From assembly GCF_002879615.1 (NCBI RefSeq), contig NZ_PNRF01000010.1, positions 62,001 to 126,000 on the forward strand: a stretch of DNA of 64,000 nucleotides, read 5' to 3'. Each line of letters starts with the position of its first letter. Position 1 is the stretch's first letter. Shown one piece after another: positions 1 to 64,000 of this stretch. The stretch comes from Billgrantia endophytica. Its GTDB lineage: Bacteria; Pseudomonadota; Gammaproteobacteria; Pseudomonadales; Halomonadaceae. The translations under genes and the position numbers were made by a program. Below the pieces are notes generated by a model, which searched no databases, was not told the origin of the DNA, and was given only the letters and a program-made list of their open reading frames with translations.

Positions 1-2
1 GG

Positions 3-719
3 GGCGAGGACGGCGCCCTGCAGGGGGCGCTCGAGCTGCTGCGCATTCCCTATACCGGCAGTGGCGTGCTGGCATCTGCCCTGGGCATGGACAAGCAGCG
101 TACCAAGCAAGTCTGGCAGGCGGTGGGCCTGCCGACGCCGGAGGCGGTGATGCTTGCCGCGGACTCCAACTGGGACGAGGTGATTGCGAGCCTGGGCCTG
201 CCTCTCATCGTCAAGCCGGTTCATGAAGGGTCGACCCTGGGCATCAGCATCGTCGAGTGCCGGGCGTCGCTCGAGGCCGCCTACCGGGACGCGGCCCGTT
301 ACGATGCGCGTGTCATGGCTGAGCGCTTTATCGTGGGAGAGGAATATACGGTGTCCCTGCTTGGCGACAGGGTGTTGCCGGCCATACGAGTCGAGGTGCC
401 CGGAGGCTTCTACGACTACGACGCCAAATATATCTCCAATGACACGCTCTATCATTTGCCCTGTGGCCTCGATGCCAGGGCCGAGGCCGAATTGGGAGAA
501 CTGTGTCGGGAGGCTTTCGAGGCGATCGGGGGCGAGGGCTGGGGGCGGGTCGATGTGATGCGTGACGCCGGTGGGCGCTTCTGGCTCATCGAAGTCAATA
601 CCTCACCGGGCATGACCGACCATAGCCTGGTACCCCAGGCCGCGGCCCATGTCGGTATCGATTTCGATACCCTGGTGCTGTGTATCCTGGGCACGACACT
701 GGAGTCACACCAGGCATGA
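3..719 (+). CDS. ddlB: D-alanine--D-alanine ligase DdlB (5' end cut by window edge)
   Basis: ATP-grasp ligase that joins two D-alanines for the peptidoglycan stem peptide in the cytoplasm. The frame is open from the first bases of the window, and the translation begins inside the family motif GEDG...GALELLRIPYTGSGVLASA. The region with K in IVKPVHEGSTLGIS and the C-terminal ATP/Mg site EVNTSPGMT are both visible. About 238 residues are present, so roughly the first quarter is missing upstream. It sits directly before ftsQ, with a 4-base ATGA overlap, as in the usual division/cell-wall cluster. The identity is secure; only the N-terminus is unseen. Confidence 0.96.
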   Translation, partial: GEDGALQGALELLRIPYTGSGVLASALGMDKQRTKQVWQAVGLPTPEAVMLAADSNWDEVIASLGLPLIVKPVHEGSTLGISIVECRASLEAAYRDAARYDARVMAERFIVGEEYTVSLLGDRVLPAIRVEVPGGFYDYDAKYISNDTLYHLPCGLDARAEAELGELCREAFEAIGGEGWGRVDVMRDAGGRFWLIEVNTSPGMTDHSLVPQAAAHVGIDFDTLVLCILGTTLESHQA

Positions 720-1441
720 GCACCCGTGGTTCGTTGACGGGAGTGCTGTTGCTGCTGATCCTGCTGGGAGCCGGTGGGCGCGCACTCTGGATGTGGCTCG
801 ATCGACCCATCGAGCGTGTCTCGATTCGTGGAGAGCTCAACCACGTCAACGCCGATTATCTGCGGTCACAGCTGGCGCCCCTGGTTCAGGGGGAAACCTG
901 GCTATCGTCCGATTTACCGGCTCTGCGCCGTCGTGCCCGCTCCATAGACTGGCTCGCGGAGGTCAGAGTGGCGCGCGAGTGGCCCTATGCCCTGGCTTTC
1001 GAGTTGGTCGAGCAGGTTCCTGTCGCGCGCTGGAACGATGACTATCTGCTCAACCCCGCAGGCGAGCCGTTTGCCTTCGCACCGGTGGCGCCTCCCGATG
1101 GCCTGCCGGATCTCGCGGGTCCCGTGGGAAGTGGTGCCGAAGTGCTGGCCTACCATGAACGGCTGTCGCCACGATTCGACACCTTGGGCTTGACCATCAG
1201 TCAGCTTAGACTGGAACCTCGGGGGGCCTGGCGACTCCAGCTCGATGACGGTGTCTGGGTCATGTTGGGCCGCAGTGACCGGGAAGCGCGTCTGGCACGC
1301 CTTGCGGCGGCCTGGCAGCGCCAGTTGGGTCCGCAGGCGTCGCATATTCGCTACATAGACCTGCGTTATCCGAATGGTGTCGCGGTAGCTTGGCACGGCG
1401 AAACCGATATTGAAGAGGGTGATACCGATGACGCGGGCTAA
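716..1441 (+). CDS. ftsQ: Cell division protein FtsQ
   Basis: Single-pass inner-membrane divisome protein that links the early and late division complexes through FtsB/FtsL. The start at 716 overlaps the ddlB stop codon (ATGA) and gives 241 residues. An open frame reaches back to 680 but would add a tail running into ddlB. A hydrophobic segment at about residues 8-24 is followed by a POTRA-like region beginning IERVSIRGELNHV at about residue 32, then the FtsQ domain with WP..L.FELVEQVPVARW. Family length (about 240-290) and gene position agree. A gap of almost 200 bases follows before ftsA, larger than the tight ftsQ-ftsA spacing of many relatives. Confidence 0.93.
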   Translation: MSTRGSLTGVLLLLILLGAGGRALWMWLDRPIERVSIRGELNHVNADYLRSQLAPLVQGETWLSSDLPALRRRARSIDWLAEVRVAREWPYALAFELVEQVPVARWNDDYLLNPAGEPFAFAPVAPPDGLPDLAGPVGSGAEVLAYHERLSPRFDTLGLTISQLRLEPRGAWRLQLDDGVWVMLGRSDREARLARLAAAWQRQLGPQASHIRYIDLRYPNGVAVAWHGETDIEEGDTDDAG

Positions 1442-1540
1442 TCGCTTTTTCAAGACGCTATTCAAGCGATAAGTCGACAAATGGTGTTCCTTTTGCCACA
1501 AATAACCCGTATCGTAAGCGCTGTTTCTCGTATTGGACTG

Positions 1541-1568
1541 GTGGTTTAACGCTAGTTGTTCCTATAAT
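1541..1568 (+). promoter_or_regulatory. Possible promoter upstream of ftsA
   Basis: The ftsQ-ftsA gap holds a perfect -10 hexamer, TATAAT, at 1563-1568. The best -35 candidate is weak (GTGGTT at 1541-1546, 16-base spacer). A dedicated ftsAZ promoter would fit the unusually long gap, but the -35 is poor, so this is tentative. Confidence 0.35.
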
Positions 1569-1637
1569 AGGCGAAATGACCATTTATCGGATTAATGGAA
1601 TTCCCTGCGGGTCAAGTTTCAGGAGATACCCCGGCGC

Positions 1638-2921
1638 ATGGCAGTCACTTCCAACTCATCTAATATGGTAGTCGGACTGGATATCGGTACATCCAAGGTG
1701 GTGGCTATCGTCGGGCAGCGAACCGATGACGGCGGCATCGAAATCGCTGGTATCGGCTCACACCCTTCCCGCGGCATGAAGAAGGGTGTTGTCATCAATA
1801 TCGAATCCACCGTGCAATCTATTCAGCGTGCCGTCGAAGAGGCCGAACTGATGGCCGGTTGCGATATCCACTCGGTTTATGTGGGTGTTGCCGGCAGTCA
1901 TATCAGCTCCATGAACTCGGATGGCGTGGTTGCGATAAAAGAGCGCGAAGTGATGTCATCCGATATTGATCGAGTTATTGATTCAGCGCGGGCACGGGCT
2001 ATTTCGGAAGGCCAGCGTGTGCTCCACGTACTGCCCCAGGAGTTCTCCATCGATACCCAGGGTGGCATACGGGAGCCGTTGGGCATGTCCGGGGTGCGAC
2101 TGGAAGCCCGGGTACACCTGGTCACGGCGGCGCTCAATGCGGTGCAGAATATCGACAAATGCGTACGCCGCTGTGGCCTGGAAGTCGACGCCATCATTCT
2201 CGAGCAGCTCGCTTCCAGCATGGCGGTGTTGACAGAGGACGAACGGGAACTGGGCGTGTGCATGGTGGACATCGGTGGCGGTACCACCGACATTGCCGTA
2301 TTCACCGAAGGCGCGATCCGGCACACGGCGGTGATTCCCATCGCCGGTGACCAGGTGACCAACGACATCGCCATGGCGCTGCGTACGCCTACCCAGTATG
2401 CCGAGGAGATCAAGGTCAAGTACGCCTGTGCGCTGACGCAGCTGGCCGCCAGCGATGAGATGATCAAGGTACCGAGCGTCGGGGATCGTCCATCACGGGA
2501 TCTGTCACGCCAGGCGCTGGCCGAGGTGGTCGAGCCGCGCTACGAGGAGTTGTTCACCCTCATCCGTGATGAATTACGTCGCAGCGGCTTCGAGGATCTC
2601 GTGGCGGCTGGCGTGGTCTTGACCGGCGGAACCTCGCGCATGGAGGGCGTGGTCGAGCTGGCGGAGGAGATATTTCATATGCCGGTTCGCATTGCCTGCC
2701 CGCACAATGTGCGTGGTCTGGCCGATGTGGTCCGAAATCCGATTTATTCTACGGGAGTCGGTTTGCTACATTATGCTCTTCAGGAAGCCCAGCATGGGCG
2801 GGGGCGTGAGGGCAGGATAGTAACGGCGCAACCCAGGCGTGATGACGTCTCCCAGCGTGGAGTATGGGAAGGGATTCCGGCGCTGGCAAAAATCAAGGGC
2901 TGGTTGAAAGGAAATTTCTGA
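1638..2921 (+). CDS. ftsA: Cell division protein FtsA
   Basis: Actin-like ATPase that tethers FtsZ filaments to the membrane and recruits later divisome proteins. The phosphate-1 motif VGLDIGTSKVVAIVG is near residue 12 and the phosphate-2 motif VDIGGGTTDIAVF near residue 210. The C-terminus IPALAKIKGWLKGNF fits the amphipathic membrane-targeting helix. At 427 residues it is slightly longer than E. coli FtsA (420). AGGAG lies just upstream of the start. ftsZ follows after 33 bases, so the two are probably co-transcribed. Confidence 0.97.
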   Translation: MAVTSNSSNMVVGLDIGTSKVVAIVGQRTDDGGIEIAGIGSHPSRGMKKGVVINIESTVQSIQRAVEEAELMAGCDIHSVYVGVAGSHISSMNSDGVVAIKEREVMSSDIDRVIDSARARAISEGQRVLHVLPQEFSIDTQGGIREPLGMSGVRLEARVHLVTAALNAVQNIDKCVRRCGLEVDAIILEQLASSMAVLTEDERELGVCMVDIGGGTTDIAVFTEGAIRHTAVIPIAGDQVTNDIAMALRTPTQYAEEIKVKYACALTQLAASDEMIKVPSVGDRPSRDLSRQALAEVVEPRYEELFTLIRDELRRSGFEDLVAAGVVLTGGTSRMEGVVELAEEIFHMPVRIACPHNVRGLADVVRNPIYSTGVGLLHYALQEAQHGRGREGRIVTAQPRRDDVSQRGVWEGIPALAKIKGWLKGNF

Positions 2922-2954
2922 CAGGGCCGCGGTGCGGTCCAGGAGACGGGGCTT

Positions 2955-4127
2955 ATGTTCGAACTGGTAGATAGCGCACCCTCGAGCAGTGCGGTCATCA
3001 AGGTCGTCGGCGTGGGTGGAGGCGGCGGCAACGCCGTCAACCACATGGTCGAGAGCAACATCGAGGGCGTGGAGTTCATCTGCGCCAATACGGATGCTCA
3101 GGCACTCAAGCGAGTGTCGGCGAAGACCGTACTCCAATTAGGCAACGAGATCACCAAGGGGCTGGGCGCTGGCGCCAATCCCGACGTGGGTCGCCAGGCG
3201 GCCATGGAGGATCGTGAGCGCATCGCCGAGCTGATCCGCGGTGCCGATATGGTCTTCATCACTGCCGGGATGGGTGGCGGCACCGGTACCGGGGGCGCCC
3301 CTGTGGTGGCTCAGGTGGCCAAGGAGCTGGGCATCCTCACCGTGGCGGTGGTGACACGGCCGTTCCCGTTCGAAGGCCCCAAGCGCATGCGTGTCGCCGA
3401 GGAGGGCATGAAGGAGCTCTCCGAACACGTCGACTCCCTGATTACCATTCCCAACGAGAAGCTGCTTTCCGTTCTGGGCAAGAATGCCAGCCTGCTCACG
3501 GCTTTCAGCGCTGCCAATGACGTGCTGCTGGGTGCCGTCCAGGGCATCGCCGAGCTGATCACCAGCCCCGGTATCATCAACGTCGACTTCGCCGACGTCC
3601 GCACCGTGATGTCCGAAATGGGCATGGCGATGATGGGAACCGGTGGCGCAACCGGGGAAAATCGTGCCCGCGAGGCGGCCGAGAAGGCCATTCGCAGCCC
3701 GCTGCTCGAGGATATCGACCTGCACGGTGCTCGCGGTATCCTGGTCAACATCACCGCTGGCCCGGACCTTTCCATTGGTGAATTCAACGACGTGGGCGCC
3801 ACGGTTCAGGAGTTTGCTTCCCAGGATGCTACCATTGTGGTAGGCACGTCGATCGACATGGACATGACCGATGAGCTGCGTGTCACCGTGGTGGCGGCCG
3901 GATTGGAAGGACGGCAGCAGAAGATTGCCGGACGCGAGAGTGCCAAGCGCCCCGAGGGGAGCGAGTATCGTCAGCGGCAGCAGCCTGCCATGCGTCAGCA
4001 GAGCGCCGTGGCCACCAAGGCCGAGCCACAGGAGGCCGTGAAGCCACGGCCCGAGAAGCGCCGCTCTCCTCAGGAGCTGGACGATTATCTCGACATCCCG
4101 GCCTTCCTGCGGCGTCAGGCTGATTGA
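2955..4127 (+). CDS. ftsZ: Cell division protein FtsZ
   Basis: Tubulin-like GTPase that polymerises into the Z ring at mid-cell. The tubulin signature [15 protein letters not shown] is clear near residue 105, and the N-terminal [15 protein letters not shown] forms part of the GTP pocket. After a charged linker (about residues 320-370) the C-terminal peptide [15 protein letters not shown] is the conserved docking tail for FtsA and ZipA. Length 390 is normal. A GGAGA ribosome site lies a few bases before the ATG. Confidence 0.98.
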
Positions 4128-4169
4128 TAACCGCTATCGACTGATTAGGCAGGGTCAGGAGATGTTTTT

Positions 4170-4198
4170 TTGTTGAAACACATGTTCGGTGTTATAGT
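4170..4198 (+). promoter_or_regulatory. Probable lpxC promoter
   Basis: The ftsZ-lpxC gap contains TTGTTG (4170-4175) and TATAGT (4193-4198) separated by 17 bases, in an AT-rich stretch about 40 bases before the lpxC ATG. Both hexamers are close to the sigma-70 consensus. This would allow lpxC expression independent of the division genes. Confidence 0.5.
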
Positions 4199-4238
4199 GA
4201 ACGGTGTTTGATAACTAACAACCGCCTGGCTACTGCCC

Positions 4239-5150
4239 ATGATCAGACAACGCACCCTGCAAAACATCATTCGCGCCACTGGCGTCGGCCTCCACTCCGG
4301 CAAGAAGGTCTATCTGACGCTGCGTCCGGCACCGGTCAATACCGGTATCGTGTTTGTGCGCACGGATCTCGATCCCGAAGTGCAGGTTCCGGCCCGTGCT
4401 ACCCTGGTCAACGACACGACGCTATGCACGGCGTTGTCGCGGGATGGGATCAAGGTCGCGACAGTGGAACACCTGATGTCCGCCTTCGCGGGCCTGGGCA
4501 TCGACAACGCCTACGTGGATGTCAGCGCTCCCGAAGTGCCGATCATGGATGGCAGCGCTGGTCCGTTCGTATTCCTGATTCAATCGGCGGGGATTGCCGA
4601 ACAGGATGCGCCGAAACAGTTCATCCGCATCAAGCGCGAAGTCCTGGTCCGTGAGGATGGGAAGGAGGCTCGTTTCCTGCCTCATCAGGGGTTCAAGGTC
4701 TCCTTCGCCATTGAATTCGACCATCCTGTTTTCGAAGATCAGAAGCAGACGGCCGTCGTCGACTTCTCCACGACCTCCTTCGTCAAGGAAGTGTCCCGGG
4801 CACGAACCTTCGGTTTCATGCGTGACCTCGAATACCTTCGGGCCAACAACCTGGCGCTGGGAGGCAGTCTCGACAATGCCATCGTGGTCGATGACTACCG
4901 CATCGTGAACGAGGGTGGGTTGCGTTACGAGGATGAATTCGTCAAGCACAAGGTGCTCGATGCCATCGGTGACCTCTACCTGCTGGGTTACAGCCTGATC
5001 GGCGAGTTCCGTGGTGTGAAGTCCGGCCATGCGCTGAACAACCAGCTGTGCCGCGCCCTGCTCGACCAGCCGGATGCCTACGAGATCGTCACCTTCGAGA
5101 ATGAGCGGGAGCTGGCGCCGATCTCATACGCCCAGCCTGCCATGGCCTGA
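4239..5150 (+). CDS. lpxC: UDP-3-O-acyl-N-acetylglucosamine deacetylase LpxC
   Basis: Zinc amidase for the committed step of lipid A synthesis in the cytoplasm. The N-terminus ([20 protein letters not shown]) is typical. Zinc-ligand regions are visible: VEHLMSAF near residue 78 and [10 protein letters not shown] near residue 237; SGHALNN supplies the catalytic histidine. Length 303 matches the E. coli enzyme (305). It is the usual last gene after ftsZ. A perfect long palindrome follows before the convergent bioA gene. Confidence 0.97.
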
Positions 5151-5205
5151 TAGAAATCGGCTAGCCTCATTTGCCGGGTCGCTCCACTGTCATGTGGGAG
5201 CCCGG

Positions 5206-5244
5206 CCCAGAACGCCGTCCCCGGTCCGGGGACGGCGTTCTGGG
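5206..5244. terminator. Bidirectional hairpin between lpxC and bioA
   Basis: Perfect 19-base arms (5206-5224 and 5226-5244, starting CCCAGAACGCCG) pair around a single central T. In practice the inner bases would open to form a loop. It abuts the bioA stop codon and separates two convergent genes, so a shared transcription stop is the natural reading. There is no clear T-run on either side. Confidence 0.6.
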
Positions 5245-6510
5245 TTACTGGAACCAACCTTTCATGACGCCGGTTATGTGGCGCATGTCCTCTTCCGGTG
5301 TGATATAGGCCGGCATGGTGTAGAGCCATCGACCAAAAGGGCGTAGCCAGACTCCCCGGGCCCGGGCAAGGTTCGCGACGCCCTCGAGATCGGCGGCATT
5401 CTTCACCTCGATAACGGCAGTGGCGCCCAGCACTCGCACGTCCCGTACCTGCGGGTGCCGCCGCAGCGCCTCGTCTTCCAGCAGTTCCTCGCGCAGGAGC
5501 CGGTTGAGTCCGGCGATCTTCTCCAGGTATCGCTCGTCCTCGAACACGGCCAGGCTCTCCAGCGCCACCCGGCAGGCCAGCGGATTACCCATGAAGGTGG
5601 GGCCATGCATGAAGGCATGCGCCGGGCTGTCGCCAATGAAGGCATCATGTACCTTGTCGTTGGCCAGCGTGGCCGCGTGTCCCAGATACCCCCCGGTCAA
5701 CCCCTTGGAGAGAACCATGATGTCAGGCGCCATGTCGGCATGGTCGGCGGCGAACAGTTTGCCGGTACGGCCGAAGCCGGTGGCCACCTCATCGAAGACC
5801 AGCAGGACATCGAATTCCTCGCACAGAGCCTGCGCGCCCTTGAGGTAGAGGGGCGAGGTCATGTTGAGCCCGCCGGCGGCCTGCAGCAGTGGTTCCATCA
5901 GTAGCGCGGCGATCTCATGGTGATGCTGCTCCAGCACCGCACGCAGGGCCGCGAGGTCGGCGGACACCGCCTCTGGCTCGGCGTCGAAAGGCGCTGCGGG
6001 GGCGGGGGCGAAGTGGTGACGGGGCAGGTAACCGGAGAACAGCGAATGCATGCCCTCCTCGGGATCGCACACCGCCATGCAGCCAGCGGTATCGCCGTGG
6101 TAGGCCTTCATCAATGAGAGCATGCGGTGCTTGCCGGGGTTGCCGCGCAGACGGTGGTACTGCACCGCCATCTTCATGGCCACTTCCATGCCCACCGAGC
6201 CGCTGTCGGAAAAGAAGACATGATCGAGGCCTTCGGGTGTCACGCGGACCAGCTCCCTGGCCAGGCGGTCGGCAGGCTCATGGGTCAGCCCGCCCAGCAT
6301 GACGTGACAGAGTTCACCGGCCTGCTCACGAATCGCCGCCACCAGGCGTGGATGCGCGTAGCCATGAATCATGCACCACCATGAGCAGGTGGCATCGAGC
6401 AACTGCTCGCCGCCCTCCAGAATGAAGCGAGGCCCCTCGCCACCGATGACCTTCGGCGCCGGTGACTGGGACTTGAGATGAGCGTAGGGATGCCAGACAG
6501 GGGACGTCAT
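5245..6510 (-). CDS. bioA: Adenosylmethionine--8-amino-7-oxononanoate aminotransferase BioA
   Basis: PLP enzyme converting KAPA to 7,8-diaminopelargonate with S-adenosylmethionine as amino donor, the third step of biotin ring assembly. Class-III aminotransferase features: ATCSWWCMIHGYAHP near residue 40, the FSDSGSVGMEVAMK cofactor region, the D of VFDEVATGFGRTG, and the Schiff-base lysine in VLSKGLTGGYLG. Length 421 is normal. GGAGG lies about 5 bases before the ATG. It lies on the same strand as the other bio genes but is separated from bioD by a tRNA gene, so it may have its own promoter. Confidence 0.96.
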   Translation of the reverse strand: MTSPVWHPYAHLKSQSPAPKVIGGEGPRFILEGGEQLLDATCSWWCMIHGYAHPRLVAAIREQAGELCHVMLGGLTHEPADRLARELVRVTPEGLDHVFFSDSGSVGMEVAMKMAVQYHRLRGNPGKHRMLSLMKAYHGDTAGCMAVCDPEEGMHSLFSGYLPRHHFAPAPAAPFDAEPEAVSADLAALRAVLEQHHHEIAALLMEPLLQAAGGLNMTSPLYLKGAQALCEEFDVLLVFDEVATGFGRTGKLFAADHADMAPDIMVLSKGLTGGYLGHAATLANDKVHDAFIGDSPAHAFMHGPTFMGNPLACRVALESLAVFEDERYLEKIAGLNRLLREELLEDEALRRHPQVRDVRVLGATAVIEVKNAADLEGVANLARARGVWLRPFGRWLYTMPAYITPEEDMRHITGVMKGWFQ

Positions 6511-6675
6511 CGAACCTCCGTGGGCTGGTGGGAAGTCTGGATCTGGGAGTCATGCAACGGGAGTCGGTCGGGATCGGGTGCGTGGCGCATGCGCACGAGT
6601 CGCGGAAAGCGAAAGGCTATCGCTGTCGCACTCGGGGGAGACGTAAGGTGATTCGGCGAACGATTGCCGAAGAAA

Positions 6676-6760
<85 letters not shown>

Positions 6761-6804
6761 AGGGTTGGGCAGGCGTCCACATTGTACGGACGCACATTCG
6801 CAAG

Positions 6805-7506
6805 TCAATCGCCATGAGGCAGTTTCAGGTAGTGGGCTGCCGCCTCGGGGCGCCTTTCATGATCCATGTCCCGCAGGCGCGGAACGATTCCCAGGCACGG
6901 GCCCGGCAGGGCGTGTTCGAGGGTGGCCAGGTTATCGGCATAGAGAGCCGTATCCGCGGCAAAACGCTCATCGAGAAGGTTGCCCACCCATCCGGCAAGA
7001 GGCAGGCCGTCGGCGCGTATGGCCTCCGCGGTCAGGCAGGCGTGGCTGATGCAGCCGAGCTTGAGGCCCACGACCAGTATCACCGGCAGTTCCAGGCGCA
7101 CGGCGAGACGCGAAAGATCCTCATGATCATTGAGTGGAACCCGCCAGCCACCGGCGCCCTCTACCAGGGACAGCGCCCGCCGCCCGGCCAGCAGCGGGGC
7201 TATATGCCCGACAAGGGCATCCACGGTAACCGTGGTGCCGGCACGGCGGGCCGCCAGATGCGGGGCAATGGCGGGTTCGAAGGCAAATGGGTTGATCGCC
7301 GCGTAGGTCAATGGTGGTGTGCCTTGGGCCTGCAGTGCCAAGGCGTCTTCGTTCTGCAGTCCCGCATGGGTTCGTTCGCAGCCCGAGGCAATGGGCTTCA
7401 ATCCCAGGGTGCTCATTCCCTGGCGGCGGGCCAGGGACAGCAGCCCGGTGGCGACCAGTGTCTTGCCGACGTCGGTATCGGTGCCCGTGACGAAGAAGGC
7501 GGCCAT
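6805..7506 (-). CDS. bioD: Dethiobiotin synthetase BioD
   Basis: ATP-dependent carboxylation of diaminopelargonate to form the ureido ring of dethiobiotin. The N-terminal P-loop FVTGTDTDVGKTLVATG is diagnostic, as are LKPIASGCE and the VEGAGGWRVPLNDHEDL segment. Length 233 fits the family (about 225-240). It begins 4 bases after the bioC stop, as the last gene of the bioBFHCD set. The tRNA-Leu gene follows 44 bases downstream. Confidence 0.96.
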   Translation of the reverse strand: MAAFFVTGTDTDVGKTLVATGLLSLARRQGMSTLGLKPIASGCERTHAGLQNEDALALQAQGTPPLTYAAINPFAFEPAIAPHLAARRAGTTVTVDALVGHIAPLLAGRRALSLVEGAGGWRVPLNDHEDLSRLAVRLELPVILVVGLKLGCISHACLTAEAIRADGLPLAGWVGNLLDERFAADTALYADNLATLEHALPGPCLGIVPRLRDMDHERRPEAAAHYLKLPHGD

Positions 7507-7510
7507 GGGA

Positions 7511-8329
7511 TTACTCCTTGTCGAGTACGAGGGTCAGGCGTGTGTAGCTGACCGGTAGGCCATCCGGCTCGCGCAACGCCTCGAAGCGGCGCGAGGCACG
7601 AGCCAGGTCGGACCGGGAGAGACGGGCCCCGGGCCGGGAAGCCTGCGCGCCGACACCCTTGATCGAAGCCATGACCGCGCTGAGATTCGGGTAGAAGAAC
7701 CGTTCGGTACGGGCCTCTACATGGACACCGGAAAAGCCCGCCAGGCGGGCGCTGGCCACATGGCGATCCCTGGAGTGGAAGGTCAGTAGTGCAGAAGGAT
7801 TCGACCAGGCATGCCCCACCTCGAAGAGAGTGCCCGGTCCCAGGGTGTTGACCAGGGCGCGCCCGCGAGGGCGGAGTACACGATGGATCTCCGACAGCAC
7901 GACATCGAGATCCAGGCACCATTGAATGGCCAGGTTGGAGAAGACCACGTCCTGCTGTCCATCGTGCAGCGGCAACGCACCGGCATCGGCGCATAGCCAC
8001 GTGACAGGGCTGCCATGGATCGCTCTGGCCCTTTCGAGCATCCCGTACGACAGGTCGAGACCGATCACCCGGCTGGTCGGGCCGTACTGTGACGCCAGGC
8101 GAGTACTCCAGTGTCCCGGGCCACAGCCCAGGTCCAGGATGTTCCAGGGGGTCCGGTGGCGGCGGTCCGGCAGATACGCCCATAGGGCTTCGCCCATTTC
8201 GTGCTGTGCTCTGGCCAACTGGGTATAGCGGGGCGCGGCACGGGAAAAGGCATGAGCCACACGGCGTCGCCAGAGCCCATCTTCCGGGCTGTCCATTGGC
8301 TGCGGGGTCAGAGCCAGCGGGGAGGTCAT
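7511..8329 (-). CDS. bioC: Malonyl-ACP O-methyltransferase BioC
   Basis: SAM-dependent methyltransferase that methylates malonyl-ACP so fatty-acid synthase can build the pimeloyl chain. The class I SAM site ILDLGCGPGHWSTRLA and the following FSNLAIQWC..L region match BioC. The chosen start (8329) overlaps the bioH stop by ATGA and gives 272 residues. The frame extends upstream to 8428 but only with proline-rich sequence inside bioH. The N-terminal RRRVAHAFSRAAPRYTQLA is the usual BioC beginning. Confidence 0.93.
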   Translation of the reverse strand: MTSPLALTPQPMDSPEDGLWRRRVAHAFSRAAPRYTQLARAQHEMGEALWAYLPDRRHRTPWNILDLGCGPGHWSTRLASQYGPTSRVIGLDLSYGMLERARAIHGSPVTWLCADAGALPLHDGQQDVVFSNLAIQWCLDLDVVLSEIHRVLRPRGRALVNTLGPGTLFEVGHAWSNPSALLTFHSRDRHVASARLAGFSGVHVEARTERFFYPNLSAVMASIKGVGAQASRPGARLSRSDLARASRRFEALREPDGLPVSYTRLTLVLDKE

Positions 8330-9078
8330 GGGGGCAACGTCATGGCAAGGGGTGTGGCATGGTCCACCCGCGAGAGGACAGCGACCAGGTGTCGAGCCAG
8401 TCGATCGGGGCGCGTCAGCATGGGGCAATGGCCAGTATCACCAAGGATATGGTCGGCTGCCTGGCGGATCGATCCGGACAGCAGCGGGTCATTCCGTCCC
8501 ACCACCTGGTGTATGGGACATGGCGGTGTGGCGAGAATGTGCCTGGCATCGAGTCGTGCCAGCAGGTCCAGTCCCGCGGCCAGGGTCGCGCAAGAAGCGC
8601 TCGGCTTGTGGCCGACCAGGTCGAGCAGACGTCGGTAGGCGGTGCGGGAGTCGGGCTCCCCCTGTAACTGCCAGCGCAGGAAATGCCGCCAGGTAGCGTC
8701 CGGGTTGCGCTCGAAGGTACGGCGAAAGGTGGCCAGCTCGGTGTCGGTCACGCCATCGGTGGCGCAGAATCGTGGCCCCATGCCGAGCATTACCAGGGCT
8801 CGGGGCGGGGGCAGGTAGGCGAGCAGGGAGCTGGCCAGAAGGCCGCCCAGGGACCAGCCGACCCAAACGGCATCGGTCGGCAGTTTGCTGGCCATTTGCC
8901 TGGCCAGCCCGGCCATGTCGTCCGGAGTGGCCGGCACGGGTTGCAGGGTATCGGCCGGTGCGCCGTAGCCGGGCCAATCGGGGGTCTGAACATTCAGGCC
9001 TTGCGGCCAGTAGGGGGCCAGGGGTTGCCAGATTCGTGCGTCGACACCCCAGCCGGACAGCAGAACCAGTGATGTCAT
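8326..9078 (-). CDS. bioH: Pimeloyl-ACP methyl ester carboxylesterase BioH
   Basis: Alpha/beta hydrolase that removes the methyl ester to end pimelate chain growth. The start LVLLSGWGVDARIWQPLA, the nucleophile elbow GWSLGG (serine near residue 80), the acid in GRNDPLLSG and the histidine in GDTGHCPMLTRPD form a complete triad. Length 250 is close to E. coli BioH (256). ATGA overlaps link it to bioF upstream and bioC downstream, so translation is probably coupled. The bio context makes BioH much likelier than another esterase. Confidence 0.92.
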   Translation of the reverse strand: MTSLVLLSGWGVDARIWQPLAPYWPQGLNVQTPDWPGYGAPADTLQPVPATPDDMAGLARQMASKLPTDAVWVGWSLGGLLASSLLAYLPPPRALVMLGMGPRFCATDGVTDTELATFRRTFERNPDATWRHFLRWQLQGEPDSRTAYRRLLDLVGHKPSASCATLAAGLDLLARLDARHILATPPCPIHQVVGRNDPLLSGSIRQAADHILGDTGHCPMLTRPDRLARHLVAVLSRVDHATPLAMTLPP

Positions 9079-10238
9079 GGGCTGTCCTCGGCTTTCGTCA
9101 GGCGGGCCAGTGTGTCCAGCAATGCGTCCAGTGCGTCTATCGAGTGGGCGGCGTTAAGCGTGATGCGCAGCCTTGCCTGGCCTTTCGGTACGGTGGGCTC
9201 GCGAATGGCACCGACCAGGATTCCCGCCGCGAGGAGCTCTCCCGCCCAATGCATGACTCGGCGGCTATCGCCCAGCAGCAGTGGCTGGATCGGCGTGGTC
9301 GAGGTGGCCAGCGGTAGCCCCAGGCGCTGGGCCTCATGACGGAAATAGGCCACCAGGGCCTGCAGATGGCCACGCCGTTCCGGCTCCGTGGCGAGGATAT
9401 CCAGCGCTTTCAGGGTGGCGGCGGCCACGCCGGGGGGCTGGGCGGTGGTATAGACATAGGGGCGGGCGAACTGGATGAGATGGTCGATCAACGCCTGGCT
9501 GCCGGCAACGAATGCGCCGCCGGTGCCCAATGCCTTGCCCAGTGTGCCGACCAGGATCGGTACGCGAGAGAGGTCATGGGCGCGCCCCACGCATCCATCA
9601 CCGTGTCTGCCCAGTACGCCGAGTCCGTGGGCATCGTCGATCATCAGCCAGGCATGGTGGCGCGCACTGATCGTGGCCAGGGCGGCGATATCCGCCACGT
9701 CGCCATCCATGCTGAAGACACCATCACTGATGACCAGCTTGGGTGCGTTGACCGGGCTTCGAGCGAGCATGCGCGCAAGATCGACGCTATCACCGTGATG
9801 GAAGCGTCGGGACCGGGCTCCGGCAAGCTGGGCACCATCGATCAGTGACGCATGATTCAAGCGGTCCTGAAAGAGATGGGTGTCTCCATCGCAGAGCGCC
9901 TGGAGGGTGCCCAGGTTGGCCATGTAGCCGGTAGAAAAGAGCAGCGCCCGTGGTCGACCCGTGAGGTCGGCCAGGCGCTGCTCGAGCGTTTCGTGGACCT
10001 CGAGATGTCCGCTGACCAGATGTGACGCGCCAGAGCCCGCTCCGAAGCGTCTTGCGCCATTGGCCTGGGCTTCGGCCAGGCGTGGGTCCCTGGCCAGGCC
10101 AAGATAGTCGTTGCCGGCGAAATCATGAACGCCGCTGGCGGGTACATGGGTACGGCGATGGCGCCAGAGCCCCTGTTCCCGGCGCTCTGCCGCCCGGCTG
10201 GCGAGACGTGTCGACCAGCTGTCCGGCTGGGAAGGCAT
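9075..10238 (-). CDS. bioF: 8-amino-7-oxononanoate synthase BioF
   Basis: PLP enzyme condensing pimeloyl-ACP with L-alanine to give KAPA. Typical features are DFAGNDYLGLARDP near residue 40, LLFSTGYMANLGTLQALC, the DDAHGLGVLGRHG aspartate/histidine region and the cofactor lysine in LVGTLGKALGTGGAFVAG. The start at 10238 (387 residues) is preceded by GAGGAG overlapping the bioB stop. The open frame runs upstream to 10388, but that extra part is proline/arginine-rich shadow of bioB. Confidence 0.95.
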   Translation of the reverse strand: MPSQPDSWSTRLASRAAERREQGLWRHRRTHVPASGVHDFAGNDYLGLARDPRLAEAQANGARRFGAGSGASHLVSGHLEVHETLEQRLADLTGRPRALLFSTGYMANLGTLQALCDGDTHLFQDRLNHASLIDGAQLAGARSRRFHHGDSVDLARMLARSPVNAPKLVISDGVFSMDGDVADIAALATISARHHAWLMIDDAHGLGVLGRHGDGCVGRAHDLSRVPILVGTLGKALGTGGAFVAGSQALIDHLIQFARPYVYTTAQPPGVAAATLKALDILATEPERRGHLQALVAYFRHEAQRLGLPLATSTTPIQPLLLGDSRRVMHWAGELLAAGILVGAIREPTVPKGQARLRITLNAAHSIDALDALLDTLARLTKAEDSP

Positions 10239-10245
10239 GCGCTCC

Positions 10246-11355
10246 TCAGGCCTCGGTCGCGTCATGGGCCAGGGAGGCGGCATGAGTCTGGGCGGTCTGG
10301 AAGGCCATGGCGGTTTCCAGGCTTTCCTGCTGGCGGATCTCGTCGGTACAGGTCTCGCGACGCTCGGGGTGCAGGCCCAGCTTGGCAAACAGGGCGCGGT
10401 CGAGATCGGCCTGGGGGTTCGCGGTGGTCAGCAGCCGTTCGCCGTAGAAGATGGAATTGGCACCCGCCAGGAAGGCCAGGGCCTGGGTGGATTCGCTCAT
10501 CTGCTCACGACCGGCGGAGAGGCGGACATGGCTCCCGGGCATCAGGATGCGGGCGACGGCGATGGCGCGGATGAACGTGATGGGATCCAGGTCCTCGACG
10601 TCTTCCAGCGGTGTGCCTGGCACCTTGACCAGCATGTTGATGGGCACCGACTCGGGGTGTGGCTCGAGACGTACAAGCTGTTGCAACAGGGCCGCACGGT
10701 CACGAGGTGCCTCGCCCATGCCGAGGATGCCCCCCGAGCAGACTTTCATGCCTGCCTCGCGAACGCTTGCCAGGGTTTCCAGGCGATCACCATAGGTGCG
10801 AGTCGTGATGATCTCCCCGTAGAACTCCGGTGAGGTATCCAGGTTGTGGTTGTAGTAGTCGAGGCCCGCAGCCGCCAGTTGCCTGGCCTGGTCGGTATCG
10901 ACCATGCCCAGGGTCATGCAGGTCTCGAGCCCGAGGGCCTTGACCCGGCGCACCATTTCCATCACCACCTCGAGATCCTTAGCGCGAGGGCTGCGCCAGG
11001 CCGCTCCCATGCAGAATCGGCTTGCTCCCGCGTCTTGCGCGGCTTTCGCCTGTTCCACCACCTTCTCGATCTCCAGCAGCTTCTCCTTGTCGAGGTCAGT
11101 GGCGTAATGGCCGGACTGGGGGCAGTATTTGCAGTCTTCCGGGCAGGCGCCGGTCTTGATCGACAAGAGGGTGGAGACTTGTACCGCATTGGCATCGAAA
11201 TTGGCACGATGCACCTGCTGTGCGCGAAACAGCAGGTCATTGAAAGGCAGGTCGAATAGTGCTTCGATCTCGACCAGCGACCAGTCGTGGCGGACCTCGG
11301 CGTCACCGGCCAGGGCCGGGGCGGGTGTGCTGGGAGCTTGGTATGCTGAGGGCAT
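10246..11355 (-). CDS. bioB: Biotin synthase BioB
   Basis: Radical-SAM enzyme inserting sulfur into dethiobiotin. The cluster motif [14 protein letters not shown] carries the CxxxCxxC cysteines that bind the 4Fe-4S cluster. The [21 protein letters not shown] and [17 protein letters not shown] stretches are family hallmarks. Length 369 is normal, with a slightly extended C-terminus. It is the first gene of bioBFHCD. Two BirA-like operators lie 16-102 bases upstream of its start, so biotin-dependent repression is expected. Confidence 0.97.
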
Positions 11356-11370
11356 GGCGAGGCTCGCTTC

Positions 11371-11402
11371 TTGTCAACTAGTAAAAGAAGTTTGGTTGAC
11401 AG
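11371..11402. promoter_or_regulatory. BirA-like operator, proximal to bioB
   Basis: TTGTCAAC (11371-11378) and GTTGACAG (11395-11402) form inverted arms matching at 7 of 8 positions with a 16-base spacer. This resembles the bipartite gammaproteobacterial BirA operator (arms like TTGTAAAC and GTTTACAA). It would cover the predicted start of bioB transcription. Confidence 0.65.
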
Positions 11403-11404
11403 AG

Positions 11405-11432
11405 AGCTTACGTGAATGCCATTTGCTGTCAA
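11405..11432 (-). promoter_or_regulatory. Possible bioB promoter
   Basis: On the minus strand TTGACA (11432-11427), a perfect -35, is followed after 16 bases by TAAGCT (11410-11405), a weak -10. The -35 lies in an arm of the distal BirA-like site, so repressor binding would block it. Confidence 0.4.
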
Positions 11433-11457
11433 CCCTGACTCGTTACGTTGTTGACGG
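11426..11457. promoter_or_regulatory. BirA-like operator, distal
   Basis: CTGTCAAC (11426-11433) and GTTGACGG (11450-11457) again have a 16-base spacer; the inner seven bases of each arm pair except for the outermost one. The centres of the two operator-like sites are 55 bases apart. The site lies between bioB and the divergent comF-like gene and could affect either. Confidence 0.5.
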
Positions 11458-11528
11458 TTCGAATTGACAGGGGCTGCTTGGCACGGAGTGTCTCGCGTGG
11501 GTAACGGGCCGTTGGAGGGCGACCGAGT

Positions 11529-12320
11529 GTGACGAGGAAAGATAGGACCAGGACCGATCCGGGTCACAGGGGCGTTTCCCGCTCTAGCGGATCGCTCTGG
11601 CCTCGATTGGCCCAGGCGGTCATCCAGATGGTGGACGGTGGGCTGCGGCGTGCGCTGCCTGGACGCTGTGCCTTTTGCCTGGCGCCAGGGCAGGGCGGGC
11701 ACCCCTGGTGTGAGTCCTGCTTCGAAAGCCTTCCCTGGAACGTGCCGGCCTGCCCGGGCTGCGCCGAACCACGGCCGTCCGGCACGTTGGCGGGACGGCT
11801 CTGTGGGCGTTGCGTGGTCACTCCCCCGCGCTTCGACAAGGCTCGTGTACCGCTCTGTTATCAGGGCGAAATCACAGCGATGGTGCGGCGCTTCAAGTTT
11901 CATGCCTCGCCCCGTGCCGGCAATGTGCTGCTCGAGCTGCTGGAGCTCGGCCTGCCACCGAAGGCCCTGGCCTGGCCCCAGGCCCTGATTCCGGTGCCGC
12001 TGCATCCCCGGCGCGCCCGCGAGCGTGGCTTCGATCAGGCCGATTGGCTGGCTCGGCGGCTATCACGGCGACTCGATATTCCTCTCGTGGCGGCCCGTCG
12101 TTGTCGCGACACCCGTTCCCAGCGTGGCCTCGATCGCATGGAACGACGTCACAACCTGCGGGATGGTTTCGAGGTGACGGGCCGCCTGCCGGGACGCGTG
12201 GCGCTGCTTGACGACGTCATGACAACGGGAGCCACCTTGGATGCACTGGCGCAAGCCTGTCGACGGGCTGGCGCGGAGGGGGTCGAGGCCTGGGCGGTTG
12301 CCCGTACGCCACTGCTGTAA
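11529..12320 (+). CDS. ComF-family phosphoribosyltransferase-like protein
   Basis: Homologue of ComF/GntX, proteins linked to DNA uptake and DNA or carbon metabolism whose biochemistry is not settled. Two zinc-finger pairs are visible in the N-terminal third (CAFCLAP...CESC and CPGCAEP...CGRC). The C-terminal type I phosphoribosyltransferase domain has VALLDDVMTTGATL as the PRPP loop. It also has VPLHPRRARERGFDQADWLA. The start is GTG at 11529 after GGAGGGC; a later ATG near 11628 would remove only the variable tail. It is divergent from bioB, so its promoter region is shared with the BirA-like sites. Confidence 0.88.
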   Translation: MTRKDRTRTDPGHRGVSRSSGSLWPRLAQAVIQMVDGGLRRALPGRCAFCLAPGQGGHPWCESCFESLPWNVPACPGCAEPRPSGTLAGRLCGRCVVTPPRFDKARVPLCYQGEITAMVRRFKFHASPRAGNVLLELLELGLPPKALAWPQALIPVPLHPRRARERGFDQADWLARRLSRRLDIPLVAARRCRDTRSQRGLDRMERRHNLRDGFEVTGRLPGRVALLDDVMTTGATLDALAQACRRAGAEGVEAWAVARTPLL

Positions 12321-12363
12321 CTCTGCTAGCATGCAGCTCCCATTCAGGCAGACCGGAGGCACC

Positions 12364-13347
12364 ATGGACGCGAAACACCCCTTTGCCCGGCTTGAGCCGG
12401 CGCGAATCGTGGCGGCGGTGGAGTCTCTGGGCCTGTGGCTGCCCGGCGAGCCTTTCGCGTTGAACAGCTACGAAAACCGCGTCTACCTGATCCATGACGA
12501 GGAGCGCCGGCGCTGGGTGGTGAAGTTCTATCGTCCCGAACGATGGAGCGATGAGCAGATACAGGAGGAGCACACTTTTCTCGCTGAGCTGAAAGACGCC
12601 GGGGTGGCGGTGGCGGCTCCCTGGCAGGATGAGGCCGGCCGGACCCTGCACCATGCCGAGGGATTCCGCTTTGCCCTCTTTCCGCAGCTGCCTGGTCAGG
12701 CGCCCGAGCTGGAAAATCCGGCGCACCTCTTCGCACTCGGTGAATTGATCGGAGCGACCCATGCGGTAGGCGAGCGGTCCGCCTTCGTGCACCGTGGCAG
12801 AATGGATCTGGACGGGATGGTGTTGGAAGCCCGGGAACGGGTGCTGTCCGGCTCCTGGCTCGATCGACAGCAGCGGCGTGCCTATGAGCGCGTGGCTGGC
12901 CTGCTGCATGATGCCTTGCAGCCACATGCCTGGAGCATGGAGCAGACGATACGGGTCCATGGCGATTGCCATATCGGCAACATTCTCGGGCGCGACGATG
13001 CATTTGCCCTGGTGGACTTCGATGATTGCCTGACGGCCCCCGCCATACAGGATCTCTGGATGTTGCTGACCGCCCAGCACGATGCCGAATGGCAGATGCA
13101 GCTCTCCGAGGTCATGGAGGGGTACGAGCAGCACCGTGACTTCGATCGCAAGGAGCTGGCGCTGATCGAGCCTCTTCGCACCCTGCGGTTGATGCGACAC
13201 AGTGCCTGGCTGGTGGCCCGCTGGCAGGATCCGGCCTTTCCGCCGGCCTTCCCATGGCTGGCGGACGCCGGCTATTGGGATGGCCATATCCGCATGCTGG
13301 AGCAACAGCGACAGGTACTGGACAAGGCGCCACGCTGGCTGGCCTGA
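12364..13347 (+). CDS. srkA: Stress response kinase A (SrkA/YihE family)
   Basis: Kinase of the aminoglycoside-phosphotransferase-like fold, known in enterobacteria to protect against envelope-stress and MazEF-type death. Visible motifs: SYENRVYLI near residue 35, the ATP lysine in WVVKFYRPERW, the catalytic loop VHGDCHIGNILG and the metal site VDFDDCLTAPAIQDLW. Length 327 nearly equals E. coli SrkA (328). The start at 12364 follows GGAGG; upstream in-frame ATGs fall inside comF. A strong hairpin ends the gene. Confidence 0.92.
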   Translation: MDAKHPFARLEPARIVAAVESLGLWLPGEPFALNSYENRVYLIHDEERRRWVVKFYRPERWSDEQIQEEHTFLAELKDAGVAVAAPWQDEAGRTLHHAEGFRFALFPQLPGQAPELENPAHLFALGELIGATHAVGERSAFVHRGRMDLDGMVLEARERVLSGSWLDRQQRRAYERVAGLLHDALQPHAWSMEQTIRVHGDCHIGNILGRDDAFALVDFDDCLTAPAIQDLWMLLTAQHDAEWQMQLSEVMEGYEQHRDFDRKELALIEPLRTLRLMRHSAWLVARWQDPAFPPAFPWLADAGYWDGHIRMLEQQRQVLDKAPRWLA

Positions 13348-13376
13348 CTGCGACGCTTCGCTTGAGAATCACAACG

Positions 13377-13406
13377 CATGACGCACCCTGGGCGGGGTGC
13401 GTCATG
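13377..13406. terminator. Hairpin between srkA and the convergent gene at 13441
   Basis: Arms CATGACGCACCC (13377-13388) and GGGTGCGTCATG (13395-13406) pair perfectly over 12 bases with a 6-base loop. It lies in the 93-base gap between two convergent genes. The T-run is poor on both strands, but the placement supports a shared stop signal. Confidence 0.6.
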
Positions 13407-13440
13407 GGGTCATGAGGGAAAGCGATGAGTCTATCCGCGC

Positions 13441-14001
13441 TTACTCGTCGGGATCGGGGCGCTCGGCAGGAATCGGATTGGCGATGCCGGTCCCGTCTGC
13501 CTGACGCCGCTGTTCGTTGATGCGAGCCGCTGGATTGTCCTGCTCCTCGATTTCCAGGGCGCTGGCGAACTGGAGGTGAAACACGTGGTCGGATGTCAGC
13601 TCGCAGCGGCCACCGTCACAGGCGGCCACACCATAGCTGCCATCGGCATCGTATGCAGCAGCAGAAACCTCGCCACTGAAGATCTCACTATCGTCACCAT
13701 CGGTTTCGACGCAGGTCAACGCCTTGGTCGTGATGCGAACCCGCTCGCCGTCGAGGCGTGCATCGCCCACCAGAACGCAGTACTCGGGCAACTCATGCGA
13801 GGCATCGGTTGCGTGACTGACCGGGCGAAGCAGAATGTCGTCATGGCGGGACCTGTCTGCGTCCAGGGTCAGGTCGTCGATGACCTGGACAGCGACGCTG
13901 GCATCGGCGGGCAAGGATAGCGTCGCTGCGAAAGCGGCCGACGGAAGGGCCAACAGCGCCAGTCCAGCTGCTGTCAGCAAGGCATCAGGGATCTTGATCA
14001 T
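13441..14001 (-). CDS. Exported protein of unknown function
   Basis: I do not recognise this 186-residue protein. From the ATG at 14001 the N-terminus has a lysine, a hydrophobic core (LLTAAGLALLALP) and the cleavage-like site SAAFA-ATLS, so it is probably secreted to the periplasm. The mature part is acidic, with four cysteines in two groups (EYCVLV and LTCVET; VAACDG and GRCEL) that could form disulfides. The C-terminal tail is polar and proline-rich. The frame extends upstream to 14046 but the signal peptide argues for 14001. Alone between convergent srkA and divergent folE. Confidence 0.75.
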   Translation of the reverse strand: MIKIPDALLTAAGLALLALPSAAFAATLSLPADASVAVQVIDDLTLDADRSRHDDILLRPVSHATDASHELPEYCVLVGDARLDGERVRITTKALTCVETDGDDSEIFSGEVSAAAYDADGSYGVAACDGGRCELTSDHVFHLQFASALEIEEQDNPAARINEQRRQADGTGIANPIPAERPDPDE

Positions 14002-14175
14002 AGGGTCTCTCGATGGACACGGCCATATACGAATGTGCAGACCCATATTATCACAGCGCCCTGCAACCAGCAGTGGGAGGAATGTCGCAGAGTGCGCTCA
14101 CGGCGTATTCGGGGTGTGCTTTGCCCTGCGAATGATCGAGGCTTGCGTTAGAATCACGGTTTCACGCAATCAAGA

Positions 14176-14204
14176 CGTTGTACAAATATTTTTTATTGTA
14201 TAGT
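14176..14204 (+). promoter_or_regulatory. Probable folE promoter
   Basis: An AT-rich patch upstream of folE contains TATAGT (14199-14204). A -35 can be read as CGTTGT (14176-14181, 17-base spacer) or TTGTAC (14178-14183, 15-base spacer). It is the only promoter-like stretch in the gap before the folE-folX pair. Confidence 0.4.
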
Positions 14205-14273
14205 TCTTGTGCATCGATGTGATGACCAGACCATCACGACAGCTTCCAGTACAGACTGGCACGGGGCCTGACC

Positions 14274-14831
14274 ATGAACGAAGAACTCGCCGACTACTAT
14301 CGCCAGATCATCCTTGAATTGGGGGAAAACCCCGAGAGAGAAGGGTTGCGCGACACTCCCAAGCGGGCCGCGAAAGCCATGCAGTTCCTCAACCGTGGCT
14401 ATACCCAGACGCTGGAAGACATCATCAACGGGGCGGTGTTCGAATCCGAGACGGATGAGATGGTGGTGGTGAAGGACATAGAGCTCTATTCACTGTGTGA
14501 ACACCATCTGCTGCCGTTCATCGGCAAGTGCCACATCGCCTACATGCCCAACGGCAAGGTGTTGGGGCTGTCCAAGTTCGCGCGCATCGTCGACATGTTT
14601 GCCCGGCGCATGCAGATCCAGGAGAACCTGACTCGACAGATTGCCCAGGCGGTGCAGCAGGTGACCGACGCCAGGGGGGTCGCCGTCGTCATCGAAGCCC
14701 GGCACCTCTGCATGATGATGCGTGGTGTGGAAAAACAGAACTCCAGCATGACATCTTCCGTGATGTTGGGTGCGTTCCGTGACAACCAGCCGACACGGCA
14801 AGAGTTTCTGACTCTCGTCAATGGCCGCTGA
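14274..14831 (+). CDS. folE: GTP cyclohydrolase I FolE
   Basis: Zinc enzyme converting GTP to dihydroneopterin triphosphate, the entry step to folates and other pterins. The motif [20 protein letters not shown] holds the zinc cysteine and catalytic histidine; [15 protein letters not shown] provides the second cysteine. The [10 protein letters not shown] region is also typical. Length 185 corresponds to the short FolE form. folX follows 35 bases later and uses the same product, so the pair is probably one transcript. Confidence 0.97.
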
Positions 14832-14866
14832 TTGCGGCGTTTCCGACTTGACCTGGAGAATTCGTC

Positions 14867-15277
14867 ATGACGCTGCACGCCCTGGATGACCAGCATCTCG
14901 ATCATGATTTCGCCACCATTCGCATCAAGAATCTTCGCTTGCGTACCTACATCGGGATCAAGGATGACGAGATCAATAATCGCCAGGATGTCGTGATCAA
15001 CGCAGTGATCCGCTACCGGGCGGACAAGGCCGTGGCGTTCAACCGTATCGAGCAGGCCCTGAACTATCGCACCATCACCAAGTCCGTGATCTCCCTGGTA
15101 GAGGAGAATCGCTTCCTGCTGTTGGAACGGATGACCCGCGAAGTACTGGATCTGATCATGTCTCATGAAGCGGTGCTCACCGCCCAGGTGGAGATCGACA
15201 AGCCCCATGCGCTGCGCTTCGCCGACTCCGTTTCCATCACGCTATCGGCTAGCCGCGAACCCCGGAGGTCACGTTGA
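14867..15277 (+). CDS. folX: Dihydroneopterin triphosphate 2'-epimerase FolX
   Basis: FolB-fold enzyme that epimerises dihydroneopterin triphosphate to the monapterin form, used for tetrahydromonapterin in gammaproteobacteria. The sequence is very like E. coli Fol[21 protein letters not shown] near residue 18, then [15 protein letters not shown] and [13 protein letters not shown]. FolB aldolases lack the E. coli FolX-like [10 protein letters not shown] run seen here, so FolX is preferred. Length 136 includes a short extra N-terminus. Neighbouring folE makes its substrate. Confidence 0.92.
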
Positions 15278-15398
15278 ATGTCGCTCGTTCCACGGTTCGG
15301 GACCCGGCGTTTCCCGCTGTGCCGTTTGGTGCAACGGAAGGTTTGCGCGTAGCATGGAGTAAGGTAAGGTTTAGCCCCCCACAGGGAGAGATGAGTAG

Positions 15399-15707
15399 TT
15401 GGAAAGCGACAACACCCCCCGCCGGCAATATTCCCCCTGGGCCATGGCGTCCATCGTCACGGCGCTGATTTCGCTGCTGCTTGCTGGCAGCATGCCTCCG
15501 GTCAACATCGCGGCTGCCATCTTCGCTGTCATGGGGCTGCGGCAGATTCGCCGAGACCCCGATCGCTACACAGGCCGGGCCTTTTGCTGGATCGCCATCG
15601 CACTGGCGCTGATACTTGCCATACTGACGGCCATGGTCCAACCCCAGACGCAGGTAGGAACGGATGGTTTCATGGTGCCGGATGAAGGTGCCGGTGCCGT
15701 GGAGTGA
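15399..15707 (+). CDS. Small DUF4190-like membrane protein
   Basis: A 102-residue protein with two hydrophobic segments (about residues 16-45 and 62-80) flanking a short polar loop IRRDPDRYTGR. This is the usual layout of DUF4190-type proteins, in which the loop carries a conserved Gly/Arg patch. The start is TTG at 15399, with GGAGAG 8 bases upstream. An ATG at 15391 opens a different, short frame and is rejected. Function unknown; probably inner membrane. No operon partner is clear. Confidence 0.7.
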   Translation: MESDNTPRRQYSPWAMASIVTALISLLLAGSMPPVNIAAAIFAVMGLRQIRRDPDRYTGRAFCWIAIALALILAILTAMVQPQTQVGTDGFMVPDEGAGAVE

Positions 15708-15759
15708 CAAAGCCAACTTACACGCTACAACGAGGCCGCGCGACGGCCGGGAGATGATC

Positions 15760-17217
15760 ATGGAAGCCCTGAAGGAAACGCAGCTCTACTGCCCTTTCGC
15801 CTACATCGACGGGAGCTGGGTCGCCGCAGACAGCGGTGAGCAGATCGAGGTCATCAACCCCGCCACTGGAGAGTCCTTCGGTAACGTCCCGCGTCTTGGT
15901 CGCGCCGAGACCGAGAGGGCCATCGCCGCTGCCGAGTTGGCGCTGGTGGGGTGGCGTGCGCTGACGGCCCAGGAGCGCGCCGACATCCTCATGAAATGGC
16001 ACGACTTGATGCTCGAGCATCAGGACGATCTGGCCATGATCATGACCTATGAGCAGGGCAAGCCACTGAAGGAGGCCGCAGGCGAAATCGCCTATGCGGC
16101 CAGTTTCCTGCGCTGGTTTGCCGAAGAGGCCAGGCGTGTCTATGGCGAAACCATCCCGGCTGCCAAGCCCAATCAGCGCATCGTCGTGACCAAGCAGCCA
16201 GTGGGTGTGGTGGGTGCCATCACACCCTGGAACTTCCCGGCGGCAATGATTACCCGCAAGGCCGGCGCGGCCCTGGCCGCCGGTTGTACCATCGTGGTGA
16301 AACCCGCCAGCCAGACCCCTTTTTCCGCGACTGCCCTGGCGCTACTGGCCGAACGGGCCGGCGTGCCGCGCGGGGTGTTCAACGTGGTACCGGGTCACGC
16401 CAGCGAGATTGCCGCGGCCATGACCGAATCGCCGTTGGTGCGCAAGATCACCTTTACCGGTTCAACCGAGGTGGGGCGTGAGTTGATGGCCCGGGCGGCA
16501 CAGAACATTCAGAAGATTTCACTGGAACTGGGCGGCAACGCTCCCTTCATCGTGTTTGAAGACGCCGATCTGGATGCCGCCGTGGAAGGGGCCATGGCGG
16601 CCAAGTTCCGCAATGCGGGACAGACCTGTATCTGCACCAATCGCTTCCTGGTTCAGTCCAGCGTGGTGAATGCCTTCTGCGAGAAGCTGGCCGTGGCCAT
16701 GAACAGCGAGCTGAAAGTGGGCGATGGAACCAAAGCCGGCATCAACATCGGGCCCCTGATCGATGACAAGGCGGTGGCCAAGGTCAGCGAGCACGTTCAC
16801 GATGCGGTAGACCGGGGTGCCGAGCTGCTGCTGGGTGGCAATCCGCATCCGCTGGGTGGCAATTTCTTTACGCCGACCCTGATCAGCTTCGCGACCGGTG
16901 ACATGAAGGTGGCCCATGAGGAAACCTTCGGGCCCCTGGCAGCGGTCTTCCCCTTCGAGGATGAAGAGGATGCGGTGAAGATGGCCAATGACACCCAGTA
17001 TGGCCTCGCCTCCTACTTCTATTCTCGTGACCTGGGCCGCGTCTGGCGGGTGGCCGATGCGCTGGAATACGGCATGGTGGGTATCAATACCGGGCTGATC
17101 TCCAATCCCACGGCGCCGTTCGGCGGCGTCAAGGCTTCGGGCCTCGGACGCGAGGGCGGCCACCAGGGGCTGGAGGAGTTTCTGGAGACCAAGTACCTTT
17201 GCATCGACCTGGGCTAA
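15760..17217 (+). CDS. gabD: NAD(P)-dependent succinate-semialdehyde dehydrogenase-like aldehyde dehydrogenase
   Basis: Aldehyde dehydrogenase oxidising succinate semialdehyde to succinate, the end of the GABA shunt. The catalytic glutamate lies in SLELGGNAPFIVFEDAD and the nucleophilic cysteine in NAGQTCICTNRF, whose CIC arrangement is typical of GabD. The GVVGAITPWNFPAAM and FTGSTEVGREL coenzyme motifs are intact. The ATG at 15760 (485 residues) has GGGAG six bases before it; ATG 15754 is too close to that site. No gabT is nearby, so the substrate rests on family similarity only. Confidence 0.88.
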   Translation: MEALKETQLYCPFAYIDGSWVAADSGEQIEVINPATGESFGNVPRLGRAETERAIAAAELALVGWRALTAQERADILMKWHDLMLEHQDDLAMIMTYEQGKPLKEAAGEIAYAASFLRWFAEEARRVYGETIPAAKPNQRIVVTKQPVGVVGAITPWNFPAAMITRKAGAALAAGCTIVVKPASQTPFSATALALLAERAGVPRGVFNVVPGHASEIAAAMTESPLVRKITFTGSTEVGRELMARAAQNIQKISLELGGNAPFIVFEDADLDAAVEGAMAAKFRNAGQTCICTNRFLVQSSVVNAFCEKLAVAMNSELKVGDGTKAGINIGPLIDDKAVAKVSEHVHDAVDRGAELLLGGNPHPLGGNFFTPTLISFATGDMKVAHEETFGPLAAVFPFEDEEDAVKMANDTQYGLASYFYSRDLGRVWRVADALEYGMVGINTGLISNPTAPFGGVKASGLGREGGHQGLEEFLETKYLCIDLG

Positions 17218-17256
17218 CGGTAAAAACCAAGGCCACCGGCTCCAGGCTACGGCTTT

Positions 17257-17352
17257 CCGGCGACAGGCGCTACGCGGAGGCGCTGTGAACCCTTCCTTGG
17301 GCGCTACCTTTTCCATCCCTGGAAAAGGACCTCCGCTGCGGCCTGTCCCCGG
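17257..17352. repeat. Imperfect palindromic intergenic element
   Basis: Between gabD and purH, GACAGGC (17262-17268) pairs with GCCTGTC (17341-17347). GCGGAGG pairs with CCTCCGC, and a perfect inner hairpin CCTTTTCCA/TGGAAAAGG (17307-17315 and 17320-17328, loop TCCC) sits at the centre. The nested structure resembles a REP/small palindromic repeat unit. I see no second copy in the window, so its repeat nature is inferred. Confidence 0.45.
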
Positions 17353-17376
17353 CGCCGCTCGCTCGCATCGACAATA

Positions 17377-17416
17377 AATAGACACCCCATCGATTAACAT
17401 CGATGGGGTGTCTATT
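17377..17416. terminator. Bidirectional terminator between gabD and purH
   Basis: Perfect 18-base arms (17377-17394 and 17399-17416) beginning AATAGACACC and ending GGTGTCTATT enclose the loop TAAC. The A/T-rich ends of the stem give short T-runs on both strands. It lies 9 bases beyond the purH stop, between convergent genes. Confidence 0.85.
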
Positions 17417-17425
17417 CCAGCGTTT

Positions 17426-19009
17426 TTAATGCTTGAAGTGGCGCATGCCGGTGAACACCATGGCGATCCCCGCCTCGTTGGCGGCGTCGATCACCTCCTT
17501 GTCGCGCATCGAGCCGCCGGGCTGGATCACGGCGGTAATGCCGGCGGCGGCGGCGGCATCGATACCGTCGCGAAACGGAAAGAAGGCGTCACTTGCCATC
17601 ACCGAGCCCGGTACCATCAATGCTTCATCCGCGGCCTTGATGCCGGCGATCTTCGCCGAATAGACGCGGCTCATCTGTCCGGCGCCCACGCCGATGGTCT
17701 GCCCGGCCCTGGCATAGACAATGGCATTCGACTTGACGTACTTGGCCACTTTCCAGGCAAACGCCAGATCACGCATCTCCTGTTCGCTGGGCACCCGCTC
17801 GCTGACCACGGTCAACTCGTCGCGACCGACCATCCCCAGGTCCCGATCCTGCACCAGCAGACCGCCGGTAACGCGCTTGAAATCATGAGCATGCTCGCGC
17901 TTGCCGGGCCAGTGTGCTCCAACGTCCAGCAAGCGCACGTTCTGCTTCTCGGCAACGATGGGCAGGGCGTCATCGGCCACCCCGGGGGCGATGATCACCT
18001 CGACGAACTGCCGGTCGATGATGGATCGGGCCGTTTCGGCATCCAGGGGCACATTGAAGGCGATGATGCCACCGAAGGCGCTGGTCGGGTCGGTGGCGAA
18101 TGCCTTGTCATAGGCCTCGCGGGCGTTCACACCTACCGCCACGCCACATGGATTGGCATGCTTGACGATGACGCAGGCGGCGTCGGTAAAGGCCTTGACG
18201 CACTCGAAGGCGGCATCGGTATCGGCGACATTGTTGAAGGAGAGTTCCTTGCCCTGGAGCTGGCTAGCCGTGGCCACGCTGGCTTCCCGGGCATCGGCTT
18301 CCACGTAGAAGGCCGCGTTCTGATGCGGGTTCTCTCCGTAGCGCATGGACTGCTTCTTGTGGAACTGCAGGTTGTAGGTGCGGGGGAAACCGTCCTCGCC
18401 ACCTGCCACGCGGCTTCCCAGGTAATCGGCAATGGCGGCATCATAGCCGGCCGTATGCTCGAAGGCCTTGACCGCCAGGTCGAAGCGGGTCGGCTCGCTC
18501 ACACCACCGGCGTGTTCCGCCATGTCGGCCAGCACTCGCTCATAGTCCCCGGCATCCACCACGATCGTGGTATAGGCATGGTTCTTGGCGCAGGCGCGTA
18601 CCATGGCGGGACCACCGATATCGATGTTCTCGATGGCGTCCTCCAGGGTGCAGTCCGGCCTGGCCACGGTCTGGGCAAAGGGGTAGAGGTTGACCACCAC
18701 CATGTCGATCGGATCGATGCCATGTTCGGCCATGACGGTGTCGTCCTGTCCGCGACGACCGAGAATGCCTCCATGGACCCTTGGATGCAGGGTCTTGACC
18801 CGTCCATCCATGATCTCGGGAAAACCGGTATGTTCGGAGACTTCCGTTACGGCAACGCCGCTCTCCTGCAACAGGCGGAAGGTGCCGCCAGTGGAGAGCA
18901 GCTCGATGCCTTGTGCGCTCAGGCCCTGGGCAAAATCGATGATGCCGGTCTTGTCGGAAACGCTGATCAGCGCGCGGCGAACCGGTTGGGAGGCAGAAGT
19001 ATCGACCAT
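17426..19009 (-). CDS. purH: Bifunctional AICAR formyltransferase / IMP cyclohydrolase PurH
   Basis: Performs the last two steps of purine synthesis to IMP. The N-terminal MGS-like cyclohydrolase domain ([42 protein letters not shown]) is followed from about residue 200 by the transformylase domain. That domain has [14 protein letters not shown] (the catalytic Lys-His pair) and FFPFRDGID. Length 527 is standard. It is downstream of fis in the order prmA-dusB-fis-purH. No purD follows; the region beyond is gabD on the other strand. Confidence 0.97.
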
Positions 19010-19086
19010 GGAACGACTCTGTGTTGGAGGTGAGGGAAGGGGATCGGTGGCCCGTGTCGATCGGGTCGGCCCGAAAGCCAGCCGGA

Positions 19087-19437
19087 TCAGATCAGATCAT
19101 GCTGCTTCAGCTTCTTGCGCAGCGTGCCCCGGTTGAGGCCGAGGATTTCAGCAGCGCGCGTCTGGTTGCCCTGGGTGTAGTCCATCACGGCTGCCATCAG
19201 CGGTGCTTCTACCTCGGTCATGACCATGGCGTAGAGGTCGGTTGCCGTACCCCCATCGAGGTGGTCGAAGTAACGTCGCATGGCGCAATCCACAGCTTTT
19301 CGCAGCGGCTGCTCAGCCACTTTAGGGGACGATGCGCTCATCAGGGAGGGTGTGCAGTCGAGACCGCTCAGTTCGGTGCAGGAACCGATATCAAGGTTCG
19401 ACAGGTTGGGGTTCCGGTTAAAGGCTTCACGATTCAT
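19087..19437 (-). CDS. fis: DNA-binding protein Fis
   Basis: Nucleoid protein and global regulator of growth-phase genes, rRNA and recombination. The C-terminal helix-turn-helix [27 protein letters not shown] is near-identical to other Fis proteins, and [13 protein letters not shown] precedes it. The start at 19437 overlaps the dusB stop by ATGA, giving 116 residues, longer than E. coli Fis (98) through a low-complexity N-terminus. The dusB-fis order is the classical arrangement. Confidence 0.95.
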
Positions 19438-20477
19438 GCGGCACTGATTCCATTCGATGCCTTGGAAGCGGGATGGCCACCGCCAAGGCAAAAGAGTTCG
19501 TCGATGAAGTCATATTGTTCGTCTGGGCGCTCCAGGCTATTGAAGGCGGCCCGCCATTCGCGCTGCTGGCACGAGTCGAGTCGTCTGTCTGAAGCGAGGT
19601 ACCAGCCGAGGTGTTTGCGTGCAATGCGCACCCCCATCGTGTCACCGTAGAAGTCGTGCAGCGCCGCCAGGTGCCCTTGCAAGACGCCGGCGCGCTCGTG
19701 TTCATCGGGCGGGGGCAGTGCCTGTCCATGGCGAAGGTAATGGTCGATCTCCCTGAATATCCAGGGGTTGCCCTGGGCACCTCGACCGACCATCACGGCA
19801 TCCGCACCAGTATAGTCGAGAACGAAGGCGGCCTTCTGCGGAGAACCGATATCGCCGTTGGCAAATATTGGGATATTCACCACGGCCTTGATGGCGGCAA
19901 TGGTGTCGTACTCGGCTTCGCCGGTGTAGCGTTGTTGGCGATGGCGGCCATGAACGGCCAGTGCCTGGATGCCGGCGGACTCGGCGAGTCGGGCCACGCG
20001 TACCGCATTGTTGCTTTCGGCACACCAGCCGGTCCGGATCTTGAGTGTTACCGGCACATCCACGGCGGCGACGACTGTCTCGAGTATCTCGGCTACCAGC
20101 TTTTCATCACGCAGCAATGCCGAGCCGGCAGCCTTGTTGCACACTTTCTTGGCCGGGCAGCCCATGTTGATGTCGATGATTTCCGCACCTTGGTCAGCAT
20201 TCAGGCGTGCGGCTTCGGCCAGCATGGCTGCATCGCCACCAGCAATCTGCACGGCGCGGGGACCCGGCTCTCCCCGGTGGTCCATTCGCTGCCGTGACTT
20301 GCGGGTGTGCCACAAGGTGGCGTCCGACGTTACCATTTCACCCACGACGAGACCCGCTCCAAGCTGGCGGCAGAGCTGTCGAAACGGGCGGTCGGTCACG
20401 CCGGCCATGGGGGCAAGGATCACCCGGTTTGACAGGCGATGGCGGCCGATCTGTGGCAGTGGACGACTATCGGACAT
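19434..20477 (-). CDS. dusB: tRNA-dihydrouridine synthase DusB
   Basis: FMN enzyme reducing specific uridines in tRNA to dihydrouridine. Motifs: ILAPMAGVTDRPFR near residue 20, the catalytic cysteine in DINMGCPAKKVCNKAAGSAL, VTLKIRTGW, the histidine in ALAVHGRHRQQRYTG, and FANGDIGS. Length 347 is slightly above E. coli DusB (321). It is first in the tight dusB-fis pair and lies 82 bases downstream of prmA. Confidence 0.96.
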   Translation of the reverse strand: MSDSRPLPQIGRHRLSNRVILAPMAGVTDRPFRQLCRQLGAGLVVGEMVTSDATLWHTRKSRQRMDHRGEPGPRAVQIAGGDAAMLAEAARLNADQGAEIIDINMGCPAKKVCNKAAGSALLRDEKLVAEILETVVAAVDVPVTLKIRTGWCAESNNAVRVARLAESAGIQALAVHGRHRQQRYTGEAEYDTIAAIKAVVNIPIFANGDIGSPQKAAFVLDYTGADAVMVGRGAQGNPWIFREIDHYLRHGQALPPPDEHERAGVLQGHLAALHDFYGDTMGVRIARKHLGWYLASDRRLDSCQQREWRAAFNSLERPDEQYDFIDELFCLGGGHPASKASNGISAA

Positions 20478-20559
20478 GGGGCTGTCTAGTGGCTCGGGGG
20501 CTGCATATCATACGCTCCCGATCGTTGATGGTGAAGGTGCCGTGAAGTGGTGTCGTGGT

Positions 20560-21486
20560 TCAGGCCGGTCTCTGGCCCGTCAATCGCACCCAGCCCTCGC
20601 GATACTCGGGTTCGTCCATGATCAATCCCTGGTCATGATAGGCATCGACGACCTCGTGGGCCTGTGTCTCGAGAATGCCGGAGAGCGCCAGGCGGCCACC
20701 CGGTGCCACATGCCCCGCGATGGTCGGCGCCAATTCGACCAGAGGGCCGGCCAGGATGTTGGCCAGTACCACCGGGAAGGTATCCTGTGGTGCGTCACCG
20801 GTGCCTAGCTGCTCAGGATAACAGAGTCGCAGCTCAGACTCGGCGATGTCGTTGCGCGTCGCGTTGTCGCGGCTGGCCAGGAGCGCCTGGGGGTCGATGT
20901 CGGTGCCGGTGGCGTGCCGGGCCCCCAGCTTGAGCGCGGCGATTGCGAGTATTCCCGAACCGCAGCCGATATCCAGGACCTCGCGGTCATCGAGCTCACC
21001 GTGTACCGCCAGGTCATCCAGCCATTCGAGGCACAGTGCCGTGGTGGGGTGTGTCCCGGTGCCGAAGGCGAGACCCGGGTCCAGGTGAAGGTTGACGGCA
21101 TCCGGGTCGGGTGGCTCGTGCCAACTGGGGACGATCCAGAGTCGCTGGCCCATGCGCAGCGGTTGGAAATCATCCATCCATTCGCGTTCCCAATCGCGGT
21201 CGGCAAGCAGCTCATGCTCGATCTCCGGGCAGGGCTCGTCAGGCACGGATTGGGCCCAGGCAGTCGCCAGACGCTCCAGCATGGGCGCCAGGCCCTCCAG
21301 GTCATCGTAGAGGCCGGTCAGTACGGTTTCATTCCATAGAGGCGTGGTGCCGCGTTCGGGTTCGAATACCGGGTCGTCGTGGGCATCCTGGAGAGTGATG
21401 GCGGTGGCCCCTTCGGCCAGCAGCAGTTCTTCGAGTAGCTCTGCCTGCTGAGGGGCGACACGAGCCTTCAATTGCAGCCACGGCAT
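20560..21486 (-). CDS. prmA: Ribosomal protein L11 methyltransferase PrmA
   Basis: SAM-dependent enzyme trimethylating ribosomal protein L11. The SAM motif VLDIGCGSGILAIAALKLGA is near residue 165, preceded by LDPGLAFGTGTHPTTALCLEWL. The NILAGPLVELAP motif also matches. I chose the second ATG (21486, MPWLQLK) because GGAG lies 6 bases before it; the one at 21498 has no good site. Length 308 is typical (E. coli 293). It precedes dusB-fis on the same strand, the common gammaproteobacterial order. Confidence 0.94.
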   Translation of the reverse strand: MPWLQLKARVAPQQAELLEELLLAEGATAITLQDAHDDPVFEPERGTTPLWNETVLTGLYDDLEGLAPMLERLATAWAQSVPDEPCPEIEHELLADRDWEREWMDDFQPLRMGQRLWIVPSWHEPPDPDAVNLHLDPGLAFGTGTHPTTALCLEWLDDLAVHGELDDREVLDIGCGSGILAIAALKLGARHATGTDIDPQALLASRDNATRNDIAESELRLCYPEQLGTGDAPQDTFPVVLANILAGPLVELAPTIAGHVAPGGRLALSGILETQAHEVVDAYHDQGLIMDEPEYREGWVRLTGQRPA

Positions 21487-21508
21487 GAAAATCTCCATCG
21501 GAACGCGG

Positions 21509-21532
21509 GCGGGGTGGCCTAGGCCACCCCGC
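21509..21532. terminator. GC-rich palindrome between accC and prmA
   Basis: GCGGGGTGGCCT and AGGCCACCCCGC (21509-21532) form a perfect 12+12 palindrome; the inner bases must open for a loop. On the accC/prmA (minus) strand no T-run follows. It may act as an attenuating hairpin or Rho-independent-like stop ahead of prmA, which is uncertain. Confidence 0.4.
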
Positions 21533-21553
21533 TGAGTTTTGCAGCCAGGCTCA

Positions 21554-21696
21554 GAGAGTGTTTACAAACTACTGCGCTAGGCCATACTACGTTGAAATCA
21601 GCCTAAAAATACTCATTTACAGCGCGTAAACTCCGCTTTTTTTGACTGATCTCGCCTTGTCTGTCCTTCGCTCGCCACTTTTGTAAACACCCTCTC
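21554..21696. repeat. 143-base full-length imperfect inverted repeat (MITE-like)
   Basis: The ends GAGAGTGTTTACAAA (from 21554) and TTTGTAAACACCCTCTC (to 21696) are inverted copies. The whole interior folds back on itself around a centre near TTTACAGCGCGTAAA, with scattered mismatches. The right end overlaps the accC stop codon by two bases. There is no open reading frame. The structure is that of a miniature inverted-repeat element or a long RNA hairpin. Its composition is more AT-rich than the neighbouring genes. Confidence 0.6.
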
Positions 21697-23035
21697 AGGA
21701 GCCGAGCTTTTTCTCCAGATAGTGGATGTTGACGCCACCCTGCTGGAAGTACCCGTCCCGAACCAGATCCTTGTGCAGGTCGATATTGGTCTTGATGCCT
21801 TCCACCAGCAGCTCGTCCAGCCCGTTGCGCATGCGGGTCAGGGCGATTTCCCGGCTGTCGCCCCAGGTGATCAACTTGCCGATCAGCGAGTCGTAGTGGG
21901 GCGGGACCGTGTAGCCCGTATAGAGATGCGAGTCCACGCGTACGCCCAGGCCGCCCGGTGGGTGGTAGAGTGTCACCTTGCCGGGTGATGGCATGAAGGT
22001 ACGAGCATCTTCCGCATTGATTCGACACTCGAAGGCGTGGCCATTGAGCTTGACGTCATCCTGGGTGATCGACAGCGGCAGTCCTGACGCGATACGAAGC
22101 TGTTCGCGGACGATGTCCACGCCGGTCACCATCTCGGTGACAGGATGCTCCACCTGGACACGGGTATTCATTTCGATGAAGAAGAATTCGCCGTCTTCAT
22201 AGAGAAACTCGAAGGTGCCGGCGCCGCGATAATTGATCTCGATGCAGGCCTGGCGGCAGGCTTCCAGCACGCGCGCCCTGGCTTCGGGATCGATGCCGGG
22301 AGCCGGTGCTTCTTCCAATACCTTCTGGTGCCGTCGCTGCAGCGAGCAGTCGCGATCATAGAGATGGATGGCATTGCCCTGGCCGTCGGCCAGCACCTGC
22401 ACCTCCACATGGCGTGGCCGCTCGAGGAACTTCTCCATGTAGACGGTGCCGTCGCCGAAGGAGGAGTGGGCCTCGGTGCGGGTTACGTTGACCGCGGAAA
22501 GCAGGTGGGCTTCGGTGTGAACGACCCGCATCCCGCGACCACCACCCCCTGCGGCGGCCTTGATGATGACCGGGTAGCCGATGCGTCTCGCAATGGCGAT
22601 GATATCGCCTTCGTCATCACCGAGAGGGCCGTCCGAACCCGGCACCGTGGGGACGCCGGCGATCTGCATGGCTTCGATGGCACTGACCTTGTCACCCATG
22701 AGTCGAATGGTCTCGGCCCGGGGGCCGATGAACACGAAGCCGGACCGTTCGACCTGTTCGGCAAAGTTGGCATTCTCGGAAAGGAAGCCGTAACCGGGGT
22801 GAATGGCGCTCGAGTCGGTGACTTCCGCAGCACTGATGAGAGCAGGAATGTTCAAATAGGACTGGGCCGAAGGCGCCGGGCCGATACACACGGCCTCGTC
22901 GGCCAGGCGTACGTGCATCAGTTCACGATCGGCCTTTGAGTGCACGGCCACGGTCTTGATGCCCAGTTCCTTGCAGGCACGCAGGATGCGCAGGGCGATC
23001 TCGCCGCGATTGGCGATGAGTACCTTGTCCAGCAT
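21695..23035 (-). CDS. accC: Biotin carboxylase subunit of acetyl-CoA carboxylase AccC
   Basis: ATP-grasp enzyme carboxylating biotin on AccB, first half-reaction of malonyl-CoA formation. Key features: [18 protein letters not shown] at the start, K116 in MGDKVSA, K159 plus the glycine-rich lid [11 protein letters not shown]209 in RHVEVQV, and the catalytic [14 protein letters not shown]. Length 446 matches E. coli (449). It follows accB by 30 bases in the usual accBC operon. The stop codon touches a palindromic element. Confidence 0.98.
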
Positions 23036-23065
23036 GATGGAGTCCGCCAGTGTCTGGGTGATGGA

Positions 23066-23524
23066 TCAGGAAAGGATGAGCATCGGCTGGTCGAACTCGA
23101 CCGGCTCGCCGTCCTCGACCAGAATCGCCTCGACCACGCCGTCTCGGTCGGCTTCGATCTGGTTCATCATTTTCATGGCTTCGACGATGCAGACGGTCTC
23201 ACCTTTCTTGACGCTCGAGCCCACCTCCACGAACGGTTTCGAGCCGGGAGCGGGGCTGCGATAAAAGGTGCCCACCATCGGTGAGGTCACTGCATGGCCC
23301 TGGGGCACGGCCGTAGCGGCTTCGGTCGGTTCAACTGACGGAACTGTTGGGCCAGGGGCGGCGGGCTGGGGTGCGCCATAGAAGGGCATGGGAGGCTGTG
23401 GCCAGCTCACGCCGTTGGGATGACGGCTGATGCGTACGGACTCTTCGCCCTCCTGAATCTCGATTTCGCTGATATTGGATTCTTCGAGCAGCTCGATCAG
23501 CTTCTTGACCTTGCGGATATCCAT
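23066..23524 (-). CDS. accB: Biotin carboxyl carrier protein AccB
   Basis: Carries the biotin arm between AccC and the carboxyltransferase. The C-terminal biotinyl domain has the attachment lysine in [13 protein letters not shown]. The middle is a Pro/Ala-rich linker with [21 protein letters not shown] after it. The start [20 protein letters not shown] matches other AccB proteins and gives 152 residues (E. coli 156). The frame is open up to 23740 but that part has no family resemblance. It heads accB-accC; biotin for it comes from the bio genes in this window. Confidence 0.97.
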
Positions 23525-23688
23525 GACTCTGTCTCGATCAGTGGGTAGGTGACGGCGGACCAGGGCGCTGTTAACCCAAGCCAACTTCCAATAGATCCCG
23601 GCAAGATAGGGAACATTGCCGACGCTATCGGCCTTGATAAGCGTTGTCGGCGGAGTGTGCCTAAAATCGACGTGTATGTCCAGCGGGC

Positions 23689-23725
23689 AAAAGAACAGTG
23701 TTTGACAAGTCGCCAAACACCGTTC
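23689..23725 (-). terminator. Intrinsic terminator after dsbD
   Basis: Read on the minus strand, GAACGGTGTTTG and CAAACACTGTTC (11 of 12 pairs, 9-base loop; 23725-23714 and 23704-23693) are followed by TTTT. It starts 34 bases past the dsbD stop, so accB should be expressed from its own promoter. Confidence 0.75.
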
Positions 23726-23758
23726 GACATCGTTCTTCATGAGATGTCACCCCGGGAT

Positions 23759-25600
23759 TCAGCCCTGGCGACTGCCCAGCCACTCCAATACCCCATCCAG
23801 ATGGCTTGCCAGGGCAGGGGCCCCCACTTCTCCCTGGATGCGGGCCTCGCGAATCTCCTCGGTATTGTCGAAGAACAGCAGGCTGGGCGGCCCGAACAGG
23901 CCGAAGCGGTCGAGTAGCTCCCGGGCAGCTTCCCCGGTATCGGTGACATCCACGTTGATGCGCGCGAAGGAGGAGAGTATTTCGGCCACCCGGGGGTCGG
24001 GATAGACTTGACGCTCCATCTGCTTGCACGAAATGCACCAGTCGGCGGTGAAGTGGACGAAGGCCGGGCGACCCTCGTCTGCGGCGTTGGCCAGGGCTTG
24101 TTCCAGGCCATCGAGGCCGCTGACAGTGGTGATCCCGGCCTCCTCGATGCCGCTCTGGGCCACTCCGTTCACGCCGGCCAGAGGGCGCAGGGGATCATGG
24201 GCACCGCTGGCGGCACCGAACACCAGGGCGATGCCCCAAGCCAGTAACAGTAGTCCAGCGGTCTGGCGAACCCTTGGCCATCCCTGCTTCTGGTTGAAGG
24301 TCAGCGCGCCCAGTGCCAGGGCGCTGCCAATGGCCAGTGCTGCCCACAGCAGCAAGGCTGCGGTCGAGGGCAGCAGGCGTTCCACCAGCCAGATGGCGAC
24401 ACCCAGCATCAGAATGCCGAAGGCGATCTTCACCCCGTTCATCCAGGCGCCGGTGCGAGGCAGCAAGGTGGTGCCGAAGGTGCCGACAAGCAGTAGTGGA
24501 ACACCCATGCCAAGGCCCAGGGCGAGAAGCGCGGCGCCTCCCATCATGGCGTCGCCCGTGGTGGAGATGAACACCAGGGCGCCGGCCAGGGGGGCGGAAA
24601 CACAGGGTGATACCACCAGTACGGAGAGTGAACCGGCCACGGCCAGGCCGCCGGGGCCGCTGCGCTGGGCACGGGCCTGCCAGGCATCGATGCGCCCGGC
24701 CAGGCGGGGGGAGAGGCGCATGTCGAAGGCGCCGAACATGGCCAGTGCGAAGGCGGCGAAGAGTGCCGCAAAGGTGATCAGCACCGGAGCCGACTGCAGG
24801 CGTGCCTGAAGATTGAGTCCGGCGCCGAACAACCCCATGAGTACACCGACCGCGGCATAGGTGATCGCCATGCCGGCCACGTAGCTGGCCGACAGGACGA
24901 AAGCGCGTGGCCGGGTGGGATTCTGGCCGACGATGATCGAGGAGAGAATCGGCACCATCGGCAACACGCAGGGAGTGAAGGTGAGCCCCAGCCCGGCCAG
25001 AAAGAACAGGCCCAGGGCAAGCGGCAGACTGGCATCGCTCATTATTGCACTAAGACGGCCATCTTCGCTCTGTGGTGCCACGGGGGCGGCTGTGGTCGTG
25101 CTGGCGCCGTTACTTCCATCTCTCCAGCCGGAAAAGGCCGCCGGCATGGCGCCTTCCGGTGCCTGCAGGTCGACCTGCTCGGGGGGGTAGCAGAGCCCCG
25201 CATCGGCACAACCCTGGAAGCGAACCTTGATGTCCAGGGGGCCTTCGGCGCCTCCCTGGATGGGCGCTTCGAAAACGACCCGTTCGTAGAAGACATAGAC
25301 GTCACCCAGGAACTCGTCGCTCTTGAACTCGCCGGGAGGGACGGCGGGGTCGCCCAGTTCGAGGCTGTCGTCCAGGCTCTCGACCCCCAGTTGATGACGG
25401 TAGAGATAATAGCCCTCGGCGTTCTCGAACCCGATGTAGAGTGTCTCGCCGTCATGCCAGGCGCTGGGCTGAAACGCTTCCAGGACCGGCAGGAAGTCGC
25501 CTTGATTGCTCGAGGAGGAGAACCATTGGGCGTGGGCCGCCAACGGGAGCAGCAGGACAAGTAATAGAGCTAACCGTCGAGCGTGGAGGCGGATAGACAA
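23759..25600 (-). CDS. dsbD: Thiol:disulfide interchange protein DsbD
   Basis: Inner-membrane protein passing electrons from cytoplasmic thioredoxin to periplasmic DsbC, DsbG and CcmG. A signal peptide (RRLALLLVLLLPLAAHA) leads the periplasmic alpha domain with cysteines in GCADAGLCYPP. Eight membrane segments follow with cysteines in FTPCVLPMVP and VSPCVSAPLAG, then a thioredoxin-like gamma domain with DWCISCKQM. I chose TTG at 25600 because AAAGGA lies 8 bases upstream and the signal peptide follows at once; the open frame runs on to 25822. That gives 613 residues (E. coli 565). Confidence 0.92.
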   Translation of the reverse strand: MSIRLHARRLALLLVLLLPLAAHAQWFSSSSNQGDFLPVLEAFQPSAWHDGETLYIGFENAEGYYLYRHQLGVESLDDSLELGDPAVPPGEFKSDEFLGDVYVFYERVVFEAPIQGGAEGPLDIKVRFQGCADAGLCYPPEQVDLQAPEGAMPAAFSGWRDGSNGASTTTAAPVAPQSEDGRLSAIMSDASLPLALGLFFLAGLGLTFTPCVLPMVPILSSIIVGQNPTRPRAFVLSASYVAGMAITYAAVGVLMGLFGAGLNLQARLQSAPVLITFAALFAAFALAMFGAFDMRLSPRLAGRIDAWQARAQRSGPGGLAVAGSLSVLVVSPCVSAPLAGALVFISTTGDAMMGGAALLALGLGMGVPLLLVGTFGTTLLPRTGAWMNGVKIAFGILMLGVAIWLVERLLPSTAALLLWAALAIGSALALGALTFNQKQGWPRVRQTAGLLLLAWGIALVFGAASGAHDPLRPLAGVNGVAQSGIEEAGITTVSGLDGLEQALANAADEGRPAFVHFTADWCISCKQMERQVYPDPRVAEILSSFARINVDVTDTGEAARELLDRFGLFGPPSLLFFDNTEEIREARIQGEVGAPALASHLDGVLEWLGSRQG

Positions 25601-25921
25601 CGCGATCGTCCTTTTTTTCTGAGCAAGCCGGGCGCTATTAAGAGACCCCACACGATAGTCGTGGTTCCGGTGTGGCGGCCGACGTTCCGGAGCCGCCTGC
25701 ACCCGATGGACGTCTCGGTCCGGCCGCTCCAAGAGTAACTCACGAGCAGGTCGGGATAGAACCGCGGAGTCACCGTGTGACTGCGTTTCTTTGCCGCATT
25801 TTGATGCAGGGCAAGCCGGCATGCCCGTCTTCGGGGTAAGCGCGCTTGCCGATAAGCGAACGGGCCGCTGGTGAGCGACCCGTTCGGGATATTGGCCAGG
25901 GCGCTGATGACGCGATGGCTA
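25601..25921. other. Non-coding gap between dsbD and ppa
   Basis: These 321 bases hold the ppa terminator hairpin (see 25857-25886) and a weaker fold around 25795-25850 with TTGCCGCAT pairing to ATGC..GGCAA. A poly-T run at about 25611-25618 lies just upstream of the dsbD ribosome site. I see no plausible gene here; the short open frames are arginine-rich and have no recognisable domain. The dsbD promoter must lie here but I cannot place it with confidence. Confidence 0.5.
25857..25886 (-). terminator. Hairpin terminator after ppa
   Basis: CGAACGGG (25857-25864) pairs with CCCGTTCG (25879-25886). Inside, CGCT and AGCG extend the stem across one mismatch, closed by a GGTG loop. It lies 36 bases beyond the ppa stop codon. 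The T-run on the minus strand is short, so efficiency is uncertain. Confidence 0.6.
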
Positions 25922-26452
25922 TCAGGCTTTTTCGTAGGCGGCCACGGATTTTTCGATGGCCCTGCGGGCGGCATCGGCGCCCTCCCACGATTCGACCTTC
26001 ACCCATTTCCCCTTCTCGAGATCCTTGTAGTTCTCGAAAAAGTGAGCGATCTGCTGGCGCAGCAACTCGGGCAGGTCGGTGACTTCCTGTACATCGTCAT
26101 ACAGGCTCGTCAGCTTGGCATGGGGCACGCAGACCAGTTTGGCATCCTCGCCGGCTTCATCGGTCATGTTGAGGATGCCGACCGGGCGGGCGCGAATGAT
26201 GCTGCCTGGCTGAACCGGGAAGGGCGTGACCACCAGCGCATCCAGGGGATCGCCGTCATCAGCGAGGGTATGAGGGATGAAGCCGTAGTTCGCTGGATAG
26301 AACATGGGCGTGGCCATGAAACGATCCACCAGCAGGGCGCCCATGTCCTTGTCGATCTCATACTTGATCGGCGCATGGTGGGCCGGGATCTCGATCGCCA
26401 CGTATACGTCGTTGGGTAGGTCCTTGCCGGCAGAGATATTGTCGAAGTTCAT
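25922..26452 (-). CDS. ppa: Inorganic pyrophosphatase Ppa
   Basis: Soluble family I enzyme hydrolysing pyrophosphate from biosynthesis to phosphate. The signature [16 protein letters not shown] with its three metal aspartates is near residue 65; [15 protein letters not shown] and [13 protein letters not shown] also match. The second of two adjacent ATGs (26452) is preferred because AGGA is 7 bases upstream, giving 176 residues, the E. coli length. It stands alone, close to a PPi-using phosphofructokinase gene. Confidence 0.96.
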
Positions 26453-26499
26453 CATCGCTTCCTTCGTTTGGCGAAAATACGGTACCCGAAATGCGGCGA

Positions 26500-26528
26500 A
26501 TTATACGGAGCTGGCCTGGGGATTACCA
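26500..26528 (-). promoter_or_regulatory. Probable ppa promoter
   Basis: On the minus strand a perfect TATAAT (26505-26500) is preceded, with a 17-base spacer, by TGGTAA (26528-26523), a weak -35. It lies about 50 bases before the ppa start. Confidence 0.4.
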
Positions 26529-26705
26529 ATGCGACATAGGTGAGATAAGGTGATGGGGTCGGTTTGGCACGGTGAACTGGGGTCGGGTCGGGCTTCCGTT
26601 GACAGGCTGGGGTCGGAACAAGCGTGTATGATGGCCGGCGCGAGGGAGAGTCCGGCGGCCAACTGGTGGTGGCCGGATAATCGGCGAAACCAGAAGGAGC
26701 TTGAC

Positions 26706-28436
26706 TTGTCATCCACCCAGTTGTCGCTGAGCGTTGGTCAGGCCTTTGTGGCACCGGACCGGCGCCGTCATCGCAGCTCCATGTCGGTACGCATTCCCGA
26801 CCAGACAGGGCTGCTGTCGGCCAAGGGTGCTTGTGCGTTGATCAGCGACACCAGCTCGCGCAATGCCATCGCCAAGCAGGCAGGGGACCTCAGCGTACGC
26901 GGTTTTCTGGCAGATTACTTCTCCACCCCGGATCACTGGGACGTCAAGACATCGGCGACCCGGGTGCTGCGAGCACTCAATGGCTGGTGTTACAGCCAGA
27001 GTACGTTCGTGAAGAATGGCAGCTACGTGGCATCGCTTTCCGCCATGGTGTATCGCGCCCGCGACGCCCATCTCTTTCACATGGGCGACACGCTGGTCTT
27101 TCGCCTGCGTGGTGCCGAATTCGAGCAGCTTTCCCGAGACCATACGACCGACCTGGGCGGTTACCGCTATCCATCCCGGGCGCTTGGCCTGGATGGCAGC
27201 ATCGACATCGACTATCTGCAACTCCCCCTCAAGCAGGGCGATATCTTCCTGTTCACTACCCAGGCGGTGCGAGGGACGCTGATGCCGTCGGACTACGTGC
27301 AACTGATCCGCAAGGATGCCAGTGACCTGGACGCCGCCTGCGAGCGGTTGGCCGAGGCCGCCAGTGAGCGCGCCCAGTCCCGTGGTTACGGAGCGGACCA
27401 GTTCTGCTTCCAGTTGGTGCGCATCGACCAGCTTCCCGAAGAGGAGCGGGACCACCCGGGGCGAATCTACGGCGACCTGCCGATACCGCCGGAACTCTCG
27501 CCAGGTGAGCGTATCGATGGGCTGGAAGTGCAGGAGGCGCTGTCGCGTACCGCCCAGTCGCGGGTCTATAGGGTTCGGGATGTCCATACCGAGCGCGAGA
27601 TGGTAATGAAAGCGCCGAGCCCCGAATTGTCCAACCGCAATGCCTATCTCGAGCATTTCCTGCTGCAGCAATGGGTGGTGGAAAGGGTGAAGTCACCCTT
27701 CGTGGCTCGGGTCATGGAACCTTCACGACCGCGGCGCTATCTCTATTACCTCATGGTCTTTGTCGAAGGGCAGACGCTGACGGAGTGGGCGCGGCGTCAT
27801 CCTCAGGCAAACCTGACCCAGCGTCTCGATATCGCCGTGCAGCTTGGCAAGGCGGTACAGGCTTTGCATCATCGCGACCTGCTGCACCAGCGCATCCATC
27901 CCGACAACGTGCTGATCGACGTGCATGGACAGGTGGTGTTGACCGATTTCAGCGCTTGTCACATGCGTGACATGGATGGACACCGCCGTTCCCGTGAACT
28001 GGCCCGACAGGTTGGTCTCAGCGAACACAGCGCGCCCGAGTATGCCCTGGATGACAGTGTGGGGCGGCGTAGTGACCAGTACTCCCTGGCGTCGACCATC
28101 TATTGGCTGTTGACCGGGGGGGTGCCCTACGAGTTGACGCCGAATCGACTGCGTAGCCATACCGACCTCGAGCAGTTGAGCTACCGAAGTGCTCGCCTGC
28201 ACAACCCCGAGGTGACACCAGCCCTTGACGATACGCTGCGTCGTGCACTGGACCCGCAACGCTCACTGCGTTTCCGGCGGATGTCCGAATTTCTCTATAC
28301 GCTGCGTCATCACGATGGCAGGATCGGCAAGGATCGCAAGGCTCCGCGACGGCTGCTGAGGGAGCCAGCCAATTTCTGGCAAGGCATTGCGGGGATCCTG
28401 CTGCTGCTGCTGGTACTGTCCTGGCTGCTGCGCTAG
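26706..28436 (+). CDS. PP2C-like / Ser-Thr kinase-like fusion protein with degenerate active sites, membrane anchored
   Basis: The N-terminal 235 residues resemble a PP2C phosphatase (LISD at D48, FHMGD at D128, GADQF at D231). Residues about 265-540 resemble a protein kinase (MVMKAP lysine, SAPEYALDD, SDQYSLA). A hydrophobic C-terminus (about 557-575) would anchor it in the membrane. Key residues are altered. The HRD-type loop reads HQRIHPDN, with R396 where the catalytic Asp is expected. The DFG motif is DFS, and the N-terminal metal-binding NxD region reads RSSM. The start is TTG 26706 after AAGGAG (6-base spacing), 576 residues. It may be a signalling pseudo-enzyme, or have unusual catalysis. 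Confidence 0.8.
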   Translation: MSSTQLSLSVGQAFVAPDRRRHRSSMSVRIPDQTGLLSAKGACALISDTSSRNAIAKQAGDLSVRGFLADYFSTPDHWDVKTSATRVLRALNGWCYSQSTFVKNGSYVASLSAMVYRARDAHLFHMGDTLVFRLRGAEFEQLSRDHTTDLGGYRYPSRALGLDGSIDIDYLQLPLKQGDIFLFTTQAVRGTLMPSDYVQLIRKDASDLDAACERLAEAASERAQSRGYGADQFCFQLVRIDQLPEEERDHPGRIYGDLPIPPELSPGERIDGLEVQEALSRTAQSRVYRVRDVHTEREMVMKAPSPELSNRNAYLEHFLLQQWVVERVKSPFVARVMEPSRPRRYLYYLMVFVEGQTLTEWARRHPQANLTQRLDIAVQLGKAVQALHHRDLLHQRIHPDNVLIDVHGQVVLTDFSACHMRDMDGHRRSRELARQVGLSEHSAPEYALDDSVGRRSDQYSLASTIYWLLTGGVPYELTPNRLRSHTDLEQLSYRSARLHNPEVTPALDDTLRRALDPQRSLRFRRMSEFLYTLRHHDGRIGKDRKAPRRLLREPANFWQGIAGILLLLLVLSWLLR

Positions 28437-28443
28437 GAACCCA

Positions 28444-28468
28444 TGGCCCCGGCTTTGCCGGGGCCCAT
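28444..28468. terminator. Bidirectional terminator between the kinase-like gene and pfp
   Basis: GGCCCCGGC (28445-28453) and GCCGGGGCC (28457-28465) pair perfectly with loop TTT, followed by CATTT. It lies 8 bases beyond the kinase-like gene stop and before the convergent phosphofructokinase gene. Confidence 0.75.
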
Positions 28469-28517
28469 TTGAGGTGCCTGAAAAATCGACTCGCGGATGA
28501 AGCGTGTTGCGTCAGGC

Positions 28518-29777
28518 TCAGAGCGTGAAATCCGGAAGCTTGCGCTCGACCTTGTGCAGGGCCAGTCTGGCGACCTTGGGCAGGCCATTCTCGAACGGCG
28601 GGAAATCCTCGCCCTGAATCAATGGCGACAGGTACTGGCGGCAGGCTTCCGTGATGCCAAAGCCGTCCTCGCGAATGTACTCGGGCGGCATGAACTTCTC
28701 GCGGTTGGCCACCTCGGCCAACGGTGCTGCCTCGATACGCCATTCATAAGGCGAGTCGCTGACACGCTTGATCGCGGGCATCATGGAGTTCTTGCCCTCG
28801 ACAGCCAGCTCAACGGCCTTTTCGCCCACGGCATAGGCCTGTTCGACATCGGTTCGGGAAGCCAGGTGGCGCGCGGCGCGCTGCAGATAATCGGCAACTG
28901 CCCAATGGTACTTGTACCCCAGGTCCTGCTTGACCATGCCTGCCAGGGTGGGTGCCACGCCACCCAGTTGGCGATGACCAAAGGCATCGGTATTGCCCGC
29001 GTCGGCCAGGAAGGTGCCATCCTCGTAACGAGCGCCCTCCGAAACCACGATCACGCAGTAGCCGTACTTCTGAACGGCCTCTTCCACTCTGGCCATGACG
29101 GCGGCACGGTCGAAGGCCACTTCGGGGAAGATGATCAGGTGAGGCGGCTCGCCTTCGCCCTGTCCAGCCAGGCCTCCCGCGGCAGCGATCCAGCCGGCGT
29201 GGCGGCCCATGACCTCCAGGACGAACACCTTGGTGGAGGTGGCGCACATCGAGGCAATGTCCAACGAAGCTTCCAGAGTAGAGGTGGCAATGTACTTGGC
29301 CACGCTGCCGAAGCCTGGGGAGTTGTCGGTGACCGGCAGGTCGTTGTCCACGGTCTTGGGCACATGGATGGCGGTCAACGGATAGCCGAGCCGTTCCGAG
29401 AGCTGTGAGACCTTGAGGCAGGTGTCGGCACTGTCACCGCCGCCATTGTAGAAGAAATAGCGGATATCATGGGCCTTGAAGACGTCGATCAGGCGTTCGT
29501 ACTGCGCGCGATGGCTGTCGATGTCCTTGAGTTTGTAACGGCAGGAGCCAAAGGCGCCGCCGGGGGTGTGGCGCAGGGCGGCGATCGCCTCGCTCGACTC
29601 GCGGCTGACGTCGATCAAGTCTTCGGTCAGGGCGCCGATGATGCCGTTGTGTCCGGCATAGACCTTGCCGATGCGGTCGGAGTGGCGATGGCAGGCCTCG
29701 ATCACCCCGCAGGCGCTGGCATTGATCACGGCGGTGACACCGCCAGACTGGGCATAGAAGGCGTTATGCTGGGCCAT
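28518..29777 (-). CDS. pfp: Pyrophosphate-dependent 6-phosphofructokinase
   Basis: Phosphorylates fructose 6-phosphate reversibly with PPi as donor. Two specificity positions point to PPi: the loop NGGGDSADT has Asp where ATP enzymes have Gly, and HVPKTVDNDLPVTD has Lys where ATP enzymes have Gly. VMGRHAGWIAAAGGLA and the SEGARYEDG segment also match the family. Length 419 suits the PPi group. It is convergent with the kinase-like gene and one gene from ppa, so two PPi users are neighbours. Confidence 0.92.
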   Translation of the reverse strand: MAQHNAFYAQSGGVTAVINASACGVIEACHRHSDRIGKVYAGHNGIIGALTEDLIDVSRESSEAIAALRHTPGGAFGSCRYKLKDIDSHRAQYERLIDVFKAHDIRYFFYNGGGDSADTCLKVSQLSERLGYPLTAIHVPKTVDNDLPVTDNSPGFGSVAKYIATSTLEASLDIASMCATSTKVFVLEVMGRHAGWIAAAGGLAGQGEGEPPHLIIFPEVAFDRAAVMARVEEAVQKYGYCVIVVSEGARYEDGTFLADAGNTDAFGHRQLGGVAPTLAGMVKQDLGYKYHWAVADYLQRAARHLASRTDVEQAYAVGEKAVELAVEGKNSMMPAIKRVSDSPYEWRIEAAPLAEVANREKFMPPEYIREDGFGITEACRQYLSPLIQGEDFPPFENGLPKVARLALHKVERKLPDFTL

Positions 29778-29964
29778 GGGGCTGACTTGCTCCTGGTCAC
29801 GTGCAGGGAAGGGGTTGGTCGGTTCATGAAAAGGCGAATTATTCTAGACGAAACTGAGCGAGCCTGCACGTCGCTGGAGGGGCGTCGTCAGGTCGTGCTA
29901 GTCTGCGGCTTGCTTTCCGGCGGGCGATGGACGCCTGCTTTCCGGCGATCAGATTGGAAACTTC

Positions 29965-31344
29965 ATGCATCTTCATATCCTCGGCATCTGTGGCACCTTC
30001 ATGGGTAGTCTGGCGCTGCTGGCGCGAGACATGGGTTTTGACGTCAGCGGCTCGGATGCCGGTGTCTATCCACCCATGAGTACTCAACTCGAAGAAGCCG
30101 GTATCGTCCTGCGCGAGGGCTATGCAGCCTCCAATCTCGACCCCCGCCCGGATCGGGTGGTCATCGGTAACGCGTTGTCTCGCGGCAACCCTGAGGTGGA
30201 AGCGGTGCTGGACCGGGGGCTGACCTACGTGTCCGGCCCCCAGTGGCTGGCGGAGCAGGTCTTGCCCGGGCGGCGCGTCATTGCCGTGGCCGGTACCCAC
30301 GGCAAGACGACGACGGCAAGCTTGCTGGCATGGTTGCTCGAATCCTCCGGGCTGGAGCCGGGCTTCCTGATCGGCGGTGTGCCACGCAATTTCGGGGTAT
30401 CGGCCCGCCTGGGCGGGCAGGGCGCGCCTTTCGTCGTGGAAGCCGATGAATATGACACCGCCTTCTTCGACAAGCGCTCCAAATTCGTCCATTACCGGCC
30501 CGATATTGCCATCCTGGGAAACCTGGAATTCGATCATGCGGATATCTTCGATGACCTGACCGCAATCGAGCGGCAGTTCCACCATCTGGTGCGCACCGTG
30601 CCCGGGCGCGGCCGGCTGCTGGTGGCCGATGGCGAGCCGGCGCTGGAGCGGGTGCTCGAGATGGGTTGCTGGACCCCCGTCGAGCGTTTCGGCAACCAGT
30701 CCGCCAGTGCCTGGCGGTTCGAGCTGGAACGCGAAGATGCCAGCCGCTTCCGGGTCATTCACCAGCAGGGGGACACGGATGAGGACGCCGTGATCGACTG
30801 GTCGTTGACCGGCACCTATAACGCTCGCAATGCGCTGGCGGCGCTGGCGGGAGCCCATGCCTGCGGGGTCGATCTGGCTCGGGGCTGCGCGGCTCTGGCA
30901 CGCTTCGAGACACCCAGGCGCCGCCAAGAGGTGCGGGGAGAAGTGGCTGGCATTCAAGTGATCGATGATTTTGCCCATCACCCTACGGCTATCGCCGCCA
31001 CCCTCGAAGGGCTGCGCGCTGCCACGTCGCGTGGTCGGCTGCTGGCCGTTATCGAGCCACGTTCCAATACCATGCGCTTGGGCACCTTGCGCAGCCGACT
31101 GGCGGAAAGCGTTGCATCCGCTGACCAGAGCTTCTGGTACCAGCCGTCGGGTATCGACTGGTCGCTGGAGTCGATGTTGGCGGAGATTCCTGCATCGTCC
31201 CACCTGGTCGAGGATATCGATGCCCTGGTGCAGGCGCTGGTGGCCGAGGCGAAGCCGCTGGACCGTATCGTGGTCATGTCCAACGGTGGTTTTGGCGGTA
31301 TCCACGAGAGGCTTCTGGCTGCCCTGGAGGCTGCCCATGGTTAA
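29965..31344 (+). CDS. mpl: UDP-N-acetylmuramate:L-Ala-gamma-D-Glu-meso-DAP ligase Mpl
   Basis: Recycling ligase attaching the recovered tripeptide to UDP-MurNAc. The Mur ligase P-loop AVAGTHGKTTTASLLAWLL is near residue 110. The start HLHILGICGTFMGSLALLAR is distinctive for Mpl rather than MurC. VEADEYDTAFFDKRSKFVHY and DDFAHHPTAIAATLEGLR also match. Length 459 fits (E. coli 457). The ubiX start lies inside its last codons, so the two are translated together. Confidence 0.96.
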   Translation: MHLHILGICGTFMGSLALLARDMGFDVSGSDAGVYPPMSTQLEEAGIVLREGYAASNLDPRPDRVVIGNALSRGNPEVEAVLDRGLTYVSGPQWLAEQVLPGRRVIAVAGTHGKTTTASLLAWLLESSGLEPGFLIGGVPRNFGVSARLGGQGAPFVVEADEYDTAFFDKRSKFVHYRPDIAILGNLEFDHADIFDDLTAIERQFHHLVRTVPGRGRLLVADGEPALERVLEMGCWTPVERFGNQSASAWRFELEREDASRFRVIHQQGDTDEDAVIDWSLTGTYNARNALAALAGAHACGVDLARGCAALARFETPRRRQEVRGEVAGIQVIDDFAHHPTAIAATLEGLRAATSRGRLLAVIEPRSNTMRLGTLRSRLAESVASADQSFWYQPSGIDWSLESMLAEIPASSHLVEDIDALVQALVAEAKPLDRIVVMSNGGFGGIHERLLAALEAAHG

Positions 31345-31990
31345 GGCGGGCATGGACGAGGGTTTCAATGAGCCGATTACGGTGGCCATTACCGGTGCCT
31401 CGGGCGCCCAATATGGACTGCGTTTGATCGAAGCGCTGGTGTCGGCGAATCATGAAGTCTGGGTGATGATCTCCAAGGCGGCGTACCTGGTTATCGCAAC
31501 CGAGACCGAGCAGGCGCTGCCGGCCCGCCCCGAGCGGCTGGAAGAAGTGCTGGTCGAGCGCAGCGGTGCGGTTCCCGGGCAGATTCGCTGCTTCGGTCGT
31601 GAAGACTGGATGGCGCCGGTGGCCTCGGGTTCCGGTGCGGCCTCGGCCATGGTGATCTGTCCCTGCTCCACTGGCACGCTGTCCGCCGTGGCGACGGGGG
31701 CCAGCAACAACCTGATCGAACGGGCCGCCGACGTGGCCCTCAAGGAGCGACGGCGCCTGATCCTGGTTCCGCGTGAAACGCCCCTTTCGGCCATTCACCT
31801 GGAGCACATGCTGAACCTGACCCGATTGGGCGCCGTGATCCTGCCCGCGGCACCGGGTTTCTACCACCAGCCTGTGAGCATCGATGATCTCGTCGATTTC
31901 ATCGTCGCCCGGATCCTCAATCAGCTTGGCATCGCGCATCGGTTGATGCCTCGCTGGGGTGAGCGGAGCGATGGGAGAGAGAACGCTTGA
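31337..31990 (+). CDS. ubiX: Flavin prenyltransferase UbiX
   Basis: Makes the prenylated FMN cofactor used by the UbiD decarboxylase in ubiquinone synthesis. Motifs: VAITGASGAQYGLRLIEAL near residue 12, ASGSGAASAMVICPCSTGTLSA (with SAVATGASNNLIERAADV after it) and LVPRETPLSAIHLEHM. I chose ATG 31337 after GGAGG (8-base overlap with mpl); ATG 31352 is possible. The open frame reaches back into mpl without family similarity. Length 217 fits. Confidence 0.94.
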   Translation: MVKAGMDEGFNEPITVAITGASGAQYGLRLIEALVSANHEVWVMISKAAYLVIATETEQALPARPERLEEVLVERSGAVPGQIRCFGREDWMAPVASGSGAASAMVICPCSTGTLSAVATGASNNLIERAADVALKERRRLILVPRETPLSAIHLEHMLNLTRLGAVILPAAPGFYHQPVSIDDLVDFIVARILNQLGIAHRLMPRWGERSDGRENA

Positions 31991-32610
31991 TCAAGCTGTC
32001 GCTCCTTTCGGTATTTCTCCCGACCTTTCTCTTCGTATCGTTGACGCCCGGCATGTGCATGACGCTGTCGATGGTGCTTGGCATGACCCAGGGGGTGAGG
32101 CGGACGCTCTGGATGATGGCCGGCGAGCTGGTTGGCGTGGGGCTGGTGGCCGCTGCCGCGGGTATTGGTGTTGCCGCGCTGATGCTGCGCCAGCCAGAAC
32201 TCTTTGCCCTCTTCAAGTGGGTGGGTGGTGCCTACCTGGGTTACCTGGGTGTCATGATGTGGCGCTCCCGAGGGCGCATGGCGATCTCTGTGGAGACCGT
32301 CGACCTACCACCGGCGTCTCGAAGCCAGCTGGCACTGCAGGGGTTCGTCACCGCAGTGGCCAACCCCAAGGGATGGGCCTTCTTCGTGGCACTGCTGCCG
32401 CCCTTTCTCGATGCGTCACGGGCGCTGCCAGGTCAGCTCCTGGTACTGATCATGCTGATACTCGTCATCGAGTTTCTGTGCCTTCTGCTCTACGCCGCGG
32501 GTGGTCGTGGCCTGCGCCGCCTGCTTGGCGAAAGCGGGAATGTGCGTCTGCTCAACCGTATTGCCGGCTCACTGATGGTCGGGGTCGGCCTCTGGTTGGC
32601 ACTGGGATAG
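31987..32610 (+). CDS. LysE/RhtB-family amino-acid exporter
   Basis: Inner-membrane protein with about six hydrophobic segments. The family start PTFLFVSLTPGMCMTLSMVLG is followed by GELVGVGLVAAAAGIGV, the WVGGAYLGYLGVMMW segment and AVANPKGWAFFVALLP. Such proteins export amino acids or homoserine lactones; the substrate cannot be read from sequence. The TTG start at 31987 overlaps the ubiX stop (TTGA), so it is the third gene of mpl-ubiX-lysE. Length 207 is normal. Confidence 0.88.
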   Translation: MIKLSLLSVFLPTFLFVSLTPGMCMTLSMVLGMTQGVRRTLWMMAGELVGVGLVAAAAGIGVAALMLRQPELFALFKWVGGAYLGYLGVMMWRSRGRMAISVETVDLPPASRSQLALQGFVTAVANPKGWAFFVALLPPFLDASRALPGQLLVLIMLILVIEFLCLLLYAAGGRGLRRLLGESGNVRLLNRIAGSLMVGVGLWLALG

Positions 32611-32648
32611 CCGGTCGTTTTCCCTCCGGCCTGGCCGGGAGAGCATCG

Positions 32649-34052
32649 CTATACCGGCGGCAGCCAGACGACCCGGGCGCTGATCAAGGCCAGGGAGGCG
32701 GCGGTCAACATCAGCCAGGGGCAGGGAGTCAGTGCGGTGCGAGGCTTGCTCTGCCAGGCCAGGCGCACCAGGGCGCAAACGACCAGCCCCAGCAGGGCGC
32801 CACCAACCAGGTCGCTGAGCCAGTGTACTCCGATGATGAGTCTCGATATTGCCATGGGGATCACCAGGGCAATGGCGCCCCAATAGATCCAGAAGCGGTG
32901 GCGGTGAGGTAATTCCTGGGCGATGAAGGCAGCGGCCAGACCGTAGAGCACGACGGCGGAAGAGGCATGGGCGCTGGGATAGGCCAGTGAACCGGCCAGG
33001 TAATCTGGCGTGTCGGGGCGGGGGCGCCCGATCAGTGCCTTTCCCAGCACATTCAGCAAGGCAATACCGGCAAGGCCCGCGCCGATATGACCCAGTGCCG
33101 CCAGATGGCGTTTCGCGAGAAGCCACAGCGCCCAGGGAAGCACGAGAGCCAGGATGCCGTACATGTCACCGATGCGGGCCAGCAATTGGCCCGCTGCCGG
33201 CAGTATGGGCACCACCATGCCCTGGAACAGGGTGTGTACCGCCAGGTCCATCTCGAAAGGGCCATCCTGATGGATGACGGCAATGGTCCATCCCGAGAGC
33301 CCTCCCAGAGCCAGGATCAGTAGCAGCCAACTGCCCAGGGGTATCTCGCCCTGGCCACGCCAGCTCTGGGTCAGCCACAGTCGTCGCATCACCGGGTGAC
33401 GCCGAGCGCCACCAGCCAGTAGCCGGTAAAGACGGCCGTTGCGGCTCACCTGATGACGCAGCCAGGAAAAGACCACGGCCAACACGACGATCAGTACCGC
33501 CAATGCGATGAGCCAGGGCTCCAGGCCTGGCGGTAGGTCGAGCAGTTGCTGCCAGGTCTGGCCAAGCAGGTAACCTGGCAGGACGTAGGCGGGTGCCCAA
33601 AGCAGTGCCGACGCAACGTTGGCCCAGGTGAAAGCCCGTGGTGACATGTGCAGCATGCCGGCGATCAGGGGAATGACAGGGCGTACCGGGCCAACGAAAC
33701 GGCCGAAGAATACCGATAGCGTGCCGTAACGGTGGAAGAAGCGGGCGCCTCTCGCCAACCACTCGGGATGACGGGAAAGTGGCCATAGATGGGGTATGCG
33801 TTCGCGTTGGGTATAGCCCAGCGCAAAGCTCAGGCCGTCGCCGATCACGGCGCCGGCGAAAGCGGCCAGCAGCACGCCCGTGACTGCCAGGTCCTGATGT
33901 CCGGCAAGGGATGCCGCGGCGGTGATCAGAACCACGCCGGGCAATAGAAGACCGACCAGGGCCAACGACTCGAGCAGGGCGATGATGCCGATGAAAAGCA
34001 ACAGCATCCCGGGAGAGGGTGTCAGCTGATAGAGGGCCTCGGTCAGACTCAA
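32649..34052 (-). CDS. DedA-PAP2 fusion membrane protein
   Basis: The N-terminal part (about 1-200) is a DedA/VTT protein, with GVLLAAFAGAVIGDGLSFALG, FFHRYGTLSVFFGRFVGPVRP and IAGMLHM; such proteins act in lipid carrier recycling. After a linker, residues about 240-440 form a PAP2 phosphatase: KALIGRPRPDTPDY, YPSAHASSAVVLYG and SRLIIGVHWLSDLVGGALLG give the three motifs with both histidines. The combination suggests hydrolysis and flipping of a lipid pyrophosphate or phosphatidate in the inner membrane. Substrate not known. Length 467. Confidence 0.88.
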   Translation of the reverse strand: MSLTEALYQLTPSPGMLLLFIGIIALLESLALVGLLLPGVVLITAAASLAGHQDLAVTGVLLAAFAGAVIGDGLSFALGYTQRERIPHLWPLSRHPEWLARGARFFHRYGTLSVFFGRFVGPVRPVIPLIAGMLHMSPRAFTWANVASALLWAPAYVLPGYLLGQTWQQLLDLPPGLEPWLIALAVLIVVLAVVFSWLRHQVSRNGRLYRLLAGGARRHPVMRRLWLTQSWRGQGEIPLGSWLLLILALGGLSGWTIAVIHQDGPFEMDLAVHTLFQGMVVPILPAAGQLLARIGDMYGILALVLPWALWLLAKRHLAALGHIGAGLAGIALLNVLGKALIGRPRPDTPDYLAGSLAYPSAHASSAVVLYGLAAAFIAQELPHRHRFWIYWGAIALVIPMAISRLIIGVHWLSDLVGGALLGLVVCALVRLAWQSKPRTALTPCPWLMLTAASLALISARVVWLPPV

Positions 34053-34083
34053 GCGTCGACTCCTTGGGATGGTGGGGTAGAGA

Positions 34084-35025
34084 TCACTGCTCGATGAGCT
34101 GCTGTGTCAGAGTCTGTAGCCGCTGCTCGTAATGCGGCCAGGTCTCTCCAGCCAGGCGTTGACATAGTGCCATGGGGGCTCGGAGCGGGCCGGTATCCAC
34201 CAGGACGGTATGCTCGAGGGCCTGTTCTATGCGATGCCGTACCAGTTGTGCGCCGCTCTCGCTGGTGTCGGGCAGGACCAGCCAGAAGCTGGCTGAGCTT
34301 TGCCTGCCGAGGAAGTCGTGACGGCGGGAGCAGCGGTTCACCTCCCAGCACAGGGAATCCAGCAAGGCCTGTCTTGCGCGAAGGCCGAACTGCTCACTGA
34401 CCATTTCCAGTTGAGGCAGGTGAATGACGAGGACGGCGAGCGGCTGCTGAAGGAGCTGGGTGCGCTGGTATTCATTATCCAGGAGTTCATGCAGGGTGTC
34501 CTTGGCCAGCGCATTGCACTGGGCGTCCCTGGGGTCGGTGGCGTGAAGCAGGGCCTGCTGGCGGCGCTGCTCCCAGGGAATCAGCATGGCAACCATCATC
34601 ATGGCGAGAAAACCCAGTGTCGTATCAATGCCTGGCTGGTTCTGGCTATCGCCGAGCAGGAACAGCCAGACAGGCAGGAGGACCACATTGAGCAGAATGG
34701 CTGGAGCCAGCGGCAGCAACAGCAGCGTCAGCATCGGGGCGAGGCCGGCCCATAGTGAGGCGGATTCACCAAGGCGTGGTAGTTCCAGTGCCAGCATCAG
34801 ATAGCCGGCAATCAATATCAGATAGGCCGAAAGGCGAGCCCTGTTTGCCAGCGCCAGCCGTAACAGAGAGGAAACCAGCATCACCAGGGCCAGTATCGCC
34901 GGCAGCAGGATGCGGTCATAGTCTCCCATCAGGTAGTGCCAGAGGGCATAGCCTCCCAGCAGCAATGCGCCGGCGGCATAGGCAATGGCAAAGCGCGTAG
35001 CCGACCACTGGTTGTCATCGTCCAT
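34084..35025 (-). CDS. Membrane protein with degenerate GGDEF-like domain (second of pair)
   Basis: Five or six hydrophobic segments (residues about 10-150) precede a cytoplasmic domain laid out like a diguanylate cyclase. DPRDAQCN (164-171) stands where DPLTGLxN is expected, PLAVLVIHLPQLEMV where the LxxxDxDxFK strand is expected, and RQSSASFWLVLP with SSASF (243-247) in place of GGDEF. The signature is lost, so synthesis of c-di-GMP is unlikely. The start at 35025 overlaps the upstream gene by 11 bases; the frame runs on to 35106 without support. Assignment rests on pattern only. Confidence 0.62.
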   Translation of the reverse strand: MDDDNQWSATRFAIAYAAGALLLGGYALWHYLMGDYDRILLPAILALVMLVSSLLRLALANRARLSAYLILIAGYLMLALELPRLGESASLWAGLAPMLTLLLLPLAPAILLNVVLLPVWLFLLGDSQNQPGIDTTLGFLAMMMVAMLIPWEQRRQQALLHATDPRDAQCNALAKDTLHELLDNEYQRTQLLQQPLAVLVIHLPQLEMVSEQFGLRARQALLDSLCWEVNRCSRRHDFLGRQSSASFWLVLPDTSESGAQLVRHRIEQALEHTVLVDTGPLRAPMALCQRLAGETWPHYEQRLQTLTQQLIEQ

Positions 35026-35887
35026 GAACCGTCTCCGAGTCGATCTCCAGGGAGGTGCGTTGCTTCTCGAAGCGCAGGAGCTGGTCTTCGAGGGAGCCGA
35101 TGGCATTCAGCGACGTGAAGCGCGCCTTGACCGGAGACCGCAGGCCCTTCAGCAGCGACTCGCGGCGATCGCTGGCCTGTGCCTCGTCACGGCTGAGCAA
35201 CAGTGCCGCCAGGGTATGGCGGTCGAGGCGGTAGCAGTTTTCGAAGTCATGGGTCTGCTGGCACAGATTCTGTGCCAGGGGCCAGAGGAGGTGGCGTGAC
35301 GAACTCAGCAACAGCAGCTCTCCGTGCACGCCTTCGCGTCGACAGCGGGCACGCTCCCGACGCAGATCACTGGTCAGTTGATGGGCGGACCAGAGAGGAA
35401 GCCCCGGTACCAGGCGGACTCGCTGGCGAGTGGCGAACTGCAGCGGTTGCAACTGACGGTTGCGGGCCAGTCCGGGGAGCACCAGGATCAACATCACAAG
35501 TCCGGAAAACAGGGCCTGTTCAAAGCCCAGCAGATCCTGGACCGACCACCAGGTCAGGGCGGCCAAGGCGACGGTCAGGCCCAGCATCCAGCTTGGCTGG
35601 GGCAGCATCAACAGCGCCGGCCAGATCCATATCCACAGCGCATGGCGCTCGGGATCCGTCCACAGCAGGCTTGCCAGCAGCAGGCTCGGCACCAATTGCC
35701 AGGGCAGTGTGGCGGGGCGGAGATGGCTGAACTCGATCCTGATGGCGGTAACCGTCAACCAGGCGACCCCCAGCCACAGTAGCAGGGCGCTCGTGACCAG
35801 TTCCGTCTGGTGAGCCAGCAGGGCCAGCAGAAGTGCCGCGGCCAGCAGGTTCAGGCGCATCAATCCGACTTTGTACTTGCTTTGCAT
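35015..35887 (-). CDS. Membrane protein with possible degenerate GGDEF-like domain (first of pair)
   Basis: A 290-residue protein with four to six hydrophobic segments in residues 8-140 and a soluble C-terminal half. There PGLPLWSAHQLTSDLRRERA resembles the LTGLxNRxxFxxxLxxxxxRA helix, and CYRLDRHTLAALLLS (about 218-232) resembles the strand holding GGDEF, with DRHTL in its place. It overlaps the next gene, which has the same architecture, so the two may form a complex. The start follows AAGG at close spacing (4 bases). A 27-base tandem repeat begins two bases upstream. Confidence 0.55.
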   Translation of the reverse strand: MQSKYKVGLMRLNLLAAALLLALLAHQTELVTSALLLWLGVAWLTVTAIRIEFSHLRPATLPWQLVPSLLLASLLWTDPERHALWIWIWPALLMLPQPSWMLGLTVALAALTWWSVQDLLGFEQALFSGLVMLILVLPGLARNRQLQPLQFATRQRVRLVPGLPLWSAHQLTSDLRRERARCRREGVHGELLLLSSSRHLLWPLAQNLCQQTHDFENCYRLDRHTLAALLLSRDEAQASDRRESLLKGLRSPVKARFTSLNAIGSLEDQLLRFEKQRTSLEIDSETVHGR

Positions 35888-35888
35888 G

Positions 35889-35942
35889 GTGCCTTACTAT
35901 GGTGGCCTACCCGATGTGCCTTACTATGGTGGCCTACTCGAT
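35889..35942. repeat. Tandem 27-base direct repeat
   Basis: Two abutting copies (35889-35915 and 35916-35942), each beginning GTGCCTTACTATGG, differ at one base (C/T near the end). A fragment GTGCC recurs nearby at 35946. The array lies between the membrane GGDEF-like gene (minus) and proA (plus); on the minus strand each copy carries the AAGG used as a ribosome site. Confidence 0.9.
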
Positions 35943-36006
35943 GTAGTGCCAGTATAACGTTCGCAGCGCTGTCTGGCGCCCTGGCCCAGGAGACCTTCGC
36001 ACCCCC

Positions 36007-37314
36007 ATGTCTGATTTCGCCTCCCAGACCGAACCCGCGGCTGCGGCCCATGAGATCGGTGATGTCGACGCCTATATGGTGCGTCTCGGCAAGGCCGCCC
36101 GAATGGCTGCAACCCAGATGCGGCGCGCTGTCACCGCCGACAAGAACGGCGCTTTGCTGGCCATGGCCGACCATCTGCAGCGTGATCGTGTCGCGGTACT
36201 GGCGGCCAATGCCGAGGACCTTGCTCGTGGTCGCGAGAGCGGGCTCGATGCCGCCTTGCTGGATCGCCTGGCACTCGATGATGCCCGCCTGGATGCCATG
36301 ATCGAGGGATTGCGTCAGGTCGCTGCCCTGCCGGATCCGGTCGGCGAGATAGACGGCTTGCATGCCCGGCCCAGCGGTATCCAGGTGGGCCAGATGCGCG
36401 TGCCGCTTGGCGTGATCGGCATCATCTATGAATCACGCCCCAATGTGACCATGGAGGCCGCCAGCCTCTGCCTGAAGTCCGGCAACGCCTGTATCCTGCG
36501 CGGTGGCTCCGAAGCGTGGGCATCCAATGCCGCGATTGCCTCCTGCATCCGGAGTGGCCTGCGCGAGGCGGGGCTGCCGGAAGCGACCGTTCAGGTCGTG
36601 TCGACGACCGATCGTGCTGCGGTGGGCTGTCTCATCTCGATGCCGGAATACGTCGATGTGATCATACCCCGAGGCGGAAAGTCCCTGATCGAGCGTGTTT
36701 CACGTGAGGCCAGTGTGCCTGTCATCAAGCACCTCGACGGGGTCTGCCACGTCTATATCGATGCCACGGCCGACCCGGAAAAGGCGCTGGCGATCGCTGT
36801 CAATGCCAAGACCCAGCGCTATGGCACCTGCAATACCATGGAAACGCTGCTGGTCGACGCTCCGGTATCCGAGTCTCTGCTGCCCCGGCTGGCCGCGGCG
36901 TATGCGGAACACGGCGTAGCGCTGCGGGGCTGTGACAGGACCCGGGCCGTGCTCGGTGATATCCCTGTGGCCAGCGAGGAAGACTGGTACGCGGAGTATC
37001 TCGCACCGGTGCTGGCCATTCGGGTAGTGGACGGTATCGAGGCTGCGATCGAGCACATCGAACGTTACGGTTCTCATCACACCGACGCCATCATTACCGA
37101 TCACTATGGGCTTGCGCGGCGCTTCATGGCCGAGGTGGATTCCAGCTCGGTCATCGTCAATGCCTCGACTCGATTCGCCGACGGCTTCGAATATGGCCTG
37201 GGGGCGGAGATCGGGATCTCCACCGACAAGCTGCATGCCCGTGGCCCGGTGGGTCTCGAAGGGCTCACCACGCGCAAGTACGTGGTGCTGGGCGATGGCC
37301 AGGTGCGCCGATGA
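36007..37314 (+). CDS. proA: Gamma-glutamyl phosphate reductase ProA
   Basis: NADPH-dependent reduction of glutamyl phosphate to glutamate semialdehyde, second step of proline synthesis. The active-site cysteine lies in [47 protein letters not shown] and [14 protein letters not shown] are family motifs. Length 435 is slightly above E. coli (417) because of an acidic N-terminus. nadD overlaps its stop codon (ATGA). proB is not in the window. Confidence 0.96.
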
Positions 37315-38021
37315 CCGATGAGGACGAGCGGGCTGCAAGAAAGCCGGTTCGCACGAACGAAGGCACGGCCATGACACAACGGCGTGTCGCCATGCTTGGC
37401 GGTACCTTCGACCCCGTCCATCTCGGGCACTTGCGCAGTGCCGTGGAGCTGCGCGAGCTGCTGTCCCTGGATCGCGTGCACATGGTCGCTGCCGGGGTGC
37501 CGCCGCTCCGGGGCGAGCCGAGGGTGACGCCCGAGGAGCGACTGGAGCTGCTACGGCTCGGCATCGGTGATACGCCGGGGCTGGTGGCCGACCCGCGGGA
37601 GCTGCGGCGCGATGGTCCTTCCTTCAGCGCCGATACGCTGGCGAGCCTGCGCCAGGAGTATGGTGCCGAGGCGCGCCTGGTCATGGCCCTGGGGCATGAC
37701 GCTTTCCTGCGCCTGGCCGATTGGCATTCTCCATCGCGGCTGTTCGAGCTGGCCCACCTGGTGGTCATCGATCGCCCCGACTTCAAGGCCCCGTTGCCCG
37801 CCGCTTTGGTCGAGCTGATCCGGGGCAGGGAGGTCGATGGCGTCGAGACTCTCTTCGAGGCCCCGTCGGGAGGGCTGCTGCGCGTGGCACTGCCGACACG
37901 CATGGCGATATCAGCCACGGACGTGCGCCATCGACTGGCTAGTGGGGCAACGGTCCGTTACCTGTTGCCTGAATCCGTTGAAGAACGAATATACGAAAGA
38001 AAACTCTATCTGGTTCAGTGA
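37311..38021 (+). CDS. nadD: Nicotinate-nucleotide adenylyltransferase NadD
   Basis: Adenylates nicotinate mononucleotide in NAD synthesis. The nucleotidyltransferase motif [20 protein letters not shown] is near residue 28, and the second motif [13 protein letters not shown] near the C-terminus. Length 236 from the ATG overlapping proA. The ATG at 37371 ([10 protein letters not shown]) would give 216 residues, closer to relatives (about 213), and cannot be excluded. First of nadD-rsfS-rlmH. Confidence 0.95.
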
Positions 38022-38088
38022 ACGCTGCCAGCCGCCTCGCAAGAGGATACAATGGGTATCGACCAAGACTTCCCGTTGACGAGGGGCT

Positions 38089-38451
38089 ATGCACATCGAT
38101 TCGCTCAAGACTCTAGTGGTAGGCGCACTGGAAGACCTGAAGGCCAGGGACGTGGCAATACTGGACGTCTCGCGACTCACCAGCGTCACCGACCTGATGA
38201 TACTGGCGAGCGGTACGTCCACCCGTCATGTGGCGGCGTTGGCCAATCACGTCGTCGAGCAGGCCAAGGCCCAGGGTCTTCGGCCCCTCGGCGTCGAGGG
38301 GCAGGCCGACTCCGACTGGGTGCTGGTAGACCTTGGTGACATTGTGGTCCATGTCATGCTGCCCGAGACCCGCCAGCTCTACGACCTCGAGCGACTCTGG
38401 GCGGACCTGCCGGATGATATCGAGCTCCGCGAGGAGCACCGAGGGGCATGA
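38089..38451 (+). CDS. rsfS: Ribosomal silencing factor RsfS
   Basis: Binds L14 on the large subunit and blocks subunit joining when nutrients are low. DLMILASGTSTRHVAALANHVVE and the following GVEGQADSDWVLVDLGDIVVHVM, read as consecutive motifs, are typical. Length 120 (E. coli 105). GAGGGG precedes the ATG at good spacing. It overlaps rlmH by ATGA; nadD-rsfS-rlmH is a standard order. Confidence 0.96.
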   Translation: MHIDSLKTLVVGALEDLKARDVAILDVSRLTSVTDLMILASGTSTRHVAALANHVVEQAKAQGLRPLGVEGQADSDWVLVDLGDIVVHVMLPETRQLYDLERLWADLPDDIELREEHRGA

Positions 38452-38915
38452 AAGTCCGCCTACTGGCGGTGGGTACCCGCATGCCGGCCTGGGTGAACGA
38501 AGGGGTGGAGGAATACCGCAGGCGGTTGCCCCGGGATTTTGCCTTGGTGATCGAAGAAGTCCCCCCTGGTCAGCGTGGCAAGAATGCCGACGTGGCACGT
38601 GCCGTCTCGCTCGAGGCACAACGAATCCGTGACCGTCTTCGGGGGGAGGAGTTCACGGTGGCCCTGGAAGTTGGCGGCAAGGCATGGAGTACCGAGCGAC
38701 TGGCTCAGGAGGCCGAAGAGTGGCGGCTGGAGGGGCGTGACGTGGTACTGATGGTCGGTGGTCCCGACGGTTTGTCACCCGAGCTATCCGGCAGTGCCGA
38801 CAGGCGTTGGTCGCTATCGCCGTTGACCCTGCCCCATCCGCTGGTAAGGGTCATCCTGGCCGAGCAGCTCTATCGTGCCTGGACCCTGATGGTGGGACAC
38901 CCATATCACCGCTGA
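38448..38915 (+). CDS. rlmH: 23S rRNA pseudouridine1915 N3-methyltransferase RlmH
   Basis: SPOUT methyltransferase acting on pseudouridine 1915 of helix 69 in assembled 70S ribosomes. MKVRLLAVGTRMPAWV at the start and VVLMVGGPDGLSPEL, LSPLTLPHPLVRVILAEQLY and the C-terminal VGHPYHR form the SAM knot. Length 155 equals E. coli RlmH. PBP2 follows after 42 bases. Confidence 0.97.
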   Translation: MKVRLLAVGTRMPAWVNEGVEEYRRRLPRDFALVIEEVPPGQRGKNADVARAVSLEAQRIRDRLRGEEFTVALEVGGKAWSTERLAQEAEEWRLEGRDVVLMVGGPDGLSPELSGSADRRWSLSPLTLPHPLVRVILAEQLYRAWTLMVGHPYHR

Positions 38916-38957
38916 TCGGCGGTTGCTCAGCCAACTCTTTTCGAGGTCCTTGCCGGC

Positions 38958-40865
38958 ATGCGTTTTCGCCGTGACACCCTGAAAAATCCGCAGCAGGAGC
39001 TGCGCATCTTTCGAGTGCGCTCGCTGTTGGCGACCTTGCTGGTCCTGACGCTCACTGGACTGCTGATGGGGCGGATGGTCTACCTGCAGGTGGTTCAGCA
39101 TGAGATATACAGCACACGCTCGGAGAAAAACCGTGTGCGGGTCGAGCCTCTGCCGCCGACTCGCGGGCTGATTCATGATCGCAACGGCGTACTGTTGGCT
39201 GAAAATCGACCCACCTACAATCTGACGCTGACGCGCGAGCGGGTCGAGGATCTCGAGGGCACGCTCGACCTGCTGGAGGCGTTGCTCGAACTGTCGGTCG
39301 AAGAGGCCGAGGCCTTCCGGGTACGCTCCCGGCAGCGTCAAAGACCCTTCCAGCCGGCCCTCCTGATGAGTGATCTCAACGAGGAGCAGATAGCCCACCT
39401 GGCGGTCAATCGGCATCGCCTGCCCGGTATCGAGATCGAGGCGCAGCTACTGCGTTACTATCCCGATGCCGAGATCATGGCGCATGCCCTGGGCTATGTG
39501 GGGCGCATCAATGCCGAAGAGCTGAAGACGCTCGATGCCGGTCGTTACGCCGGCACCCATTTCATTGGCAAGACCGGAGTGGAGCGCTTCTACGAAGACG
39601 TGCTGCATGGTCAGGCCGGCTTGCGCAAGGTCGAGACCAACGCCCGTGGCCGGGTATTGCGTGAGCTTGGCCGCACCGACCCGGTGCCGGGACAGAACCT
39701 GAGGCTGACGCTGGACAAGGAACTGCAGATCCTTGCCTATGAGCTGCTCGATGGGCGCCGCGGCTCCATTGTCGCCATCGCACCGAAAACCGGCGAGATA
39801 TTGGCCATGGTGTCGGCGCCTGGATTCGACAGCAACCAGTTCGTCACCGGGATCGACTTCGCCTCCTACCGGGCGCTGCAGGAAGACATCGACCTGCCAT
39901 TGTTCAATCGGGCGATTCGAGGGCAGTATCCTCCGGGGTCGACCATCAAGCCGTTCCTGGCCATGGCCGGGCTGATCGAGGGAGCCATCACCCCTGACCG
40001 GACGATCAACGACCCCGGGTTCTACCAGTTGCCCAACGATTCGCGGCGCTACCGCAACTGGCTTCGCTGGGGGCATGGCCGCGTGGACATGGAGCGTTCG
40101 ATTGCGGTTTCCAATAACACCTATTACTACTCCCTGGCTCATGAACTGGGTATCGATCGACTGCATGAGCAGATGAGCGCCTTCGGGTTTGGCCAGCGTG
40201 TCGGCCATGATGTCTTCGGTGAAAGCGCCGCCCTGATGCCCTCCCGGGAGTGGAAGCGGGGGCGTTTCGGGCAACCCTGGTTTCCCGGTGAAACCCTGTC
40301 GGTGGGAATCGGCCAGGGGTACTGGCAAGTGACCCCCCTGCAGCTCGCAACGGCAACCGCCGTTCTGGCCAACCGCGGGGAGTGGGTGAGGCCGCGTCTG
40401 GCCAGTCAAATCGACGATGAGCCCGTATCGCTCCAGCTTCCGGGTACGCCGCCTGATCTCGCGGTCAACGACGGGGCCTGGTGGGACCGGGTCTTCTCGG
40501 GCATGGAAAAGGTGCTTACCGGACACGAGGGAACCGCCAGGCGTACCGGGGTAGGACTCGAATATCGCATGGGTGGCAAGTCTGGTACTGCCCAGGTTTT
40601 CTCACTGGGACAGGACCAGCGCTACAACGCCGATGAGCTTGCCGAGCGGCTGCGTGACCACGCCCTTTTCATGGCTTTCGCACCCTTGGAGGATCCACAG
40701 ATTGCCGTAGCGGTAATCGTCGAGAATGCCGGTGGCGGCAGCACCCATGCGGCTCACCTGGCCAGGGCCATGACCGATGCCTGGTTGCTGGAAGAGGAAG
40801 CACTGGATGTCGAAGAGCTGCGAGAGGCAATGGAAAATGACACCGGCAGCGTGGCGGGAAACTGA
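38958..40865 (+). CDS. mrdA: Peptidoglycan transpeptidase PBP2 (MrdA)
   Basis: Class B penicillin-binding protein, the transpeptidase of the elongasome. One membrane segment at about residues 20-42, then the dimerisation region with LPPTRGLIHDRNGVLLAENRP. The transpeptidase motifs are PPGSTIKPFLAMAGL (active serine), SNN in IAVSNNTYYYS, and GGKSGTAQVF. Length 635 is normal. rodA begins 4 bases after its stop, the usual pair. Confidence 0.97.
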   Translation: MRFRRDTLKNPQQELRIFRVRSLLATLLVLTLTGLLMGRMVYLQVVQHEIYSTRSEKNRVRVEPLPPTRGLIHDRNGVLLAENRPTYNLTLTRERVEDLEGTLDLLEALLELSVEEAEAFRVRSRQRQRPFQPALLMSDLNEEQIAHLAVNRHRLPGIEIEAQLLRYYPDAEIMAHALGYVGRINAEELKTLDAGRYAGTHFIGKTGVERFYEDVLHGQAGLRKVETNARGRVLRELGRTDPVPGQNLRLTLDKELQILAYELLDGRRGSIVAIAPKTGEILAMVSAPGFDSNQFVTGIDFASYRALQEDIDLPLFNRAIRGQYPPGSTIKPFLAMAGLIEGAITPDRTINDPGFYQLPNDSRRYRNWLRWGHGRVDMERSIAVSNNTYYYSLAHELGIDRLHEQMSAFGFGQRVGHDVFGESAALMPSREWKRGRFGQPWFPGETLSVGIGQGYWQVTPLQLATATAVLANRGEWVRPRLASQIDDEPVSLQLPGTPPDLAVNDGAWWDRVFSGMEKVLTGHEGTARRTGVGLEYRMGGKSGTAQVFSLGQDQRYNADELAERLRDHALFMAFAPLEDPQIAVAVIVENAGGGSTHAAHLARAMTDAWLLEEEALDVEELREAMENDTGSVAGN

Positions 40866-40868
40866 TTC

Positions 40869-42029
40869 ATGGCATTGATCGATCTGGCTAGAGGACTGCG
40901 CGCCCACCCGGTTCGGGCCCCCGAGAGCGGCATCGCCCGGCGCAAGAGCCTCTGGGAGCGTACCCACCTGGACCCCTGGCTCTTGCTGATGCTGCTGGTG
41001 TTGATGGCGGCGGGGCTGGCAATGCTCTATAGCGCCAGTGGCCAGCGCATCGAGGTGGTGATTGCCCAGGGGACGCGGTTCCTGGTGGCAGTGGTCATCA
41101 TGCTGGTGCTGGCGCAGCTGACGCCTACCACCTTGCTGCGCTGGTCACCGCTGATCTATGGCGGTGCCGTATTGATGCTGCTGGCAGTGGAGCTGGTTGG
41201 TGATGTCGGCATGGGGGCCAAGCGCTGGCTGGTCATTCCCGGTGTGGTGCGTTTTCAGCCGTCGGAGCTGATGAAGCTGGCCATGCCGCTGATGGTGGCG
41301 GCCTGGTTGAGCCGTCGTGAGTTGCCACCGCGCTGGTATGACCTGGCATTGTGCGCCGTGCTGATTGGCGTGCCGGTGGTGATGATCGCACGTCAGCCGG
41401 ATCTCGGCACGTCGCTGCTGGTGATTAGTGCGGCGGTGTTCGTGGTGCTGCTGGCCGGCCTGTCCTGGCGCTTCATCGGCGCACTGGCGGCATTGGCGGC
41501 AGCGGCACTTCCGCTGCTGTGGATGAGCCTGCATAGTTACCAGCGCCAGCGTGTGCTGACGTTTCTTGACCCCAACAGTGATCCGCTTGGCTCCGGTTGG
41601 AACATCATCCAGTCGACGACGGCCATCGGTAGTGGCGGCATGTGGGGCAAGGGTTGGCTGCAGGGTACCCAGTCGCAGCTGGAGTTTCTCCCCGAGCGTC
41701 ATACGGATTTCATCGTGGCGGTGCTCGGCGAGGAATTCGGCCTGATCGGAATGCTCGTGATACTCGTGCTGTACCTGCTGATCGTGACGCGGGGTCTATG
41801 GCTGGCGGCAGGTGCGCACGATACGTTCGGGCGCCTGGTCGGAGGCAGTATCATCTTGACTTTCTTCATTTATGTCTTCGTCAATGTGGGCATGGTGAGC
41901 GGTATCCTGCCGGTGGTGGGCGTGCCCTTGCCGCTGGTCAGCTATGGGGGGACCTCCAGCGTGACCTTGCTGGCCGGTTTCGGTATTCTCATGTCCATTC
42001 ATGGTCACCGTCGCCTGTTGCCGCGTTAG
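40869..42029 (+). CDS. rodA: Rod-shape glycosyltransferase RodA
   Basis: SEDS-family peptidoglycan polymerase working with PBP2 in side-wall growth. Ten or so hydrophobic segments; motifs GAKRWLVIPGVVRFQPSELM, HTDFIVAVLGEEFGLIG and VGVPLPLVSYGGTSSVTLLA are characteristic. The catalytic Asp lies in the WNIIQSTTAIG region loop (NSDPLGSGWNIIQS). Length 386 (E. coli 370). Third in rlmH-mrdA-rodA-mltB. Confidence 0.96.
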   Translation: MALIDLARGLRAHPVRAPESGIARRKSLWERTHLDPWLLLMLLVLMAAGLAMLYSASGQRIEVVIAQGTRFLVAVVIMLVLAQLTPTTLLRWSPLIYGGAVLMLLAVELVGDVGMGAKRWLVIPGVVRFQPSELMKLAMPLMVAAWLSRRELPPRWYDLALCAVLIGVPVVMIARQPDLGTSLLVISAAVFVVLLAGLSWRFIGALAALAAAALPLLWMSLHSYQRQRVLTFLDPNSDPLGSGWNIIQSTTAIGSGGMWGKGWLQGTQSQLEFLPERHTDFIVAVLGEEFGLIGMLVILVLYLLIVTRGLWLAAGAHDTFGRLVGGSIILTFFIYVFVNVGMVSGILPVVGVPLPLVSYGGTSSVTLLAGFGILMSIHGHRRLLPR

Positions 42030-42087
42030 CGATGGCATGCGATGGCCGAATCTTATCGACAAGACCCAGTCAGGGAGTGGCAAGCGC

Positions 42088-43149
42088 ATGATGCCAGTGG
42101 GGAAGTGGAAAAGGGTCAGTGGCACTGCCGTGGCGGCATTCGCCTTGTGGGTGCTGGCGCCCGGGTTGAGTGCCGCCGACTTCGACCCTGCGGAACACGA
42201 GGGAGCCCGGCAACTTGTTGATACGCTGGTCGAGCGCGGTATCGAGCGTGATTGGCTGGAGTCGGCCTTGCGCAGCGCCGAGTTCCAGCAGGGTGTGCTG
42301 GATGCCATGGAAGGTGCCGCGGAGCGGCGGCTGCGCTGGGACGAGTACCGGGAAATCTTCCTGCAGCCGGAGCGCATTCACCGGGGTGTGGCCTTTATCG
42401 AGGCTCACCGCGATGCGTTTGCGCGCGCCGAAGCCGAATATGGCGTACCAGCGGAGGTGATTGCCGCCATCATCGGCGTCGAGACCAGCTATGGACGATT
42501 CACCGGGCACCATCGGGTCATCGATTCACTATCGACCCTGGCCTTCCACCATCCCGTTCGTGGCGGTTTCTTTCATGGCGAACTGACAGCCTTTCTCGAA
42601 ATCACCCGGGAGCAGGACGTGGAACCGGGCAGCCTGCAGGGCTCCTATGCCGGAGCCATGGGCTATCCGCAATTCATTCCCACCAGCTATCGCGCCTATG
42701 CCGTGGATTTCGACGGCGATGGGGTTCGTGATCTATGGACGAATCCAGTCGATGCCATCGGCAGTGTCGGCAACTATTTTGCGGAGCATGGCTGGCAGCC
42801 GGATCTGCCGATCTATCATGAGGCCAAGGGACCGGAAGCGCCTCCGAAGGTGATCGACTTCAATCGTACGGCAAGACCCTATGTGAGCGTGGCCGAGCTT
42901 GACGAAGCGGGCATCCGGGTCGAGGGTCTCGAGGACGATGCCACCGTCGTTCCGCTGGCCCTGGAGGTTTCGGAAGAGGCCTGGCGCTACCGGGTGGGGC
43001 ATGAGAACTTCTATGTCATTACACGCTACAACCATAGTCATCTCTATGCCATGGCGGTGACCGAGCTGGCCGAGGCGATCGAGGCATCGCGTGCATTGGA
43101 TGCGCATCAGCTCGAGCCAACGGGCAATGGCGAAGGGGAGGAAGCATGA
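42088..43149 (+). CDS. mltB: Lytic murein transglycosylase B family protein
   Basis: Cleaves glycan strands to anhydro-muropeptides in the periplasm. The catalytic glutamate is in IIGVETSYGRFTG, followed by LAFHHPVRGGFF, GSYAGAMGYPQFIPTSY and DFDGDGVRDLW. A signal peptide (TAVAAFALWVLAPGLSA) follows the ATG at 42088, but there is no lipobox cysteine. It is therefore probably a soluble form, unlike lipoprotein MltB. GGGAG is about 10 bases upstream. Length 353. It overlaps rlpA by ATGA. Confidence 0.93.
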   Translation: MMPVGKWKRVSGTAVAAFALWVLAPGLSAADFDPAEHEGARQLVDTLVERGIERDWLESALRSAEFQQGVLDAMEGAAERRLRWDEYREIFLQPERIHRGVAFIEAHRDAFARAEAEYGVPAEVIAAIIGVETSYGRFTGHHRVIDSLSTLAFHHPVRGGFFHGELTAFLEITREQDVEPGSLQGSYAGAMGYPQFIPTSYRAYAVDFDGDGVRDLWTNPVDAIGSVGNYFAEHGWQPDLPIYHEAKGPEAPPKVIDFNRTARPYVSVAELDEAGIRVEGLEDDATVVPLALEVSEEAWRYRVGHENFYVITRYNHSHLYAMAVTELAEAIEASRALDAHQLEPTGNGEGEEA

Positions 43150-44144
43150 GGCCATGGTATCTCGGCCTGGTGTTGGCCACCTTCCTGGCCGGCTGTGCCG
43201 GTGGTGGTTCACAGCCGTCAGGCCAGCGGGAGGCGGCGGGCACTGCGTCCCCGGCGGCACCCGCCAGCGATGGGCGATACGCCATGTCCGGGGATGCCTA
43301 CCCGGAAGATCCACCCGATGTCAGCGAGATCCCGGATGCCGTTCCCCGCGTGGAGGCACCGTCGCGGGGGGGGAATCGTCCGACCTATGAGGTGTGGGGC
43401 AAGACCTATCAGGTGTTGCCCGACGCCAGAGGCTATGCCCGCCAGGGAACCGCCTCCTGGTATGGCGAAAAATTCCACGGCTATGCCACTTCCAATGGCG
43501 AGATTTACGACATGTACAAGATGAGCGCTGCCCATCGCTCATTACCGCTGCCCACCTATGCGCGCGTCACCAGTCTGGACAACGGCCAGTCGGTCATCGT
43601 CCGGGTCAATGATCGCGGCCCCTTTCACAACGATCGGGAAATCGACCTCTCCTATGCCGCCGCCGCGCGCCTGGATATCCTGGACCACGGTACCGGCCGG
43701 GTGAAGGTCGAAGCGATCGACCCTGAACAGTGGCTGGCGGAAAATGGCCGCAATGACTCGAACCGGAGTGCCCCATCGATGGTCCAATCGCCTCCTGCCG
43801 CTGCGTCGCAGGCTACGATGGCCGAGCCGGCTCGCGAGGCCTCGACCGAGTCTGCCAATGGCCTTGCCCAAGGTGGTCCAGAGCCGAGCCGAGGCACGGC
43901 GGAGCCAGCCGAACCGGGCCAGATCTATCTGCAGATCGCGGCGCTGGGTTCGGGCGACAGCGCCCGGGCGCTGAAGGCGCGGCTCCAGAACGAGCTGTCG
44001 CATCCCGTGCGAGTGGCCGATTCGCCTGGCATGTACCGGGTGCAGGTTGGACCACTGTCCAGCGCAGCCCAGGTCGAGCCTGCCCGCGACGAACTGAGGC
44101 GAGCCGGTTTCGATCAGGCCTTTATCGTCAATGGCGCTGACTGA
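43146..44144 (+). CDS. rlpA: Septal ring lytic transglycosylase-type lipoprotein RlpA
   Basis: Outer-membrane lipoprotein acting on peptide-free (denuded) glycan at the septum. A lipobox LATFLAGC lies at residues 9-16. The double-psi barrel domain (about 95-190) has GTASWYGEKFHGYATSNGE, LPLPTYARVT and VRVNDRGPFHNDREIDLSYAAA. After a low-complexity linker a SPOR domain (about 255-332) begins IYLQIAALGSGDSARAL. Length 332. Position between mltB and dacA is classical. Confidence 0.96.
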   Translation: MRPWYLGLVLATFLAGCAGGGSQPSGQREAAGTASPAAPASDGRYAMSGDAYPEDPPDVSEIPDAVPRVEAPSRGGNRPTYEVWGKTYQVLPDARGYARQGTASWYGEKFHGYATSNGEIYDMYKMSAAHRSLPLPTYARVTSLDNGQSVIVRVNDRGPFHNDREIDLSYAAAARLDILDHGTGRVKVEAIDPEQWLAENGRNDSNRSAPSMVQSPPAAASQATMAEPAREASTESANGLAQGGPEPSRGTAEPAEPGQIYLQIAALGSGDSARALKARLQNELSHPVRVADSPGMYRVQVGPLSSAAQVEPARDELRRAGFDQAFIVNGAD

Positions 44145-44178
44145 TCGGCGCCTTTCCCTGACCATCTCGACGTTTCTG

Positions 44179-45396
44179 ATGAGACCCATGCCCATGAGAG
44201 TGCTGTTTCGTAACCACCGTCCGCGCGTGATGTCGGTGATGTTGTTGAGCCTGGTGCTGGCCATTCCCCAGGCTCTGGCCCAGGCCGTGCCGACTCCCCA
44301 GACCATGATTCCCGCACCGCCCCAGATTGCCGCCAAGTCATGGTTCCTGATGGACGCCGACAGCGGCCGGGTACTGGTCGAGCACAATGCCGACGAGCGC
44401 CTCCCCCCCGCGAGTCTCACCAAGCTGATGACCGCCTATCTGGTCGAGCGGGAGTTGGATCGTGGCAACATCTCCCTGGATGACACGGTTCGCGTCAGCG
44501 AAAACGCCTGGCGCACCGGTGGCTCGAAGATGTTCATCGAGGTCAATAACGACGTGGCGATTCGTGATCTGCTGTATGGAATCATCATCGCGTCGGGTAA
44601 CGATGCCAGCGTCGCCGTGGCCGAGCACCTGGCCGGTGGGGAGGCTCCCTTCGCCGACCTGATGAACCAGCATGCCACCCGTCTTGGGCTGCAGAATACC
44701 AACTTCACCAACGCCACTGGGCTGCCCCACCCGGAGCAATACTCTTCCGCGCGTGACATGGCGCTGCTCTCCCGTTACATCATCAACGACTATCCCGAGC
44801 ACTACGCGATCTACTCCGAGAAGTATTTCACCTACAGTGATATCCGCCAGCCCAATCGCAACCGTCTGCTTTGGCGTGATCCGACCGTTGATGGCCTGAA
44901 GACAGGCTGGACCACCGAAGCCGGCTACGGACTGGTCGCCTCCGCCAAGCGAGACGACATGCGTCTGATCTCGGTGGTGATGGGCACCAGCTCCGAGGAA
45001 GCGCGTGCCCAGGAGACCCAGAAACTGCTGAGCTACGGTTTCCGTTACTACGAGACGATGAATCTCTATGAGCAGGGAGCCGTTCTCAATTCGCCACGAA
45101 TCTGGGGTGGTGACAAGAACGAGCTGCGTTTGGGGGTGGATGAGGACGTGTTCATGACCGTTCCTCGCGCTCGCAATGAAGAACTCAGTGCCCGTCTGGA
45201 CATACGCCAGGATATGACTGCTCCGATCAGCCAGGGTGAGCGTGTCGGAACCCTGGAGGTGCGCCTCGGTGACGATATCGTGGGAGAGCAGCCCCTGGTG
45301 GCGCTCGAGTCCATCGAGGAGGGCGGAATCTTCAAGCGTTTGCTCGATCAGGTTCGACGGTTCTTCAGCAATCTCGTCGGCGGCTGGTTTGGTTGA
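44179..45396 (+). CDS. dacA: D-alanyl-D-alanine carboxypeptidase (PBP5/6 type) DacA
   Basis: Trims the terminal D-alanine of stem peptides at the periplasmic face. Motifs: SLTKLMTAY (active serine), SGNDASVA and DGLKTGWTTEAGYG. A signal peptide (SVMLLSLVLAIPQALA) precedes them. The C-terminal FKRLLDQVRRFFSNLV is the amphipathic membrane anchor. Start choice is uncertain: 44179 lies just after rlpA, but 44188, 44194 or an overlapping 44131 are possible; none has a strong ribosome site. Length 405. Confidence 0.94.
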   Translation: MRPMPMRVLFRNHRPRVMSVMLLSLVLAIPQALAQAVPTPQTMIPAPPQIAAKSWFLMDADSGRVLVEHNADERLPPASLTKLMTAYLVERELDRGNISLDDTVRVSENAWRTGGSKMFIEVNNDVAIRDLLYGIIIASGNDASVAVAEHLAGGEAPFADLMNQHATRLGLQNTNFTNATGLPHPEQYSSARDMALLSRYIINDYPEHYAIYSEKYFTYSDIRQPNRNRLLWRDPTVDGLKTGWTTEAGYGLVASAKRDDMRLISVVMGTSSEEARAQETQKLLSYGFRYYETMNLYEQGAVLNSPRIWGGDKNELRLGVDEDVFMTVPRARNEELSARLDIRQDMTAPISQGERVGTLEVRLGDDIVGEQPLVALESIEEGGIFKRLLDQVRRFFSNLVGGWFG

Positions 45397-45431
45397 GGCT
45401 CGCGGGCCGTCCCTTTGAAAAGCGGGCGCTC

Positions 45432-45460
45432 TTGGTTGCCCGCCAAGGGTTGAGTAAAAT
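45432..45460 (+). promoter_or_regulatory. Possible ybeD-lipB promoter
   Basis: TTGGTT (45432-45437) and TAAAAT (45455-45460) are spaced 17 bases apart, just upstream of the ybeD ATG at 45483. The -10 is inside a small palindrome GAGTA-AAA-TACTC. The -35 is weak. Confidence 0.35.
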
Positions 45461-45482
45461 ACTCGGAAATGTGCGTAACGGT

Positions 45483-45806
45483 ATGGCAGACATGACCGAC
45501 AAGAACCTGCGTGATCTTCGCAAGGCGGCGACAGTCGAGTCGCCGTCCTCACCGCCGACGATCACCTTTCCCTGCGACTACCCCATCAAGGTGGTGGGCG
45601 ATGCCGCCGAGGATTTCGCTGCCGTCGTCTGTCAGGTGGTGTCGCGCCACGACACGACGTTCGATGCGACCACGCTGGAGGTCGTGGAGAGCCGTAACGC
45701 CCGTTTCCAGTCGGTGCGGCTGACGATGCGGGCTACCGGCGAGCTCCAGCTCAAGGCGCTGTTCGATGAACTCAAGGCCACCGGCCGTGTTCACATGGTG
45801 GTCTGA
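45483..45806 (+). CDS. ybeD: YbeD-like protein (DUF493/UPF0250)
   Basis: Small ACT-like-fold protein of unknown function that is regularly linked to lipB. The core [22 protein letters not shown] and the C-terminal [12 protein letters not shown] match the family. The ATG at 45483 (107 residues) is chosen since the promoter-like site lies just upstream; the frame is open back to a TTG at 45393 inside dacA. The stop codon shares its A with the lipB ATG. Confidence 0.86.
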
Positions 45807-46465
45807 TGGCCCGCATCGAGGTTCATTGTCTGGGACGGCGTTCCTACGAGCCCGTCTGGCATGCCATGCGTGAGCTGACCGATACTCGCGATGATCGCAC
45901 CGCTGACCAACTGTGGCTGGTGGAGCACGATCCGGTCTTCACTCAGGGGCAGGCGGGAAAGCCCGAGCATCTTCTGATGCCGGGAGATATCCCGGTGGTA
46001 CAGACCGACCGTGGCGGCCAGGTGACCTACCACGGCCCCGGCCAACTGGTACTCTATCCGCTGTTGGACGTCCGCCGCGCCAGGATTGGCGTACGCGACC
46101 TCGTGTCAGCCCTTGAAAACGCGGTCATTGCACTGCTGTCCGAGCATGGTGTGGCGGCACGGGCGCGTCCCGATGCCCCGGGTGTCTACGTCGGTGAGGC
46201 CAAGATCGCCTCGCTGGGGCTTCGTATTCGCCGCGGGGCCAGCTTTCATGGGATTGCCCTCAACGTTGACGGCAACCTGTCTCCGTTCGATCGGATCAAC
46301 CCCTGTGGCTATGCGGGCATGGCCATGACGCGGCTGGCGGATCTGGTCGACGCGTGCCCCTCCGTGGAAGCAGCCGGGTTGCGGCTGGCCGAGTGCCTGG
46401 GACACGAGCTGGGCAGGGAGCTGGTGTTTCCGGAAACGACGACCGCCTTGCGACCCGCCAGCTGA
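45806..46465 (+). CDS. lipB: Octanoyl-ACP:protein octanoyltransferase LipB
   Basis: Transfers octanoate from ACP to lipoyl domains, the first step of lipoate assembly. [21 protein letters not shown] holds the family signature, and [22 protein letters not shown] supplies the catalytic lysine; the catalytic cysteine is in [12 protein letters not shown]. Length 219 (E. coli 213). lipA, the next step, is convergent downstream rather than co-oriented. Confidence 0.96.
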
Positions 46466-46510
46466 CCCCTCCTGTCCCAGCCGTGTTTCCCCTGTCGCAG
46501 GTATACCGCT

Positions 46511-47563
46511 TCACCCTACGTTGATGGTGGGGATCCGGCTGGCGTCGACCGCCTGACCGGGTACCTCGGCAGGCGCCGCCAGCCCCAGGTTGTTCTTCTC
46601 GAAGACCTGGTCGGCTCGATAGCTGGAGCGAACCAGGGGGCCGGATGCCACTTCCATGAAGCCTTTTTCCAGCCCCAGCTGGCGGTAACGCTCGAACTCC
46701 TGGGGTGTCACCCAACGCTCGACCGGAAGATGATTGCGGGTGGGGCGCAAATATTGGCCTAGGGTAACGATGTCCACTCCGATGGCGCGGAGGTCATCGA
46801 GGGTGGCCATGATCTCCTCTTCGGTCTCGCCCAGTCCCAGCATCAGGCTGGTCTTGGTCAAGACCTCCGGCTTGTACCGCTTGGCATGGGCCAGTACGTC
46901 GAGGGTCTTGCGATAGCCCGCCCGGGGGTCACGTACATGGTGGGTGAGTCGCTCCACTGTTTCGACATTCTGCGCGAACACTTCCAGGCCGGAGTCGACG
47001 ACACGCTCGATGGCGGTCTTGTCGCCATCGAAATCCGGCGTCAGCGCTTCCACGACCACGGCGGGAGTGCGGGTCTTGATGGCATGGATGCAGTCGGCAT
47101 AGTGGGCAGCGCCCCCGTCGGGCAGGTCATCACGATCCACCGAGGTCAGCACGACGTAACGAAGCCCCATCAGCTCCACCGACTTGGCCGTATTGGCTGG
47201 CTCCTCGTCATCGAGCCAACCCTTGGGATTGCCGGTATCCACGGCGCAAAACCGGCAGGCGCGAGTGCAGACCGAGCCCATCAGCATGATGGTCGCCGTG
47301 CCGTTGCTCCAGCACTCACCCATATTGGGGCAGTGGGACTCGGCGCAGACGGTGCTCAGGCGGTGCGTGCTCACGTTCTTCTTGACCGCCTCGAAGCGTT
47401 CGCCGCCGGGGATCTGAGCACGCAACCACTGTGGCTTGCGGCCCGGTTCGGGGCGTTCTTCCACCTGCTTGCGCTGTTTCATGCCATCCTTGATCACGGC
47501 CATGCCGTGCTCATTGCGGAATTTTTCACCGCTGGGGATGCGTTTTGAGGTGTTGTCGCTCAT
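46511..47563 (-). CDS. lipA: Lipoyl synthase LipA
   Basis: Radical-SAM enzyme inserting two sulfurs into octanoyl groups. Both clusters are visible: the auxiliary [12 protein letters not shown] and the SAM-binding [24 protein letters not shown] and [12 protein letters not shown] are further motifs. The serine near the C-terminus, [11 protein letters not shown], is the conserved auxiliary-cluster ligand. Length 350 with an N-terminal extension (E. coli 321). It faces lipB across 45 bases, so they need separate promoters. Confidence 0.97.
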
Positions 47564-47779
47564 TTGGGTCTGAGCCCCTCCAGTCGACGGCTGCCAGTGC
47601 CGGTGCGATCATGCCGGCAGGCGGCTCGAGAGGCGAGCGTCGTTGGCGGCACGAGACCAGACTGACGTCAGGATTGTTACGTTAGGCGTAGGCGGTAATC
47701 TATCATATGAGCCCCCCGGGGTGACAGGCGTATGCAAAGGCCGCCACATTCTCCAGTCCGGTTGCGACAGGGCAGGATG

Positions 47780-48769
47780 TCACGGGGTGTGGATCGGCAG
47801 GCACACCACGCCATGATCGGGCATCGGCTGGAGCGGTGCCTTGAAGTGAGTCTCGAATTCCCCAAGCCGTTCGCGGACGAAGCGCAGGAAGAGCTCGGTC
47901 ACCGGGGTGGGAAAACGATCGCGTGGATAGACCGTGCACCAGGAACGACGCAGTGGAAAGCCGGGCAGCGCCAGTTCGGCCAGCAAGCCCATGCCCAGCT
48001 CCAGCTTCACGGCAAGACGTGGCAGGATGGCGACCCCCAGGTGGGCCATGACGCCCTGCTTGATGGCTTCGTTGGTCCCCAGTTCCATGGTATGGGAAAG
48101 CGCGACATCCTGCTCGGCGGCCAGTTGCTCGAAGGCGGTGCGGACACCTGAACCCGGTTCCCGCATCAGCAAGTAGTGCTGGGCAAGGTCTTCCAGGGTT
48201 GGGCCGGTAGCCTCCAGTAGCGGGTGTCCTGGCCAGACCACGGGAATCAATTCGTTGTCCAGGATTGGCATGAACACCAGATCGTCGTCGTCTTCAGGCA
48301 CCATGGCCATGATCACGAGGTCGTCTCGCCTGGCGGCCAGCCGCTCCAGTGCCTGGCTTCGGTTACACACCCGCAGGCACACCTGCACATTGGGGTAATG
48401 CGCGCGAAAGCGGGCGATCAGATGCGGGACCACGTACTGGGCCGTGGAGACCGCCGCCAGGTTGAGCTCACCGGAGATGGTGCCGTCCATGTCCGATAGC
48501 GTCATCTGCAGCCGCGATACCTGGCCGAAGATGGCCTGGGTCGAGACCGCCAGGGCGTCCGCAGCCGGTAGTGCATGCAGTGTCTTGCCGGTGTACTTGA
48601 ACAGCGGCTGTCCCAGCGCCTGCTCCAATTGGCGAACCTGTGCACTGACGGCCGGCTGGGTCAGGCCAAGCTGCTCGGCGGCTCGCGAATACGATTGCTG
48701 GCGATGGACGGCCTGAAAGACCTGCAGTTGGCGGAAGGTCAGGCGGTTCAGCAGCCTTGGCATGGTCAT
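47780..48769 (-). CDS. LysR-family transcriptional regulator
   Basis: The N-terminal winged helix (LTFRQLQVFQAVHRQQSYSRA, with AAEQLGLTQPAVSAQVRQLE) resembles the CbbR-like group. The effector domain follows from about residue 95 (ELNLAAVSTAQYVVPHLIARF). The ligand is unknown. It is divergent from the AccC-like gene at 48880, and the gap carries a perfect inverted repeat, so that gene is its likely target. The start at 48769 or two codons later is possible. Length 329. Confidence 0.92.
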   Translation of the reverse strand: MTMPRLLNRLTFRQLQVFQAVHRQQSYSRAAEQLGLTQPAVSAQVRQLEQALGQPLFKYTGKTLHALPAADALAVSTQAIFGQVSRLQMTLSDMDGTISGELNLAAVSTAQYVVPHLIARFRAHYPNVQVCLRVCNRSQALERLAARRDDLVIMAMVPEDDDDLVFMPILDNELIPVVWPGHPLLEATGPTLEDLAQHYLLMREPGSGVRTAFEQLAAEQDVALSHTMELGTNEAIKQGVMAHLGVAILPRLAVKLELGMGLLAELALPGFPLRRSWCTVYPRDRFPTPVTELFLRFVRERLGEFETHFKAPLQPMPDHGVVCLPIHTP

Positions 48770-48799
48770 CGGCGAATCCGCTGAAGGGCGCAGTGCCCG

Positions 48800-48826
48800 T
48801 TGAGGAACTGACCTTCATGCTATCAC
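48800..48826 (+). promoter_or_regulatory. Possible promoter of the AccC-like gene
   Basis: TTGAGG (48800-48805) and TATCAC (48821-48826), the latter with an upstream TG (extended -10), have a 15-base spacer. Transcription would begin close to the left arm of the inverted repeat at 48830. Tentative. Confidence 0.35.
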
Positions 48827-48829
48827 CGC

Positions 48830-48860
48830 CAGCGGGGGCCGGCCATGCCTGCCCCCGCTG
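48830..48860. promoter_or_regulatory. Perfect inverted repeat in the LysR / AccC-like divergent region
   Basis: CAGCGGGGGC (48830-48839) and GCCCCCGCTG (48851-48860) are perfect 10-base arms with an 11-base spacer, ending 19 bases before the ATG at 48880. An 11-base spacing is common for LysR-type sites. A leader-RNA hairpin is the alternative reading. Confidence 0.55.
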
Positions 48861-48879
48861 TCAACGAGGAATGTCCTGA

Positions 48880-49800
48880 ATGCAGCGCGAAGGGTCATTG
48901 AGAGAAAAGCCGCGGGACTGGCGCCGTATCATGGTAGCCGGCACGGGTCTCGCGGCGCTTCGGGCCGGACAGGCTTGTACCGAACTGGGGCTGGCCTGGT
49001 GTGACAGTGCCGGCGAAACCGGGAATGCGCTGGTGGCACGCGCGCGCCGGCTTGGCTGTGACGTGCTGCATCCGGGCGAGGCTGGGCCGGCGGAGCAACT
49101 GGGACTGGCTCAGGCAAGTCGACAGGCAGGGCTCGTCTTCATCGGCCAGCGGGAGGCACTGATGGCGGCCATGCACGATAACCAGGCCAGCCGCCAGCTG
49201 CTACGCGAGGCGGGAGTACCGCTCAGCCAGGCCGGACGGGATGCGGCACGGCTGCTTTTGCCGGTTCTGGTCGACAGGAAGGGCCAGGCACTGGCACTGA
49301 TCGAGCATGAGATCCTCGATGAGACCACTGCGATGGCGCCAAGTGATCGTCTGACACCTGAACAGCGCGTCTACCTTGGGCGACTGGCCATACAGGGGGC
49401 CCGGGCAATGGGGCTGGTGGGGCTTGCGACGATGAGTTTCACCCTGGAGGGCAACCGGCTGGGTTTTGACGCCATGCGCCCTGGCTTGACAGGCCGGGAA
49501 GGCCTGGCCGAGGCGCTGACCGGGCTCGATCTCTCCGTCGAGCAGTTGAGACTGGTGGCGGGGGAACGACTGCGTCGCCCACGGGTCGGCCATATGGGCC
49601 ATGGTCCCGGACGCCCCGGTCAGGCCCGTCTTCGCCTGTTGCACACCCCCCGGGGACGTCTTGGCGGAGGGCCCGGGGTACGCCTCGATCAATCCAGCGA
49701 TTTCGGCGAGTCGATGGCCAGGTTGCTGGTCTGGGGGCGCGATGGCGCGGAGGCGAGTCGACGTGAAAGGCGTGCCTTGACAGAGTGGAATGACGCTTAG
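48880..49800 (+). CDS. Shortened biotin-carboxylase-like protein lacking the ATP lid and catalytic residues
   Basis: At 306 residues it follows AccC (446) in order. RRIMVAGTGLAALRAGQACTE (less its last residue) fits the first Rossmann-like strand, and DVLHPGEAGPAEQL and AGLVFIGQREALMAAM fit the IHPGYG and VFIGPRA regions. LTGLDLSVEQLRLVAGERL fits [16 protein letters not shown], and MARLLVWGRDGAEA fits [13 protein letters not shown]. About 80-90 residues holding the glycine-rich ATP lid, K159 and H209 are absent. GDKVSA is HDNQAS, and [10 protein letters not shown] is replaced by DAMRPGLTGR. Carboxylation is therefore very unlikely. GAGGA precedes the ATG. Confidence 0.75.
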   Translation: MQREGSLREKPRDWRRIMVAGTGLAALRAGQACTELGLAWCDSAGETGNALVARARRLGCDVLHPGEAGPAEQLGLAQASRQAGLVFIGQREALMAAMHDNQASRQLLREAGVPLSQAGRDAARLLLPVLVDRKGQALALIEHEILDETTAMAPSDRLTPEQRVYLGRLAIQGARAMGLVGLATMSFTLEGNRLGFDAMRPGLTGREGLAEALTGLDLSVEQLRLVAGERLRRPRVGHMGHGPGRPGQARLRLLHTPRGRLGGGPGVRLDQSSDFGESMARLLVWGRDGAEASRRERRALTEWNDA

Positions 49801-49899
49801 GGTTCGGCGGAACGACGAGGCGGTCGACCGTCGGCGCGGTCGGTATTGTAACAAAAAATCGACAAAAACGGCTGCGCAAGCCCGGTGTAGGGCGTATCA

Positions 49900-49922
49900 T
49901 GATTGTTGCAGCGCAGCAATCA
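49900..49922. promoter_or_regulatory. Palindrome upstream of the DUF3141 gene, PhaR-site-like
   Basis: TGATTGTTGC (49900-49909) and GCAGCAATCA (49913-49922) pair at 9 of 10 positions around AGC. The TTGC-N3-GCAG core resembles the TGC-rich sites of PhaR, the polyhydroxyalkanoate regulator. It lies about 53 bases before the start of a PhaC-like gene. Confidence 0.4.
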
Positions 49923-49974
49923 CTCTCCCTCCTGGTGCCGATGCGCTCGGGGCCAGCGAACAATGGAGCCAAGC

Positions 49975-52518
49975 ATGAACTCACTGATGCCGACACCGCC
50001 TGAACAGGCGCTGACCTTTCTGGATCCTTTCGGTTTCGGCCGTGCCGCCTTCGACTACTGGCGTGATGCCGTTGAACGTAGCGTGCTGTACATGGACGTG
50101 ATGCGTGAGCGCGGCAATCAGTATCTCGAACACATCGAGAAGACCAAGCCCAATGTGCTGGGTTTCGATGCCGACGTGGTCATGGATGGCCGTGAGCTGC
50201 CGCGACCGGTGAATTACGAACTGATGCGGATTCAGCCTCCCGAGGGTGTCGAAGTCGATCTGCAGACCCGACCTTTCGTGGTAGTGGATCCGCGGGCGGG
50301 CCACGGCCCCGGTATCGGCGGTTTCAAGCCCGACAGCGAGATCGGCGTCGCCCTGCGTGCCGGCCACCCCTGCTACTTCATCGGGTTCCTGCCCTATCCG
50401 GAACCGGGCCAGACGGTCGAGGACGTGGTGGAGGCGGAAATCGCCTTCCTGCGCCGAATCATCGAGCGTCACCCGGAAACCTCGGAGAGGCCCATGGTGG
50501 TGGGCAATTGCCAGGCCGGATGGCAGATCATGATGGCGGCATCGCTCGAGCCCGACCTGTTCGGGCCGATTCTGATCGCCGGGGCGCCGCTCTCCTACTG
50601 GGCCGGTGAGCGGGGCCGCGCGCCGATGCGCTATACCGGCGGCATGTCCGGGGGAAGCTGGATGACCATGCTGGCCAGCGACCTCGGCAGCGGGGTGTTC
50701 GACGGTGCCTTGCTGGTGCAGAACTTCGAACGCCTCAACCCGGCCAATACCTGGTGGGGCAAGCAGTATCGCCTGTTTTCCAGTATCGACTCCGAAGCCG
50801 AGCGTTACCTGAGCTTCGAGCGTTGGTGGGGCGGTCATGTGGTGCTGGGTGGCGAGGAGATCCAGTATATCGTCGACAACCTCTTCATTGGCAACCGGCT
50901 CTCGACCGCTCAACTGGTCACTTCCGACGGCCGGCGCATCGACCTGCGCAACATCCGCTCGCCCATCGTGGTGTTCTGTTCCCAGGGGGACGACATTACC
51001 CCTCCGCCCCAGGCGCTGGGCTGGGTAAGAGACCTTTACGAAGACGTGGACGATATCATCGCCAGCGATCAGACCATCGTCTATTGCGTTCATGATACCA
51101 CCGGACACCTGGGGATCTTCGTCTCGGGCAGCGTCTCGCGCAAGGAACACACTGAGTTTACCGCCAACATCGATTACATCGATGTATTGCCCCCCGGGCT
51201 CTATGAAACAACCGTGTCGGCTGCGGCCGATCGAAGCGATTCGGAGTTGATCGAGCGGGATTACCTGCTCGAGTTCAAGGCGCGCTCCATCGAGGGCATG
51301 AACCGGGATGTCATCAAGCATATGGAGGAGGACGATACGCGTTTCGCCACCGTGGCCCGGATGTCGGAGATCAATATGGGCCTGTATCGCTTGTTCGTGC
51401 AGCCCTGGATCCAGGCGGTGATGACTCCCGAGGCCTCTCGTCTGATGCGTCGCATGCATCCCATTCGTTTGGGCTACAAGCTGCTGTCGGACCGGAATCC
51501 GCTTTCCGTGCCGCTGCCCGTGGTGGCCGACTGGGTACGCCAGGATCGTCACTCGGTGAGTGACGACAATCTTTTCCGGTCAGTCGAGGCGATCGTTTCC
51601 AAGCAGATCACCAGCGGGTTGGACAGCTGGCGTGAGCTGCGCGACCGGACCACCGAGCGGCTGTTCCTGGACTTCTATGGTCAGCCATTGTTGCAGACTA
51701 TGGTGGGGCTGGGCGGTAATGCCCATGTACACCGTCGCCGCCCCGGCAGTGAACCGGAACATCGCCGCTTCATCGAACGCCGCAAGGATGAGCTGCGTCA
51801 CCGTGTCGCCGAAGGCGGCATCCATGAGGCCGTCATGCGTTCGGTGATATACGTGCTGGGCGGTTCGCCCACGACGGATGAACGAAACTTCAAGCGCCTG
51901 CGTGCCTCCCGTGCAGAACTCGAGCCCGGTAGCAGCCTGAAGGATTTCAAGCATCTGGTGCGTGAGCAGTTCTTCATTCTCAAGCTCGATCGCGAGGCCG
52001 CTCTGGAGGCAATCCCCGACCTGTTGGTTAACGAGAAGGCGGAGATGATACGCACGTCTCTTGAGCATATCGACCACGTTCTGGCTGCGAGTGGCGAGCT
52101 GAATGATCAATCCCGGGCTCGCCAGGAGCGCATTCAGGCGCTCTTCGAGCAGGCGCTCGACAGGGTCGATCCCGAGAGCCGGCGCGAAGCCCTGGCCGAG
52201 CTGCATGCCGACGTCGAGAGCGAAGCCAAGGCCAGGACAGCGGCCACGGGAGAAGTCGAGAAGTTGCTGGACGATCCAGTGGCCAGCCCGGTCAAGGCGT
52301 CGAAAGCCAAGCCGAAGCCATCCGGGAAGGCATTGGCGAAAGCGACCGCCCGGCCCGGGAAAAAGCCGGCTACATCGACAACCGAGGTGCAACCGGCCGA
52401 GGACGCTCAGCCGGCCGGCAAGGCGTCCCGCCCGACAACTGACGATGCCGACGGTGTCGACCAGCAGGGCGCTGCTGCGCCCAAGACCAAGGCGGTGCGC
52501 AAACCGCGCAAGCGCTAG
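49975..52518 (+). CDS. DUF3141 / PhaC-like alpha-beta hydrolase with lysine-rich tail
   Basis: Residues about 60-400 form an alpha/beta hydrolase like polyhydroxyalkanoate synthase: nucleophile in VVGNCQAGWQ (C179), acid in CSQGDDITPP (D339 or D340) and histidine in TTGHLGIFVS (H378). The middle (400-750) is helical and family-specific. From about residue 766 the chain is rich in Lys, Ala and Pro, as in PhaF-type phasins and histone H1-like tails that bind DNA. ATG 49975 has GGAG 6 bases upstream; 847 residues. The enzymatic product is unknown; a role near PHA granules or the nucleoid is inference. Confidence 0.82.
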   Translation: MNSLMPTPPEQALTFLDPFGFGRAAFDYWRDAVERSVLYMDVMRERGNQYLEHIEKTKPNVLGFDADVVMDGRELPRPVNYELMRIQPPEGVEVDLQTRPFVVVDPRAGHGPGIGGFKPDSEIGVALRAGHPCYFIGFLPYPEPGQTVEDVVEAEIAFLRRIIERHPETSERPMVVGNCQAGWQIMMAASLEPDLFGPILIAGAPLSYWAGERGRAPMRYTGGMSGGSWMTMLASDLGSGVFDGALLVQNFERLNPANTWWGKQYRLFSSIDSEAERYLSFERWWGGHVVLGGEEIQYIVDNLFIGNRLSTAQLVTSDGRRIDLRNIRSPIVVFCSQGDDITPPPQALGWVRDLYEDVDDIIASDQTIVYCVHDTTGHLGIFVSGSVSRKEHTEFTANIDYIDVLPPGLYETTVSAAADRSDSELIERDYLLEFKARSIEGMNRDVIKHMEEDDTRFATVARMSEINMGLYRLFVQPWIQAVMTPEASRLMRRMHPIRLGYKLLSDRNPLSVPLPVVADWVRQDRHSVSDDNLFRSVEAIVSKQITSGLDSWRELRDRTTERLFLDFYGQPLLQTMVGLGGNAHVHRRRPGSEPEHRRFIERRKDELRHRVAEGGIHEAVMRSVIYVLGGSPTTDERNFKRLRASRAELEPGSSLKDFKHLVREQFFILKLDREAALEAIPDLLVNEKAEMIRTSLEHIDHVLAASGELNDQSRARQERIQALFEQALDRVDPESRREALAELHADVESEAKARTAATGEVEKLLDDPVASPVKASKAKPKPSGKALAKATARPGKKPATSTTEVQPAEDAQPAGKASRPTTDDADGVDQQGAAAPKTKAVRKPRKR

Positions 52519-52533
52519 GCGACTGCGGTACCT

Positions 52534-52575
52534 TGTGCCCCTTCCGATCCTGTCGGCGGGGGCACAGGCTTTATT
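52534..52575 (+). terminator. Intrinsic terminator after the DUF3141 gene
   Basis: TGTGCCCC (52534-52541) pairs with GGGGCACA (52559-52566), with an inner CCGA/TCGG stem, and is followed by CTTTATT. It starts 16 bases past the stop codon. Confidence 0.75.
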
Positions 52576-52804
52576 GGGCCAGGCTGGCGCCAGGTGTCGC
52601 CATCGAACGGCATCGATCCCCGTTGGGTGCTAGCTTCAAAGTGCCGGCCAGCCGGTGCCGTTCCGGTGGCGACTGGCGCAAAGGTGGTGGCTGGGTTAGG
52701 GTAAGCGGATTTTTCACCCCGCGAGTATCGTCCGCCGAGGACAGGCGGGCCGGAATCGTCAGGTGGGGGCCACTGGGTCTTCGCCGTGCAGAAAGTGGAG
52801 CACT

Positions 52805-55432
52805 ATGGGCAAGTCATTGGTCATCGTCGAGTCGCCGGCCAAGGCCAAGACGATCAACAAGTATCTCGGCAACGAGTTCATCGTGAAGTCGAGCGTGGGT
52901 CATATCCGTGACCTGCCGACCAGCGGCTCGGGCAAGACGGCCTCCGATCCCAAGGAGCGCGCGCGCCAGGCTGCGGCTACCCGAAAGATGTCGCCGGAGG
53001 AAAAGGCCGAGTACAAGCAGCACAAGGCCAAGGATCAACTGATACGGCGCATGGGTATCGATCCTGAGCATGGTTGGAAAGCGCATTACGAAATCCTCCC
53101 CGGAAAAGAGAAGGTGGTGGCGGAGTTGCAGAAGCTGGCGGAAAAGGCCGACGCCGTCTATCTCGCGACCGACCTCGACCGAGAAGGGGAAGCCATTGCC
53201 TGGCATCTCAAGGAAACCATCGGTGGAGAGGATGGCCGCTACAAGCGCGTGGTCTTCAACGAGATCACCAAGAATGCCATCCAGGAAGCCTTCACCGAAC
53301 CTGGCAGCCTCAATATTCCGCGGGTCGAGGCACAGCAGGCGCGTCGCTTCCTGGATCGGGTGGTGGGCTTCATGCTCTCGCCGCTGCTGTGGGCCAAGGT
53401 CGCCCGGGGCCTCAGTGCCGGCCGGGTGCAGTCGGTAGCCGTGAGGCTGATCGTCGAGCGTGAGCGAGAGATCCGCGCCTTCGTCCCGGAGGAGTTCTGG
53501 GACGTACACGCCAATCTGGTATCGAGTGACGGCGAGCCGGTCCGGTTCGAGTTGGCTCGGCAGGATGGCAAGGCGTTCCGCCCCACCTCGGAAGCCGAGA
53601 CGCTGGAGCGTATCGCTGCGCTGAGAAAGTCGACTCTCGCGATCACCTCGCGGGAGGACAAGCCGACCCGGTCGAAGCCGAATGCGCCGTTCATTACCTC
53701 GACCCTGCAGCAGGCAGCCAGCGGCCGGCTCGGTTTCTCGGTGAAGAAGACCATGACACTGGCCCAGCGTCTCTATGAAGCCGGCTACATCACCTACATG
53801 CGTACCGACTCGACCAATCTGTCCAAGGACGCGGTCGAGGGCGTGCGCGGCTATATAGACAGCGAATTCGGCAGTCGTTATCTGCCGGAGGCGCCCAATC
53901 GCTACTCCAGCAAGGAGGGTGCCCAGGAAGCCCACGAGGCGATTCGCCCCTCCGAGGTGCAGCGCAAGGCGGGCGACCTGGCAGGCATGGAGCGTGATGC
54001 CGAACGGCTGTACGAATTGATCTGGCGTCAATTCGTGGCCTGCCAGATGACCCCGGCCGAGTATCTCTCCAGCACCTTGACCGTGGAGGCCGATGGCTAT
54101 GAGCTCCGGGCCAAGGGTCGTGTACTCAAGTTCGACGGGTACACCCGGGTCATGAAGCCGGCCGGCAAGCACGAGGACCAGGCATTGCCGGACCTTCCCG
54201 AGGGTACGCCCATGGTCCTCGAAGAGCTGGATCCGCAGCAGCACTTCACCAAGCCGCCGGCACGCTATACCGAAGCGAGCCTGGTCAAGGAACTGGAGAA
54301 GCGCGGCATCGGCAGGCCCTCGACCTATGCCTCGATCATCTCCACGATCCAGGACCGCGGTTACGTCAAGCTGGAGAACCGGCGTTTCTATGCCGAGAAA
54401 CTGGGTGACATCGTCACCGAGCGGCTCAAGGAGTCGTTCCCGGACCTGATGGACTTCTCCTTCACCGCGCGCATGGAGGATGGCCTCGACGAGGTGGCCG
54501 AGGGGGAGCGTAACTGGCAGGAACTGCTCGATGCCTTCTATGACGAATTCAAGCAGGAGCTGGAGGCCGCCCAGAGCGAGGACGGGATGCGGCCCAATCA
54601 GCCCGTGCCCACCGATATCGACTGCCCTACCTGCGGACGCAAGATGCAGATACGCACTGCCTCCACCGGGGTATTCCTGGGCTGCAGCGGCTACAACCTG
54701 CCGCCAAAGGAGCGCTGCAAGACCACGATAGACCTGTTGCCTGGGGAAGAAGCGGTAGCCGCCGACGCCGACGAGGCGGCCGAGACGGAGGCGCTTCGTG
54801 CCAAGCATCGCTGTCCCAGATGCGGTACCGCCATGGACAGCTATCTCATCGACGAGTCACGCAAGCTGCATATCTGCGGCAACAGCCCCGATTGTGACGG
54901 CTACGAGATCGAGACGGGCAAGTTCCGCATCAAAGGCTATGACGGGCCGATCATCGAGTGCGACAAGTGCGGCAGCGAGATGCAGCTCAAGTCCGGCCGC
55001 TTCGGCAAGTATTTCGGCTGTACCAACAGCGACTGCAAGAATACCCGCAAGCTGCTCAGGAGCGGTGAGGTGGCCCCGCCCAAGATGGACCCCATTCCCA
55101 TGCCGGAGCTGGCCTGCCAGAAGGTGGACGACCACTACGTGCTGAGAGACGGCGCCAGTGGCCTGTTCCTGGCAGCGAGCAAGTTCCCCAAGAACCGGGA
55201 GACACGCCCGCCGCTGGTCCGTGAGCTGAAGGCCCATGGCGATGCTCTTCCGGAGAAGTATCACTACCTGCTCGATGCCCCTGCCGAGGACCCGGATGGC
55301 CGGCCGGCGCAGATCCGCTTCTCGCGCAAGACCAGGGAGCAGTTCGTGATGACGGATGAAGAGGGTAAAGCGACCGGTTGGAAGGCGATCTATGAAAACG
55401 GCAGGTGGCAGGTAGAGGACAAGCGAAAGTGA
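52805..55432 (+). CDS. topA: DNA topoisomerase I TopA
   Basis: Type IA enzyme relaxing negative supercoils. TOPRIM motifs: [15 protein letters not shown] and [15 protein letters not shown]. The active tyrosine is in [14 protein letters not shown]. The C-terminus has three zinc-ribbon units starting [16 protein letters not shown] and CDKCGSEM, then two further repeat domains without cysteines. The ATG at 52805 gives 875 residues (E. coli 865); an ATG at 52763 lacks support. A GTG-start gene overlaps its stop. Confidence 0.97.
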
Positions 55433-55893
55433 CCCCAAGAGCCCGGACCAATCAGCTGTTCTATCAGGCCGAGCTGCTGCTGGACATGGCTCCGGAGGAG
55501 GATGAGCATGCCGAGGCCCGGCGCATGGCTGCGGAGGAGGGCGCGCTGGCCCTGACAGAGCTGGCGCTGGAGGCGCTGCTGCGTGAAGTCACCGAGCATG
55601 CGTGCCTGCCGGGGCATGATTGGCGTGAACTGCTCGATCCTCGCGGAGAGCCGGTAGCCGAGCTGCACCGGTTGCGTGAGCTGGCCGGTCGTCCCGGCAG
55701 TTGGCTGGACTGGCTGCTGACGAGATTGAGGGCGCTGCATGAGAGCGATGGCGTGGCTCGCCGCCGCGGTGCTGTCGCGCCAGGCATGATCGCGGTGGGC
55801 AGTGGGGCCGCGCTGGGAGACGAACTCCGTACCTGCCTGCGCGAGGCCAAGGCGGAGTTGGCGGCCTTGCGTGAGACGAGCGAGGAGTGGTAG
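55429..55893 (+). CDS. Small topA-linked protein, possibly DUF6586
   Basis: An acidic, helical 154-residue protein. The start is GTG at 55429, overlapping the topA stop as GTGA, so translation is coupled. The beginning [18 protein letters not shown] recalls the small proteins that follow topA in Pseudomonas (DUF6586 type). That assignment is from memory and weak. No membrane segment or catalytic motif is visible. Function unknown; co-expression with topA suggests a DNA-related or housekeeping role at most. Confidence 0.65.
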
Positions 55894-55958
55894 TGCGGTG
55901 GATGGGCCGAGATGCCGGCCTGGATTGAGCCCGTGACAGGGAGGCCCCTGTGGTCACA

Positions 55959-55987
55959 CTGGCAATTTTCAAACAGTCGTTTACACT
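55959..55987 (+). promoter_or_regulatory. Efflux operon promoter with TetR-like operator
   Basis: CTGGCA (55959-55964) and TACACT (55982-55987) are 17 bases apart. AAAC-AGTC-GTTT (55971-55982) lies in the spacer, a shape common for TetR-family repressor sites. No tetR gene is adjacent, so the regulator would act from elsewhere. Confidence 0.4.
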
Positions 55988-56028
55988 CTTCCGCATCCGT
56001 CCATCGTACCGACTTCGGGCAGACAAAC

Positions 56029-58272
56029 ATGAGCATCACCGCATGGAGGCGCCTGTTCATCGCCTTGCTGTTGGCCACGGGGTTCACTCCGCTGATCGCC
56101 TTTTCCGCTAGCCTGACGATCGATGCCCGACTCTTGCCCGGTGGCGAAGCCGCAGTTGCCGAATTGCAACAGGAACTCGAGCGAATGCGGGCCGGGCGAC
56201 CTGTCCCGCAATTGCGTTCCGTCGCAGCGGGTCAAGGCGTCCGGCTAGAGGGCCTCGACGACGCCGATGGGTTGACCCGGCCGCTGGCCGAAAGCCGTGA
56301 TCCCTTTGCCTTCAGCCTGCTTCATGACGCCGAGCATGTTGCCGTACTGGGTCCTCGGGAACAGGCTGCGCGGGCCAGGACACTGCTTGCCGAGCGGGCA
56401 GAACGTCGCGGTGTTCACCTGTCGACGCTTGGTGTATTGCCCGGCGAGTTGCCTTCCCCCTCCGATTTCGAGCATCTCGATGCTGTCCTGCTACTGGCCC
56501 TGCCGCTTCATGCCGCCGATTCGCAGCGTGAATTGTTCGCGCGCCTCACAGAGGCCGGTGTGGCCACCCTGGCCCTGACCGATGCCGAGCAGGTGGTGCG
56601 TGGCGCCCTGCTCTCGGTGCCCGGGGCGCTGGATGCTCCGGCTTTCCATCGCCGCCTGGCCCTGCGGCTTGATGATCTGGCCGCAGGGCGCACACCCGAG
56701 CCGCTTTCCGATCGGCCCGAGCTGGGCCGAACCTGGCTAAATCTGGACACCGCCTCCCGCCTGGGCTGGGCACCCTCCTTTGAGCTGCTCAGCCAGTCCA
56801 GATTGATTGCGGAGCCGACCCCACTTGATCCCGATGCAGCGGTGTCGCTGCAGCAGGCCGTGGCGCTGGCGCTCGCCGATAACCTGAGCCTGGCAGTCGC
56901 ACGTCAGTCGGTGGAGGTGGATGCCTTCGAACGGGACATGGCCGCGTCACGCTGGCGGCCCAACCTGTATCTGGAAGCCACTGGTAGAGTCATCGATGGA
57001 AATCGTGCCCGTTCTGCACTGGGTCAGTCGCCGGAACGCCAGGTCACGGGTGGGGCGGTGCTCGAACAGTTGATCTTTTCCGAACCCGCCTTGGCGGCAT
57101 CGGCCATCGCCGTGAGCCTGGACCGTGCGCGCCGTGCCGAAATGGAAGTGGAGACCCTGGACCTGGCGCTGCGGGTCGCCAGCGATTTTCTGGACCTGCT
57201 GCGGCTACGGGACCGTCGGCACGTGCTGGAGAACGATCTTGAGCTGGCCCGCGCACAGCGAGATCAGGCCAGTCGTGGGCTGGATGCAGGAGCGGTGGGA
57301 CGTGGTGAGCTGTCGCGCTTCGAGGCCGAGCTCGCCCAGGCAAGGGAACGGCTGGAACAGGCCGTTGCCGATCACGAGCAGTTACGGCTTGCGCTCAATC
57401 GTCAGCTGGGCCGTGATGCCACCGCGCCTCTCTCGCCCCTGGCTCCGGACACGGAGAGTTCGGAATGGCTGGGAGGCGACCCACGCTTCACGATCGCCAT
57501 GGAAAGTCGCGATAGCCTGGAGCGATGGCAGGCCTCCCTAGTGGCTTCGGCGTTGTCCGAATCGCGTGAGTTACGGGCATTGGCTGAAATGCGCAGCGCG
57601 ACAGCTCGCGAGCTGGAATCCCGGCGCCGCGCCTTCTGGTTGCCGGAAGTGGGGCTCGAGGCTCGCTACACCTCGGAAATCACTCGCGATGGCGAGGGGG
57701 AGCGCGCTCCCTGGGAAGCGGATAGCCCCCTGGTTCAGGAGGGCGTCGGTTTTCTGGAAGATCAGGGCATTCGTTTTCCCGAGACTGGGCGTGATGAGTG
57801 GAGTGTCGGTATTTCGGCGCGGCTGCCGCTATATGCCGGCGGGCGCCGCAGTATCGAGCGTGACACCAGCGCGGCCCGTCTGGAACAGACGACGCTGCAG
57901 GATGCCGACACCCGCCAGGGACTGGAAACGCGGCTGCGTGCGGCCAGCGTGGAGCTGCTGGCGGCATGGCGGCGTATCACACTGCGCGGAGAGGCCCGCG
58001 ATCACGCCGAGGAGGCCCTGTCGCTGGCGGAGGTCGCCTGGCGTGAAGGTAGCCTGGAGCAGGTCGCCCTCCTGGATGCGCGGACCATGGCGCGACAGTC
58101 GGCCCTGGCCAAGAGCGAGGCGCGGTGGCAGTACCTCAAGGCACTGGTGCACCTGCAGCGCAGCCTGGGGATGACCCCGGGGCCGCTGGATGAGGCGGAT
58201 CGCAATCAGCTGTTGGGCCATGTCGAGATGACCGGGCCATCCCGCGGCGCTACCAAGGATCCTTCACCATGA
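56029..58272 (+). CDS. TolC-family outer-membrane protein with N-terminal extra domain
   Basis: From about residue 280 onward this is an outer-membrane efflux protein: SLQQAVALALADNLSLAVARQ opens the first repeat, RWRPNLYLEATGRV follows, and the second repeat ends in WREGSLEQVALLDARTM. The first 250 residues after the signal peptide (LFIALLLATGFTPLIAFS) are unusual. They resemble periplasmic binding proteins of the ABC type (VVRGALLSVPG and LALRLDDLAAGRTPEPLS). The start at 56029 gives 747 residues, far above normal TolC (about 450-490). First gene of a three-gene pump operon. Confidence 0.88.
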   Translation: MSITAWRRLFIALLLATGFTPLIAFSASLTIDARLLPGGEAAVAELQQELERMRAGRPVPQLRSVAAGQGVRLEGLDDADGLTRPLAESRDPFAFSLLHDAEHVAVLGPREQAARARTLLAERAERRGVHLSTLGVLPGELPSPSDFEHLDAVLLLALPLHAADSQRELFARLTEAGVATLALTDAEQVVRGALLSVPGALDAPAFHRRLALRLDDLAAGRTPEPLSDRPELGRTWLNLDTASRLGWAPSFELLSQSRLIAEPTPLDPDAAVSLQQAVALALADNLSLAVARQSVEVDAFERDMAASRWRPNLYLEATGRVIDGNRARSALGQSPERQVTGGAVLEQLIFSEPALAASAIAVSLDRARRAEMEVETLDLALRVASDFLDLLRLRDRRHVLENDLELARAQRDQASRGLDAGAVGRGELSRFEAELAQARERLEQAVADHEQLRLALNRQLGRDATAPLSPLAPDTESSEWLGGDPRFTIAMESRDSLERWQASLVASALSESRELRALAEMRSATARELESRRRAFWLPEVGLEARYTSEITRDGEGERAPWEADSPLVQEGVGFLEDQGIRFPETGRDEWSVGISARLPLYAGGRRSIERDTSAARLEQTTLQDADTRQGLETRLRAASVELLAAWRRITLRGEARDHAEEALSLAEVAWREGSLEQVALLDARTMARQSALAKSEARWQYLKALVHLQRSLGMTPGPLDEADRNQLLGHVEMTGPSRGATKDPSP

Positions 58273-59462
58273 GCAGCCCCAGGAGCCTCGGATGGCCGGC
58301 GCCAGGCCAGTGGCGGCGGCGGGCGGGAGTCAGGACGATGCGGTTTCGATGTCTGCCGTTGGTCATGGTCATGTTGTGGCTCGCCGGGTGTGAAACGGAA
58401 ACGGACGCCAAAGAACCCTTGCGACCTGTCCGTACCCTGCTGCTCGAAGAGGTTGGCCGTGACGCCGAGCGCCGCATTCCCGGCCGGCTGGAGGCAAGTG
58501 CCAACCGTCGTCTGAGCTTTCGGGTGGCGGGGCGCCTGGCAGATCTGCATGTCAGCATCGGCGATGCCGTGGAGTCGGGACAGCGGCTGGCGAGCCTCGA
58601 TGATACCGACCTGGCCCTCCAGCGGGACCGGGCCAGGGCGGGACTGGCGGGTGCCAACGCGGCGGCGGTCAATGCCGAAGCGGAGTGGCAGCGTGCAAGG
58701 AGGCTGTACGAGGCCGGGAGTATCCCCGCGCGTGACCTCGATGGTGCACGGGCGCAGGTAGAGGCGGCACGAGCCCAGCGCAACAGCGCCGCCGATGCCT
58801 TGGCCCTGGCCGAGCGTCAGGTGGGTTTCGCCCATCTCGAGTCGCCCGGTGAGTGTCGGGTCGCCCAGCGCCTGGTGGAAAGTGGCGAGAACCTGTCAGC
58901 GGGGCAGCCAGCGCTGGTGCTGGCCTGTGGCGAGGGCATGGAGGTGCGCGCTTCGCTTTCCGAGGACATGTTGGGGGGGGTGGAGCAGGGCGACCCCATC
59001 ACCGTGCATCTTCCGCTTCACGATCTGAGGCTCGAAGGCCGAGTGCGTGAGATCGGCTTGCCGGTGGATGCGCGCCAGGCCACCTGGCCACTGCGAGTGT
59101 CGCTGGGCGCTTTCGACGAGCCCTGGCAAGCCATGCTGCGCCCGGGTATGGCAGCGGAGCTGGTGCTGCCCCGGGCACAGGCTGTCGAAGGCGGGATCTG
59201 GGTGCCCATGGCAGCGGTTCAGCGCGACGGACGCAGTACGTTCGTCTATGTTGCCGAACCCCGGGAAGACGAGGCGGATGCGAATGGCCGCGAGGCAAGA
59301 ATCCGGCGAATTGATATCGAGTTGGGAGACCGCCGCGGAGAAGAGCTCGAGATTCGTGAAGGGCTCGAACCGGGCATGGCACTGGTGGTCGCGGGCATGA
59401 GTCGGCTGCAGGATGGCCAGGCGGTTCGTCTGCTCGAAACCCATGGGGAGGCTTCGCAGTGA
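58269..59462 (+). CDS. RND efflux periplasmic adaptor (membrane fusion protein)
   Basis: Bridges the RND pump and the TolC-like channel. A lipobox MLWLAGC precedes the mature protein, so it is a lipoprotein. RLSFRVAGRLADLHVSIGDAVE is the first half of the lipoyl domain, followed by a helical hairpin (about residues 115-185) and beta-barrel parts. The ATG at 58269 overlaps the upstream stop (ATGA) with AAGGA before it. An ATG at 58338, also with a good site, would give a more ordinary 18-residue signal. Confidence 0.92.
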   Translation: MSSPRSLGWPAPGQWRRRAGVRTMRFRCLPLVMVMLWLAGCETETDAKEPLRPVRTLLLEEVGRDAERRIPGRLEASANRRLSFRVAGRLADLHVSIGDAVESGQRLASLDDTDLALQRDRARAGLAGANAAAVNAEAEWQRARRLYEAGSIPARDLDGARAQVEAARAQRNSAADALALAERQVGFAHLESPGECRVAQRLVESGENLSAGQPALVLACGEGMEVRASLSEDMLGGVEQGDPITVHLPLHDLRLEGRVREIGLPVDARQATWPLRVSLGAFDEPWQAMLRPGMAAELVLPRAQAVEGGIWVPMAAVQRDGRSTFVYVAEPREDEADANGREARIRRIDIELGDRRGEELEIREGLEPGMALVVAGMSRLQDGQAVRLLETHGEASQ

Positions 59463-62400
59463 CGCTGACGGAAGCCGCGTTGCGCTATGACCGGGTTACC
59501 ATCGCCGGCCTTCTGGTTGTCCTGCTGGGAGCCGTCATCAGTTATATCGGCATCTCCCGTGCCGAGGATCCGGCGGTTACGGTGCGAGTGGCCCAGGTGG
59601 TGACGTATTTACCTGGCGCCACCCCTGAGCGAGTCGAACAGCTGGTCACGGACCCGTTGGAAACCGCCATCATGGAAATGCCGGAGCTGGACTATGTGGA
59701 AAGCACCTCCCGCTCGGGCGTCTCCATCATTCGCGTCGAGCTGCGCTCTGACGTGCATGACGTGCAGGCCGGTTGGGACAAGCTCCGACGCAAGATCGAC
59801 GACAACCGCCAGGAGCTGCCTGACGAGGCCAGGGCCCCGATCATCAATGACGAATTCGGCGATGTCTTCGGGATCATGCTTTCCCTGACCGGGGAGGGCT
59901 ATGATCAGGCCGAACTCAAGGAGGTGGCGGATGACGTGCGAGACCGCCTGCTGATGCTTGGTGACGTGGCCAAGGTGAGTATCCATGGCTATGCCGAGGA
60001 GCAGATATTCCTCGACTACAACGAGGCCCGGCTCGCCGAACTGGGTGTCTCGCCCCAGGGTTTGGCGCAACTGCTGGCGGCCCGTAACATCATCCTGCCG
60101 GGTGGCGCGATTCGCACCGAGGATGAGCGGCTGGCCGTGGAGCCCAGCGGAAACTTCGAGCATATCGACGACATCCGCAATGCACTGGTGCCACTCCCCG
60201 ATGGAGCACTGATTCCACTGGGCTCCCTTCTCGAGGTGCGCCACGGCTACGCCGATCCGCCGATGACTCGCTACCACGCCAGTGGTGTTCAGGGGCTGGC
60301 ATTGGGTATCTCCATGCGGGAGGGGGGGAATATCCTCGACCTGGGCGAGCAGGTCCAGGGAGCCATCCGACATCTGCAGCAGCGACTGCCGGTGGGCCTG
60401 GAGTTCGAGGTGCTGGCGGACCAGCCGGCGCGCGTCGACGAGCGTATCAACGAGTTCCTGATCAACCTGCTGCAGGCGGTGGTCCTGGTTTGCGTGGTCA
60501 TGCTGCTGTTCCTGGGGCTGCGCACCGGGCTGATCGTGGCCAGTCTGGTACCCATGTCGATCATGACTTGCCTGGCTTTCATGGGGTTGTTCGACATCGG
60601 ATTGCATCAGGTATCACTGGGTGCCTTGATCATTGCGCTGGGCATGCTGGTGGACAACGCCATCGTCATGGTGGAGTCCATTCAGGTCTCGGCTCGAGAG
60701 GGCAAGACCGTGCGCGAGGCGGCCCTGGGTTCGGCAAGACAGCTGCGCTTTCCGCTTTTGACGGCCTCGCTGACCACGGCGGCTGCCTTTCTGCCCCAGT
60801 TTCTGGCTGTCTCGGACGTGGGTGAATACACCCGCTCCCTGTTCCAGGTCGTTACCATCACCTTGCTGGCGTCCTGGCTGTTGTCGTTGACGATGATTCC
60901 GTTGCTCTGCGTGGCATTCATCAAGAACCGCCGCCCGGCACCGAACGGCGATCATGAGGACGACGGTGAGCGCGTGGTGGATGGCCATGCCATCAACAAT
61001 GGCGAGGGTGAGGGTGGCGGAGCCGGTCGGCCCGGACCGAGTCGTCGTGAGCGGCTGAATGCCGCCATCCATGCCCGCTATCGAGGCATGCTGCTGGCAC
61101 TGCTGCATCACCGTGGTCTGACGCTGTTGGCAGGAGGGGCTCTCCTGGGGGTTGCCTATATCGGTTTCGGCCAGTTACCCAAGATTTTCTTTCCCCAGGC
61201 CGAGCGCACCATCGTGACGGTGGAGCTGCGATTGCCCTATTCCGCCCCCATCGAGAGAACCCGAGAGACCGTCGAGGCCATCGAGACTTTCCTGCGTGAC
61301 GAACTGGCCGCCGAGCGTGGGGAAGGCGACGAATGGGACGTTGATGGCGTGACTCACTGGGGCAGTTTCATTGGCTTCGGAGGCGAGCGCTATATCATCA
61401 ACCATGCCCCTGAGCCGCCTAGCCCCGAGTATGCTTTCCTGCTGTTGCAGACCAATCGTTGGCAGGCAGCCAATGGCGTAATCGAGCGCCTCGATGAGTG
61501 GCTATCGGCCCATTTCCCCGACCTCAATGCCAGCGTGGAAGCAACCAGCTTCGGACCACCGGTGACCGTGCCCCTGTCGGTGCGCATATCTGGCGACGAT
61601 GAGGACCGGTTACGCGACATTGCAGCCGACGTTCGAGAGCGGACGGCTTCGCTTGCCGGTACCCGCAGCGTGCGTGACGACTGGGGCGAGTGGATCAAGC
61701 GGCTACGCATTGACGTGGACCCCGCCCGGGCCCTGCGGGCGGGTGTGACCGAGCAGGACGTGGCGCTGAGCCTGCAGACCGCCCTGTCGGGGTTTACGGT
61801 TGGAACGTTCCGTGATGGCGATACGCTGGTTGCCATCCAGCTGCGCCAGGAAGGGGGCGAGCGGCGCACCCTGGACGAATTGGAGGGCGTCGTTATCATG
61901 CCGGCCGGTGGAGGACAGGGTGTGCCCTTGGCCCAGGTTGCCGATGTCGCATTGGACTGGGGGCCGGCACGTATCCTTCGCCGCGACCGGCATCGGACGA
62001 TTTCGGTAGAATCCGAGCTCGCCGGAGGGGTCACGGCCGCTGCCATGGCCGAAGAACTGCGACCCTGGCTGGAGGAGCGTCGGCAGGAGTGGCCCGAGGG
62101 CTATTTCTTTGAATTCGGCGGTGAGGTGGAGTCCTCATCGATCGCCATACGCTCCATAGTGGATAACATGCCCATCGGGGCAATGGTGATCCTGCTGCTG
62201 CTGGTGGTGCAGTTCAATTCCCTGCGTCGCCCTCTGATCGTACTGACGACGATTCCATTGTCGCTGATCGGTGCGATCTTCGGCTTGATCATTACCGGTT
62301 CGCACTTCGGCATCATGACCTTTCTCGGCGTGGTGTCGTTGGCCGGCATCGTGATCAACAACACCATCGTACTGATAGACCGTATCGACCTTGAGATACA

Positions 62401-62683
62401 GACTGGCCTGACTCCTCAACAGGCCATACTCGAGGCGGGCCGGCGTCGGCTGAGGCCAGTCGTGATGTCGACGATCACCACTTGTGGCGGCTTGCTGCCA
62501 CTGTGGCTGGGGGGTGGCCTGCTCTGGGAGCCGATGGCGATCACCATCATCTTCGGGCTGCTGGCGGCATCGGTCATTACGCTGTGTATCGTTCCGGTGC
62601 TCTATTCCCTGCTGATGCGGGTGCCCTTCGACAAGGTGCGGGTTGCCAGGGGGGGCAGCGAGGCGGGAAGTGTGTCACGCTGA
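59459..62683 (+). CDS. RND efflux transporter permease
   Basis: Inner-membrane proton-driven pump of the AcrB superfamily, with two sets of six membrane segments and large periplasmic loops. GALIIALGMLVDNAIVMVES is the TM4 region; the second Asp of the AcrB pair is Asn. The TM10 region reads SLAGIVINNTIVLIDRID, with Asn where AcrB has Lys940. These features fit the less-studied HAE1-like branch with an altered proton relay. A hydrophilic linker (about 500-530) joins the halves. The GTG start overlaps the adaptor stop. 1074 residues; substrate unknown. Confidence 0.93.
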   Translation: MTLTEAALRYDRVTIAGLLVVLLGAVISYIGISRAEDPAVTVRVAQVVTYLPGATPERVEQLVTDPLETAIMEMPELDYVESTSRSGVSIIRVELRSDVHDVQAGWDKLRRKIDDNRQELPDEARAPIINDEFGDVFGIMLSLTGEGYDQAELKEVADDVRDRLLMLGDVAKVSIHGYAEEQIFLDYNEARLAELGVSPQGLAQLLAARNIILPGGAIRTEDERLAVEPSGNFEHIDDIRNALVPLPDGALIPLGSLLEVRHGYADPPMTRYHASGVQGLALGISMREGGNILDLGEQVQGAIRHLQQRLPVGLEFEVLADQPARVDERINEFLINLLQAVVLVCVVMLLFLGLRTGLIVASLVPMSIMTCLAFMGLFDIGLHQVSLGALIIALGMLVDNAIVMVESIQVSAREGKTVREAALGSARQLRFPLLTASLTTAAAFLPQFLAVSDVGEYTRSLFQVVTITLLASWLLSLTMIPLLCVAFIKNRRPAPNGDHEDDGERVVDGHAINNGEGEGGGAGRPGPSRRERLNAAIHARYRGMLLALLHHRGLTLLAGGALLGVAYIGFGQLPKIFFPQAERTIVTVELRLPYSAPIERTRETVEAIETFLRDELAAERGEGDEWDVDGVTHWGSFIGFGGERYIINHAPEPPSPEYAFLLLQTNRWQAANGVIERLDEWLSAHFPDLNASVEATSFGPPVTVPLSVRISGDDEDRLRDIAADVRERTASLAGTRSVRDDWGEWIKRLRIDVDPARALRAGVTEQDVALSLQTALSGFTVGTFRDGDTLVAIQLRQEGGERRTLDELEGVVIMPAGGGQGVPLAQVADVALDWGPARILRRDRHRTISVESELAGGVTAAAMAEELRPWLEERRQEWPEGYFFEFGGEVESSSIAIRSIVDNMPIGAMVILLLLVVQFNSLRRPLIVLTTIPLSLIGAIFGLIITGSHFGIMTFLGVVSLAGIVINNTIVLIDRIDLEIQTGLTPQQAILEAGRRRLRPVVMSTITTCGGLLPLWLGGGLLWEPMAITIIFGLLAASVITLCIVPVLYSLLMRVPFDKVRVARGGSEAGSVSR

Positions 62684-62709
62684 TCCTTTCTGGTCCGAGG
62701 AGCAGACCC

Positions 62710-63189
62710 ATGGAGCGTGTCGCCATTTTCGTCGATGTGCAGAACGTCTATTACACGACTCGCCAGGCCTTTGGCCGACACTTCGACTATCACGCGTTCT
62801 GGGCGCGCTTTGCCGCGGGCCGTCAGGTCGTGGTGGCCAATGCCTATGCCGTCGAACGAGGGGACCCCAGGCAGCAGCAATTCCAGAACATCCTGCGGAG
62901 CATCGGTTTCAGCGTGAAGCTGAAGCCTTTCATTCAGCGGAGCGACGGGTCTGCCAAGGGCGACTGGGACGTTGGCATCGCCCTGGACGCAATCGAGACG
63001 GCCCCGCTGGTGGATCGTGTGGTACTGGTCTCGGGCGATGGGGATTTCGACCTGCTGGTGGAGCGGATTCGCCAGCGGCATGATATTCCGGTGGTTGTCG
63101 TGGGGGTGGAGCGCCTTACCGCTGACTCCCTGGTTCGTGCCGCCAGTGCTTTCGTGCCAATCACCGAGTCTCTGCTGCGCCAGGCATGA
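62710..63189 (+). CDS. NYN-domain (LabA/DUF88-like) protein
   Basis: PIN-like nuclease fold: VAIFVDVQNVYYT with its acidic residue near the N-terminus, KGDWDVGIALDAIE in the middle, and VVLVSGDGDFDLLVERIR near residue 100. These acidic positions usually bind metal for RNA cleavage. The ATG at 62710 follows GAGGAG; longer frames into the pump gene lack support. At 159 residues it is a stand-alone NYN protein. It may share a transcript with the pump, 26 bases upstream. Confidence 0.9.
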   Translation: MERVAIFVDVQNVYYTTRQAFGRHFDYHAFWARFAAGRQVVVANAYAVERGDPRQQQFQNILRSIGFSVKLKPFIQRSDGSAKGDWDVGIALDAIETAPLVDRVVLVSGDGDFDLLVERIRQRHDIPVVVVGVERLTADSLVRAASAFVPITESLLRQA

Positions 63190-63202
63190 GCCGATCAAGA
63201 GT

Positions 63203-63224
63203 CATATCAACCCTTGTTGATATG
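63203..63224 (+). promoter_or_regulatory. Palindrome overlapping the FNR/Anr box
   Basis: CATATCAA (63203-63210) and TTGATATG (63217-63224) pair perfectly around CCCTTG. It could be a short hairpin after the NYN gene or a further operator. It shares bases with the FNR-type site at 63217-63230. Confidence 0.4.
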
Positions 63225-63257
63225 CATCAAGCGGTGTGGTCCCGGTTTGGCTAGGAT
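63217..63257 (+). promoter_or_regulatory. FNR/Anr-type box with class II promoter geometry
   Basis: TTGAT-ATGC-ATCAA (63217-63230) is the exact FNR consensus. A -10-like TAGGAT lies at 63252-63257. The box centre is then about 41 bases before the expected start at about 63265, the position of class II FNR activation. It predicts induction of the gene at 63315 under low oxygen. Confidence 0.7.
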
Positions 63258-63314
63258 GAAGTCAGAAGCTGTCCGGCGAGGACTGGCGGTGATAACAACC
63301 AGAAGGGGGCTCTC

Positions 63315-63779
63315 ATGCGCTTTCATCAAGTGAAGGATCTGGTGGACTGGGCGGCGGATTATCATGCTCGACTCGCTGGCCAATACACGCAGCTTGCCGC
63401 CAGCGGGGTCGATGAGCGAGTGGGCATGGCGCTGACCTATCTGGCGGAACGCGAGCGCAAACTGCAGTCCGACCTTGTCGGCTATCTTGAGGATGGTAGT
63501 GACCATCGAAGCGTTCTGAACGTCTGGTTCGACGATCCCAACGACTTTCCCCATCCACCGGTACTGGAGCGTCTGCCCGAGGAGGTCGACTGCGAAAGTG
63601 TTCGGAACGTCCTGGCAACGGCGCTGACGGCTCATCGGACCCTGCAGGATCTTTATGCTCATCGCGGCGACCTGGCCAGCGGTAGAGACGAGAAGCAATT
63701 CTTCGATGCCCTGTCCGCCGGGCACGAAGCGGAAGTGCGGCGTATCGCCCGTGACATGCAACGACTCGAAGATTATTGA
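63315..63779 (+). CDS. Helical protein of unknown function behind an FNR-type promoter
   Basis: A 154-residue soluble protein, strongly helical, with regularly spaced charged residues (RFHQVKDLVDWAADYHARL, less its last residue, through to DMQRLEDY). The histidine and glutamate spacing (AADYHARL, ERERKLQ, AGHEAEVRR) would allow a ferritin-like four-helix bundle, but I cannot show metal ligands. The start has GGGGG/AAGGGGG upstream at about 7 bases. The next gene begins 12 bases after its stop. The FNR box implies an oxygen-linked role. Function unknown. Confidence 0.7.
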   Translation: MRFHQVKDLVDWAADYHARLAGQYTQLAASGVDERVGMALTYLAERERKLQSDLVGYLEDGSDHRSVLNVWFDDPNDFPHPPVLERLPEEVDCESVRNVLATALTAHRTLQDLYAHRGDLASGRDEKQFFDALSAGHEAEVRRIARDMQRLEDY

Positions 63780-63791
63780 GAAGGAATCCCC

Positions 63792-64000
63792 ATGTCAGAA
63801 CAGTTATTTTCCCCCAAGATGCTGGGCTACTGGACCCGCGAGCAACTGCATGACGCCCCGGACGAGTCCGGCATCTACTGCGTGTTCCGAGCCGCCAAGG
63901 ACCCGGAAACCAATGAAATGGACGTGCAGGAACTGCTCTATGTGGGTGAGCATCGTAGCGCCCGCTATGGTTTGGAGCACCACGAGGATCACGACAGGTG
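63792..64000 (+). CDS. GIY-YIG-like protein, 3' end cut by window edge
   Basis: The ATG at 63792 with AAGGAA upstream opens a frame that runs off the window; 69 full codons are present. SGIYCVFRAAKD (near residue 26) followed by LLYVGEHRSARYGLEH (near 49) recalls the GIY...YVG start of a GIY-YIG nuclease domain. The remaining catalytic Arg and Glu cannot be checked. It is probably co-transcribed with the preceding gene and so under the FNR-type promoter. Confidence 0.5.
   Translation, partial: MSEQLFSPKMLGYWTREQLHDAPDESGIYCVFRAAKDPETNEMDVQELLYVGEHRSARYGLEHHEDHDR

Follow-up and report, generated by a model that had tools for sequence, protein, structure and literature searches.

A predicted lidless pseudoenzyme, almost certainly reduced in place from pycA, beside a PycR-like regulator in Billgrantia

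Introduction

Why should a bacterial lineage keep an open gene for a biotin carboxylase relative from which the ATP lid and the catalytic residues are gone? The question is raised by a gene at positions 48880..49800 on the forward strand of the window, the whole stretch of 64,000 nucleotides of Billgrantia endophytica DNA that was analysed. Its open reading frame is intact, starts with ATG, spans 306 codons and is preceded by a putative ribosome-binding site visible in the sequence. The original prediction described the product, here denoted psBC, as a relative of the AccC encoded in the same window that had been stripped of its lid and catalytic residues, noted a regulator next door, and considered plain decay an insufficient explanation.

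Results and discussion

A biotin carboxylase scaffold without lid and active site

The relationship of psBC to biotin carboxylases is not a matter of chance because both of its Pfam matches exceed the Pfam cut-offs: Biotin_carb_N (1.7e-6; residues 49-95), which corresponds to the end of the N-domain, and CPSase_L_D2 (1.3e-9; residues 129-232), which covers positions 99-209 of the 211 in this ATP-binding profile and thus its latter half. Of the residues that can be aligned with the AccC of the window, 77 of 288 are identical; psBC has no equivalent of a further 158 AccC residues, which are spread over eight stretches. The missing stretches are a piece of the N-domain (AccC residues 32-58), the lid (133-161 and 168-208), small loops (229-233, 341-347, 356-360 and 377-386) and the C-terminus (413-446). 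According to the alignments with AccC and PycA, a linker of residues 118-123 (49231..49248) takes the place of the lid. Thus, the 306-residue product is indeed a lidless biotin carboxylase relative, but the extent of the loss had been drawn differently in the original prediction, which gave 80-90 missing residues that included the lid, K159 and H209. The lid is absent and K159, like Q233, falls into an alignment gap, whereas the lid loss amounts to about 70 residues and H209 lies just outside it (R124 in psBC); in addition, the loss extends to a portion of the N-domain and to the C-terminus.

The predicted substitutions in the active site hold throughout: K116 of AccC is aligned with N101, and the glutamate of the FEF motif, E276, with S186. 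The equivalent of E288 is A198, and N290, R292, Q294, V295, E296 and H297 are replaced by R, G, T, G, R and E, respectively, so that the original 10 residues of the former catalytic strand (residues 198-207; 49471..49500) now read AMRPGLTGRE. The same pattern is seen across the relatives of psBC described below, with residue counts taken over 44 of the 46 copies (one frameshifted copy, G084, and one cut at a contig end, G061, were excluded). None of the 11 catalytic or ligand-binding positions that can be aligned is kept in at least 95% of these copies; E296 is kept in 18% and E288 in 2%, and the position of R338 is occupied by Arg in 33 of the 44, although this stretch is poorly aligned. A homolog of an enzyme with its catalytic residues missing is a pseudoenzyme by that criterion, and psBC, as judged from the alignments, is one.

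Despite these losses, psBC is confidently predicted to adopt the biotin carboxylase fold. An AlphaFold2 model built on an alignment of 26 of the 46 copies (A1) reached a pLDDT of 86.9 and a pTM of 0.85, and among the 50 PDB entries listed it superimposes on biotin carboxylases and pyruvate carboxylases (Z 31.5-32.7, rmsd 2.2-2.9 over 285-294 residues); the best Foldseek E-value is 6.8e-25. The best sequence-profile match in the PDB is 5ks8, the alpha subunit of the M. flagellatus pyruvate carboxylase, in which, as reported, residues 131-201 (the B sub-domain) were swapped for a short linker to obtain crystals; the lidless mutant was inactive, but its complex could be purified just as that of the wild type (PMC5059739). 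The natural lid cut of psBC is nearly identical to this designed one.

Selective retention of the scaffold can be gauged from the 161 positions common to AccC and PycA, a set defined on 27 PycA sequences with L093 and L107 excluded (29 PycA rows were collected, of which L093, badly extracted, reads as a gap, leaving 28 for other counts). Of these positions, 127 align with psBC, 34 being kept in at least 95% of the 44 copies and 40 in at most 5%. We then considered a small set of five positions taken as dimer interface, R16, R19, E23, R366 and R401 of AccC, of which R366 is presumably such a position. R16E, E23R and F363A occur as mutants in PDB entry titles, and R19, E23 and R401 are named for the biotin carboxylase dimer interface in the literature (PMC5059739). 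Four of the five show no variation among the 44 copies: R16 and E23, which correspond to R28 and E35 in the predicted interface helix of psBC (48961..48984), R366 (R268; 49681..49683) and R401 (R295; 49762..49764). The fifth, R19, is Gln in all 44 (Q31 in the window). The persistence of the dimer face, raised in the original prediction, is seen at four positions of five, a retention higher than at the other positions (30 of 122; p = 0.018) or at the other charged positions (p = 0.015).

Origin from pycA at the same locus

The regulator next door is confirmed as a LysR-type protein of 329 amino acids, encoded on the reverse strand at 47780..48769 (HTH_1, 2.2e-20; LysR_substrate, 9.7e-52) and separated from psBC by a divergent intergenic region (48770..48879). 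Relatives of this LysR at E 1e-60 were found in 42 of the 61 sampled genomes of the family (24 genera), four of which, at only about 50% identity, may not be orthologous. In 28 of the 29 LysR loci returned from other genera, a PycA match adjoins the LysR gene, the exception being G134 with DUF3141 in that place; the full-length pycA occupies the same position as psBC and is divergent from the same LysR gene. By its domains and its divergent position next to pycA elsewhere, the LysR of the window is PycR-like. In P. aeruginosa, PycR is encoded beside the pyruvate carboxylase operon and is reported to upregulate it (PMC5059739). E288, N290 and Q294 are present in 27 of the 28 usable PycA sequences (exception, G111), and pycB, encoding 604-622 amino acids with the biotin motif MKM, directly follows pycA in all eight regions fetched wide. 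At the window locus, no pycB is adjacent, and the gene after psBC encodes a DUF3141 protein.

The original prediction had taken AccC as the relative from which psBC arose, and here the evidence points elsewhere. In a profile search of the 61 family genomes, the closest relatives of psBC among the matches listed are PycA proteins (1.1e-34 to 3e-25), with AccC-length proteins elsewhere at 4.8e-18 or weaker. A search for full-length PycA in the genus of the window matched 89 of 90 genomes (not G069), and among the matches listed none exceeded 54% identity, the best being AccC-like; against the same query, identities of 71-100% were obtained for PycAs from sister genera. Given the PycA beside LysR elsewhere, the profile scores and the lack of PycA in these genus matches, pycA has been reduced in place and pycB lost; psBC is almost certainly pycA gutted in place. 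Duplication of accC was accordingly rejected as the source, because PycA scores better and the same LysR locus holds pycA in other genera.

Could psBC still dock on a PycB-like protein, namely an OadA-type subunit encoded elsewhere in the genome? Relatives of PycB are present in 86 of the 90 genus genomes (52-65% identity over the best stretch), that of the window's genome lying on another contig, and the lidless M. flagellatus alpha subunit mentioned above purifies in complex. Nevertheless, the helix at the C-terminus that binds the beta subunit and carries most alpha-beta contacts is missing from psBC (AccC 413-446 and beyond are unmatched), which makes the original holoenzyme unlikely, and genomes that lost psBC still have the OadA-like gene; we consider such docking very unlikely. 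In two genomes (G005 and G042), the OadA-like gene appears fragmented over several reading frames, at two positions in the case of G005, which reflects either breaks or assembly faults.

Distribution and selection

Genes for psBC were detected in 46 of the 90 genomes of the window's genus (E 1e-15 or better); the twelve named contigs on which it was seen comprise nine of Billgrantia and three labelled Halomonas, and B. desiderata and B. kenyensis are among the carriers. A sample of 341 genomes of the order, in which the family is represented by 15 listed genomes, two of them in the genus, yielded no match at E 1e-30 beyond the window's own copy, and in the 61 family genomes (24 genera) the best listed matches other than own copies are open frames of 467-535 amino acids. 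Within the genus, the lidless form is thus common and is carried by the deepest branches of the AccC tree, as a result of which a recent lid deletion in one strain, an alternative left open by the original prediction, was rejected. Of the 46 copies, 44 are open from end to end, and in the assembly with the frameshifted copy (G084) the LysR gene is broken too and the AccC frame is short.

Is psBC nevertheless a relic in slow decay, largely or wholly without function? The gene is absent from 44 of the 90 genus genomes, and supported branches of the AccC tree (a quick one-gene tree of 88 of the 90 genomes, without G060 and G069, and with two partial outgroup rows) force at least 9 changes of its presence. 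Over the 576 of 946 pairs that passed the dS filters (G084 and G061 excluded), the median dN/dS is 0.46 and the maximum 0.76, the median being three to five times that of LysR (0.16), AccC (0.088) or PycA (0.127; 166 pairs from other genera). Against decay, the 44 copies remain open at identities down to 45-54%, 34 of the 127 universal positions are conserved as described above, and among the 40 closest pairs (a list that includes G084 and G061), 35 have dN/dS values of 0.12-0.45. Of the other five close pairs, three involve L031 (0.53-0.63) and two (dS of 0.002 and 0.006, giving 3.4 and 0.40) have too few changes to judge. Selection on psBC is relaxed but purifying. Mere decay is therefore, in our estimate, quite improbable, and classification as a pseudogene with a broken or neutral frame was rejected, given the single frameshifted copy and values below 1 in all 576 pairs. 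The earlier view that psBC is more than plain decay is upheld by the same numbers, and relatives within the genus carry the lidless form as well.

Association with the LysR regulator

The LysR gene is present in all 46 genomes with psBC; psBC without LysR was never seen. The reverse, LysR without psBC, occurs in five genus genomes, where LysR adjoins DUF3141. Both genes are missing from 39 genomes, of which 25 were checked, and in 23 of these 25 LipA lies directly beside DUF3141, which amounts to a clean removal. As for the other two, G012 has TopA at this place, and the locus of G065 ends at a contig edge, so that its missing LysR may be an assembly gap. In seven to eight of nine independent contrasts on the AccC tree, psBC and LysR change together, and never oppositely (sign test, p 0.008-0.016). 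The two genes are adjacent, and joint deletion therefore explains part of this association. In the LysR tree, the 28 regulators of pycA loci cluster together and are separated by a long branch (0.46) from those of the genus; nine differences are fixed between the LysR proteins of pycA loci and those of psBC loci, none of them within residues 1-75, where the helix-turn-helix is located. As an aside, five loci (L264-L268, from G043, G044, G037, G011 and G018) carry a divergent LipA-like gene in the opposite orientation, 47-50% identical to the LipA of the window, a possible replacement of lipA.

Adjacency also lies at the root of another explanation, in which psBC is a stand-alone metabolite sensor or scaffold that owes its association with LysR to position only. 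Joint deletions, as at the 23 LipA-DUF3141 junctions among 25 checked genomes, and the disappearance of the old operator from the psBC side (see below) fit this; however, psBC without LysR was found in 0 of 46 genomes, and the nucleotide-binding residues checked are lost, which makes this explanation decidedly improbable.

The same distribution bears on a role in fatty-acid synthesis, with psBC as a pseudo-subunit of acetyl-CoA carboxylase that pairs with AccC or binds AccB and lowers or scaffolds synthesis in the manner suggested for the non-biotinylated BADC proteins of plants. The invariant R16, E23, R366 and R401 are compatible with pairing to AccC without demonstrating it, and BADC is a precedent for which inhibitor and assembly roles have both been proposed (PMC11926652). 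Nonetheless, psBC derives from PycA rather than from AccC, it always accompanies the PycR-like LysR, AccC is also encoded in the genomes that lost psBC, and R19 is changed in all copies, so that we consider this role unlikely. The association with the PycR-like regulator points to the pyruvate/malate node and not to fatty-acid synthesis.

A candidate operator shared by pycA and malic enzyme

An exact inverted repeat, ATAAG-N6-CTTAT, is present in the divergent region of 25 of the 28 pycA loci of other genera; the three loci without it comprise two of genus g13 and one of g23. The two g13 loci (L076 and L077) encode full-length PycA, and g13 genomes keep the malic-enzyme site described below. 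Before psBC, the best match to the repeat has at least four mismatches in 46 of 46 loci, and no site with up to one mismatch occurs in the window; retention of the operator at psBC was therefore rejected. Among the five loci with LysR only, L119 has a site with two mismatches and four have sites with 4-5.

The window's own genome contains two exact sites, the same number as in a reversed-pattern control, and this count alone proves nothing; only comparison across genomes does. One of the two (L243 1501-1516, C36) starts 162 bp before a gene for malic enzyme, the best NCBIfam model of which, NF009501, gives 553 bits; the score misses the cut-off of 1178 on account of the much greater length of the model. 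Upstream regions of the malic-enzyme gene were obtained for 88 of the 90 genus genomes (not for G062 and G066). A site at -161 to -180 is found with at most two mismatches in all 49 genomes with LysR, and with at most one in 47 of them. Of the 39 without LysR, four have a site at that place (G065, G060 and G027 with at most one mismatch, G036 with two), and seven reach two mismatches anywhere in 400 bases; in shuffled sequences, one mismatch was reached in 0.3% and two in 8%. In contrasts on the tree, site and LysR change in the same direction in about seven of eight cases and never in reverse (p 0.008-0.06, depending on threshold and pairing).

The pattern extends to other genera, where all 20 genomes with LysR have the site with at most one mismatch and none of the eight without LysR, two of which belong to the window's genus, reaches even two (30 loci for 57 matching genomes, 28 scored together and L269 and L291 earlier). 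Thus, ATAAG-N6-NTTAT located about 160-190 bp before malic enzyme tracks the presence of LysR in the genus and in the family (L269-L358, L361-L386). From this co-occurrence, the PycR-like LysR very probably controls malic enzyme, a predicted regulon link in which the target would have been kept after pycA died. In P. aeruginosa, growth on propionate is reported to raise pycA, pycB and PycR and to lower MaeB (PMC9765439). The second exact site in the window's genome (L242 1501-1516, C29) lies between two divergent genes, which we take to encode formyltetrahydrofolate-deformylase-like and glutamine-synthetase-like proteins.

Possible function of psBC

What psBC might do can be proposed along the following lines. 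The ancestor was almost certainly PycA, the alpha subunit of a pyruvate carboxylase with two subunits, encoded beside LysR. Before the genus diversified, pycB and the operator before pycA probably disappeared from this locus, and the encoded protein was left without its ATP lid, its catalytic residues and the C-terminal helix that binds the beta subunit, but with the biotin carboxylase core and its dimer face. The protein may dimerise, would make no carboxybiotin, and may serve the module in a non-catalytic accessory role, in which binding to PycR or to an enzyme of the pyruvate node, and thereby tuning of the switch, would be the most likely mode. Our preferred explanation, tentative and somewhat short of an even chance with the function included, is accordingly that psBC is a PycA gutted in place and turned into a dead dimerising accessory of PycR or of the pyruvate-malate module, which suggests a dead enzyme given a new job beside an old gene switch. 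The narrower proposal, that psBC is a non-catalytic dimeric co-regulator that binds the PycR-like LysR or a pyruvate-malate partner and sets malic-enzyme control, is doubtful. The five genomes in which LysR and the malic-enzyme site persist although psBC is absent indicate that psBC is dispensable for that link, and the missing operator at psBC, the many losses, the weak constraint and the change of R19 to Gln all count against an accessory role.

Comparison with known proteins

Like PycA of the P. aeruginosa and M. flagellatus type, psBC belongs to a LysR-adjacent locus and has the core fold, and its best NCBIfam model, NF005525, also names the full-length PycAs of sister genera. It differs in that the lid, the C-terminal helix, pycB and the operator are missing and none of the 11 alignable catalytic residues remains, and its score of 86.3 bits misses the family cut-off of 768. 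With AccC it shares the fold and the identities given above, but it is more distant from AccC than from PycA and has neither lid nor active site (TIGR00514, 63.1 bits; cut-off, 626.5). Missing the defining features of both families, it is filed as neither. The BADC proteins of plant acetyl-CoA carboxylase are likewise retained non-catalytic relatives of a subunit of a biotin-dependent carboxylase (PMC11926652), but they derive from the carrier subunit and have a known partner, whereas psBC derives from a biotin carboxylase. The BPTD_3102 family carboxylase-like proteins (NF046056) also appear shortened, as judged by name and by the model of 207 positions; the psBC score of 18.7 bits lies below the cut-off of 200, with the best stretch at residues 267-302, and no paper on this family was found in the literature searched. 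PADLOC gave no match to a defence gene.

Pseudoenzymes are a known kind, and a retained lidless biotin carboxylase core was not found described in the literature searched, which was screened by titles and included few subscription journals. In psBC, nature offers a clear case in which lid and active site were lost and dozens of species nevertheless kept the scaffold. Because sister genera still have the intact ancestor at this locus, the route by which an enzyme became a pseudoenzyme is open to direct test. If the co-regulator reading is true, a biotin carboxylase fold would be at work in gene regulation. The predicted PycR-like/malic-enzyme operator across the family may further hint at a balance between pyruvate and C4 acids that is set with or without pyruvate carboxylase.

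Finally, the full-length PycA of G111 (genus g23; L111 4411-5823) carries K116R, an altered glycine loop, E288A, N290S and Q294E; the adjacent PycB retains its biotin motif and the pycA operator is absent. By these substitutions, it is perhaps a second, independent dead PycA.
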